Source of the DNA: Maylandia zebra | Taxonomy: Eukaryota; Chordata; Actinopteri; Cichliformes; Cichlidae | Direction of reading: 5' to 3' | Assembly: GCF_041146795.1 (NCBI RefSeq) | Contig: NC_135174.1 | Coordinates: 18,408,878 to 18,472,877, forward strand | DNA length: 64,000 bases | In this document: positions 1 through 64,000 of the stretch, piece by piece | Layout: every line of letters starts with the position of its first letter | Numbering within the stretch: position 1 is the stretch's first letter | Program-made: the position numbers and the translations under genes | Notes under the pieces: model-generated | Database searches by the model: none | What the model was told of the DNA's origin: nothing | The model's input: only the letters and a program-made list of their open reading frames with translations

Positions 1-341
1 AAATGTGACTGTGCTGAGTGGCCGTGGCACTGTGCGCACTTAAGTAATATTGGTGATTGGAAGCCAGTGTTTTAGTCTTCTCCTTTTTTTCCTGATTAGT
101 TTATTTTATACTTTATTTTTAAGTCTTGGATCTATTTTTATGGGTCGCTCTGGTTTTAAAAACAAATTTAAAGCTCTTACTGGTCATTAACACAAATGCA
201 GCGTTTACCTGTACAGGGATTGACCACTAGAGGTCCTTTTACTCAAGGTTTACATTCATCAGCAACTTCCTTGACAAATGCTAAATGCTGATCAGATTAA
301 ATAGGATTATCAAGGGACAATACATTTTGTTCTTAATATCA
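1..341. repeat. Left copy of a ~350-bp direct repeat
   Basis: This stretch is repeated in the same orientation at 7209-7580 with high identity; the right copy carries about 31 extra bases near its start. Similarity ends at about 341 here and 7580 there. The left copy begins at the first base of the window, so the duplicated block probably continues outside it. No coding potential is seen. The right copy lies about 430 bp after the stop of the 549-residue gene, so the left copy may be the 3' flank of a neighbouring duplicate. Confidence 0.85.
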
Positions 342-1804
342 TATTATTTCATCTATCATGTCTTTTCTATGATTCATATTTTATTGATGAGACCATCGAA
401 AGCGAGGTAGCAAATACTCAAAGATTAACTAGTCAGGACGTGATTTCTACATTTCTACAGTTTTTTTTACACGGTGGTCTTTGGCATGTTATCTTATTTT
501 TGGTGAATAAAACAAAACCACCAGTGAAAATTGTTTTAGATTTAGTAAATTGTAAGTAAATTTTAACTCATGCAGTTGTAACCCCTTTAAACAATCGTTC
601 GTGTCCTGCAGGAAATGGAATACCAAATGAACTGACTAAAGGGGGTGCCTGTAAAAATTCCTAAGGTTCTTCTGCCCACTGGTGCTGCTGCAGCTGATTT
701 CTATCAACAAGAGGTGGGATCACCTGCAAAGAGACTGCGATTTTTGGTTTGGGGCCTTTACCCTCTGAAGAAGCCAAACAGTGGACTGAAACTGTTTGGG
801 TCTCATTTTGATTTGTGGTCACTGTACCAAAAATGTGGTTCATCATAATTATGGAACATTTAAAGATGCAGTTATATTTCTTATTGACATCACCAGAAAT
901 TGTGTGTGACTTCTTATGGTGGTGTTCAATAAAGAAGTATAATTATTTTTAAGAATAACAAAAAGCCATTTACTATAGAGTAAAGGGTGAAAGCTGCTTC
1001 TATTTAGAACAGTTACAATATTTTGTTTGATTTGATTTCTTGCAATAAACAGAGACAATTTGCAATTCTCTAATTCTTTGTAACAGGTCCTTTGTAAAGA
1101 ATTCAGCTTTTGTGTAAACACCCAAGTTCACCAGATATCTGGGAAACAATGCAACAATTTATTTTAATAATTCTATAATGAAGTGTTAAATTGCAGTTAG
1201 AAGCTACTGCTCCAAACCTCGTAATAAACATCAAACAGGATTAAAACCTCAGGACAACAAAGAAAACAAGATGACATAGAAGTGACCCCCATTCTATACG
1301 ATGTGCCATAAAACTAAACACTGTGTTTGTATGTTTGTGTGCGTGCGAGCACGCGAGTGCCTGCGTACCTGTGTGTAAGTGCATGTGTATATATGTTTAT
1401 GTACCTGTGTGTACGTGACTTCCTGTGGGTCATAAAAGTCCATCTCCCTTTCAAGCCAAAGTTATCCAGTTACAAACATTTAGGTCCCCACCCAGGTATC
1501 CCCTGGGGAATTTCCACTCAGCTTTAGCTTCTCTTTGTCCTGTTTTCACAGCTCAAGGTGGGGAGGGTCTCTTACAAGTTTACTCCTAAGTTTATGTCAC
1601 ATTTAGGCCTATATTACATCCAGGGCAGTGTCAGTGTCTCTACTATACTTCTACATCCTATCTAGCACATTTCTAAAACCTAAAATAAGCTACAAATATC
1701 TTCAAGTTCCTCTTTCTCTGTAGGATAACCAAATCAATTAAACCAAGTGCTGTGGTGGTGATATGAAATTCAACCTTTGCAGCCTCTGTAGCTTTCTAGT
1801 AACA
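342..1804. other. Non-coding stretch, possible LINE remnant, GT-rich patch
   Basis: No supported gene. Around 610-655 one frame reads GNGIPNELTKGGA, which resembles the GNExADxLAKxGA motif of LINE-encoded RNase H, but neighbouring sequence gives no further support. A degenerate GT microsatellite lies at about 1323-1420. The rest is AT-rich with short chance ORFs only. Confidence 0.3.
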
Positions 1805-2560
1805 TGTCACGGGGTGGAAAGGGACAAGTTATCTAAGTTTTTCTACTATGCATGTTTTAGTTACCGTCAAATTGTCCTGGAGAGACTCCGCCCTTTCCCC
1901 CCATCTTTACTAATTGGACACACCTGAGAGGGAAGGCAAGGTAATTTACAGAGTGCTCAATGACACATAAGAGTGTTGGAGTTGGCGTTCGAGAGGGGAC
2001 ATGACCAGCGACTGGGGACGCGCCACCACGAGCGACTAGGGACGCGCAGCGAGCAGTCAGACGGCAATAACGACAAGAGCCAGCTTGTGCACTGCGGGAG
2101 AGCAGAAGCAGTGAGACAGCTGGTGCCGATTGCAGTTTTAAAGAAGCGGCGGGCGGAGTTGAGAGCTCTGCCCACCCGGGGTAAGTCTTTGACTTATCCC
2201 TTTTTATAAAGTAAAACTGTCGAAAGGAATATTGACTGCCGCTCCCTCTCTTCCTTCAGTGCACCGGGACGTGGAATGCGGGGAGGAAGGCGAGGACTCC
2301 ACTGGGTTTCCCTCTTTTACTACTACGCTGGATTTCTTAGTTTTTTGTGACTTTTATGCCGTGGTGGATCCCACTGGACTTTTAATGTTGTGTTTTATTG
2401 ATTTTTATTGTGTTATCCCTTGGCCAAGGTTGTTTTAATTCATTTTACATTTTTAACTATTTAAATATAATAAATTATATTTTTAATCTTACAGTTTAAA
2501 TTATGTGCTTTCCCTTGGCGGCTCCACTGCTCTGCCCGTTTTGAGAAAGGTTTCCTTCCT
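1805..2560 (+). mobile_element. Possible solo LTR or other TE end
   Basis: The stretch begins TGTCACGG, like the supported solo LTR at 9406, has a GC-rich middle with a splice-donor-like GGTAAGT near 2180, and an AATAAA-type signal near 2470. I found no clear matching CA end or target duplication. It could instead be a promoter or exon of an unrelated transcript. Weak call. Confidence 0.22.
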
Positions 2561-3034
2561 TTTAAAAACACAAAACATCTTGGAAATAAAATCAGCCTTT
2601 CCGCTCCGTTACAAACACATTTGCCTTTTCCTTTTCAAACAATTTTACATGAGTTACACATTATGTCTCTTCAAAGAGAGTCAGAACAGCATGGAGACCC
2701 TTAACCTCGTGTACCTTACAATCAAATTCTTCTCTGCATTTAAAACCATGATCTGCAGTTAGCAGCCACACTGCTCCACACATCCAACATCAGCATCCGA
2801 CTAGAGACTTGCAACATGTGGAAAACTGGGCTTCTCCATAAGAGCTAGAAGGTTGAAAAAATAAAAGAAGAAAAATATATTAGTTACTTCAACTGTAAAC
2901 TAAGAAATTTAACTAAAGACAAACTTTTGAACTTGCTGTAACATTTGCAAATGAGGCAGATGAAGGCATCCTTTACAGAATGTGTGTGCGGTCTTTGCAG
3001 TTTCAGATTTACGGTCAAAGTGATGTCTTGGAGG

Positions 3035-3120
3035 TAGGGCTGGGCGATATGGCCTAAAATCCATATCATGGTATACTTTGAAGCATGTGCGGTAACAATA
3101 TATATCGCGATATATTATTT
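3035..3120 (+). mobile_element. hAT-type terminal fragment (GGGCTGGGCGATATGG end)
   Basis: TAGGGCTGGGCGATATGG followed by the ATATCGCGATAT theme is the end of a widespread vertebrate non-autonomous hAT-like repeat. No matching inverted end was found downstream, so this is probably one end of a decayed copy. The following ~1.7 kb (3121-4860) shows no gene. It has a 21-bp exact direct repeat at 4407-4427 and 4484-4504. Confidence 0.4.
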
Positions 3121-4897
3121 TCTTCACTGCAGCATTACCGAGAGTTGAAAAACTGTCTAAATTCTTTCATCTGTAATAAAATGATCAGTGTGGTTGCTCT
3201 ACCAGATGTGACAATTACATTTAATATCCAGGCATCCATGAAAACAGAATTTACGAAATTTAACAGAGTTAGAAGTTAGCAGCAAGTAAGCTCGCTAGTT
3301 TCCACCTAAACATAATATAGCATGTTCTGACTGAGGGATTTCTGAAACAAATTAAGACGTACAGCTTTGCTATTACTTCCCAAATAAATGAAGACAGGAA
3401 AGTAAACAGCAGTGAAGTTTGTAGGGTTACTGAAGTTTGGCTAGCTGGTATATAATGACGCGCTACGCGACACAGCTATGTTAGCATAATATAAACAGTG
3501 AAGCTGGAGGACAAAGTCGCTAGATGACGTCATTGCCTAATTTGCATAATTGGTCATGTAATTATAAAGGACCCTGTAGGAGAGAGAAATAACATCGTGA
3601 AAGAGACATAAAGTCAATAGAAACACCCTGAAAGCATTTAGTATATATTTAGAACCACAAATTTGATTTCTTTTAGCAATTATTGTTTTTGTTAATGTCA
3701 CAATCCCAACCCTCCTCCTTTATCCGGACTTGTGACCTGGAAAACTGACCCGAAATAGGCACTCTGGCAGAGTTACTTTTTTGTTTATGTGTCTGTGTGT
3801 GTCTTTTACAGAGTTTTAAACCTTGGGATCCACAAAAAAGCAAGAGTAAAAGACGAACATTTTTATCCATAATGTTGTTAACAAACTACATTAATCAAAA
3901 ATGGACATAGCAAGCATCACCAGACAGCTTCAGTCGAAATTGGATGTAGAAGATAGAGTTAAGGCTCTGCAAGGACATCTGATTTCTAAGTTAGCAATGT
4001 TTGGAATGGTGTATTTTAGTGCATTGATTTATTTTAAACAAAGAACAATATACTTCTACCGCTTCTCCCGACCTGCGTTATAGTCAGAGCGGGAGCAGCG
4101 GTTTCGCTCATGCGCAATTCTTTTGCAGTTTGGACCCGTAGGTGTAAAAAGCTCCTGCTCTGACAGCAGCTGGGGGCAACTGCTGCATTAGGACGGCCGC
4201 CTGTGAGTGCTTTGGCACGGGCGAGGTGCCCACGGCAGCTCCCGCTGCTTGTAAGAGCGATACGTGCTTCCACGTCAAAAACTCGTAATAACACCAGAAA
4301 AAAGTCACCAGATTTGTTGTTAGTCGCTTTTTAGAAAAAAAAAAAAAAGTCAATTAAGGCGTCTGAAAACTCGCTAGATATAGCGACAAAATCACTGCCG
4401 TTAAGTCCTCCGTTATTTATTTAGCTAAACAAGTCAATTAACACTGGCTTACAGCACCATAGAAATATATACAAAAATACAAGCCTCCGTTATTTATTTA
4501 GCTAATATGCTAGTAGCCAATGTGCTTTAAGCTAACTCGGCTTCCCACAATCTTACATTTCTGAATAAAAACACTAAGAAGTTACCTTTAATACCTCCGA
4601 CCAGTATAATTTCATTCCACGTTAACAGAGCTTTCTACGTGAGAGCAAGCCGTAAAACTTGAACACAAAAAGTAAATAATTAAAAAAGGTGAGTGTGTTG
4701 TTTGTTAATCGACGGTGAGACAGCGGGGGCGTAATCCCAAGGGCGGAAGCACCCCGGGTTTTTTTCTGTCTGGGTTGCCATTCCTCGATAACAGCAGGTT
4801 AATATTAAGGTTAGCTTAATGGTTAATACTAACGTTCAGGGAGGTGAAGGTTCAAGACGTTTTGTGACCGAATGAATTTCAAAGAGTAAGCGTACTG

Positions 4898-4948
4898 TGA
4901 CGTCACGGCACGTGTGCCTTGACGTCACACTGCCGTGAGGCTATAAAT
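4898..4948 (+). promoter_or_regulatory. Promoter: two CRE sites, E-box and TATA box
   Basis: Two perfect TGACGTCA sites (4898-4905 and 4920-4927) flank a CACGTG E-box (4909-4914). The block 4898-4927 is itself an imperfect dyad. A TATA box (TATAAAT, 4942-4948) follows, which predicts a start near 4970-4975. Consensus CREs bind CREB/ATF/CREM factors. TATA-plus-CRE promoters are common in male germ cells and in stress or cAMP responses; which applies here is inference. The likely target is the ORF starting at 5130. Confidence 0.65.
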
Positions 4949-4982
4949 ATGAGCTCGCGCCTTAGAACGCGAGCTCATATTT
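4945..4982. repeat. Perfect 15-bp inverted repeat including most of the TATA box
   Basis: Left arm 4945-4959 (AAATATGAGCTCGCG) and right arm 4968-4982 are exact reverse complements around an 8-base loop. The left arm includes part of the TATA box and the right arm spans the predicted transcription start. The element could form a cruciform, or a hairpin if transcription starts upstream. Confidence 0.9.
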
Positions 4983-4991
4983 ACCCCCAAG

Positions 4992-5056
4992 GTAAGGCAC
5001 TCTACTACACCTAGTGTTGAAAACACATTTTAACAAAATTAACGCTGATTCTATAG
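4992..5056 (+). other. Possible tiny 5'-UTR intron
   Basis: CAAG|GTAAGG at 4991/4992 is a strong donor, and a CTATAG acceptor ends at 5056, giving a 65-bp intron between the predicted start and the ATG at 5130. This is at the short end for fish introns. The leader may instead be unspliced. Confidence 0.3.
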
Positions 5057-5129
5057 TCTTCTAACAATCGTCTAAAGGTTAGAGCATATAGTTTATCTCT
5101 ACTGAACCCTATCTCCTCTGTTTACAAAT

Positions 5130-6779
5130 ATGTGGCGCTCAGTGTTCAGTCGTACAAATTCTTCAGATACTGACGGCTTTGAGGTGCTTGACAGATATTA
5201 TTTAGAGCCTGATGGGTTCTTCTTACCGATATCTATTTCTAGAGATGAACAGTCTGAGGTTCCTAAAACCAGTGTTTCTGTAAACGCCTATGAAAATGAA
5301 CAGGCAACCACCTCTGAAATAGATGAGGCTCCTAAAACCAGTATAAACAACTTTGAACATGAAGAGTCTCCCACCAGTGAGAATTACAGCACTAATTTAT
5401 TCAATGGCGTCCTCCCCAAACCTTCAGATATGAACAAATCTGAAGAGAATGAACAAAACGCTGACCAAGGAAGTTTTCAAAGAGAGGAGAAAGAAACTTT
5501 TTTTTCCAGAGTTCAAACAAATCTTTCAGCTCTGTCTTCCATTATTACAGCTCCAGTTGAGTCGGTTGGGCGAGGAGTCATTTTTGTCACCAGGCACATT
5601 TTTAATATTGGTCGAGCTCCATTTACCTCACCCACTAGTGAAACGGAAAAGTCACCCACCTCTGAAACAACTGAGGTTCCTTCACCGAGTGTTTCTGTAA
5701 ACAACTTTGAATACGAACAGTCACCCTCCAGTGAAACAACTAAGATTCCTACAACCAGTGTTAATATGAACAACGCTGAAGATGAAAAGTCTTCAGCCAG
5801 CGAGAGTTACAACACTGATTTATTAAATGCCATTCTTCCTGAACCTTCAGATAAAGGACCCGAAGATAATGAACAAACAGGCAGTCTTCAAACAAAGGAA
5901 GAAGAAACTATTTCTTCCAGACTTCAAACAAATGCTCCAAATCTCGATTCCTCTTGTAGAGTTCCAGATGTGCCTGTGGGCCTTAGAGAAGATTTCATCA
6001 CCAGGCACCTCCTTAATATTGGTCGAAGACCATTTACCTCAATTATTCCAAATCTCTATTCCTCTTGTAGAGTTCCAGATGTGCCTGTGGGCCTTAGAGA
6101 AGATTTTATCTCTAGGCACCTCCTTAATATTGGTCGAGCACCATTTACCTCAATTATTCCAAATCTCTATTCCTCTTGTAGAGTTCCAGATGTGTCTGTG
6201 GGCCTTAGAGAAGCTTTTATCTCTAGGCACCTGCTTAATATTGGTCGAGCACCATTTACCTCAGTTACCACACCCACTAGTGAGACCTCTGAAACAGCTA
6301 ACGTTCCTAAAACCACTGTGTCTATAAATAACTTTGGACATGAAGATTCTCCCACCAGTGAGAGTTACAGCATTGATTTATTCAATGTTGGTCTCCTTGC
6401 AGCTTCAGATAACAGATCTGAAGAGAATGAACCAAATATTGTCCAAGGAACTCTTCAAAGAGAGGACGGAGACTCTGCTGTTTCCAGACTTCACAGAAAT
6501 CTTCCAGGTTTTAATTCCCTTATTACAGCTCCAGTTGTGCTTGCGGGCCAAGGAGTCATTTTTGTCACCAGGCACATCCTTAATATTTGTGGAGCACCAT
6601 TTACCTCATTGTTCAATCATTTTTCAGCAATTATTCAGCGTAGGTTTCCCCATGGAGCTAATTCAGGCCTGATTCCTACAATCAGAAGATGGTTAGATAT
6701 AATTTCTTGGATGACTTCAGTAATTGGTGCACTTGCACTTTTAGTTTTACTTATAATAGTCATCATGTTAATTCACTAA
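5130..6779 (+). CDS. Unrecognised 549-aa repeat-bearing tail-anchored protein
   Basis: I do not recognise this protein. It is one uninterrupted ORF; the ATG at 5130 has A at -3 and follows a TATA/CRE promoter. Residues 1-45 are unique. A unit of about 100-120 residues recurs at about 48-167, 187-304 and 396-493. Each is acidic and Ser/Thr/Glu-rich (SPTSE, EENEQ) and ends in a basic block like RHxLNIGRAPFTS. The middle unit has grown by three nearly identical tandem 37-residue repeats (268-304, 305-341, 342-378). A basic stretch (RRFPHG, IRRWLD) precedes one hydrophobic segment, about 527-548, that ends at the C-terminus. With no signal peptide visible, this suggests a tail-anchored protein with a cytosolic repeat region. 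AATAAA lies at 6788-6793, nine bases after the stop. Function is unknown. Confidence 0.72.
   Translation: MWRSVFSRTNSSDTDGFEVLDRYYLEPDGFFLPISISRDEQSEVPKTSVSVNAYENEQATTSEIDEAPKTSINNFEHEESPTSENYSTNLFNGVLPKPSDMNKSEENEQNADQGSFQREEKETFFSRVQTNLSALSSIITAPVESVGRGVIFVTRHIFNIGRAPFTSPTSETEKSPTSETTEVPSPSVSVNNFEYEQSPSSETTKIPTTSVNMNNAEDEKSSASESYNTDLLNAILPEPSDKGPEDNEQTGSLQTKEEETISSRLQTNAPNLDSSCRVPDVPVGLREDFITRHLLNIGRRPFTSIIPNLYSSCRVPDVPVGLREDFISRHLLNIGRAPFTSIIPNLYSSCRVPDVSVGLREAFISRHLLNIGRAPFTSVTTPTSETSETANVPKTTVSINNFGHEDSPTSESYSIDLFNVGLLAASDNRSEENEPNIVQGTLQREDGDSAVSRLHRNLPGFNSLITAPVVLAGQGVIFVTRHILNICGAPFTSLFNHFSAIIQRRFPHGANSGLIPTIRRWLDIISWMTSVIGALALLVLLIIVIMLIH
5931..6263 (+). repeat. Three tandem 111-bp coding repeats
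   Basis: These encode three 37-residue units sharing SSCRVPDV, VGLRE and RHLLNIGR. Neighbouring copies differ by only a few bases, so the expansion looks recent or is homogenised. The unit length is a multiple of three, so the frame is kept. Confidence 0.92.
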
Positions 6780-6838
6780 TTCTAACAAATAAACATGAAA
6801 TTCAGTATCCTTAGCATAAAATTACATCACAATTATGC

Positions 6839-7065
6839 CCCCAGCCAGTCACAGCAGAAGGCTGCCCCTCCCTGAGTCTGGTTCTGCTGAAGGTTTCTTC
6901 CTATTAAAAGGGAGTTTTTCCTTCCCACCGTCGCCTTAGTGCTTGCTCATAGGGGATCGTTTGATTGCTGGGGTTTTCTCTCTAATACTGTGGGGTTTTA
7001 ACCTTACAGTACAAAGAGCTTTAAAGTGCCTGTTCTAACACAGCATTATTAAATAGACTTTAAAT
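6839..7065 (+). repeat. Dispersed teleost repeat (CCTGAGTCTGGTTCTGCTGAAGG type)
   Basis: The string of motifs (TGGTTCTGCTGAAGGTTTCT, then AAAAGGGAGTTTTTCCTTCC, then GCTCATAGGGGATCGTTTGA) matches a repeat I recall as very common in fish genomes, usually the 3' end of a non-LTR element. It sits directly after the 549-residue gene and could be transcribed as its 3' UTR. Confidence 0.6.
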
Positions 7066-7208
7066 GGCTTCAACTGAAAAAACATTACTTAATAAAGAAA
7101 AAAATCAATAAATAATGGTGTGTGTTTGTTTCATTTTCTATACCAGGGTAAGTGCTAAAACTTAGTGGGTTATAATTTATGTAGCTTTTAACAGATTATT
7201 GTTGTTTC

Positions 7209-7580
7209 AAATGTGACTGTGCTGAGTGGCCGTGGCACTGTGTGCACAGGATAAAACCTGTTGATTTTAAGATTGCACTTAAGTAACATTGGGGATTAGA
7301 AACCAGGGTTTTAGTTTTTCCTTTTTTTTCCTGGTAAGTTTATTTTATAGTTTATTTTTAAGTCTTTGATCTATTTTTATGGGTTGCTCTGATTTTAAAA
7401 ACAAATTTAAAGCTCTTACTAGTCATTAACAGAAATGCAGCGTTTATCTGTACAGGGATTGACCACTAGAGGTCCTTTTGCTCAAGGTTTATATTCATCA
7501 GCAATTTTCTTGTCAAATGCTAAATGCTGATCAGATTAAATAGGATTATTATGGGACAATACATTTTGTTCTTAATATCA
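7209..7580. repeat. Right copy of the ~350-bp direct repeat
   Basis: Pairs with 1-341 in the same orientation. It shares the long block from AAATGTGACTGTGCTGAGTG to CTTAATATCA, with scattered substitutions and a 31-base length difference. Sequence on both sides differs from the left copy, so the duplication boundary is visible at its right end. Confidence 0.85.
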
Positions 7581-7589
7581 AAGGAGGCT

Positions 7590-7735
7590 TCTCTCCGTCT
7601 GATAGCTTGTGTTCTGAGACCTGACACCTTAGACCTGACCTCTTTGAGACCTGACTTTTTTGAGACCTCACACCTGAATTTCTGAGACCTGAGACCTGAT
7701 GACTTTTTGTCTGAGACCTGAGGATGTCCTAAAAA
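7590..7735 (+). repeat. Degenerate minisatellite with GAGACCTGA core
   Basis: About nine imperfect copies of TGAGACCTGAC-like words occur with spacers of variable length. There is no coding potential. Confidence 0.7.
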
Positions 7736-9209
7736 TGTACACTGTACTGCAGAGACAGTGCATGACGTGGGGTTTTATTTCATTTTCCGGGGCAGTGAAT
7801 GTAATGTACTAATAACATAAATTATGACAACTTCTTGCAGAGAAAGTTCATCAGCTTACACTATGTTAAAAACACACAAAAACCAAACAATGTATTTTAA
7901 CTGTGATTTATAGAGAGAGTGAGAGGAGGTGCTAAAGAGATAAAAACATGACAACATAAATGTGTAAAAATGATTTTTTTTCTGTACAGATATGTGGTGC
8001 TTATCCCTGCTGAAGAGCAGATTGGTGTTGCTTCAGAGGAATTCTTTAGTGCTGTTATGTAGTGGTCTTACACTTAAGGTTTTAATAACATTATTTTATG
8101 TATTAGTGAAGATTTGCATACATTATCTTACATTCTGTAAATTAAGTTTTCTGGAAAGGTCAACTTAACTGATGTAACTACGTATTAATGAAAGACCTTG
8201 ATGTGTATATGACTATAATAGATATTGTTTATCTATTATAGTCATATACGGCAACTCCTGTGGTTGCAAAGAAGCTTTGGGTGATAAAGAGGTCAGGGCA
8301 ACTGTGGAACTGCTCAGCTTAAGATTTCTAAATAGAATTGAACTAATGGATGACATCAGTCTCTTTTTATATACAGTTAATGATTATAAGCCACTTCTAG
8401 CTTGATCAGTTGAGTATATTTTTGTTTTTCCTCTGGAAACTTTTGGAATTCAGGGCTGTCATTCGGTGTGGCCAGTGACATTGCTCTAGTTGTAAAAAAC
8501 AAAACAAAATATAGATGTATATGAAAATCTAAAATGTATTCAAAGGCAAAATGGGATGCATAGCTAATAAATAGTATTATGAGAAAAAAAAAAACAACTT
8601 TTTGTGAATGTAACCTTGTGAAATTTGAAAGTCCTAGTGGCAACACAATGATCATAGCTGCCATCATGCCTAACAAGCATCATCATATCATTTGGAAATG
8701 CAATCTGGGTCCCAGCTGAAACTGAGCAAGGCAGCAATGAAATGCTGCCCCTCTGTGCTCAAACAAACGTTCGCGGCTTGAAAGCGAGCGTATTTCTAAA
8801 CCAATAAAAAGAAATCTGCTGATTCAGGACTAGCACGTTTTTTTGAAACTTGACAGAAAAACCCAGTGCCTAGTGTGTGACAGAACCAACGACAACAGTG
8901 TTGCCACCTGCTCTCTGGAGCGGTGGCCCAGTTGTTTAGATAGGTTAAGATGCGGATGCCACTCTCTCTAACGCTGCCTCAGTACATTTCACAAAGGTGC
9001 GAGGAGCAAGAGCAGCACTAGTCTTCGTGGCTACACCCTCGAATGCAAACCTCAGAAACTGCAACAATTCTCAGCACCCATGGAGAGGGGGCAAAAGCAT
9101 GCCAATGAGCAAGGTGAGTAGCCAGCCGGCTGACCGTTGTCGCCCCCCAATGTGTCTGCGGGGAAATGCATCATCTGCCTGACCTGGCTCTTTTTGCCTG
9201 CGGGCTGAG
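7736..9209. other. AT-rich non-coding stretch
   Basis: No gene supported. It contains a perfect hairpin (listed separately) and only chance ORFs. Confidence 0.5.
8205..8249. repeat. Perfect 18-bp inverted repeat, 9-base loop
   Basis: Arms 8205-8222 (GTATATGACTATAATAGA) and 8232-8249 are exact reverse complements. It is AT-rich, with no poly-T tract or gene beside it that would explain it as a terminator. It may be the core of a palindromic MITE or an indel-generated foldback. Confidence 0.9.
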
Positions 9210-9405
9210 CAGTGGTGCTCCTAACCTGTTTGGCGCCCTGGGCGAACACTCACTCTGGCGCCCCCCCCCCACACACACACACACACACATAAAACATATT
9301 ACCGTAAGGATTGTACATTAACATAAAACTGTTGTCGAAATTCCCCAGAGAAACACACACACACACAAAGAGAGGGAGTATGCATTGTATGCAAACGGCT
9401 ACCAC

Positions 9406-10016
9406 TGTCACGGTCCCCGTGTCTCTCTGGTTGGCCCACGCTGGCTACAGGTTTTGTTGTTGTTAGTTTTAGTTTTTTGTCTCTCCTCCTCCTCTCTGCC
9501 TGGGTGGAGCTCATTACGGGCTCTCACTCTTGGCCCACGCACCCCTGTGGATGGTGTCCACCTGCGGCTGATCTGGCTGATTTCCCCAGCTGCTATTTAA
9601 GGCAGTGGCACAGAGCAGCTCACCGCTGGAACGTCGAACCACCTGAGTTCGTGCTCGCGGCATATTCAAAGAAGAATCGCTTACACGTGTTTTATGTTGT
9701 GGAACTAACCTTTGACCTTCTGTCTGTAGATTCTGGACCGAATCACCGGACCTGTCCAAGTGGGGCAGTGTGTGGAGTGTTGGAGCGAGTGCGGCTGAAG
9801 AGGAGTGCGTGTGTGCGGAGGAGCGGTGGCGGTGACTGAGTGGAAGAGGAAGCGTGTGTGTGGATTTCCCCCCCCCCTTCTCTCCCTGGAGCCCTGGACC
9901 CCCTCCCAACTCACTGTACATATATTTTGCACTAAGGTGATCCCTATTGTAAATAAATCCCCTTTTGTTTCCTTGAAAGAACAGTCTGCGCGTGGGTCCG
10001 TTCAGTAGCCATGACA
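9406..10016 (+). mobile_element. Solo LTR, Ty3/Gypsy-like
   Basis: The 611-bp unit begins TGTCA and ends TGACA and is flanked by the perfect 5-bp target duplication ACCAC (9401-9405 and 10017-10021). It has a TATTTAAG promoter-like motif near 9594 and an AATAAA-type signal near 9951, the expected order of an LTR. No internal coding region is present, so it is the recombined remnant of a full element. The perfect duplication suggests an insertion younger than the hAT element around it. Confidence 0.82.
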
Positions 10017-10079
10017 ACCACACAGCCATCATAATTCGTCATACAATGAGAACAGGACAAATCAATAATTGACACTGAC

Positions 10080-10218
10080 TAATTAATATTAAAATCTGTA
10101 ACATAATGTTTGAAGTTTGTTTGTCTGTTACTGTTACTATTTTTACCATTTCTTTTTGGAGCAACTGTAATCCACATTATTTCCTTAGGGATTAATAAAG
10201 TATTCTGATTCTGATTGT
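10080..10218 (+). mobile_element. LINE 3' tail
   Basis: The end TTAGGGATTAATAAAGTATT followed by a short CTGATT repeat is the characteristic 3' terminus of a common fish non-LTR retrotransposon group. It is a severely 5'-truncated copy within the hAT element. Confidence 0.6.
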
Positions 10219-11049
10219 TTCAGGATACATGACCTGCCATTATCCAATGACACATCTGCTTACCTGTATCTTTTGCTCGTTTCTCCTCCTCTTCTTCTCT
10301 ATTTTTTCTAAACTGAGCACCTGATGGCTTTGAACCTTACTTGTCCATCTTCCATTGGTTTTAATTTTGCACTCCAGTATGAACACAAATCCCCCAACTC
10401 GAGGATCACCACAACATAACCTAATAGACCTACACCTTAGTTCACATGTTTGTTGTTTTGTTTTTATTTTTTTAATTTTACGGGTTGGTTATTAGATGCC
10501 GCTCCAGACAGCTAGAGAATCCCCCGCCGTCCCGCCCTCTCCTCCCTGTGCAACAAGCAACAGGCGCACTTCACAAGTGGAGGGCGCCCTTACTCCCAGC
10601 AAAAGGGCGATAGAAAACCAGTCAGTGCCTATGCCATTCTCATTATGCGCTGGCTGATGTCGGGGCAGCATGAGTACGAGCAATTTTTTTATTTATTTTT
10701 TGCCGATACCCGTGATGCCGCCCCCCACCACGATGCCTCCCCGGGCAACTGCCCGTGTCGCCCGTATCAAAAACCGCTACTGAGGCTGAGGATTTGCAAT
10801 TATTTGAGAATAAGCATTCTTTATTGGTTGTGTAACCCAGTGAGTTTACATGACTCAGTAATGCACTACAACATTGTTATTGTTAATTGTGATTCATCGT
10901 TACTCTGTTAATCACTGAGTTGAGGTAAAGTAGATCAAAAATAAAAGGTAAATAATATCAATATAAGAATAAAACCCCAAAGAGTATATTTAACACCCCT
11001 ACTGGTTAGGAGGGAACAAGCCCCGCCTTCCCCTGCTCTGTACCGTCAC

Positions 11050-11575
11050 ATGTAGTGATGGTAAATTCAATTCTTTTTACTGAATCGAGTTTCAATGAGT
11101 CACTCACCAAAGTGAATCGGGTCTTATGAGTGATTTGAGTCACTGAGTCAGTTGCCCAGAGAGTGCAAAGGATGTACATTTTCACTCAAACTTAATATAT
11201 TTCTTTTTTCATGTATATCCTACTGCTAAGATGAGTGATTGAAAAAGAAAAACAACTATTTTTATGGAGCAAAATAGAGCAAAAAAAAAGATTTCTAAAG
11301 GGAACATTTATTTATTTTTATTTTATTTTATGTATCAAATATATATTTTTATGTATATTTAAACGTCCACTGAGCTGTGAGCCAGGGGGCGGTAATGCAA
11401 ATTAACATTGGTTGTAGCTGTGTCCCAAAACGTCGGCTGCATCCTTCGGAGGCCGCATTTGAAAGCCAAATAAGTCACAGCCAGGCAACAAAGGCTGTCC
11501 CAATTCGTCGACTCCTTCAAATGCAGCCGGCATTCGTTCATGCTACAATTCAGCACAGCAAGAAACGGAGAGGGT
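11050..11575. mobile_element. Decayed DNA-transposon fragments
   Basis: Two motifs familiar from fish non-autonomous elements occur. One is TAGTGATGG with degenerate GAGTCA/TGAATCG words (11052-11150). The other is GTCCCAAAACGTCGGCTGC, answered by GTCCCAATTCGTCGACTCC (11422-11530). Boundaries and target duplications were not resolved. Confidence 0.35.
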
Positions 11576-11597
11576 GAGTGAGTGATCCGCTTAGGAT

Positions 11598-11680
11598 GTC
11601 AGGATGGCCGAGTGGTCTAAGGCGCTGTGTTCAGATCGCAGTCTCTCCCAGAGGCGTGGGTTCAAATCCCACTCCTGACA
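11598..11680 (+). tRNA. tRNA-Leu (CAG)
   Basis: An 83-nt class II tRNA with acceptor stem GTCAGGA/TCCTGAC, A box TGGCCGAGTGGTC, anticodon loop TTCAGAT (CAG), a long variable arm, and B box GGTTCAAATCC. The anticodon stem keeps pairing through one G-U. Its 3' flank is copied after the next tRNA, so the two arose by tandem duplication. There is no strong T-run terminator directly after it. Confidence 0.85.
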
Positions 11681-11933
11681 TCCCTTGCTTATTAAAAGTA
11701 AGACTGAAATGTCATGTTATGTGATGTCATCCTTCGATAAAGGAGTTGCCACCAAATGGTCACATTCATTTATCAGATAGTTGAAGAAAAGTCTCATCAA
11801 AGTGACTTCTTGAATCTCAGCTGAATATGTGTTGGTAAAGCAGAGGTGTAATAGTCTGCCAATCTGATCAGTTGTAAAGGTGTCTTGATCTGCTAGCCTG
11901 TCATGTGGATTCTGTATCAACAAGTGCAAATGT

Positions 11934-12016
11934 GTCAGGATGGCCGAGCGGTCTAAGGCGCTGCGTTCAGGTCGCAGTCTCTCCTGGAGGCATGGGTTCA
12001 AATCCCACTCCTGACA
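11934..12016 (+). tRNA. tRNA-Leu (CAG), canonical copy
   Basis: The 83-nt sequence matches the vertebrate tRNA-Leu-CAG pattern: anticodon loop TTCAGGT with a fully paired stem, long variable arm, and intact A and B boxes. It lies 336 bp after the first Leu copy. About 70 bp of 3' flank, including ATAAAGGAGTTGCCACCAAA, is shared between the two. Confidence 0.9.
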
Positions 12017-12221
12017 TTACTTGCTTAAGACTGAAATGTTATGTGATGTCTTCCTTCAATAAAGGAGTTGCCACCAAATGGCAACTGCTTTGATAAGTTA
12101 TGAACTTGAAATCTGATTCAGTTAGTGTTGGGGGTTCCATAGTGGAGGTCACCTACCAGGTTGGTGATGGGATGCTTTAATCTACATGCCAAATATCCTT
12201 GTGCAAGATACAAGGATATTT

Positions 12222-12293
12222 GGGCCCCACCGAGATTTGAACTCGGATTACTGGATTCAAAGTCCAGAGTGCTAGCCATTACACCATGGGACC
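12222..12293 (-). tRNA. tRNA-Gln (TTG)
   Basis: The reverse strand folds as a 72-nt tRNA starting GGTCCCATGGTGTAATGG, with anticodon loop CTTTGAA (TTG) and T arm GGTTCAAATC-like sequence. The acceptor stem GGTCCCA/TGGGGCC pairs with one G-U. It looks intact. Confidence 0.9.
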
Positions 12294-12369
12294 CACGAAG
12301 CAAAGGGTTTACAGACAGATTTTGGAAGATTTGGACAAAACCTTTTCTTTATCGAAGATAAAATCCAAC

Positions 12370-12433
12370 TGTCAGGAGTTGGATTTGAACTCCAACTTTA
12401 ACACAGTGCCTTAGAACACTTGGCCATCCTAAC
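12370..12433 (-). pseudogene. tRNA-Leu relic
   Basis: The reverse strand reads GTTAGGATGGCCAAGTGTTC, then a D arm and a T arm like tRNA-Leu. The anticodon arm is degraded and the variable arm is missing, so it is about 20 nt short. It is a broken tRNA copy. Confidence 0.75.
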
Positions 12434-12800
12434 TAAACAAAAAAAAAAGCATTCGAATGAGCTTACGCCAAAGACTGAACAATTCACAAAACAGCTTAAG
12501 TCGAGAAGGTAACAGCCAACAGCTAGTGAAGATGTTACCTTTGTTCAAGATATTGTAGAGGAAACTGTTTTATTTTATGACAGTAAGTGTTTGAATGACA
12601 TGTAATACTCATACTCATGCTAAAATACCTCTATACAACTGCTGTCAGTGAATACTAGCTCAGGACTAGAATACAACTGTCATTGGACGTTTTATGGTAA
12701 TAACAAGTGGATCCTCTCACCACCTAAATGAATCAACTGCCACTGAACATGTAGCAGGTGATGTGAAGAAGGAAAGGAAAGTTAATAAATAACATGCATG

Positions 12801-12872
12801 AGGTCCCACAGAGATTTGAACTCAGATCACTCGATTCAAAGTCCAGAGTGCTAATCATTACACCATGAAACC
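12801..12872 (-). tRNA. tRNA-Gln (TTG)-like, probably degenerate
   Basis: A 72-nt copy related to 12222-12293, with anticodon TTG. The acceptor stem GGTTTCA/TGGGACC needs two G-U pairs and the anticodon stem has a mismatch (CTGGA/TCGAG). Its 5' flank (GGGTTTACACACAGATTTTG) matches that of the first Gln copy, showing that both arose by duplication of a larger block. Confidence 0.65.
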
Positions 12873-13851
12873 CACACCACAGAGGGTTTACACACAGATT
12901 TTGGAAGCCACACAATGTGATCTCATCAAATGAAATTCTGCATAACACTGTAAGATGCTTTGGATGAAAGCAAACTAAAACACTCTAGTTTTAATAAGTG
13001 ATTAAAATATATTTTAATGGTAAAATGCTGATATAGTATTTTTGTTGTCTTTTTTTCTTTTTTTCAATGTAGCAATCAGAAATATTGTCAGAAGGCAAAA
13101 CAAAAGGCCCAACAGATTTGCCGAGTGGACCATTACGGCTTTTGTTATAGTGGTCCACTTTATAGTCATATTTTATTAGAATTTGATTAGGATTTTTTTT
13201 ATTTTGAGTTAGTAGACTCAGATCAGACAAGATGGAGGGAACAGGGGAGAAGAAAGAAAGAGGGGAGTGGAGTTGAGGAGAAAGTTAACAGAAGAAGAGG
13301 GAGATAAAAATAGATAAGAAGAGAGAGAAAAAACACTGAGCAGCACACAGTATTAATGATACATGTTTAGAGGCAGCAGCCGACCAAGATAGTGTGTGTG
13401 TGGGTACCTGTTTGTACACTTGTGTGTGTGAGCACACTTGTGTTCATTAGGTTACTCAATTTAACTATTTAACAGGTAGGTGTGGGGAGCCACAGCCTGC
13501 TTCCAAAGACATGAAGCAGGCATGGAGGAGACCTGGGCCCCAAATATCCAGAGGCCTCCCAGAGCATCAGAGCCCCTTTGAACAGAGAGCCAAGGAGAGC
13601 CCTAGACAGGATTCACACAGCAGCCAATGTGTAGAGCTGTCAACACTGACAGTGAAACAATCTTCTGAGTGCTTAGTATTAGGGTTTTATCATTGTGTTT
13701 TTGAAGGAGATTAGTCCTCGGCACTGTACTTCCATGTGTCCTACACAGTGCATTGCTCTCCGATTTTGCTACCAACCTTCTCATATTGTACACAGATCTT
13801 TACTTTATTTTCAGAAAAGCTCATTTATATATGTTTGGTTTAACGCAACAA

Positions 13852-13935
13852 CAGGAGTGTGCCTTGAACCCACACCTCCAGGGGAGAGTGCACCCTTAAC
13901 ACAGCATCTTAGACCTCTCACATGATGGCATGGAC
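13852..13935 (-). pseudogene. tRNA-Leu relic
   Basis: The reverse strand contains the D-arm motif GGTCTAAGATGCTGTG, a Leu-type variable arm (CTCCCCTGGAG), and T-arm sequence GTGGGTTCAA. The 5' acceptor half is strongly eroded and the loop reads TTAAGGG. It is non-functional. Confidence 0.65.
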
Positions 13936-14416
13936 TCTGATTGTTTGGAAATACTGCCACACTGTGGAAGCCTGACAACATAATTTCACCTGAATCATAA
14001 AACAGAACAATTTTTTAATGGTAACATTAATAATGGCAAATGAACAGAAGTCAGCACTGATTGTAATAGCACTGTTCAAAGAATGACAAAAATGTCCCAA
14101 GTGTTGTATTTATTATGTTATTGATATTTTAATACGTTTAGTTTGTAAATATGTATTAAAACACTATTATACCTCTTTCGATTTCTGAAGTGTAATTACT
14201 GCAACTTTAGGCTGTATAGTTTAAAGCAAGTTATAACTACTCAGGTCACTATATGGCTTCTGTTTTAGCACATTTAATGAGGTTTCCTCTAAGCAAACAA
14301 AATATAACGCTCAGCTGTATCCTTTCAGCATTTTAGCTCCATAACAACAAACTCCAACAGGTGTCTCCTTGTCTTGAGATGAAGAACGGGTGATGAATCC
14401 CTGCATCCTCTGAATC
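13936..14416. other. Downstream region of the FERM gene
   Basis: AT-rich, with no ORF supported. AATAAA on the reverse strand at 14109-14114 could end the FERM-gene transcript, giving a 3' UTR of about 300 bp. Confidence 0.35.
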
Positions 14417-14568
14417 TCAATTAGTCCACAGATATCCCTTCATCCGTTTTTTTCCACAGAACCTGAAGATCACAGAGAAAGATGTTGGCTTTGATGCAGG
14501 ATCGTGCTGGAAATGTTCAAACAGACAGACCTGCAGTTTGCTCACCTGTTTCATTTCCATGGTGACAG
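14417..14568 (-). other. frmd1-like: Provisional last coding exon of the FERM gene
   Basis: The acceptor TTTATCAG|CT joins in phase. The frame then runs AVTMEMKQVSKLQ, VCLFEHFQHDPASKP and MKGYLWTN to a TGA. A GTGAGC donor at 14545 would allow a 23-bp microexon instead. It is the only exon without clear family similarity. Confidence 0.45.
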
Positions 14569-17500
14569 CTGATAAAAGAGGACACAATATCACATGCTAC
14601 ACAGAACTAACACATGATTCAACTGTTATTTTAGAATGGTCTTAGTGGTTTTTGGACTAACCTGCCCAGCAAAAAGAGGGTAACATCAAAGGAGCGTCAA
14701 CAGACACACCACGGAGCAGCTCAGCCAGCCAGGACACCTCAGCTGGATCATCAACAAACAACTCCTCTGATTCGTCCAACCACAGCTCAGACCCTGGCAT
14801 CAGTATAAACAAACAACTGATTTTGAGTTCAAGGCAAAAGTACAACAGGTAAGTTAAGAAAGTAGTTCTGCGTTCATTTGCCTAATGAGCTTTTAAACTT
14901 TCCCTCTTGGTCACTTCAGCAACATCAGCTGTTTTCTTCCTTAATTAGGTCTGCAGACCTACTGCTGTAAACCATTGCTGGGTAGAATTAAACGTGTTTT
15001 TACCAGTTTCCAAACATAAATGCACAATTTGTTTGAGAGGCAAATGTTGCACCATCTACACAATCATTTCCTCCCAATAGCAGACCTGTTGTAGAGCCTC
15101 CGTCCTCTTCCTTTTCCTCTTTAAACCAGGCAGTAGCTGTTTCCAGAGCATCACTGCAGTCGGACATTGAAGATGTGAGGTTGCTGCACTGGAGACTCTT
15201 TCTTAGGCACGCTGTGTCGCAGATGTAGGCTTCTTTGGCTGAAGATAGACAGAAAAGAGAACACCTTTGGAGTGTGACTGTGTAAGAGACTGTGATCTCA
15301 AATCTTTTAAAATCACTTAAAAGACTTATTGTTATTATTATTACATGATATTGGTTTCAGACCAAGACAACTGACTCAGTCGTGTCTTAGATAGGTTGTG
15401 GTAAAGTAAAGCCTTACGTACTACCCATGTTTTCCAGCTGTTGGATGGAACTGACTGCATCTCTGATGTTCATGTGGAGTTGGTGACTGTCACGGAGGTG
15501 CCTCAGGATGTGTTTAGAGTGGAAAGCTGATTTAGTGTAATAAACCAGTTTAGGAAGGCACAAAGAGCCCACAGCAGTGATTTCAAACCTGTTGCCCTGA
15601 AAAGTAAGAGCCATACATAAAGAGGATGATCTCGTGTGTTACGGTTAAAGCTACACGCAGGTCAATGTGACCTGTATTGTATGTATATTTTGATTATAGT
15701 CCAGTCTTTAGAACCTAACCTGAAAGGTAAAGCGATCAATACCTGTCCAGGAGAAATCGTACAACAAAGATTGTTTCCCTTCCACCTCCTTAAAAACACA
15801 AATTCAGATCAAGAATCTATATGTACATGTGAAAATAAGTTCATAAACTTTATTTAAAATTATGTGTGAGACTGTCATTGAAAACGACTCACCTGGCAAA
15901 TATGGACTCCTTTCACTGTCACACCGAGGAGGATTAAACTCCTCGGCTGTTTGTCCTCCTGTGTGTAAAATAATAGTTGATAAAGCAGTTTTTTTGTTGT
16001 TGTTTTTTAAAGCCATGGGCTCACATAACAAACATGACTCAAAAAGAGTTCTCTAAAATGACCAAGGGAGACAAATAATGCAAGAGCATGCCAAAGAATT
16101 ATTACTGGGGCTTTTTACGAGATCTGTAACAGTTTTCACACCCTGTAGGATATTTTTCTGAAGATTTTCTGAAATGTACGCGTTTATGGAGTGTCTGATA
16201 TATGTGACCTCTTTTCCTTTTCCTTTTAACTGCCTGGTAGCTCCATATTCAACATCTCAGGACAGAAGTTTCTTAGTTAGTCTCTCTTAAACTAATTAAG
16301 AAACAGACATCCTCACACAGAGTTCGCCCTTGTTTAACTGTAACACTGTCTGACCTCTCTCATCCTGTAGAATGTGACAGGTCCATCCTGCAGCTCGTTG
16401 GCTTCCTTTATAAAGTGCAGGATGGCTTGCCTGCGGGACACCCCCCTCAGCTCACCATGCAGCACTGGGCTGTGCTGAAGTAAGTACTCTCTCCCTCTGC
16501 GCTTTATGAGCTGAGAAGATGAACACACAGATATATATATAAGAGTATTTCTGTCAAGGTTAGACTACACTTCTTTTTCTTTCTTTTTTTTTACCCATGA
16601 GGGGAAGTAATCTTCAGGGAGAAAGTAGCATCTGTGTTTTTTCTCCTGCTTCTTCTCTTCTCCGTCCTCCTCAGTCTCCTCTCCCTGTGCCAGATCGCCA
16701 ACGTCAGCTTGGAGGGCAGAGGCTGCCAGCTGGAAGAACAAAGCCTCCTGATGGTGGCTCTGTGAACGCAGCACCTTCTGCCTCAGCTCAGTGTAGTAGA
16801 GCTGCTGCACTGTGGTGCTCCTGCAAGAAACAGGGAGGTTTTCTTTTCCTGTTATGAAGTCTGTCAGGTGTCTACTTTTCCACAAACATTTTCATAAACT
16901 TTAACAACACTTATAGTGGAAATTATTAATCTTGGAAAAAGAAGGTAATGGAAAACAAACTTACAAAATTAGCAGCCCACTTTCTACATAATACTGGACT
17001 CTTAGAAATAAGATAAACGGGACCTGGAAAGGTGGGATGAGTAAAGAGAGTACTCAGTTTATCGTTTCTGCTATCACACAGTCTAGTTAATATTTGACCA
17101 ATATGATAAATCATTAAAAAAAGAAAAAGAAAACGTGGACATAAAAGAACTTTTAAAATAAGTCAGATCTTTCTAACATGTTTGACATGTTAGTCGTCCA
17201 TTGGTGGACTTTATCTGGATACAGTGTTTTCACTGGGAGAAACATCTTAGTACTCATACAAGCAACACCTTCAGTCTTATCTGTTGCAGGTTTCCCCAGT
17301 CTTGTAAACAGCAAAGTTGCACAACTACTGAAATCAGCACCAGTGCATAACAATGAGCCACAAGATCTACTTGAGATCATTGATATGCAAATCATCATGA
17401 CTGCCAGGAAAACATGAAATTTTAAGTGAGATCACTAAATTCAGCTTTTAGAGTGTTCCCATTACAGCATGGGGCTGTTTGTAGATCTGGTGATTTCTGT

Positions 17501-18778
17501 TCACCAAAAAAAGAAATGGAAAACTAACCATTAAAGATCCTTTGTTCCATCGTTTCCCAAAGTACTTGCTCAGCTTTTGGTCCAAATCAAGAAACAGGTA
17601 ATCATTATCTTTAAAAAAGGAGAAAAAAAAGCACACATTCAATCAGAGATGTCAGGCTCAGTTTAGGGTCTACATACAGCTCAGTTTCAGACCATGTGGC
17701 CCAGAAAAGTAAAAGTATTGACTAACAACCTAGCAGTACAAAGGCCTTTTATTTCCATTGCGTTTGCTCTGAAGAAGAACAAATACATTTTTAAAACATT
17801 CACACTTATGGGATCACAAACTAGCTGGTGTGTCTTAGATAGTGAGCGCAATTTGAACAACATGTCTCAGTTTTTCCACATTCAATAAATCTGCTGTCAT
17901 TAAAAAGAACTGCAACTGTCTAAATCAAAGAACCACATCTATGAACAGCCATGAAACTGACCATATTTCACACTTCTCGGTAGGGCGGCAAAATTAACAG
18001 TTGAGGTAGGTTAGCTCCTGACACAACACTTCATGCTGCACAGGAAAGAGTGGAAAAATAGGAAGAAAAAATTCGACATAACTTGCACGCTCAAGTAAAG
18101 TAACTCAGTTTTGGCCATATTTGTCCTGCAAACCATATGTTTGACAGCGCTGCATGAAATCAACACAATGAGTCCATTTAACACGTGTTATCCCTCAGTT
18201 ATGTTGTTTACGGCTGATAGGAGATGGCTTTCCATTTATCATATCTTACAGCAGGTTCACTCACTATCAGCAGCCTCCCAGAATCTCAGCGTTCCACAGT
18301 TAATGAATAAAAAACATTTGCTCCTGAACTCCCGCGCAGAAACTAACTGACCTTTCATAACAGCTAGACCAAACACTTGGAGATCACTGACACCAAGATG
18401 CTTCAACACACTGTTCAACACCTCACGGCCTCTGGCTTTTACCTATAAACACACAGGAAGAAGAAAGAAAACATAAAACATACTGAGAGTCCATGCTTTC
18501 AGTGTTTTGGCTTTCTTGCAAATATGTTTTTTTCTAATAAAATACAGTTTTAGCTCTTCCACTGTTTTAAAAATAAATATACCCTACTGACAGATCAATG
18601 CAATCTTAACATGAATGTAATTTAGGTTTCTGTGTGCCCATGTGACGTGTCACAGTAAAATACCAAACAAGAAAATATGCTACAGAAAGGCCCTGTGGTC
18701 ACTCACCGTGACAGCACAATCCAGGTGCTGCTTGTTCGGTAGAAGAACGCACACTTGTCGCCTCTGTTTGGTCCTCAT
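14417..18778 (-). CDS. frmd1-like: FERM-domain protein, FRMD1/FRMD6 family
   Basis: Twelve coding exons (5'->3'): 18778-18707, 18442-18352, 17608-17529, 17023-16965, 16820-16595, 16510-16355, 15958-15893, 15788-15720, 15596-15422, 15238-15086, 14793-14662, 14568-14417. They join in one frame of 476 residues. The F1 lobe starts MRTKQRRQVCVLLPN and includes FLDLDQKLSKYFGK. The F2 lobe includes FLRVQYYVESG, LAASALQADVGD, PEDYFPSWLIKRRG. The F3 lobe includes LLGVTVKGVHIC, LLYDFSWTGIDRFTF, GNRFEITAVG, PKLVYYTKS. This order and wording match FRMD6/Willin and FRMD1, cortical FERM scaffolds linked to Hippo signalling. The acidic tail (ELFVDDPAEVSWLAELLRG) fits FRMD1. The frame stays open upstream to an ATG at 18925, so the start is uncertain; the last exon is the least secure. 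Confidence 0.85.
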
Positions 18779-19560
18779 TGCCACTAAGGCTTCGCATGGT
18801 CTCGATCCACTATATATCCTCCTCACAGCCTCCCATGGGCCTAACAAAGCAAGCCTCCCTCCTTCCTCAGCCTGACACATAATGATGTCTGTACAAACAG
18901 ACAGATGCATCAAAAGTTGCCACATTACCAGATCTGCAACCAGAGAATTTAATGTATTTATTTATTTAGCAGTTTGATCTCTTTAGAAATAAATAAACAA
19001 AATTAGCTCTAATGTGCTAATAATGTGTTTGCATCATTTGATCACCTTTTACTTCTTTTGGACATACTGGGAGTTATTTTCACTCCAAATACTACAGAAA
19101 ACTGAAAGATATTAATGTTTTGCAGAGAGAAATTGTCATGTCAGAAGCTACTGTTAGAAGCACTGTGTCTGCTTGTTTATCTTTGGGTTTATGTTCCCGT
19201 ATGTACTGAATATAGTCAGCTTTTTAAAATCTGTCCTGGTAATAACAGTTTGTTCTACAAGCTACTGAGTGATGGGATGTACTTAGTGTTTCATGCACAG
19301 TGTAATAATTCACGCTGTTGTTCATCTGAGGTTGTATTTAAATAATTGACCTGTTGAACTTTGAAACTGAAATATGGTGTATTCTCTCTTTAACATGACT
19401 ATAGTTTATTCTTATTTAATTTTTCATTGCAGTTACCATTCCTAACTCACTTTTATTTAAGCATTAGTTAACTATAATAACCTTTTACCCCTTTCACACA
19501 CCAGAAAAATAATCACAAAATGCTTTTTAGATATAATAGAAGAAATAAAAAGGCAACACC
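18779..19560 (-). promoter_or_regulatory. Region between gpam 3' end and FERM gene start
   Basis: This ~0.8 kb must hold the FERM-gene promoter and any 5' UTR exon. No TATA or CpG island is visible. Its upper end meets the inferred gpam polyadenylation site. Confidence 0.3.
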
Positions 19561-22278
19561 ATCACTAATCTATCATTAATTTATTTAAAAACAAAATCTA
19601 ACAATGCCAATTGTGCTTTGCTTTGATAAAGCAAAAAGAAAAGTGACATATTTTTAGTAGCTGGTGATCCTAACATGTTCTCTCAACTTGTGAATTTTTT
19701 TTTCCAAGTTACCATCTACAGTGTTCTTTTGGATTCCCAAAATTATTAACATGCACAAAAAAAAACAAACAAGAAAAACAAACAAGAAAAGAATACTACA
19801 GTGCATTAAAAAGGCACCTGCTTCCCAGATACAGGCATTTATCCTACGTTATACAGAGTAGTGGGATGTGGTTAATGCAGCTTCAGTATCCCACAAGCAG
19901 TTCATTAAAAACTATAAATCTGTACCACGTCCATCGAGTATTCGACAATACCACAATGACCTTTTTAGATAACATTCAAGAGGTAACACAATTAATCTTC
20001 TACACATACAGCTCGCTTTCATCAACACAACTTACACGACATACACAGCGGTAAGGCTGTAAAAGACCATTATTATCAGGTTGAGCAGAGTTCACATTGA
20101 AGTGCCGATGATTAAAGGCGACCAGAGGAAACATGCAGTACAGTACGTATCATGGCAGATGGGTCCCCTGGTGAGGAGACTTGTACAGACCGAGGGCTCA
20201 GAAATGCTAGAAAGCTCGTGACACTCTCAGAGCACATTCTTGTTGCAGTAACATACTCTTCTGTTCTTCCACATGCTTTAGGTGTCTTTCACCAATATGT
20301 AACTTTTTTTCATTTACAAGTTTAGAAAAATATGAAAAATAAACATTACAATGACCTGTAACAAGAAGTGTTGAACTATCACACGTATTTCCCAATAGAA
20401 ATATTTATTTAAAGGACCCAATTCTTGTATTGCCCTGACGCATCAACAATGTCCTCACGATCATTCAATAATGATGGCAATTCATTACGCTTCCTTTCAA
20501 ACTTGCTGCTTCCTCTTTTTCTTGCCATCAAGAAGAGGAGCGGTGTACGTTTATATTCATGTTCACTGCAAACTGAAACTGAAAGACACACTAAATATTG
20601 ACTTGATCGACTTTGTGTTATCAAGTTACTTTACAACATAATTAGAAACTCACAGCCAAATGCACAATGCTGTGTTGTTTCACCATCGTACTTTAACTTC
20701 AGCCACTCTGCTTTTTGTTCATGTTTTTAAAATTTCACAGTCAGGCATAATCTGACTTTTTGATTCCAACACTGAAACACTTAAATGTGTAAATGCAACT
20801 ATAACAATAATAATAATAAGAAGAATAGGTAATATCTAGTTACTAGAGTAAACTCTATCATAATTTAAGTCAGTGTAAGATTGATTTTATTAAAGAATGT
20901 AACTAATGATGGAATTTAAAATTCCATTGCTATATCTAACATGAAAGAAGAAGAATTTAACCCGGAGGTTTTGGATGACTGCATTTTTTTCTGTTTCCTG
21001 TTTGTTTTTGACCTTACAGAGGTCTGTAAAGAGAACACTATACTGCACTCATAATTAGCCAACTGTTCAAAAGAACTGCACTATTTTACCACACTATGCA
21101 GCAATTTCAACTCACAAATGCCCAACTATTGCTCTTTCAGCAGCAATGCTATAAAGGCTATACAGCGTGTTTATGATAGAAGAAGAAAAAAAAAAGAGGT
21201 GGTAATCCCAAATATCTGCTTTCCCTGAAAGGCATGTCACAGAGTGTCTGAGCGTGTTGTTATTAGAATAAAAGTGGGTGTGATGGCTGGTATTCATTAC
21301 TTTAAGTGCTGTGCTGTGTAACATTCATCGAAAAGTGAGGTGTTCTGCAAAAAGAAAAGAGATCAAAGTCACTTTTCATATGAAAAGTTTAAGTGAATGC
21401 ACTTAGATATTAGTGGTTTGAATGCACTTAACTGTAGGTGGACATTGTTTTAGGCCTTGACTACGCCAGACTTTCAACAGGTACATATTGCATTCGCTAA
21501 GTAAATATTGTTCATGGGCCAAACTGCACACTGATTGTTTTTATCTAAAAAAAAAAAAACAGCAACTAGAAATAACTGACCTTCACCGTATGGAGATTTA
21601 AATTCATACATACATTTTGCCACTGAAACCTTGGATATGTACACAATTTGCAGGTGCACTGTATCTCTCTGAGTACAGCGAACTCTTCTCTTTAATTACA
21701 CCAGAGTGTAATCATTTCAGTGCACTATAAATGAAGTTGTTCTACGTTCTATGTACAGGCAACACATTTTAAACTGTAAGATATTAGAGTGCACTGGAGA
21801 GAATACGGCAACTTTATAAACAAGCACAAAGAGTTAACATAAAAATGCCTCTGTTGTTGGTTATGTTTACAGTTATTTTATATGCATATTTTACTTGTTC
21901 ACTTGTATAGACAAAAGGCAGCTTTGCTTTGTTCAGACTGCACGGTTAAATTTTTTTTTCCCATATTAAAACCTTTTGACTTCTCCTGCAAACGAACGAT
22001 TCCTAGAGGGACCCCTTCAATACACATGTTAAATCAACTGCGCGGTTCTAACACAGGAAGTCAGGGACTGAAACAAAAAGAAAAAAAAAAAAAGAAGAAG
22101 AAAGGGAAGACTGGCTTCAAGTCTCTTCCGACTACAGCTGATAGTTAGCTGCTTTTACGTGAAGGCACTTCCTGGTAAAGCTTTCCACAGAGTAGCACCT
22201 GGGACTGTTTAGAAGTAACCAGTAGAAGCCCTTTATTGGAAGGAGCCTGGGGTCCGAGCTGGGTGACGCACGTCGCGG
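19561..22278 (-). other. gpam: Inferred 3' UTR of gpam
   Basis: No coding sequence is seen after the gpam stop. An AATAAA on the reverse strand (about 19580-19585) followed by T-rich sequence would give a 2.7-kb 3' UTR, comparable to the long 3' UTR of mammalian GPAM. Other AATAAA sites nearby could be used. Confidence 0.4.
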
Positions 22279-25200
22279 TCACAGCAGAGTGAAACCTAAG
22301 ATGTACTGCAGGAGTTTGTTCCGATTTTCCTGAGGTAGAAAGGTGCTGCTTAGCTCCAGAGTTGTCACCTTGTTTTCTCTCCTCTCCTTTAGGACCTGGA
22401 GAATAAACAGAAAACAGGAGGTTTAGCTGGATGACTCTGCACATCACCCAAATACACACATAAAAATGCACACATGCCTACCCCGAGCTCCTTGAAAGTC
22501 CTCACGGTGTTCTTAACCAGATAATGAGTTGCACTTTCACCTGAATGAAAAGAGAAGTGCTTGAAATACATAAAACAGAGACAGGATCTTACTTTTAAAA
22601 TTTTTCACTAGCTAAATCCTTCTTTAATCTGATAGTAATTTCTTATTTTTCATGTGAATACTACTTATACTTTTGGACTTTATTCCCAGCACCTAAAAAA
22701 AAAATCATGACTGGAAAAACCATTTTCTCATTTTTAGCAATTTTCTCAATTCCAAGTGCGATGTAGAGAAGTTTTAAATTATTTTTTAAATACATTGTGC
22801 AGTATGTGGGCGATATTAGGATATTACCATAACCAGCCACTCCTCTTTCTGTGCGTGTGAGCAGGTATCTGAAGAGCCTCTGGGTGTAGTCGGACTCGAC
22901 CATGGGCTGGCTCAGACTGTGGACGAAGATCGCAGCCCCGCTGTAGGCCTCCAGCACCGGGCTGAGCAGCCGCTGAAGGAAGACAAAGAACTCCTGGTGC
23001 TCTGCAGAAACACTCACCTGAAAGACAACACAAACAGACCAAAAGTCAAATAAAGTCATTTTTGATGGTGAACAGTGGATGTTTGGATGTGAATGCTGTG
23101 GCGATTGTGTTGGCTGCAAAATTCCAAATGGTCTAAGTATACCTTAAGGTAGCGATCTCTCTGCTCCTCTCCAAAATCGCTGTCCTCATCCTCTTCGTCA
23201 CTCCTCCAGGAAAGGGGCTCAGCAAACTTTTTGGGCCACGGCTCATCTGTGGGGCTTGGGCTCAGTTCCTCCTGGTCCTCCTGACGCACAAAAACAGATC
23301 AGAGGATCTGAAAGTTTCATTACCCAATAGCAACTATTGCTAAGAGTCCTTCCTAAAACATTCAACTTCTGACATTAACCGCCATGATCTGTTATTTTTG
23401 TCCAGCGGCTGACGGCCTGTAAACTCACCTCTGCCACATAAAGAACTCCATACTGGATCAGCCTGGTTACTGTGTCATGGAAAACCTGGTAAATAGTCTG
23501 GCAAGGCTGTGGGACAGACAGGAGAGATGTAGACACGCTAAAACATGAAACCACATAGGAGTTGAAAATGTAATTTTATAAACAACTACTTGTCAACAAA
23601 CTTGTTCCATCATTACTAGTGTAAACTAATATGCAAACATTGTAAATAATCTTCATTTAGAGCCTAGGTTAGAGTTACTAATTACGGTGACAGGAATGTC
23701 TTATATTCAGATGATCAATGAGACTATAACCACACAGAGATGAAGTCAAGATTAATTATCTTGTCACAATTGCGCAAAACAATGTCTGGCATATATAAAA
23801 GGACTCTGATTGTAAACATGTCCACTGCTGAAGAAATGAGGCAGTGGACACGAGGTGGATGACAGCAGTAGTCATAATATCATAGACGCGTATGTAAAAT
23901 GTGCGCAGACATTTGGAGTGATAAAGATGGAATATGCAGGACTTACTGGTGCTACAGCCACCTCATTGATAAGGAAGTGGGAGAGACCAGCGGCCTTGCG
24001 GATGAGTCTCTCTTGACTTAGAAGATGACTACTGGGATTGCCAGGCTGGCGAGCAGACTCTGATTCCATGACCAGCTCTCGCTGCAGCGACAGGACACTA
24101 CAGGCTGGAGAGGTACAGGAAAACCTGTGTGTTTAGGACTGCTGAACTTAGATCTACTGTCACTTGTTTAACTTCAAACAGCAATTTAAACTAACTATTT
24201 AAAAAAAATGTATTATTCAAGCTTACATGTTCAGTATATTTTTCTTAAATAATAACCACAATGATGAACCAAAACAGCACATAATACTGTTGGCATAACT
24301 TACCAATGATTGCATCAGAAATGAATACATGGAAAAGGCCGTTGCTGTAGAAGTTGAGCTCAAAAAGCGCAGGTACAGTTTGACTAGGTGCGATGGTAAA
24401 CTCTCCATTGCGATTAGAACTGCTGGTCACATTGAGGCAGTTCCCCAGGAGGTGGAGAGCACGCATGACCACGTCCTCTGAGTTCCCCGAAAAGCCCAAG
24501 TCAAAGTCTCGTGACAGGATCTCCTCCTTCATGTTGAAGAAGTCTTCCACTAGCTTGGACAACACCACCCCCTGACACAAAATGAGCAGGAAAAAACAAC
24601 AACAACAACATCAGAAACTTAAAAAAAAAAAAAAAAAGTATATTGGTGAATTTTAATAAGCCCACTTCAAAATAATAAAAGTCGAGAAACAAAGAAAAAA
24701 ACTACAAAAGGGCTTTTGGGGTTGTATGCAGCACTGAGCAGTTGTCATGACATTAGTGTGTCTGTAGAGGTCAGAGTCTCACAATTAATGCAAGAGGCGA
24801 TGAAAGAGAATGCAGGAAGAAATACGATTTTCTAACAGAGTTATCTATTCCTATATTTATGACTTAAGTGTCATGCCCAGGAAGGTGCATACCTGCTAAA
24901 CGGAAGAGGAACAAGGGGAAAAAAAACAAACATACCAGACGGGGTAATAATAGCAGGATTTTAAAAAATGTGAGCTGGTGTATCTGGCAGTGACAGAACA
25001 CGAGGAGAGAGGAGGCAACAGCTACACATACCTGTCTGTGTCTATACAGCAGTAGACAGGCCACAATGTGGGTCGACATGATTGCTGACGATTTATTGGC
25101 CGCTATGAGGAGGAGATACAAAAGGGTATAATAAGCAACACACAACAGAAAGAGAACAAAAAAAGCAGAAGTAGCAGAAGTACTTGTAATTCATTGAGAC

Positions 25201-28200
25201 ACCCTTAAAGCAAGACTACAGTGCTGTAAGCCCCAAACTAAGCTGTGTTCAGTTCCTTTTTATATGTGTATATATGTATAGCATCCAATCATAGCAGATA
25301 TCAAGTCAGGAAAGTTTACAGAGTATTACAGAGACGATTCAACCTTGAGCGTGATTAAGTGTGGACACAAAAAAAAAAAAAGAAAAAGTCTTAACATAAA
25401 GAAGCCTCAGACAGAACCCAACTCAAGGTGGGTGGCTGTCTGATTTAATAGGCTGGGGAGAAAGGATGTAAAAAAGCTATATACCTGTGTTTTGTTATAT
25501 ATGATTTTAATTAATTCATCAGAGTTTGACTTACTACAAATAAAATATTAAATAGGCCTAAAAGAGCTGATTATATTGATAGCACTCAAAGGCAGAAAGA
25601 AAGAGTATGTGAGGGAGTGTGTAAAGACAAGGGTTACTACAGATCACCTAAAGTAGTAATCAAGCATAGAGGTGCAGGACATTTATGAACAGCTAAGCTG
25701 GTACTGCATTCTTCCCCCTCCCCTGTGCTTCCATCCTCCCCTTCACCTTATTGGCTAAAAACAACATGCCATCCAGCTGGTGGTTCTGTGATAGGCTGTT
25801 GGTTTAAAAAAAAAAAAAAAAGCTAGTGTAGGAGAATGCAGCTGAATGAGCTGGGGAGAACCGGTTTCTGGAGTGCTATCCCAGGGCAAAACACCCCGAG
25901 TGATGTAAAGCGGATGGACTGATGCTGTGCTGTATTTCATGAGTGCTGCCTTTGTGAGCAGGTGCACCTTTAGCACAGGATGAAAAGGAGACTTATGTGC
26001 TTATTTAAGGGACCGGTGCTTACTGAAGACTTTAAATTATGATTCCTAGTCATCGTGCATGTAGTAAACCCACCATCTGCGGGTTGTGATTTTCTTACTA
26101 AAGAGAACGTGCTTGGCCAGGTTGTTGATAAGCTGTCGTCTAGAGATGTCCTCGGGCAGCTCTCTGTTCACCTGCTCTTCCTCCTGTCCATCAAACAGCT
26201 GAGCATCAGGCCTGGAAGGATAATAACAACAAGCCAATGTGTTTTTTACTGTGTCACACACAGTATGTATAATTTAAGATGGCAGTTGTCATGTCCAAAC
26301 ACACACCAGCTCATCTTTCACTCCTATTTTTGGGAGCTTGCAGTGTAACCCCCAATAATGTTAGAATATAATAATATTGGGTACTGTAAAATGTAATACA
26401 CATTAGAATATACAACCACTACACGGGGATACAGTATTTAAAACCCAAATAAACATAGACGAATAAATAGACAAAAGAGGAACAAAGTGGCATGAGAGTG
26501 CCCTGTGTCTGACTTCTCTACAAACAATCTGCCCCTGCCGTTAAAAAGTACTCAAGTTCAAGATCTCAAGTTAATAGCTTACCAATTATTTGTCATCATT
26601 TATCTAACGTGATCTCAGGGTGGTTATCTTACTCATTTACTTCCTGGCTTTTGCCAAAGTCATTGCATGTCTCATCCATCCGTGCCATTAGCAAAACGTG
26701 ATATGCCACTATTTCACGCGAGTGTTGAAAAGAGTCTTCCATAATATTTGTCTCCAAAGAGTTGAGAAGGTTGTTAATCACCACTGTTGGCACAAGTTTT
26801 GAAACTGACTGTAGACCAGCTGGGGCAGACTGCAGTCATCCCAGCGACAGTGCTTTATCGCTCGTTTTTACTATGAAGAGACAGCTTTGAACTGATCTGA
26901 CCCCTGCCAGGGCTAACTAACGACCCGTTCTCAAATGTCACAGAGCCTGCCATGAAGTAGCAGGAGGGAGGTATAGAGCTTGGACATGAAGATTGTCCAG
27001 GAAGGTCATGACATGTGAGACTATGGAGTGAGCGTGTGTGTATATTTGTACTAACTCTGCAGAAATAATGGTGGGCATCAAAGCATGTTCCAGAGATACA
27101 GGTGGTGGACTATGACGGCTTCTCTGGGTGTCCAAGTACTCCTATAATTGACATAAATGTGACATACGTATTCATAAATACATATTCAATATAAAAAACA
27201 AACATGGAAGGTTTTCAGCTCTTTTTAGTGTGATTAATCACCTTCAGGGAGAAGGGCTGGTTGAAATCAACACGGACACAACCGTAGTTCTTCCTCAACA
27301 TCCTGAACACACCACATGCTATTCCCCACCAGCTTTCGTTCTTCTTCGGCTTGCCCTAGAACAAGACAGATTTGAAAGTTACCAAAAATATAGCTATAAG
27401 GACACAGCTGAAGCAGTTTGTGTCAAAACATGCTTGGCTCTACCACCAGAAATACATACATTTTTTTCAGTCACAAATTCAAAATCCAACTAATTTATTT
27501 TTCTGTGTATTTTTCTTTTTCTGTGCATGATTAAAAAACAAAAAACAAAAACACCTTTGTTGCCACCGACGTCATCCAGACACTCACCAGCTGCTCACTA
27601 TTGTAGTTTCCCTCAATAATGCGGTCATAGGAGATGCCAACTGGCACCACCAGCACGTCTCCGATGGCCCCCGTGCACATTGTGTCAACCACGATAGACA
27701 GCATGCCTGCACGTGCTGGAGATGGCTTACCACTGCGCGACCGAGTCCCCTCCAGAAAGACCTCCAAAAACTGCTGCTGCCGCAACAATTCCTCTGTGTA
27801 CTACGACAATGACGAAACAGGGAAATGATCAGGTGAATACAGAAAAGGTGTGTGTCAGACAAATGAGAAAATAATACATGTAAAGGTTGCAGTATTTTTG
27901 GTGAAAATGTAATTTGCTGACGTCCCGAAGCAGGAAATTCACTTAATTACAAGCTGACAGTCAAGTAAAGTCAAGGCCATGCCAGTGCTGTAGTATGCAG
28001 GTTAAACATGAGACTCAAAGTGTAGGAAATCGGGTGCATGCTGAGGTAGCTTTGCTGTATAATGATATCCTCCTGAGTACAGTGTGTACACAGCTGTCTT
28101 AGCTATGCAGACACTTTTGAGAATAGAAGCTTTGTCCTGAAATAAACTCCAGGCCGTGGCATTCAAAGTAAGCCGGGACGTCTAGGTTCAGTTTTCATGG

Positions 28201-31200
28201 GAGCAACTGGAGTTAGAGCAGCATGTGACCTTTTTCTACAGCTTGCCTGTGAAAGCTAATTCCATTCTGGCAAGTGACACATGCGTGCCAGATTAAAATC
28301 TCACTTTTTAGCAAATTAAATTACTTTGACCACTTTCAATCATTACAGCTGCAACTTGTGCACTCTTTGACATGTGCAATAACACTAAGTGCAATACTCT
28401 TTTCTGGCGTCGTTGTATTTTTACTCAGTTGTATACAGCATTTGTATTTTATTTTTATTCTATTGTATATTTTATTCTATTTTATTCTACTGTATATAGT
28501 ATTTTATTGTGTTCTATTCTGTACAGTTGTGTACTGTATTTATTCTTATTGTATTCTAATTTTTGCGTCATAACTTTTGCACTGTCCACTTCCTGCTGTG
28601 ACAAAACAAATTTCCCACGTGTGGGACTAATAAAGGTTATCTTATCTCATCTTAAGAAAAAGAGGTAAAATATGGTTTGTATAACAGGATTGAATTTCAG
28701 CTCATCATTTCTACTAGCTGCTCATGTCTTGGGCTGATAATTCTTATCTTAAGGACACAATACGAACCTATCTTACAAGCACAATACACTGTTACTTATT
28801 GCCAACCCCTTCTGAAGATACAAAGAAAATCTGCCACTCAGATCAACCCATGCAATTAAATAAACCACCTAAGTTTCCACGCTACTTTGTAGAAAACACA
28901 CTGAAAATCTTCCAAGTAGTTTATGATGGCGAAACACTAACAAAAACCTATGAATCTGCAACACAAGCCTGAACATCTACTCGTCATGTGATACAGAAAA
29001 ACCTATAATGACCAATACTGGGTTACAACTGGTAAATAAAAGGTTAGATGACGTATAAGCCGACCCAATATGTTTAGAGAGCAAAACTGTTGACACATGG
29101 GTCACTACAATAAAGGAAAGGAGCATATCTACCCAAACATTTAGTTTGGGCTTACAAATGACAGGACTGTAGCAGAGTCAAAATAAGTTCTTTGGAAGAT
29201 ATAATGCTAATTACAAAGTAAAACTGGAAACAAAGACATGGCTTAAATAACAAAAACATTTCACTCTCTCATTATTCAATAGAAAAGAACACACAGAGCA
29301 GAAAACATGAAGAAAACCCGCTCTGCAGACTTACTGCGTGCAAAAGAGATCGGTACAAAATGTCTTTCTTTCCATCTGCAGACTCTTCCATTCTTCGTCG
29401 TATGAAGAAACCTCCAAGTTTACGGATCAGGGTGCTGAAAACAAAGAAGTTTTATAAAGTAGTTTCCAAGCTTTTCAATGGGCAGCAACAGCGAGCACAA
29501 ACTCCACAGCTGTCAGCAAATACAGTTTTAATCAGTGATTTCCTCAAGGTACTAATTTGGATTAAGGTGTGACTATGATGAAAAAGGAGGACAGTTTGAT
29601 ACCGAAGCACTTAAAATATAAAGATGACTCATCCTGACACTTCAGGGACCCATGTTGTAAATACCCATGTAGTACAAAAGGATCAGTGCTGAACCAAATG
29701 CTAGTTGAAGCAGGATAAAAAAAAGATTTAACTATCGAACATATTTCCAGGGAATTCTTTATTGTTTGAGTTAAACATACACCTTATTTCCAGATCAATC
29801 TTCACACAAGGCCTTATGTTTACCTGAGGATGGGGATGCTTAAGTTGTTTCCAGCAGCGATGTGCGGGGCTTTGATGTTATGACAGAACAGAATCAACGT
29901 GATGAGCAGGTAGTCGATGTGGGATTTGTGAACTGGGAGGAAGACCATCGGCACATTTTGCTGCAAAGAAAAGAGAAATAAGCAATTTCTCCTAACACGT
30001 TTTTAAGAACTCTGTATGTGATCAATGTTGAGAACTTTTATTATCTACGAGAAATGTACAATGACAGAAAACACCTTGTAAATATTACAAGCAAGAAAAT
30101 AAACACTCAGCTAAACAGCCAGTTTATTAGGTACACTTGTTCAACTGCTTGTTAACTCACAAGTCTAATCAGCCAATCCCAATAACTGCCCAGGAACTGA
30201 ATGCATTTAGGTGTGTAAACACAGCCATGATGAACTGCTGAGGTTTAAACCGAGCATCAGAATGGGGAAGAAAGGTCATTTAAGTGATTTTGAACGTGGC
30301 TTGAGTGTTGGTGCCAGATGAGCTGATCTAAGTATTTCAGACACTGCTGATCTACTGGGATTTTCCTGTAAAGGAGAAAACATCCAGCAGTTCTTTGAGT
30401 AAGAATACCTTGGTGAAGTCAGAGGCCAGAGAAAAATGAGCAGACTGCTTTGAGTTGAACTGAACACTTGATTACTGCTGCAAGATTTGGATGGTAAGGT
30501 CAAAATCAGACATAAACAACATAAGGTAGGGATCCATCCTGCATTGTTCGGGCTAATGGTGGTGGTGGGGCAAATTTTCGTAGCAAACTTAAGATCCCAT
30601 AGTAGAAAATGAGCATCATTTAAACACTAGAACCTAGCTCCGAGTATTGCTACTCATCATACCCATCCCTTTATTGCCGCACTGTACCCATCTTCCAGTG
30701 TGAATATCATGCCATGTAACAAAGCTTAAATGATCTCAAACTGGTTTCCTGAACATGACAGCAAGTTCACTATACTCAAATGGCCTCAACAGTCACCAGA
30801 TCTCAATCAAATGAACCACCTTTGCAGAGTCGTGGAACGACAGATTTGTATCTCAGATGTGCAGCCAAAAAATCTGCAGCATGATGTTATCATGTCAACA
30901 CTGTTCAAAATCTGAATCTGTGCCACAGAGAATTAAAGCAGTACTGAAGTCAAAAGGGGGTCCAACCTGGTACTAGCATGGTGTACCTAATAAAGTGGAG
31001 TGTATATTTAGTGCTAGTTTATGTATATTTACAACTATCAATCATTTACATTCATAAAGCCTCTTCAGTGGTCAGAAATAAAGGCTGCTTCGCTAGTTAA
31101 TCAAGACACAGCAATCAGTGAAGAAGACTATGTACATGAAATACTACATCAGCTTTATCGGTTTAGCCGTTACCGTTTTCAGCAATCAGAAACAAGTTTT

Positions 31201-33698
31201 CAATATTAATGGAAAAAACAGTCTTACTCATTTTGGGTAGCAGATTGTGCTGAGACAGTTTATCATGTGTGTCTTTGCCCCTCACCTCTGTAGCAGCTTT
31301 CTTCACCATTTCCAGCTGTCCTTTGTGGATCTGGATGCTCCAGAAGAAGCCATTAAACAGCCTCAAAAGCACCCAACCAGTTAGCCTAATCCAAAAGAAA
31401 AATTAAGATGTAGAACAGAACACAACATAGCAGGTTTGCTTAAGGCATTACAATATTGTCATAAACTAAAAAGTATAAATACCTAATAAAGGCTGGGGAA
31501 ATGTTAGCAACCATCTCTTGGAGGAAGGCCCTGGCTTTCTGCTTTACTTTGCTGACAGCTTTGTGCTCCTGACCAGGCTGGCTGGCTGCAGCATCCAAGT
31601 CTGTTGCTACTGTCACAATAGCATCCTCCACCCTGCAATCAACAAAAGAAGAACACAAACATAAAGCTGCCTCTTCTAACATTCAACGCATTGTCTCCAT
31701 TTCTCTAATAAAATGGTTTCTTTATGTCCACCATATCACAAATTTATCTATGATTGGAAAATAAAGTTTGATGTGGGCTGAATTTCCTGTATCCTGACTT
31801 TTACCTGCTGTTGTTGAGTACGTTATCCACCACGTTCCTGGTGAACATGTCCTTGTGGACATCTCTCTCCACAACGAAAAGCACATAACTCAGTCTGCGT
31901 GCCAGCCAGCCCCGCTGTCTAGATGAGCACACACAGAAAAACGCTTGCATAAAACCACATAAATGATACATATTTACATACGAGAAGAGATTCTCAAATA
32001 TACTCAGATATATGCTGAAAGCTGTGTTATAAACATGAGCCTTGCTTTTCGCACAAAAACACATAAGTTAAATATATGAATCAACATCCAGATAAGGGAC
32101 AGTCAGGAATACTTGCACGACTTTTCATGGTAATATCACATTTCCAGGAACTGCAGAACAATGCATAACCTGCATAACCCAAACACACAGCTTCATCATC
32201 AACAGCTGTGTTACAGGTCAGGTTTGCTATACCTTGATGAGCTTTCAAGTAACATAATACTGACTGTGTCAGGACAAAGCAAACGATGCTAACCCAACCA
32301 TGCTGAGTACGGTACATCACCATCTCTGTTTCCATGCTAATAGAACTAGATATTAACTTATTTCTGTTTTTCCCCATTCGGTTTGGAGCATGGTGGCATA
32401 TATCTTACTGAGTATTGTCAACAAAAGCCAGCCACTGGGTGCATGTGTCTGGTGTCCACTGACAAACACTGTAAATTATTCATCTGTCGACCTTTCCACA
32501 ATTTCAGAGAGTCATCCTCTTGACTTAAATCCAGTTATTTTACACTGGTTGTTAAGAATTTCACCCTAAATCTGAACTGCATTCAATGGGACTGATTGGA
32601 GATCAGAGGACTGACAAGGCAAGTAGAGACTTTCCTGTTCTGCCAAAGCATGACGTGAAGTTTCAGTTGAAGAATGTTCCTAAAGTGGAAGGGAAGTGAA
32701 AAGCTCCGTTTACCTAGTGTGGGTCTCGTTTATGTAGATGACGTTTCGCAGACCCAGAGATGGAATACTGGGATTGAACAGTCTCTCCTGTAAGGAACAA
32801 AAAAGATAAAAAATGAGAAAGTAACTCGAATCAGTTTAGTTTCGCGTTACTTTACAGCTTGTTATGCTTTCATTCTCGTTAAGAAAATAAATTTAACTAG
32901 AATTGAACCTTTTAACAGCTAATTTTTTATATTACTGCACTAAACTCAATAATGAGGTGTTTTAAGAATTGCTTTATGTCTAAAAAAAACATTCCTTGAA
33001 AATGCCTTGCAACCACTTTTCAGATTTTCACCTTTATCATATAAACACAGGAAGACAACCTGAGATCCACATATCATTTAATTAGCAAATTAAATAATCA
33101 AATTAGATCTGAATAGATTATATGAATAATAATGACTTATCTAAAATTATTTTTAATTATGATTTTTTTAAGAGGACTGCTTGTTTTTCCGAACAGCCAG
33201 GATAGATCGAGTTAGCAGGAACTATTCGATTCCATGCTGGCCAATTTCTTTACAAAAGACCAGAAATCAGCAAATGAACTCAAGCCACAGTTAATTAGCC
33301 GTGATGTAATTTTACCCAGCTCTGTGGTGTACAGGAGTGACAGCAGCGCCCCACAAAGGGCCTCTTTCTGTTCAGCAGACCCTCCTTCCACGTGCTGGCG
33401 ACATTACGCAGGACTGAAGGGCTGGTGCTGCGGTCCTTGAAATGCATAAAAAAAAAGATTGATCAGGAAGAAGCAAAAGCATCACATGAAAGGACCGTGT
33501 GTGCTGATATGAGATTTATCGCCTTTGATCTTGGGGGGGATGCATGGCGCTGTTCTGAATGTACAATGAAAATTACAACAACAACAAAAAGAAAACAAAT
33601 TAATTGTGGCTTACCGAGTCTTCATTGGGATGTTTCCAGCGGTTACACCACTGCTCGCCATTGCTGACCTGCAGCAGCAAGCCATCTGACAGCTCCAT
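22279..33698 (-). CDS. gpam: Glycerol-3-phosphate acyltransferase 1, mitochondrial
   Basis: Outer mitochondrial membrane enzyme that acylates glycerol-3-phosphate with acyl-CoA to lysophosphatidate, the first step of glycerolipid synthesis. Twenty coding exons keep one frame: 33698-33615, 33435-33316, 32787-32714, 31918-31805, 31632-31483, 31385-31286, 29960-29824, 29434-29335, 27800-27588, 27355-27242, 27141-27056, 26211-26099, 25102-25032, 24571-24304, 24104-23947, 23506-23429, 23280-23143, 23017-22828, 22540-22482, 22395-22279. The product is 827 residues; human GPAM has 828. Acyltransferase blocks: HKSHID (225-230, catalytic HX4D), GGFFIRRR (267-274), FLEGTRSRSG (308-317), VPVGISYDRI (345-354). 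The second membrane region (STHIVACLLLY) and the acidic stretch RSDEEDEDSDFGEEQRD are conserved. The protein ends YILGFTLL. The divergent GPAT2 fits less well. The ATG has A at -3 and G at +4. Confidence 0.97.
28348..28660 (+). mobile_element. LINE 3' tail in a gpam intron
   Basis: A TATT/TTCTA-rich tract is followed by TCCCACGTGTGGGACTAATA and a CTTATCTCATCTTA tail, the usual 3' end of a fish non-LTR retrotransposon. It is 5'-truncated and antisense to gpam. Confidence 0.6.
30102..31004 (+). mobile_element. Tc1-like transposon, decayed (gpam intron)
   Basis: Left end AGTTTATTAGGTACACTTGT and right end GTGTACCTAATAAAGTGGAG form the inverted ends of a well-known fish Tc1 subfamily. Inside, GCATCAGAATGGGGAAGAAA and GGCCTCAACAGTCACCAGAT match its transposase region. 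The ~900-bp copy is shorter than a full element and its frame is broken. It is antisense to gpam. Confidence 0.85.
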
Positions 33699-33743
33699 GC
33701 TCTCTGCTGTCTCCTTCCTCTCCCTCCTGGTCACACACCACTA

Positions 33744-36549
33744 GCTGGCAAGCTGACAGCACACACAAATACAATACAGTTATATTTTTTTTAATTTAAG
33801 TGATCAATGAATATTAGTGAGTAGCACAAAGAAAATGCACAGCGTTTAAATCTAGCTGGTGGAAAAATACAACACTCACTGCAGCAATGTATTAAGCTAC
33901 AGTGGGCGACATAGCTTATATCGCCTTCACGAGCAGCCTCTGCTCAGCATTTTGACTGCATGAGCAATGATGGTGAACAACCAGATGTTAACAGCTTCCT
34001 TTCAACTTTAAAGCCAAAAGTCAGCACCTCCCACATGAGGCATCGCTGTGCTATTCAGATTCAGTCAACGCTGGCATGCTCCGGTTAGACCTGATTTTCT
34101 AAGAAAAGTCGGAAGTCATACTGGAAAAACCAACAAGATGCAGCAGATAATAATGTATATTAATCACCCCAACATCTCAGACTGAATGCAGTCTGGTGGG
34201 ACTAGTTAACAGAGAAGTCAAAGTTTTACTTCTTTAACTGATATGCGAGTAAGCCATTTTAAATAGCAGTGTGACCACAGATAGGGCAAAGACTTCCTCA
34301 TTTTAGAAAACACAAACATTTTCAAACACCAAACAATGCACTTCTTAAAGATGTTAATTAAGATCATCATCTGCCCTCAAGACACAGCTGTCGTACTCAA
34401 CTCCAGCTGACAAGAACCTTAAATTAAATGCACAAACTCAGATATATGCAGCCAAACTACGCTGCTCTTTTTTTGGTTTAGCTTAATGCACACATTAAAT
34501 ATTTGACAATGGAAAAAAACAAATAACAGAACCAAATAAAGCCTTTACTTTGGGAAGCAGCAGGTTTATGGCACAGAAAAATTATCATTTTATCAAAAGG
34601 CCCGCAGTTAGATTGAGTAACAACATCAACTACTATGTACGCACTGATTTACTGGCTGAACAGTGCTATCTGACAAGTCACCAATTCGCCATGATTTCTG
34701 ACAGAGGCCCATTGGCAAACAACAACAAAACAAAAGTAAAACGCCAGTATTGCCCAAGCTGACATTTTAACATGAGTATCAGCTCACGGTTACACAGCTG
34801 GAGCGTCCCTATCAGTCACTATGTAGAAATGGTCACTACACAAAATAGCAATCTAAAAATAACATAATGGGAAGCTTTTGTTTGGCATTTTAAACATAAT
34901 TTGTCTAATGTGCCTCAAATGACACTTTGCTTTTGTTACACACCAGTTGTCCTGCATAACACTGGTAAGCGTCCTGAAACAAAGTCAAAATTTACACTAA
35001 ACACACAATGCTGGAGGATTTTACAATGAACCAAACATAGCATAACCACTGAACCTTCCTGAAGAAACAAGGTAAGGGGATAGCTAGACATCAGTAAGGA
35101 AAGAGAGAAGATGTGAAGAGAACCCACAAAGGTAATTAAGAGAATGTCTTTGATTAGCCTGGAAATGAGTCAATTTATGAATGAATGCTTACACAGACTG
35201 TACAGTATGTGTGTCAGTTAAGGACACTGTCGGTCCATCTTTCTCTGACTAATACGTCTGACTGTCAGCAGACTGGCCTCTTCACAAAAATGTTCCTGCC
35301 TAACAAGCTTCAATGAATGAATGAACATTGTGACATTGTCCTCCTGTGGTGTTGTGGTTGTAGTGGGTGATGTGCACACAGATGAGGGAAGCAGAGATTT
35401 CAAAGGGGTCAACGGCCGAGAGTACTCCAGAAAAACAAAGACCTCCAAGAATGAGGAGCTTAAGGGAATTAGATAACAAGTGAAGGTAGCCCTTACACTG
35501 CATTAAAGTTTAATGAGTACACGGATAATAACATTCAACGTATGCAAATCCTATAAACTAATTTGAATAATTTTCATGGGATATATCTACATTAGTTTGT
35601 AGCAACTTCCACTATCTGTTATAACGTTGTTAAATATTTGATTCAATCAGTAATTTCAAAATGAAGTATCATCAAGAAATTATTAAAAAACAACACGCTG
35701 AGGCGCTACTATCGAATTACACTGGCAAAGTATGGCCTGGGCCATCTGCCACATAATCACGTTTTATTTACCTTTAGCAAAATCATGCCTGTTCATGCAC
35801 ACTGAAAACCACTGGGTTAATCCGGCAGACAGGCTCAGACCTGCCTTGCAATAAGCAGGTCAAACAGGAGAGGTCTCTTTGTGACAGATGGTCAGTTCAG
35901 ATAACTAGCTGATCAGACAACAATAGCACCAACCAGACATGCCCATGTCTAGCTTGGCCGCGGAAACGCGGTACTGTTCAGTTACAGCCGACACCTCCTA
36001 GAAAGACATTATTAAAAAGTCTCCAGTTTGTGCATTTGGATGGTGTTGCGTAAAGTTATTAAAACGTGATGTGAGCAGCTTCCGTGACCGTCTGTGGCAC
36101 GCTGCATGGCATGCTTCCGAGCTTCATGAGGCACATCTCATCTTACAGCTAACGCCGGTACTCACGATGGTCTCCAAGACAGGGGTGACTTTAACCTGTT
36201 CTCCACTCGATGTCTTAATCTAGTCTGAATCTTAAATGATTAGCATTAGCCCGGTTTACCTCAGTGCGGATGAGACATGGAAAAATGTCAAATCCCACAT
36301 TGCCGGGGGTCGTCTCGAACTCAATGTCAGTGTAAAGTTGACCGACTATGTCGTGTTTTACTGTGAAAAACGGCTCTAAATGATAAGTAATTATCTCTCA
36401 CAACCGTGTCAACAAGTCCATATTAACGACACAGTTACTGTTTCTATGACAGGACAGGAACGGCGTTAGTAACAGTTACTAATAATGCAACGATGTAGCT
36501 GTTAGCATTAGCTCTCCAGCCACGCTCGCGAGAATGGACTCTCACTTAC
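33744..36549 (-). other. gpam: First gpam intron (5' UTR)
   Basis: An acceptor (GCTTGCCAG|CTAG) lies 46 bp before the start codon and a strong donor (AAG|GTAAGTGAG) ends a probable leader exon at 36550, so about 2.8 kb separates promoter and ATG. An additional donor GTGAGTAC near 36160 could mark an alternative first exon. No coding sequence is seen. Confidence 0.5.
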
Positions 36550-37268
36550 CTTGACAACAGTGTTACGCTGAGTCATATCTAAAATGTAAGCTTATCGACA
36601 AACAGCCGGCCGCTGAGTATTTCGGTACGCTTCTTTTGTAACACACTAGCTCCACTGTCCTTGGTACACCGGACAACACAGCTCTGACACTCGGGGATGT
36701 GTGACAGGAGGGAGGACCACTTGCGGTGGTTTTGTTTTGGTACAAGCAGCGGCGCCATTCTGCCACCAGCCAGAAGAGGGCAGCACGACGCCACTTTGAC
36801 CACTTTGCGTTGCAATTTGACAACATTAAACACTTAATATAAAGGTGCGTTAGTATTTCTATTTTTTTGTCCATTTTTTATTTGATGTGGAAATGTGTCA
36901 TCTTGACAAAGCTTTTTTTTTTTTTTTTAAAGCTGTTTTTAAAATGCAGTCTTTGAAACATTGGGTTAACGCGCCCTCCAGTGGGCGGATTGATACAAGC
37001 ATTTTATCGGACCGTACCACTGTGCTACATCAATAGGGTTATTGTGGCTTATTTTAAGACGCAGTAAACCAAAGCCAAAAGATTAAGATTATTAATTATT
37101 TGGTATTAATTATTAGTTAATTATTTAACTATTCTGTCACTTCATAAACATTGGCTGTATTTACATTTCTATATATTACAGCCACAGTTGTCTCACCCAT
37201 GGCAATGGCTATAATGGTAGTGTCACAAACATTCTATTTCCTTCGTTTCTATCAAGCTAGCAGCAGCC
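36550..37268. promoter_or_regulatory. Divergent gpam / rpl19 promoter region with leader exons
   Basis: The leftward side has a probable non-coding gpam exon ending at 36550 and an ATGGCGCCGC motif (reverse strand near 36750) resembling a YY1 downstream element. The rightward side has a pyrimidine-rich tract (TTCTATTTCCTTCGTTTCTA, near 37228) just before the rpl19 ATG, as expected for a 5'TOP start. The two genes are therefore head-to-head within about 0.6 kb. Confidence 0.6.
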
Positions 37269-39355
<2,087 letters not shown>

Positions 39356-39363
39356 TGAATAAA

Positions 39364-42300
39364 TGTGGATAAGAGAAAATATCATCAGTAATGTTCTTGC
39401 CTTGATATTAAAAATGATTTGACATGAAGAGTACTTTGGAAAATATTTCATTTTGATTATGATTTATATATACCTGAATAAACAGAGGTGAGAGAAGCCC
39501 TTTTCTTCTTTTAACATGGCCATATATATATTGTAATATGGCTATGAAAAGACAGCAAACTATGCTTCTGAGGTAATGCTCTGAACACTACAAAAGGTGG
39601 CAGCAGAGTGCCAAATACATCTACGTCTACTCATTTTAGCCAGAGGAAATTAAACTATAAAGAGAACTGGAAAAAAAAAAGTCATTTTCAATCAGCAACT
39701 TGATCACACAGCACAGTATTCCTCAAAGGTATTATTAAAAATGGTAGATAAGCAACTTGGTAACAACAAACAAAGATCTTCCACTTTTTCCACATATAGC
39801 TTACAGTTGAATTTGTGTTCATTCAGCAAAAGCACTGCAAGCATTTGTGCATTTTTAGGAAGGTAGAGGTAGCAACAATTTAGCTGCTGTTAAATTACAT
39901 ATTTTATAAGGGAACATTTATAAATAGTAACTTCCTTGCTGAGGCAAATGTTCTCAAGTCATATTCATCCTTAGAGTATGGGCATCTGAAGCTTGGGTTG
40001 GATGCCATGCAGACTCTGCTGATAGTGAGGAGCAGTGTTACGTAACAGGAAGCTCTCACCATACTGGATTTTTCTGAAGATGGCCTGTAAGGAATGTGTT
40101 CACATTAACTGGCTGTAATTCTATAACAAAATCTATTAACTTTGTAAAGCAACTCATGCATTATTAAATGCTCAATGGTCTGCTCCGTAAAAGCTTCTTA
40201 TTTTAAATTATTTTCCTGCTTCGTTTTTCCTGAAAGCAGGCACCAAAGTAGCAGAAGCTCAGACAACCACCGTTAGCCCCATTAAACCTGTGCTACTGAC
40301 ACTCCAGACATCCACTTATTTCTTGCTTGAGCCTTGAAGGATTTCATTTTTCATGCATGCAGAAGAAGGTGTGACTGAAGTGTACAGATGCATCCTGTGG
40401 TAACTGGTACAGACAGGCTGCTGCTGTGCTGTGCAAGTGTGTGTGCATGAGAGAAAGGGGAGTTTTTACTATCCAAAGCACACTCAGCATTTCAGATCAT
40501 TTTAAATACAGCAATCTGGAAAACAAAAAATAATCCCTATACACTTTATTGGAATGTAAACTCGTCACTTACAATTTTCTGCCACCTCCTCCTTATTCTT
40601 AAGCTGCTATGTCTGTGACTGACAGTCATGCATAAACAATGGGACACTCAAGCTTTTGAAGCTGGCAGTGAAGAGCCCTCACATCTACAGTCTGGGTTTC
40701 AAAGGCCTTGAGTAGCTGGAATTAAGGTTTTTATACAGCATAACTCACTTGCTTACCTTGATATCCTGGTTTAATTTTCTCACAAAGCAGTGTTATGCAC
40801 AACACTTTCGCTTAAAATGCACTTCAGCTGTATGCGGTCATTACCAAATTGCTCCGCACAGTCAAAACGATCTTTATAAATAAACGGGAGCTCTGCAGGA
40901 ATATGTCGCAGGGATTACTGAAGGAGAAAACCGCCTTTGTACAGCCATTTTGCAGCTCCGTTAATGTATTTCTTCATTACCAGGAGGCACTCCTATTTCC
41001 TGAAGCGTGAGCCTTAATGGGATTAGATAAGGAGAGGAATATGAGCTGAAACCAAGCAGCACTCTTTATTACAGTTGGCCTTCAACCCAGGCAAAACAAA
41101 TGGAGCACACTCAAGAGTTCAGGAGGGCTTTCATAACAAATGAAGTGAGGAGATGAAAGTGATTAAAGTAAGATTATTTTAAAATATAAAAACAGTTATC
41201 TAACGACTAAACGAATTACTTTGCTTTCGCCTGTTTGATTACCCTCTTTCCACCGTCTGTGGGACTGGTTCTCTTCTTTGCTGCATACTAAACTGTCGGT
41301 CAGCCTCTGTATCACAAAGACAATGACTGTTAGTCCACACATTAACACTGTCACATATAAAATGTTCGAGTCATCGTCTTTTTAATCCTTTTCAACATTA
41401 TTTTTTATTTTCTCTTCCCACATGTTCAGTGGACTCTATTACCTAATCACTCTGGTTTATAGACTGACAGAGACACAAAGCACGAGGGAAGAATTCAGGA
41501 GCTCTAATTCTCTCATTCTCGTTCGCTGACTGATAGGAGGGATTACTGTAACAGTGCTCACTGATATAAATCAATCAGACAGGCAGTCGCTCTGATCTTA
41601 TACAGATACGCCTCAGGCCTGTCTTCTTAACACCAGGGGTTGCTCTTTTACGCTTTCACACTGCCGCACACTCATTTAGTGACATCCAGACAAAGCTCAA
41701 TGTCAAAATGCACCAGGAATCAAAGAAATTGCAATATAATATGACGAGAGTGATTGTGCTGATGATCTACTGGGATCCTGTGTGCACAAATTAGCAGTAC
41801 TACTAGAAAGCAGTCAAATGCTGCTCCTGAAAAGAGCAGGTTGAAAAGTTTGCCTTGAATTTTTTGGTGCGTGCCAGCCGGCATCATCACAAGTGTTCTG
41901 TTGTTTCGTTTACACCAGATATATGACAGCTTATGTCTCCTCAAAATTATTTCTGTGTGAAGACTCCAATCCATGACCGCTCTAATCAAACACTTCCAAA
42001 TGTCTTAGGCGCAATCAGACCAAGGGCAGACCTGCAAACAACGGAGAGATCATGATTCATTTTCTTCAGTTTTCAGAAACAGGAACGCCAGCATGCTTAT
42101 CTTTAAAAATAGTGGCTGTATTTAATTTGTGTGCAAGAAAAGTTTTACTAAAACTTTTATATAATTTTACTGCTCTGACATCTGACTCACCTTGAACACT
42201 GTAGTTGTTTTAACCTGAGAATGTCCTCTATTTGCCTTCTAACTAATCTATTGGTTTTCTTGCTCTGTGAAGCACAGTGTGGGATTACATACGGAGACTG

Positions 42301-42589
42301 GGTTCTCAGGTGTCCAGTTAGAGGTCAGGGTACATCATATCAAGCAGACTGTAGGCTGCAGTCTGTAATTTGATAAGAAATTAGATTCAAATATGAGAGA
42401 GAAATCTCAGTGGTGTTAACTGACACCACTGCTGTTGTGACAAAACCATTAGCTGCCCTTTTCTTAGTTCTTTGTGCCACACTTACACTCTTCTTCTCTG
42501 TTTTTATTCCTTGTATGTTTCTTATCTTGTGGAAAACCTGGATTAAAGTAAAATGCTAGTCTACAAGAAAAACATATACATTATGTTAT
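39364..42589. other. Intergenic DNA without recognised features
   Basis: About 3.2 kb downstream of rpl19 with no supported exon, RNA or repeat boundary. The short ORF at 41720-41989 has no recognisable motif. Confidence 0.5.
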
Positions 42590-43269
42590 ACACTCACCGG
42601 CCATGTTTTTAGGTACAGCTGTTCAAATGCTTGTTGATGCAAATATCTAATCGGCTAATCTTTTTGAAGCACAACCTGCTGAAGTTCAAACCAAGGATCA
42701 GGATGTTATTTCAGAAACTGCTTTTCTGCTGGGATTTCCCCCAAATAACCATATCTAGGGTTTACAGTGAATGGTCCAAGAATGAGAAAATATCCAGTGA
42801 GCTGCACTTCTTTGGGGAGAAAAGCCTTGTTGAGGAGAATTAAGGCTAGACTGCATTAAACTGATAGGAAGGTGACAGTAAGTTAAATAAGCAGTGGTTA
42901 TAACTATGACTTTGAAGCTGATGGGCTACAGCAGCAGAGGATTGCACCGGTTGTCACTCTTGTTAGCTAAGAACAGGAAACTGAGGCTACAAGATCGGAC
43001 AGCAGAAGAATGGAAAAATGTTTCCTGTCCTACGTGAAAGCATGGCTCCATCCTGCCTTATATCAACAGGTCAGGCTACTGTTGGTATAATGGTGCGAGG
43101 GATATTTTGTTATTGCTATCAATTCAACATGAACCAAAGTCTCTAAGGAATATTTGTAGTACCTTGTTGAATCTATTCCTTTGAGATTTAAGGCAATTCT
43201 GATGACAAAAATGGGTCCAACCTTAGACTAGCATAACAAAGTATACCTAATAAAGTGGTCACTGAGTGT
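42590..43269 (+). mobile_element. Tc1-like transposon, internally deleted
   Basis: Left end TACACTCACCGGCCATGTTT and right end ACCTAATAAAGTGGTCACTG with GAGTGTA are the inverted termini of the same Tc1 subfamily as 30102-31004. Internal words TTTACAGTGAATGGTCCAAG and GCTAAGAACAGGAAACTGAG match its transposase gene. At about 680 bp it lacks roughly half of a full element. Confidence 0.88.
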
Positions 43270-45672
43270 ATGCTTGTATGTCATTTCCCTGCAGCTCCTC
43301 ACTAGCCCTTAGGAGTCAGTCTCTTCTTAGGACTCAATCAGGCACAAATATAATTGTCAATTATAATCTGGAAAAAACATGGACAGGTTAAGTGAAAACA
43401 GAGCTTAATAGCAAAACTGAGGAAAATGAATCTGAGCTGCAGTAAACTCAAAGCTTCATTTGATGATAAATGAGTCAGATAAAGTCATTTATCAATAACT
43501 GATTAAAATGCAAAATGGAACTGTTTTCTGCTGAGTGTTCAGATGATTCATCTTCTCACATTTGGAAAAGAAATCTGTGCAATTTAATGAATTCGCTGTT
43601 TAGTTAAAAACACAAAACTGTTAACAGGGATTTGTTGCTGCCCTAAACCCATTTAGCAATATGTACCTGGAGCCCCCAGAGGAGATACAGTATCTACAGA
43701 AGAAACATATGTTACGTGTTCCACTTTAGAAATAAACGCAATTGAGGATGGGAAGAAAAGAAGTCTTTGAAGTGGGAACTGGTTAAAATCATGAGGTGAA
43801 CAACAGGCCAGCGACAACACTGGCTCAGATGAGTGAATAAGGTTTGCTGCAGAAAAGGTCAAATGATGAGATTCACACACAGAAAAAACCTAAGGCATCA
43901 AAATAATTTTTGAGCAAGTTTTTCCAAGTATGAAAATCGTTTGTGTTCATGAGCTGGAGGGCCAGATGGACTCATTAGAAAAAGAAGAAGAAAAAACATA
44001 AGAACGCAAAACAAGCTGACTCAGAAAACACCAGCCGGGGAATATTAGTAAAGTAAATTTTATAAATCTGAATGCTGGAGAAAATCGGTTTCAGTCATTA
44101 GAGAACATGTCAACTGATGGAAGTGAGCACAGCTTAGTCATTCATTTGAAAGTGATGACTGCAGTTCAGGAAAGAGTTTGTTTGGAAGTGATGACTGATG
44201 AAAGTCAGAGAGTTCTGAGTCTTTTATGTTTTGAATCTAGTTAGCTTTTCCCCCGGCATTCCTGCTTTGCCCTCTCACTAGATCCTTATTTGTCATTCCT
44301 GTCCTCTTGTTTCTTAGAAGCTTTCCAAACACATACCAGGTAAGGCTAGCCCTGTCTCCAGCTCTTTCCCCGTATAGCTGATTCTTCAGCCTGCTGAATA
44401 GCTTCTCCTTTTTCGTCTTTCTGTTTGTCATAACAGAGTTTTTGACTTGGATAAGGAGAGGGATAAAGCTGCAACAGATAGCAAGCAAAGCATCATTAAC
44501 AAAACAGAGCAGTCCCACTTATCCTCTCATCCCTGCTCTGTGACGCTACACACCCCAAAGTCTGTGACACACATTAAACTGAATGGAATCAATTTTTCTA
44601 TCCTATTTGTAGCAGGACCGAACATTTTACAGCATCTTTTGTGGGAATAGCAATAAACTGAGGGTTTGACTGTAATAAGCCTGTTGTAACGTAAACAATA
44701 GATGTTTGTGTGACGTTTTTCTGGGTCTATATTTTCAGATGAAAGTATAGATCCAGACAAACATTACAGAATGCTATATATATATATAGGCACAGGAAAG
44801 CGCTGAGGCGGAGTAGATAAAAAATTTATATTTTCAGATGCACAAATGCACTGTGTGTGAGAGCATGGAGAGAGAAAGCACAAAGAAAACTCGTCCTGTG
44901 GATTTCAAATCCTTTTCTCAGTGACTTAATGGATTTTGAAGTATGCTTTTAAGATTTCAGAGCATGCTGGATTAGGAAAACATTTAAAGGCAGAGAGGGC
45001 TGAGGTTAGGACTTGAGGTATAAAGAGGACCTGTGGCAACGCACTCATGTTTGGCTGAGAGAAACATTACAGCTGTCCAGCTGAGATGACAAGACTGCAG
45101 GAAACATCTTAGATCAAAAGGCTCTTAAGTCTTAGTGCTGCAAGCAAAGCACAGCAACTGGTTAAAACCAAACTCTGACATGTTTTATCACATAAAAGAT
45201 TCATATGCCTTGGAAACCTTTAATAGCTACGAACAACATATAAAATTACAGAGCAACAGTTAATTAATCAAAAACTAAATAAATAAATACATAAAAGAAA
45301 CAGTTTCTACTCTAATCCAGCCCTTGAAACCCACAACAGACAGCTTAGGCAAAACTGTAAATCAACAATGTCAGTGCTTCACTTTGTGATATAATATAAA
45401 TTTAGTAGTAGCGAAATATAGACACAGTGAAGAGGAAGAAGTAGCACCTGGTAACCTAATACATCTGTCAACTCTTGACTCCAGTTTAGAGAATTCAAGC
45501 AATGTAATCAAATTACATTCAATGTAAAAAAAGAAAAGAAAAAAAAAGGTGTGTGTGGGGGGGGGTTGCACCCTGTCTGCATGACTTTTTCAGTCTTTGG
45601 CCTTTGGTCTTTCAGTCTTCAGTCTTTTGGCCCACTTTTTGTTACAACATTCCTTCCGGTCATTGAGGTTTG
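43270..45672. other. Intergenic DNA without recognised features
   Basis: No exon supported. Contains a short TA microsatellite near 44775 and a GT/G-rich tract near 45548-45567. Confidence 0.5.
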
Positions 45673-46208
45673 TGTCATGGTCCCTGTGCCCCGCTGGTCG
45701 ACCCTCTATTAGGCAATATGTTTGTGGTTTGTTTGCTCTCTCTCTCTCTCGTCGCGGCGACGCTCATTGCGGGCTCCCGCTGCTGGCCCACACACCTGCT
45801 CTCATCAGCGCACCGGCCGCTGATCCCAGCTGATTACTGCACTACTTAAGATGGCGAGTCTGCACTAGTCTTCGCTGGATCGTTGAACTATCAGCGTCAG
45901 TCAAACTTGTGTATCTGCCAACCTGTATCTTGAAAGCCCTTTGTTATTATCCCGCTAACCCGACCTTTTGTGTTTAGATCGTTTTTGGAACCGGATTCTG
46001 AGAGGAGTGACTGAGGAGGAGCTTTTGTACAGAAAGTGTGGAGCACCTTTTCCCCTAACCCTGTTTCCCACGGACCCTGGCGACCCGGACCCGTTTCCCC
46101 TGCACGTTGTACATAGCCACTTGGTGATTGTGTTCACTGTGAATAAACGCACTGTTCTTCGCTTAAAGGAATACCCTGGCCTGTGCCTGAGTCTCTTTCG
46201 GAAACCAT
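45673..46208 (+). mobile_element. Gypsy-like LTR, right end not resolved
   Basis: It begins TGTCATGGTCCCTGTG and follows the same order as the solo LTR at 9406: a CTCATTGCGGGCTC-like block, a CTACTTAAG promoter-like motif, and an AATAAAC signal near 46141. It is a related but distinct subfamily. The right end abuts a Tc1-like fragment and no target duplication was found. Old fossil copy with no internal region. Confidence 0.6.
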
Positions 46209-46214
46209 ATCAGA

Positions 46215-46560
46215 TTGCTGGTGTTCATTTATGGATTTCTGCTGTAGGTTTGATGCTGTGATTGGGATGATTGTCCTGTTGCATGACCCAATTTTGGCCA
46301 AACTTTAGTTGTCAGACAGATGGTCTCACATCTGACTCTAGGATATACAGAGGAATTCATGTTCAATTCAGTGACTGCAAGGTGCCCAGGTCTTATGGCT
46401 CCAGAACAAACCCAAATCATGACCCCTCCACCACCGTGCTTCACAGTTGGTGAAGGTGTTTGTGCTGATACGCTGCATTTGGTTTACTCCAACCATGGTT
46501 CTATGCATTATAGACAAAAATCTCCACTTTTGGAGAAAGTACTTAGCTTTTCATATACTG
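46215..46560 (-). mobile_element. Tc1-like transposase fragment
   Basis: The reverse strand encodes KHGGGGVMIWVCSGA followed by a GPGHLA-like GIRPGHLA turn and an HATGQ remnant of the QQDNDPKH motif, i.e. the DDE region of a Tc1 transposase. Both termini are missing. It joins directly to the LTR on its left. Confidence 0.75.
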
Positions 46561-46799
46561 TTTCAGCCTTTTGGCTCACAATTTGTTAAATAAATAAATG
46601 TAGTATGTCACGTCTTGTTGTTTATTGGCAGCTCTATTTACTTAATTTTACTTAATTTTAAGATTATTTTATTTATTATATTTTAAGACATGGTGGTAAA
46701 AACTTGAAATTCAACAGAGGATGTCCTTTATTTTTTTTACCATGTCTTTATGACTGTTTGAATAAATAGTGTAAAATTAAATTAAAATTAAGTTTTTAG

Positions 46800-47105
46800 T
46801 GGTGGATGAAAGTTTGCTGCATAAACATGGAAAAAACAAAAATCCTACTTTAACACAAGTTAGTCTTCAGAAAAAGGGTTGTTGGCTTTACAGAACCATC
46901 TCCAGACATTTTTTTATTTTGTTCTCTAAAAAGTTCGATCTCTGTCAGTTCACAGTCAGACAGACTGAAATGCAGAAATTCAATGCATTGATTCTCCACA
47001 GAAGTGGTCGACCAACAAAGAACATGCTAAGAGTGAGCGGTATAACAGTCTGGGATGTCACAAAGGAACACATAGAAACACCTGAGTTTCTTTCTCACAT
47101 TGGTT
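46800..47105 (+). mobile_element. Possible Tc1-like N-terminal fragment
   Basis: One frame contains SGRPTKNMLRVSG, reminiscent of the GRPRK hook between the two DNA-binding motifs of Tc1 transposases. No ends were resolved. Confidence 0.3.
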
Positions 47106-47482
47106 AATGTTCATGTTTATGAGTTCACAATCACAGGAACACTAATCAACAACGGTGTTTGTGCAGGACTGTAAGGAGAAAGAACGCCGCTTCCTGTCCA
47201 AGTCGTTGTTGTTGAGACCAAAAGAGATGCTTTCAGCATTTACTGCATCTGAGCTGTCATAATTACAGGAACAATTTATTTTAAATTATATCAAGAAATT
47301 AAAATTTTTTTTTTCCATGATTTTAAAAGTAGGCCATGTTTCTACTAATAACAAAATAAATATGCAAAGAAGAATAAAATCAATGTTTTGAAATATTTTC
47401 CCACATAAATGAATGAAAGTATATTTTTTGGTTTAACTGGTTTCCCTTTGTCTATGTTAAAATCTAGTTTTGTTTTAGGTCA

Positions 47483-47720
47483 TACAGTGAGGGGAAATAA
47501 TGATTTGATTCCCTCCTGAATTTGTGAGTCTCTATTTTCTTATGGTAGTTTCCCTTTAATGGACTATTAAATACTTATTTCACTCAATGACACACAATTC
47601 AATTCATAACTTTTATGAAATGCGTTTTTTCTGGATTTGTAGTTGATTTTCTGTATCTATTAAAATGTAAGTGACTAAACAAATTTGGTAGGAGATCAAA
47701 TAATTATTTCCTCCAATGTA
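47483..47720. mobile_element. Tc1/mariner-type MITE
   Basis: Imperfect inverted ends TACAGTGAGGGGAAATAATG and TACATTGGAGGAAATAATTA (reverse complement of the right end) enclose 238 bp, with TA at each end. The termini resemble those of a fish Tc1 family whose ends read CAGTGAGGGAAAAAAGTATT. No coding sequence is present. Confidence 0.7.
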
Positions 47721-49605
47721 GTTGTGCAGAAATATGTATTTAAAAAGGTTTTTATTTCAAGGCACCACTCTGTTGGTTTAAATGTCAAACTTTCTAAATT
47801 TACTGAATAGCCTGCCTTTTTAGATTTGGGATAAATATGATTACACTGAGACACTTTTTGCTTTTTGATAGTTATGTTATACGGCAGAATGTCAATGGTT
47901 AAATAAATGCAGAATTTTGTAACTGGATAGAAATAAGTAACTGGGAAAACAGGACACTTAAGTGACAAAAAGTGTGTTTACACAGTGATTATGGAGATGG
48001 AAACTCAATTTTAAATGAATGAGTAACTAATGCAGAGCTGCTGCTGTAGTGTTGGAATATAACCTTTTTGATCAAAAGAAATTGATAAATAAAAACACTG
48101 TCTTTCCAATCCATGTCCTCATGTCCTGCTTGACCTCCCAAGATTTTCCTTTTCCATACAAGTCATGAAGCCATCAGTCATATCAAAGCTACATTACAGC
48201 CTGAAGGCTAAACACAGAGAGGTAAGAGAGGGAGAGAAAAAAAGAGATTGTGATCACTGATTAAAGAGTGCATTGGGTGAAGTGCTGTGGAGTTTAATCC
48301 TCTTACACCATGCAGCTGTGGAGTGACAGTGTGGAGCAAGAGCCTGAGAGCAGGTGTGGAGGTGGGGTGGATCTGCAAGAGTGGAACACAGTGTTGTGTT
48401 TTCATTTGGTGTCATGGGCTTAATTCAGAGAAACATCTGTCATAGGCAAAGAAACAGCCATCTGGAACACAAACCGGCATCCGGCGTAGATATTTACCCC
48501 AGCTCACAGGACTGGGGGAGATAGGTAGCCACACCTACAACCAGAAAATACTTTTTCAATAGTAAATTCTTTTAGTTTAAACAGCTTATGCATTCCTTAT
48601 TATCATTACATTTAAACGATGTAACTATAAATATAATCATTCCTGTAGTCTGGCTGTGAGGGGCTGGTAGGCGGTCATTTCGGGATTATATGCCGTGGAC
48701 CATTATGGAAACTGTTCACAGTGCGCTGGTTTAATGCTTAATCAATTCCTCATACATAAAACTTGCTTGATCTCCTTTTTATTATGTACTAGAATAACGA
48801 GTAAATCACCCAGGGCCTCCCTGAAATAGTTCGTCAATAGAGGCAAAGGGGCATATGTGATTCCTTAAATCTACCATTCCCAGTGTAGCGTGCTTCAAAG
48901 ACAGCTTTCATGTGTCACCCCCCAGGCCTACGTTGTCTGTCCTGTTCAACCTCTGAGATCTACTCCGAGACTTTCCACTAGACTTAAAGCTCTTGAACTC
49001 ATTGTGCCATCTTTTACCTCAGGACTTTGCCATGTGATGCTCATTCCTGTCACTAAAAGTGTGTTTGTGCAAGCAGCATCCTGAAAAAGCGGAGGTAGCC
49101 TCAGTACCAGGAGATGAGACCATGCATTAAACATGCAGCCTCCGTGTACCTTCTCCATTTTTAATGGTGCAGTTGGCTGTGGGTCTGAATGTAAACACGA
49201 TTTTAACAATGGGGTGTTGACTGCATATGACAGACAGGAGGAGAGAAACATAACACACACGACAGACATGCTGTTATTACATTTTTAATGATTTGTAAGA
49301 CTGCTGTACATATTTTTATTTTGTGTACTTCTTTGAGAACAAGAAGTTTTGCTATATGATAAAGGATGAGATTTAAGCACATGCTTAAACCAAGGATAGT
49401 TCTCCTTTTATTTAAAATTGCTATATTCTGCAGCCTATTTTGTTATTCACATAACTACAAGAACACTGCTTTTAATGGCAAGCTATCAGAAAACATAAAG
49501 ATCACCAACTTTGCAGTTGCAGATGTTTAAATGGAAATTTCTCAGAACTTGGTGCACACTGTATTCCTAGCAAAGCCAAATCCAAGAGATACCATCATTT
49601 GTAAC
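47721..49605. other. Intergenic DNA without recognised features
   Basis: No exon, RNA gene or repeat boundary could be supported; only chance ORFs under 110 residues. Confidence 0.5.
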
Positions 49606-50325
49606 TAGGGATGGGTATCGTTTAGTTTTATCCGATACCGGTGCCAAATCGGTACTTTTGAAACGGTGCCAGTGCTTAAATGGTGCTCAAACCGGTGCTT
49701 AAAGAATGGAGAACACAAAATTGGTCCAAAAACCTCTCATGTTCAGCTGTTTTTTTGTAAAAAGATATCAATGTTAGCCTTTTCTCCAGCTATAGGGCAT
49801 ATATGGTATCACTCTTGGTTGGAAGCAGTGCTTAAACAATGGAAAAAACAAACTTTGTCCAAAAACCTCTCATGTTTAGCTGTTTTCCACTTTTTCTTTG
49901 GTCATTTTAGCCTTTTTGGCCAGGGTGAAGGGAGTATCTGCCATCAAACAAGAAGACAGCTGCATGTAGCTATGATGATGTTTGCTAGTTCACCTTACAT
50001 GCATTAATGTAATAACGTGGTGAGCCTACTCAACGTAAATTATACACGAAAGCACTTGTTGCAGGCTGCTGAGTTTGCATCTTTTGCTGTGAAGTACAGC
50101 CAGACTTTTGACCGCTTCGCCTTTTTCGTCATTTTTAATCTGTAGCTCTGCTCTAAAAGAACGTACGTACCTGGGCCCGCCTACTATCTTCGGAAACGTA
50201 AAATGATTGGCTAGAATCTAAAGTGTATCACAGCTCAGGAAAAAAAACCCACCGAAATAAAGCACTGAAATGTGCGCTGCTTTTCGGTCTGGTTACTGAT
50301 GGCACCGGTCCGGTACCCATCCCTG
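49606..50325. mobile_element. hAT-type MITE, 720 bp, with target duplication
   Basis: Ends TAGGGATGGGTATCG and CGGTACCCATCCCTG are inverted copies, with a second inverted pair just inside (GATACCGGTGCC / GGCACCGGTCCG). The flanking 8 bp are TTTGTAAC (49598-49605) and CTTGTAAC (50326-50333), the hAT target length. It holds an internal direct repeat of about 50 bp (near 49704 and 49838) containing TCCAAAAACCTCTCATGTT. Non-autonomous. Confidence 0.8.
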
Positions 50326-50629
50326 CTTGTAACAACAGTGCATGAGTGAGTATAAATAGTGATCAAATTGTAACGTAAGCCACTGTTTGTGAAGGCGTTT
50401 TACACACTAATTTAAAGGTTCATACAGTAAGCTAACTCTTTTTGCTGTCTGTAAACTGTTAAAAAGGTTTATGTGAAGGAGGTTCCAATGTCTTCTAAGA
50501 GAATTTTCAATAAACAAATGAATCCTACATCCTAGTCTAAAGCTGATAACAGTCAAAAACAAGTTACTCCTACTAGTTGCAAACATACATGTTGCGTTTG
50601 CTCAGTGGATACTTTGTAAATAGTCTAAT

Positions 50630-51548
50630 GCAAAACTCTGTGCAGTTATATGAAACATTAAGTACACCTTTACTGCTTCCATAGGAATTAAGAGGGTAAC
50701 AGCCAGACCCTCCTAATCAAATGTCTATGATTAACCGATCATCAGCAAGTGTCTTGCACCCTCTAAAAAAGAATTCCCAACAAATTCATCCCAAGGTCAA
50801 AGAGTACAATGCTCAGAAGAAAAAAAAGAGCTACACCTCAGTCTCTACAGGCCTGAGTTAGCATGTTAAATATTAAAGTTCAAGACAGAATTAGAAGAAG
50901 ACCGAAAAAGTATAGCTCATTTAGAACTGCTGTCAGGAGTAATCCTCTTCTTTCTAAAAACATGGAAGCATGGATCAAGTTTGCAAAGCTGCATCTTAAC
51001 AAACAGCAATACCTCAGGAACAACATCCTTTAGACAGACGAGACCAAAGTGGAGATTTCTGGCCACTACTGGCCACTATCAACTGTCAAATACGGTGGTG
51101 GAGGGGTGATGATTTGGGTTGGTTTTCTAGCTACGTGACCTGGGCACTTTCCGATCACTGGATTTCCTCTGTATACCAAAGTATTTACAGAATCAAATGC
51201 GAAGCCATGTGCTGGACAACTGAAGCAAATTAGGTCACGCAATGGGACAATGATCCTAAGCAAACAAGCAAATCTACAACAGAACCAAGGCAGTGCAATG
51301 GCCCAGTCAAAGTCCAGACATTAACCCAACTGAAATGCTGCGGTGCTGTGCATGAACACATCTCCATACATCTCAATGAACTGCAGCAATGCTGCAAAGA
51401 CGAGCGGGCCAAAATTCCTCTACAGCAAAGTGAGAGACTGATGAAGTCATACAGAAAACAACTACTTTACATTATTGCTGCTAAAGGTGGTTCTACAAGC
51501 TACTGAATCATGGATCATGGGGTGTACTTACTTTTTCACAGTTCTGTA
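50630..51548 (+). mobile_element. Tc1-like transposon, decayed near-complete copy
   Basis: GGTGGTGGAGGGGTGATGAT, GGACAATGATCCTAAGCAAA and AATGGCCCAGTCAAAGTCCA are the DDE-region signatures of a second fish Tc1 subfamily. The right end is CTTTTTCACAGTTCTGTA. The left end near 50630 is a degraded match (CTGTGCAGTT, AAGTACACCT). About 920 bp, with the frame lost to many changes. Confidence 0.85.
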
Positions 51549-53740
51549 CATAGAGCTTTCCAGAAACTTTGTTTTTTAAGGGAATATAGGTGTGAGCACT
51601 TTGGCCACTTTGTTTTTGTGCTACGCTGCCAGTGATGCTCAGCACTTGATCCCCAGCTCAAGAAACCACTCTGTGTAAGTTTTACATAATATATGTGCAC
51701 CACTTGAGCTGACTGGCTGAACTACATCCACAAGGTGGGCTGTTAAAATGTGTAATTCATAAACTGAAGTGATAATTTCATGGTGCAAACCTTCCACAGA
51801 TTCATATGTTAATATCCTCGCCTGTAGACTTAGTGGAAGTGAGGGATTGGAGATTATTTTTATTTTGTGTATTTGATGCAGGGGTTTGTAAGGTGTCAGC
51901 AAGCGCCAGAAAGCTTTATTTTCAACTGACAGTGCATTCCTTTTCTCCTGCCTGCCTTTATTATCAATTGCTATTTTGAGCTTGGATTTTCTTCTAAAAT
52001 TGGCATTATTGTTATATTCCTTCTTCCCGTCAACGCCCCGTGTGCTGTGTTCATCGCCCCTGCTGTGCATCTGCCCAGCTGCTGCTGCTCATTTTTTAAA
52101 GATGCATAGAAGTAAGTGTGAAATCTACAGGATGAGACATGATTGTATAACCTATCACACATTTAATGAGCCATTTCATATCATTTTCTGGGGCTAGGAG
52201 CAACCTCTTTTATGTACATGGTGTAGAATTATGGCCGCCCAAACTGAACACTTCAGCATTGATGTTGATGGATGTTGCGTGAAAGCAAAGTGAAAATGAT
52301 TTGTTAAGGAAGACACGGCCACTAAGCTGTGCATCCTTGGTTTGTTGTTGCTGCTTGAGCCACACAAAGAGAATTTAAAAAAAGGCTTCAACTTCCTCAG
52401 CTCATTATAATGAAAGAGAGAGAGAGAGCAGAGTGGTACAGTAAGCGGAGAGCAGTGTCGGAGCACCACAGTCAGCAATTTTTATGAAATGTATGCGCGG
52501 CTTGATGTACTGCCAGTCGCACACTTTTCAGTCTCCTTCTCTGCAGAGATGAAAATCACATTTGATCCAGTTTGATAACAGAACTGGGTCATGGTTTGAG
52601 AAATGTTCCTGGCTCTACAGCAGGGACACACGCACAACCGTAACACATTCGTAGACACACAACACTCTCTATGCCTGCTTAGTATATAGTTGGCCAGCAG
52701 CCCCTCCGTCACCAATTAATTTTATTGGGAGTTAATCACATCATTCATGGTCTTTAAGAACAAGCAGTCGTCACTTTAAATCAAAGCTCTCAATGTACTT
52801 CAGTGATGTGGCCATGAATGGAGACATTCTATTTGGGTGAATGGTATCAATTTTATGTGCAAGATTACTCAGTAAATGTAAAGTTATAGCGAATACTTTC
52901 AGCTTTAAATAAATATCTCAGCAAGTACTTGTGATCACCAGAGCATGTAAGCTAATCTAATGACTGTTAGGTTGCTTTTTCTAAGTAACACTCTTATATT
53001 TTATAGGAGTGTTACTTAGAAAAAGGGATTTACTCCTGCCTTCTTCTCCTAATAGCAGCCAAAATTGGCAGCATTCCCACTGGCTTTAGCTTTGTGTTTT
53101 GTAGAAATTAGCTAATGTAGCATGCTAAGGCTATCCATTATAAACACAAGCTTGTTAGCATTTTCTTAAAATCGTTGCTCAAGGCCTCACTAGCAAAGAC
53201 AATTACAGTTTACTATAAACCTTTAGCTAATATTCATTCGATTATTAATAAATTATTGAACAACACAGTCAGATGAGCTACATTTAAATTCTAGAAATTC
53301 AAGACAAGGAAGAGGACCAGTCCAACACGCCTGTGATGTTGATGCCTCTTTGCAACAGAGCTGAATCAATTTTTCATGTGCAGTCCATGCTACTTCTTCA
53401 GGAAATGACCCAAATCCTTCCTAAAGCACTAGCCCTCTTGTAAAAGTGAACATTTATGAGTTAAAAAAAACAGCTAGATTTAATCTTTATGTCAACATAA
53501 GGGTCCCTGATATTTAGTGATAAATGTAAGTGCACTGAGAAGAGTCAACATTTTGGTCAAGAGTTAAAAGCACTAAATTAAAGCAGCAATTTTCTGCCTT
53601 TAGTGATAAAACCAAAGAGTCGCAGAGAAATAGGTTATACTACCAAATATTTACTCTCCACAACTATTGCTGACTTCAAACTGAAAGCACAAAATTGGAT
53701 AACAAAGACAAAAAGACACAGCATTTTAGAGTTCATTTAA
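51549..53740. other. Intergenic DNA, contains one strong hairpin
   Basis: No gene supported. A 143-codon minus-strand ORF (51639-52070) has no recognisable motif and low-complexity flanks. A short GA tract is near 52411. Confidence 0.5.
52975..53025. repeat. Perfect 19-bp inverted repeat, 13-base loop
   Basis: Arms 52975-52993 (CTTTTTCTAAGTAACACTC) and 53007-53025 are exact reverse complements around TTATATTTTATAG. Its origin is unknown; it resembles a microRNA-like or foldback-insertion structure, but the arms are short for a precursor. Confidence 0.9.
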
Positions 53741-55567
53741 CTTTATTGAGAGCTGTGAAGGTCACAGAGCAGCTAGCCATGCAGAGAACTAGCCTGGTAG
53801 TGCGCATTTAGATTTTAGATTCACCTGGTAATACTGATCCTGAGCCAATTTTGGTTCTAGTCAGTGAGGATAATGTTTAAGAGTAGCATGGTACAGACTA
53901 ATTCAAGATGTAAAAGCAAGTCCAAATTCAAATCCTTGCAAAAGCACACCGACACACGTGTGGATACACTGGAAATAAGCAGAGTATAAAATAAGGTGAG
54001 TGACTAGAACTGTTGTGCATAGTATCTGAAAAGACTTGTGCTGACAGGGGTAGTTGTTAATTGAGCAAAGAGATGCATACATAGGTAAGTAAGACAATAA
54101 ATAGTAATTTCCTGTAAGTTGTAACTGAAATTAATGCCCTTAGTTGGGTCCTGGATAGCTGCAAACCTCTTAACCAGAGTGCTATTCAGAGCCGCTATAT
54201 ACAATATTTTTAAGGCTATTTACAAATACTGTCATAATTGTATTTACAGTTATTGCCACAACAAAGGCAGTCCGTGACTGCCTTATTGTTTTCAAATGAC
54301 AGAGCAATAAACCAAGTGTCGTGAGGTGATTTAGTCTTTTTCCTAACCCTGGTCTCTCTTTAATACTTATCACTTATGTGTGCTGGGAGAAACTTGCCAT
54401 TGATTTAAAATAACATAAACTTTTGAGTGTCTGAGAGACTGAAAGTTGGAAGAGTTTAATAAATCATCCTGGATTATTTCTTTGCTCTGCTCTGTCCAGG
54501 AGGAAAAGCAAGCACATCAAAAAGTCCTAACATTGACACCATCCTCATGCTGAAGTACACAACTAGATATGACCGCGAATATTACAGGACATTACATACA
54601 GATAGACATGGCTTGGTGTTTATATGATGAAGAAAGCAGATTCTAGTGGATGGTTTTTAACGCTACACTGAACAGAGTGAATTATGAAATCTGTGTGTGT
54701 AAAGAAAGTGCGACTGAAGGGCACACTGACAAAGAAACTCCCCGAGGTGCACGTAAAGCATTTGTCACATCAGAGCTGTGAAGAGCACAAATGTACGATA
54801 TTCCAATCACCGGAGAGCAGTCTGAAATGTAAAAACCTCAGAATCTGTGTGTGTCATTAATAAAAGATGTAGCCGAGAAGACTTACTTTTATATATTATG
54901 TAATACCTGAATCTTTTTCTACTCGGAGCAGAAGTGACACATATCCATATCATGATGTAAAATGTGCTCATATAGAGCTGCAGTGTGGACATCCAAATAT
55001 GGTTTAAATTCTCAGCTAAATCTATCAAATCCAGGCGGTTTAACAGGGTTTCAAACAAACAGCCAGACAGTGTGTTTGCACAACGCACCACAATAAACAG
55101 CTACAGACTTTCACAATGTCTCGTTTCCTCTACAAAAACAATGACATTAAGACAGTTTGCTTACAATGTCTCTTTAGGCTTGGACAAGCCTCGACATCAT
55201 AATTAAAAAGTCCTCTCTTCTTTCTCACAAACAGATGGCCAATGGAGATGGCTATTGAGGTAGCCAGACTTCCTGCACACTTATCCTCTTCCACATAATG
55301 CTACATTTCATTTGTGAGGGTATAAAAAAGGAAAGCTGTGCTACAAGAAAAGTAGCTCTAAATAATTGCAAGGAAGCCCCTGCATCCTTTAGGTCTTAAA
55401 CTGCGGTAAAAAGCAAAGTTGTGAGTTATCTTCCACTCACACTGCTTTCACTGCCACATTTTTGAGATGGAGGCGGGTGGTTGGTGGTCAGTGAGGTGTT
55501 GGCTAAACACTCCTGAGTATTCCTCCATCACTGTAACAAAATGAGGGTCAAGGCGAAAGCAGCACCG
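53741..55567 (-). other. stac2: Inferred 3' UTR of stac2
   Basis: CAATAAAG on the reverse strand (signal at 53742-53747) followed by T/G-rich sequence is a plausible polyadenylation site. It would give a 3' UTR of about 1.8 kb. No coding sequence is seen between it and the stop at 55568. Confidence 0.45.
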
Positions 55568-58500
55568 TCATATTTCTAGCAGACACTTCACAGGAACCAG
55601 GCCCCTCTTCTTCCCGCTGCTCAGCCGGAGGAAGTCGTCAATCTCCTCGTTCTTCCCGATACAGATCTGCAGAGGGAGAGTCAGACGGTGAGGAAAGGCA
55701 AGAAGAGAGGACAATGGAGCAGGTGGAAGGGCAAGTGAAATAAAAATAAATAAATATATGTGAGTTTCTGGACTGAGGCAAAAAAAAAACAAAAAAAAAA
55801 ACCAGTCATAACATGCAGTCCTCGGTAATCTCAGCAGTTTTTTGCATTCATTTGCATAGATTTTGAAAAGGCTTTCAGCGTGCAAGAGAAACTGTGTGTA
55901 TTTTACAGTCTCACCTGGGACTCTTTCACAGTCATCTGGCCTTTGTCTCGGTTGCCGTGGAAACCAGTAGTGACCTTCCACACCCTCTCACCAGGGCGGA
56001 TACGCTGCACAAAGTTGGCCGGAAAAAATCCCACCTTGTTTCTGCTTTTCCCCTGGCAAACACACCCAACCAAGGACACACACATGCACAAACATTTAGC
56101 CCGTTAGTCTAAACAGAGAGGAAAAAAAGGTCTGCACTGGTTGTAGTATAAAAATAGATCTCACTCACTGGGTTTTCACTCAACTTTGCTCACTCGCTTA
56201 AGGTAAATTATTTCATATCATGTCCGCTTATGTTCCAACACGAGTATGTTATTCAGAGGCAGCTTCCTCTGCAGCCCTCAAATAAGCATCACATTTGTAG
56301 CACAATAAGAAAAATGAATTAGAATGAACCGTCACAATTAGCAAGAAATCTGGAATTAAAAAGAGATTTCTGAGTTTTTGTTCCCTAATTAGCAACACAG
56401 CCACTAGACCAAAAAGCATTTTTGTATTTGTGAAGCCCTAATCCCCTGCTATTCTCTTCAGAGACTCTGGCACACAAGCATACAAAACCCAGGAATGGAA
56501 TGCTGGAGTTGCACAACTCAAAATTTACCCATTTTGCTGGCTTGGCTGAGTCCTTGCTTAAACTGAAAGCATATATAAAAGGGAAACAGCAGATTTCTGC
56601 AGAGTGTAAGTATCTCTTTTGGAAGGTGGTTTGTATGTTTTTTTTTGTTTTTTTTGTTGAAATAACAGTAGCACTGTTTGTGCATTTGTAGCTGAAGTCA
56701 CTAGACTGTCCTGAATCAGTTTAAACACATTCTGAATGAAGAATTGTACTGCGTTTAAATCAAGTCACAAATATTGTTTTCTGAAGTAATTTGGTTTGTA
56801 CTCTTTAAGAAGGAAAATAGAAAAATCCAACAAAAATATTTATTTACAGTCAATTTTAAATGAGCCCCTTGATGATCTTTTCATTCATTTAATTGAGGCT
56901 TCTTCGTTAACTAAAATTAGCCGCAGGAAAATAGTTCCTCTGCTGCCACCGTGTCGGGTAAGACAAGCTTTTACTTTTCCCTGATGTTTTGTTATGTGAA
57001 GATTTGTCTGTCCTTCTGCTGGTCAAGGTTAAAATCGCCTGCCGTCTCATTAAAACACAGATTGCAATCTGTCCTCTTCCTCTTCATGTTAACTAGCTCT
57101 GCTAACAGTCACACCTGCCTTACTTCAGGGCTCAACTATCAACTCTGTTACTGTGACCAAACAGCTCTGCTTTGAAAGGAAGTTCAGATGTCGAGCTGAG
57201 GGTCCCATGTGTGATTCTGATAAATATATTGAGATACCCTGGATAAGTAAATATGTTATTTACAAAAGCACTGGCTCAGTTAAAAAGAAAGAAAATGTAA
57301 TGCTTCCGAATGACTTAGTGAATAGATAACACTTCGGTGCATTTCAATATAAAGTCTGTTTTATAAAGCCTACCTTCCACCAGTCTTCATTGGAATCATC
57401 TGTCACTTGAATTCTGTCACCAGGCCTGCAGAGAAAATAAAATATAGACCAGAGTGCAGTGAGCTGAGTATCCCTTGAGGAGGATTTTTACCACTTTAAA
57501 AGCAATAGTGTCAGGTTTGATGTTCACTTGTAATTTTATTCTATTTTTACCAAAAAAACCCCAAAAAACCCCCCAAAAAAACCAGTTAGTGTTAGATAAA
57601 CATCCATCAATCCATTCGCTTCCGCTTATCCTTTTTAGGGTCGCGGGGGGTGCTGGAGCCTATCCCAGCTGTCATAGGGCGAGAGGTGGGGTACACCCTG
57701 GACAGGTCACCAGTCTGTCGCAGGGCTAACACACAGAGGCATACAGTGAAAACTAATTCGACGCATATTGGCACCTATAGACAACAGGAAATACAAGATA
57801 CAATACTTCTGCTGTTTATCAACCCTTATTACAAAGTAAGAACTGGAGGTGGAGGTGGTATTTTTACATTGATGTAAACCATTTAGAGTTTTTCAAATGT
57901 CATTCAAAATACTAATAATAGCAGTAAGTATACAGCAGCAGAATAACACTGACCATTTTCAGGCTAGCGTGTGTGTTAAAGGGTTTGCCTGAACTGGAAC
58001 ACTTTTGATCAACCATTTGTGTCTTGGTGGGTTTTTTTTAATGTGCTATATAACGAAAATGGACTTCACTATGTAATTGTTCACTCTTCTATTATGTATA
58101 ATCCTGTAAATATCACAGCAGCCTGAGACGCTTCTTTCCATTAGTCTGAAGGCAACTGAAATAGCTGGCTGCCGGACTGTGTACTTTGGTCAGTTTTCCA
58201 TTAAAGTCACAACAGCAATCTTAATAGGCTGACCTAACTTTAATGAGCTGACCTTATTAAGGCCCAACAGTGGCTAAACTTCCTCCGTGTCCTTAGAAAG
58301 AATAACCTGGACCGGAAGATGCTGCTGGCCTTCTACTGGCTCCTCAAGTGGCGAGTGTGCTCTACTACTGCCTTGGTGTTTGGTACGCAGGGGCCACAAA
58401 TGAGAACAGGAAGGGTAATTAGGGTAATTAACAATGCCCCCCCCAAAAAAAAAAAAAAAAAAAAAAATCATTGACTGCTCTCTGCCACCCCTGGAGGCCA

Positions 58501-61500
58501 TCGCCAGATCCTTCTGTCTCAGAAAACCCAGGGCCATCATAGGTGACCCCGCCCACCACCTGTTTGACCTGCTGCCCTCTGGTCGGTGCCTCATGTCAAT
58601 CAGGTCCCACACCTCCAGACTCACCAACAGCTTCTTCCCCTGGGTCATTCAGACTGTTAAAAAACACTAACCCCCCACACCACACCACAGCCCACCCATC
58701 TCATTAATCTGAGTCATGGTCTGAGTAACCCTCATCACTCAGGCCGCTCACACACAGACTCTATACTCAGACAGTCCTTTTCACTGCTTCCAAACACTTT
58801 GCTCTCCAAAGTGTGCCTTTCTTTTGCTTTGTATATGTATTCTTCTAGTTTGTATATATTTCTTCTGTTTGCTATTTATTCCTGATTTTTTTTAAACTCC
58901 TGCACAGTTGGCACTAAGCACCCATAATTCCACCTTACATATACAGTAACAATAAAAGGCTATTTTATTCCAACCAACATTTACTTATCACTTCTGACTT
59001 GTATCTGCACACTTATCAAATAAAATTACAACAGCACAGTCAGCAGTCTCTGATGTCTAATAAACTGTTGCTATTTAAAAAAAAAAAAGATTAGAATACT
59101 TGTCTATCATATAGTTCTGGTATTCCCAACCTAGTAGAGATATCGGTTTGTCTGAGCTATTACTGTGAGTGGCTGATGCAGTACAGTACAAACATAGACA
59201 TGTGTGCTGAAATCCCAAGAAAAATGCAGTTAATTAGAGTTTCTTCAGATAATATTCATTAATAGAAACACAACTACTTTGTCTATATAAAGCCATAAGA
59301 AACATAACATTTAAGTGAAATGTAAGTGAATGCCATAAATTTACCAGACTGATGAATCCAGCAATGTCTGAACACTTATAACATTACTGAGCTTTCTTAG
59401 TGGACTGTTGTCCATGTAAAGAAATTCCTGATGTGCTGTCTTCTTGCACAGAATTATCCTCCAGATTACTGTTGGGTGTAATTCTACACTCAGCAGATTC
59501 CTGCATCTACTGACATACAAAAACTCCTTTTTTTAAACACACAGTGCAGCTGTTTGTCCTTCCTGACCTCCCAGCAAGCTCTCCCTTTCCAACCGAACCA
59601 TGCAACCCCCTACAATCATCCTGCTGGGCAGGCAGATGGTGGGTGAATGTCAGTAAAATTTTGTCCAGGTACACATTTTCTCATCTCTCGGAACTGAACA
59701 ATATTGATAACAAATGACACACACACAAACAGTAAACAAAGGAATTTTACTAACTGCAGCTCCAAATCGTTCTTCTCCTGAGGCAGAAACTTGTAGAGCG
59801 CCACATAGGTGTGAATAGAGCGAACCTCCACTCGTTTTGGAGTCTAACAAAACAAAAACCAGATGGAAAATCAAGATTGCTTTTTTGCATGCTTCTCTTG
59901 TGGAATCATCAAACATAAAAATATTTTTTGACAGAATGCATTTGTAATAATTAAAAAAAAAGAAGCTGAAATAACAGAGGAATGCTGACTACACACTTTT
60001 AGACTGACCCGTTCTTCTGAATCAGCCTTCTCGCTTTCAGGAGGGGTGAGCACTGGAGAGACAGACACAGAAACCAAAGACAGATAATATGCATGAGACA
60101 AAGAAAGGTCACATAGAAAAAAAAAATGAAAAAAATCAAGAAAGAGGGGTGGTGTAAGAGAAAGAAAGAAAAGACAAGACACAGGAAGAGGGAGAGCTCT
60201 TGTCACTTTGTGGCAAACAAGTAAGGCAGAAGGGAAGGTCATTCACTATAAAGTGGCAGCAGTACAAACAGAGATGAACTCTTCTCCTGGGACTAAAGTC
60301 AAAGAGGAAAAGTGCAGAAGACACACACTACCACCTCTACACTGTACTGTATATTATGTTAATGTGGTCCTTTAACTCTTTGACATTTATTTAGCAATTG
60401 TCCTTTACCAGAAACACATCACAATGTATTAGAGCTGAACATTTGTTCTTTAAATACTCAAACTGTGTAACGTATTGTTTCAAAACGTGTTTTTATGCAT
60501 TACATTTTTTCACTCAGTATTCAGATATTCTATAAAGTTGTTTTAATGACAAATTCTAGATTAATCCATTAACAATACCTATACAGTATCACTTTCAGGA
60601 CCAATGTACTGGTGCATGTTTTTTCTTTTGTCAGTATGTAGTCATAAAATGTTACACAAAGACCCTACACAAGGAATACTTTGGGGGGGGGGTGTTTGTT
60701 TTTGTAAACAATCAGTACGAGTCTGAAGCAACGCAATCTGAAACTAGAGCCCAGCTGCCAGAAGCAAGGAAAAATGTCAAAACTTAAAAAAGAAAAAGAG
60801 TAAACTACATCTACCGGAAGCTCTAAAGCTCACACATGGACATGCTCTGTCTCATTTGTTTAGTGTTAGCTTGAAATTAAAAATAGCTTTAAAAGAAAAG
60901 AAGGTGGGTTATGCAAGGGACTATTTCTTGGCTAAGCACAGTGACGTCCCTGGACTCTGGACCAGTTACCCAACAGTGATGAACAAATACTCAACTAATG
61001 TCTATATCTGTCCAGCATGAGATTTTAACCAGTCTTTTTTTTTTAAAGGGAAATTGTTACTGAATAAGAAACTACTGGTAGCATGAGACAATACCTGCAT
61101 CCTACAGAGTATGCACAGGTAGTCCACCTCCTCTAGGATGGCACATTAATATGCACCATTTTCCAGGAGGTTCACCGTGTCTCCCAGCGCAGTCTCAAGA
61201 GCTTGGAAGAGATTCCAGGAGACTGGCAGTTAGGAGAGCTGAACAGGGTGGTAGAAGGTCCTTAACCCATCAGAAAGACCGGTATCTGTTCCTTTGTGCA
61301 AAGAGGAACAGGATGATGCCAGAGCTAAAAAAAAATGACCTCCAGCAGGACACTGGTGTGAATGCTTCTGACCAAACAGTCAGGCCACCCTCATGAAGTC
61401 TGTTCCTGAGAACCCAGTATCCTAGTTGCCCTGTGCTCATTACCCATGGAGCTCGACCGGCATTTGCCATAGAATAAAAGCAGGTCCACTGCCTTGTGAT

Positions 61501-62617
61501 TTTCAAAGAAATAAGCATGTTCATACTGAGCACACATGAGAGATGTCAAAAGGTCTGGAGAAGAGCTGGAGAATGTTATGCTGCCTGTAACACATAATGC
61601 AGCATGATCAGTTTTGGTGGTGGGTCAGTGATGGTTTGAGAGGGAGGCACAAACATATACAGCCCAGGCAACAGCACCCTGACTCAGACTGTCCAGGAGC
61701 TCAGTGATGTCCTGGTCCAGATCTGGGAGGAGAACCTCCAGAACACCATCCATCATCTCATTAGAAGCATGCCTGACAATGTTGAGGAGGCTATACAATT
61801 AAATTAGTTGCTGAAATTAAATTTTGGCAAAATAAACATCAATTTTTTCACTTTGATTTTCAGTGTGTTTTTGAATCAAGTCCTCTGTAAGTTGATACTT
61901 TTCATTACAATTAAAACAGATACCCAGCATGATTGTTTTCCCCTATTGAGATCTGATGTTATGTTAAGAATAATCCTCAAGGAATTTTAGCATGACAACA
62001 TAACAAAATGCATTTCCTGTATTCAAGAAAATATTTAACTTACTTCCTGGGATGTGATCCTCTTCAGCTATAGGCTGGTTTTCTAGTTTGTCTTGCAGTT
62101 TTTCTTCCTATGATAAAGACAGGAAGAACAATATTCTTGCAAGAAATTATATCAACATAGATTTTTCTGAATGATGAGGGTTGTCAGTGTATTTTATGTG
62201 TGTGTGTCTGCCTGTGTGCATTTATACCTCATGACAGGGTGATTCTGAGATACTGCTGAAGCTGGATTGACTCAACTGAGCCAGTGTCATTCCGTAGCGC
62301 AAGGCCTCATACACAGGATCAACAGTGCTATTATCTGCTTCTACATATGACCAGACGAAAAGGAAAAGATCATCATATGTGCAGTTTTATAGATGACACT
62401 ATACTGAGACACACGCACACACGCACGCCTCTCATGTATAAAGCATTAAAGGCCGCAGACATGGTGATTAGTCATCCTCGGAGTCTAGTTATTTGCTGCT
62501 GAGATAAATCAGTCTGTGCTTCCATCACTCACCCTGCGCAGCAGGAGCCTCTCTAACCACACCCAGTGGATCAATGGTAAGAAGAGGAGAGCTGAAGTTT
62601 CTTTTAAAAGCTCCTGT
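55568..62617 (-). CDS. stac2: SH3 and cysteine-rich domain protein 2 (3' half)
   Basis: Adaptor of the STAC family, which binds L-type calcium channels and slows their inactivation. Eight in-phase exons are visible: 62617-62533, 62340-62228, 62107-62044, 60052-60009, 59843-59755, 57425-57374, 56052-55915, 55666-55568, giving the last 227 residues. PVYEALRYGMTLAQL and SSFSSISESP precede the first SH3 domain (TYVALYKFLPQEKNDLELQ, PGDRIQVTDDSNEDWWK, VGFFPANFVQRI). The second SH3-like segment ends SSGKKRGLVPVKCLLEI. The wording is closer to STAC2 than to STAC or STAC3 as I recall them, and rpl19 lies next door as in mammals. The N-terminal part with the zinc-binding C1 domain must lie beyond 64,000. 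Introns carry Tc1-like, LINE and other repeats. Confidence 0.93.
57595..57735 (+). repeat. Dispersed fish repeat (CCATTCGCTTCCGCTTATCC type)
   Basis: CATCCATCAATCCATTCGCT, then TCGCGGGG, then GGGGTACACCCTGGACAGGT is a string found in a very common teleost dispersed repeat. Truncated copy in a stac2 intron. Confidence 0.6.
58255..58965 (+). mobile_element. LINE 3' end (ORF2 C-terminus and 3' UTR)
   Basis: The frame up to 58670 ends with DPAHHLFDLLPSGRCLMSIR and FFPWVIQ, the usual C-terminal region of L2/CR1/Rex-type LINE reverse-transcriptase proteins. Upstream, another frame has LNFLRVLRKNNLDRKMLLAF from the same region. An A-rich tract interrupts it near 58440-58467. The 3' UTR ends with AATAAAAGGC near 58950. 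5'-truncated, antisense to stac2. Confidence 0.7.
61090..61940 (+). mobile_element. Tc1-like transposon, internally deleted (stac2 intron)
   Basis: Third Tc1 subfamily: CACCGTGTCTCCCAGCGCAG, AAATGACCTCCAGCAGGACA, GAGCTCGACCGGCATTTGCC, TTTGGTGGTGGGTCAGTGAT and CAGACTGTCCAGGAGCTCAG occur in transposase order, then ATTTTGGCAAAATAAACATC near the 3' end. Sequence between the central DDE region and the C-terminal part is missing. Inserted between the stac2 exons at 62107-62044 and 60052-60009. Confidence 0.85.
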
Positions 62618-62926
62618 CTGACATACCAGGAGAGAGACAGCAGAGAAGGAAAGAGAAAGGGAGAAATGTTACTTGAAGTGGAAAAATGCTTTTGTAGGCT
62701 TTATCAAAGAAAAGCAGAACATACTTATACATACTTACAGAAAATACTCATGAACTCTGAGTAATTGAAAAGGTTCAAATGTGAATGCACTCAAAAGAAT
62801 CTTGTTTGTGCTTTTCAAAACTGCAAATTATATATTTTCTTTGAGTTTTATTCAAATTAAATAAAACTAATTTTTACCCATGTGAAAAATACTAAAACAT
62901 ACTGCAGTAAATAAAACGCAAAACGT

Positions 62927-63560
62927 GTTTTATTACACCTACGAGACCTCTTTTGCCTTTAGAAGCGCTTCAAGGCTTAGATTCAACAAGGTGCTGGAAA
63001 CATTCCTCAGAGATTTTGGTCTGTATTGACATGACAGCCTCCCACAGTTGCTGCTCATCTGTGATACAAATCTCTTGTTACACGACAGCTTAAAGGTACT
63101 CTATTGGATTCAAATGTGGTGGCTCTGGAAGCAATTTACGCAGACCAAACTCATTGTCGTATTCAGGGAACCACTTTGACATTATTTGAGCTTTGTGACA
63201 TGGTGTGTCATCCTGCTGGAAGCAGCCATCAAAGGATGCGTACACTGTGGTCTTAATAGGGATGGACACGGTCAGCAACAATACTTAGGCAGGCTGTGGG
63301 GTTTAAATGACGCTCACTTTGTACTGAGGGGCCCAAATGTGCCAAGAAAACTTCCCCCACACCATCACCGCCATAAACCACCAAAAGCTGAAGGCAGGAT
63401 AGCTCCATGCTTTCATGTTGTTTGTGCTCAACAGAACAGACAATGTCTTTCAGTCCTCTATTGTTCAATTTTGGTGAACCACTCTATTTGAGAGCCTCAT
63501 TTTTCCTCTTCTTAACTACCAGGAGTGGCACCGGCTGTGGTCTTCTGCTGTTGCAGCACA
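62927..63560 (-). mobile_element. Tc1-like transposon fragment
   Basis: Reverse-strand copy of the subfamily also seen at 30102 and 42590. ATTCAACAAGGTGCTGGAAA, CTATTGGATTCAAATGTGGT and GTGACATGGTGTGTCATCCT (plus strand) correspond to the 3' half of its transposase gene. The 5' half is absent. Confidence 0.85.
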
Positions 63561-64000
63561 TTTGCATGCAGGCAATCAAATACAACTCTTCTGTCAGATG
63601 ACACTAGGATCACAGAGATATGCACACATATCTGGTGACTGAAAGCATAATGGTCCAAAGTAACAAAGGCAAAATATTACTGCTGGGATGTCGTGTGAGA
63701 CAACAGACTATAAAGGTGCACCTTAAAATATGGCAAAAATGAAGGGATATTTATCAAAGCACATACTAAGGTAGTTCATGTGTCTTGAACGCAATAAATG
63801 CAAAATATTGTTCATATTTTTCCATCAGAGGCTTAAATTTTATGGATTGTAGCATGAAGGAATGCATTCCTGATGAATGAGCAGGCAGTGGTTCAGTACT
63901 GACCCCCCCCTGACTAACCAGTGGCAGTCAACATCTGACAAGGTGTTAATTTTTGTTAGCATGACGTTTACAAGCAAAGTGTGTTAGCACTACACTAAGC
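63561..64000. other. Probable stac2 intron
   Basis: No exon recognised. Contains a short C-tract near 63904. The preceding stac2 exons should lie beyond the window edge. Confidence 0.4.

Follow-up and report, generated by a model that had tools for sequence, protein, structure and literature searches.

Evidence for an intact gene encoding an unrecognised, predicted tail-anchored protein with internal repeats in a 64-kb stretch of fish DNA

A 64-kb stretch of fish DNA, analysed here at full length as the window, contains what is very probably a real protein-coding gene at 5130–6779 on the forward strand, the product of which would be a rapidly evolving membrane protein, tail-anchored as predicted. 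Its coding sequence runs from ATG to TAA, a single exon as read, and specifies 549 amino acids within a frame of 557 codons from stop to stop; this is exactly the uninterrupted open reading frame (ORF) reported in an earlier note on this DNA. Among 60 simulated sequences of 64 kb, drawn from first-order Markov chains built from the window, stop-free runs reached at most 203 codons, and the maxima averaged 154. The protein is rich in Ser (12.8%) and Thr (8.2%), with a pI of 4.8 and a net charge of −28 over residues 1–515, in line with the acidic, Ser/Thr-rich body described earlier. Because the ORF is far above chance and its frame has been retained despite the divergence of its internal modules, and because Pfam, PHROGs and PDB yielded no significant family, the sequence supports the reading of a gene that is intact and encodes an unrecognised tail-anchored protein with repeats. 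An overlapping +2-frame ORF (5827–6327, 166 amino acids) was rejected as a second gene; it probably stays open because the 111-bp period of the repeat array in this region is a multiple of three.

The ORF is framed by elements that resemble a promoter and a 3′ end, as the earlier note had proposed. Upstream, a near-palindrome at 4896–4929 (an inverted repeat with 94% matches and a putative control element) carries two cAMP-response elements (CREs), TGACGTCA, that start at 4898 and 4920, 22 bp apart, with an E-box (CACGTG) between them at 4909; two of the three copies of TGACGTCA in the 64 kb fall here. A TATA box, TATAAATA, follows at 4942–4949 (+), where its consensus and position suggest its function, and places a probable start site at about 4971. 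A perfect palindrome with 16-bp arms and an 8-base loop (4944–4983) overlaps the TATA box and this presumed start. Simulation of 20 windows gave no hairpin with arms of 16 and a loop of up to 12; besides the one at 4944–4983, the real window has another at 8205–8249, an AT-rich perfect palindrome with 20-bp arms and a 5-base loop. We infer that these upstream elements function as a promoter. The putative 5′ leader (4971–5129, +) contains no ATG, on a scan from the presumed start to 5130, and has a donor-like AGGTAAG at 4990, from which an intron in the 5′ untranslated region is possible. Downstream, a likely polyadenylation signal, AATAAA, lies at 6788–6793 (+), starting nine bases past the stop.

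Both the nested repeats and the conserved RHxLNIGRAPFTS blocks reported earlier were recovered. Three internal repeats of 105–108 residues each lie on the forward strand: M1 (5310–5630; acidic body plus first block, RHIFNIGRAPFTS), M2 (5727–6041) and M3 (6285–6608). Repeat detection also found a tandem array of three 111-bp units (37 codons) with 95% matches at 5936–6267 (+), which seems to have arisen recently by expansion of the block that ends M2. Five RHxxNI...PFTS blocks start at residues 155, 292, 329, 366 and 481. All five keep RH..NI and PFTS; the fifth, however, reads RHILNICGAPFTS. When each block was compared with its own shuffles, the amphipathicity of the first was exceeded by 4 of 2,000, and that of the other four by 518, 668, 1,188 and 730 of 2,000. 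The best amphipathic windows near the blocks were not in excess over whole-protein shuffles (239 of 1,000). We do not claim the blocks as amphipathic membrane-binding helices, a proposal that shuffling favours for one block of the five.

The history of the modules bears on whether the frame is translated. Treated as paralogues, they differ at 82 (M1–M2), 61 (M1–M3) and 86 (M2–M3) sites, and none contains a stop; their DNA, aligned without regard to frame, has gaps of 6, 3 and 9 bp, each divisible by three. In a star-tree test at kappa 1, 2 and 3, pN/pS for the three modules was 1.52, 1.74 and 1.89 (P of 24, 8 and 1 in 1,000), and it was 1.54, 1.79 and 1.96 (34, 11 and 3 in 1,000) when a stretch of 18 unusually variable codons was left out. 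The pairwise signal rests on M2–M3, in which the excess of nonsynonymous change had a P of 1 in 400 at both kappas; M1–M2 (95 and 39 of 400) and M1–M3 (48 and 24 of 400) were not significant at 0.05, and the pairs are non-independent. Without the variable stretch, the pairwise values were 100, 41 and 6 of 600, significant for M2–M3 only. Divided by region, pairs 1–2, 1–3 and 2–3 gave 90, 15 and 7 of 600 for the acidic body and 186, 375 and 3 of 600 for the block part. The three 111-bp units show the opposite trend, with dN below dS and few differences. All of these values could be distorted by gene conversion or misalignment. The simplest reading of the modules is that they belong to a translated protein under diversifying (positive) selection, since they diverge yet stay free of stops, with in-frame indels and a pN/pS of 1.5–2.0 (P 0.001–0.034).

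An untranslated frame or recent pseudogene, open by chance, would be very unlikely, given a frame of 549 codons where simulation reached no more than 203, a leader free of ATG, the TATA and AATAAA elements all in place, and indels at the DNA level in multiples of three. Neutral module trios in which no stop was proposed numbered 7, 18 and 25 of 1,000 at kappa 1, 2 and 3, and 23, 46 and 54 of 1,000 with the variable stretch excluded, so that neutral divergence this deep leaves 0.7–5.4% of runs stop-free. What speaks for a chance frame is the distribution of changes over codon positions: summed over the three module pairs, positions 1, 2 and 3 differ at 84, 85 and 60 sites. Third positions are not the most changed, and classical purifying selection is therefore not seen.

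The translated product would be held in a membrane by its C terminus. A hydrophobic tail at residues 527–548 (6708–6773, +), one residue of the protein lying beyond it, reaches a 19-residue hydropathy of 3.27 and is a predicted tail anchor, as the earlier note had it. That note had also called for structure prediction; an AlphaFold model built from the single sequence places a helix at 514–548, of which 521–549 is the confident part (10-residue mean pLDDT 83–96). The pLDDT is below 50 over residues 1–489, and the mean of the whole model is 37.7, although low values in a single-sequence model are no proof of disorder. On the charge–hydropathy plot, the line groups the spacers with disordered sequences and the blocks with folded ones. 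Residues 1–515 as a whole are marginally on the folded side (0.445 versus 0.433) and are therefore not one continuous disordered region.

No recognised family emerged, in agreement with the earlier note. With the whole protein, PHROGs returned no match; at E ≤ 10, Pfam returned one row (DUF6052, E 0.026, 15.3 bits against a cut-off of 25) and no FUN14 domain, and PDB returned 13 rows, none significant (12 gelsolin at E 0.64–1.1 and one NLRP5 at 8.2). A profile of the modules drew three gp41 rows from PDB (E 3.3–3.8), none significant. In viral contigs, 4 stretches matched whole-protein patterns and 19 matched block-alignment patterns, and in prokaryote genomes 50 stretches matched; none of either was confirmed. 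For a gene that has not been studied, a fish orthologue would hardly be expected in these five collections (Pfam, PHROGs, PDB, viral and prokaryote). A limited literature search recognised no described fish counterpart, to which we give no weight for novelty. The zebrafish ‘oogenesis-related gene’, at first suspected, was dropped as a lead rather than excluded; in the part of the literature checked, the phrase is used in a general sense.

The surroundings of the gene raise the question of a mobile origin. The earlier note had placed it in repeat-rich DNA, a description that holds in part. When the first 9 kb were compared with the window, a single longer copy appeared besides the coding repeats: the 3′ flank at 7209–7580 (+) recurs at 1–341, with 91.8% identity across 306 bp, a further 34 bp identical and one 31-bp gap. 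With the ORF masked, tblastn within the window (E up to 1) found no further coding copy and blastn found one 19-bp match (E 0.088). Because the 3′ flank recurs at 1–341, the locus may be duplicated upstream of the window, with a sister copy of the gene just outside it; alternatively, the two copies could belong to a dispersed repeat, or they could mark both ends of an element that encloses the gene. Under this last reading, the ORF would derive from a mobile element or endogenous virus, and its youth or its domestication would account for its being intact. Its compact, unspliced form and its own promoter would fit, as would its position between direct copies 7.2 kb apart and the sequence at about 6840–7020, which we take to resemble a repeat common in teleosts. 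We nonetheless consider such an origin unlikely. The earlier note had set a clear match to a known gene or transposon protein family against its own reading, and no match was significant in Pfam or PHROGs or confirmed among viral contigs. Apart from 5130–6779 and its +2 overlap, the 64 kb hold two ORFs of at least 150 amino acids; inverted repeats flanking the gene within 1–9000 are short (14–16 nt, 87–93%); and further copies are absent from the window, with module divergence large for a young element.

Elsewhere in the window, a Pfam search covered 11 other ORFs. Of the two that reach at least 150 amino acids, the one at 9.5 kb has no Pfam match and the one at 22.7 kb holds a GPAT1 exon. Two stretches within 22721–24601 (−) match mitochondrial GPAT1 (chain 8e4y_A, E 3e-38 and 1e-22) and offer a synteny anchor, and 38984–39100 (+) matches ribosomal protein eL19, with the best chain, 7oya_R1, presumably from the zebrafish ribosome. 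These matches mark the window as animal DNA, and probably that of a fish. Four tRNA genes lie at 11597–12872, two Leu(CAG) on the forward strand and two Gln(TTG) on the reverse, all four of which pass Rfam.

The N terminus suggests what the protein might do. The motif scan used the xLIR pattern, of which DGFEVL is the sole match in the 549 residues; it marks a candidate LC3-interacting region (LIR), SSDTDGFEVLD, at residues 11–21 (5160–5192, +), with the core FEVL at 17–20. A plain xLIR match is present in 51% of shuffles, and the motif is therefore weak by itself. An extended form, [DEST]x[DEST]x[FWY]E[VIL][LVI][DE], occurs in 0.175% of 20,000 shuffles of residues 1–515, a pattern defined post hoc, after the match was seen. 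Searches of PDB chains at E ≤ 10 with the 34-residue N-terminal stretch and a 20-residue motif piece returned none. Set beside FUNDC1 residues 10–25, the N-terminal SSDTDGFEVLDRYYLE is similar to the peptide through which FUNDC1 binds LC3, DYESDDDSYEVLDLTE (PMC5233613).

On these data, the protein could tentatively be predicted to act as an organelle-bound autophagy receptor; our estimate goes no higher because FEVL could be a chance motif. The mechanism we infer, from expression and membrane topology to LC3 binding, the organelle and the role of the blocks, would run as follows. The C-terminal helix would insert post-translationally and leave about 510 residues in the cytosol, where acidic, probably disordered spacers would alternate with the RHxxNIGRAPFTS blocks, which are short and probably helical. 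FEVL, held close to the N terminus by a tether of about 500 residues, would capture LC3/GABARAP, and the organelle that bears the anchor, the endoplasmic reticulum or the mitochondrial outer membrane, would be drawn into autophagosomes. The repeated blocks may bind membrane, each other, or a client or opponent protein, which would explain why block number and sequence change.

The same features could instead describe a membrane protein with a role in the germ line or in immunity, lineage-specific and evolving fast, in which the blocks would be the targets of an arms race (a sperm–egg, host–virus or selfish-element conflict) and the LIR-like motif a coincidence. We regard this as quite possible, if short of probable. 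The nonsynonymous excess between modules, the repeat expansion and the possibly duplicated locus would all fit, and paired CREs with a TATA box are an arrangement associated with CREM-driven spermatid genes; CREs, however, are active in many tissues, and the FUNDC1-like context of the motif would be left unaccounted for. Returning to the receptor proposal, its boldest form would be a family of tail-anchored autophagy receptors, new and confined to fish, with a FUNDC1-like LIR and a long, diversifying repeat tether, in which block expansion and positive selection would suggest an arms race, for example with intracellular pathogens or selfish cytoplasmic elements. We think that whole picture improbable.

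Measured against known receptors, the candidate motif most directly invites comparison with FUNDC1. The FUNDC1 sequence SDDDSYEVLD (PMC5233613) has 7 of 10 residues in common with SDTDGFEVLD here, with acidic residues ahead of the core and D behind it in both. The cores share an aromatic-E-V/L-L form (FEVL here, YEVL in FUNDC1, FELL in RETREG1, also known as FAM134B), and PMC7297954 gives FELL for RETREG1 and FEVI for RTN3. Unlike FUNDC1, the protein has no FUN14 domain, nor does any other Pfam family reach its cut-off in it. BNIP3 is built with a LIR near the N terminus, an acidic spacer and a C-terminal anchor. Tail-anchored mitophagy receptors of the BNIP3/NIX type are matched here by a candidate N-terminal LIR, an acidic spacer and a predicted C-terminal anchor, but our protein has 549 residues with repeated blocks and no Pfam match to BNIP3. 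Organelle-autophagy receptors in general are described as having a membrane tether and a disordered cytosolic region of at least 47 residues (47–250 in single-LIR receptors) with a net negative charge (PMC12431859), and the predicted combination of N-terminal LIR, acidic spacers and tail anchor partly matches them. Charge, distance (506 residues from FEVL, the putative LIR, to the anchor) and tether (the predicted tail at 527–548) agree on paper, and disorder does so in the spacers only.

If the LIR is real, this would be a selective-autophagy receptor that evolves through duplicated repeats and positive selection, in contrast to the conserved receptors of the FUNDC1 and RETREG1 type, and the idea that fishes have a front line of conflict in organelle autophagy would become directly testable. 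If it is not, the gene would still be a well-supported, fast-evolving orphan membrane protein with internal repeats that record a history of selection. Lineage-specific (orphan) genes are reportedly a class described for zebrafish, and the gene resembles teleost orphans in its fast change and in having no detectable family in the collections searched; orphan genes are usually shorter and less repetitive than this one. Orphan genes for fast-evolving membrane proteins are a known kind of thing, whereas the proposed receptor role would be new.
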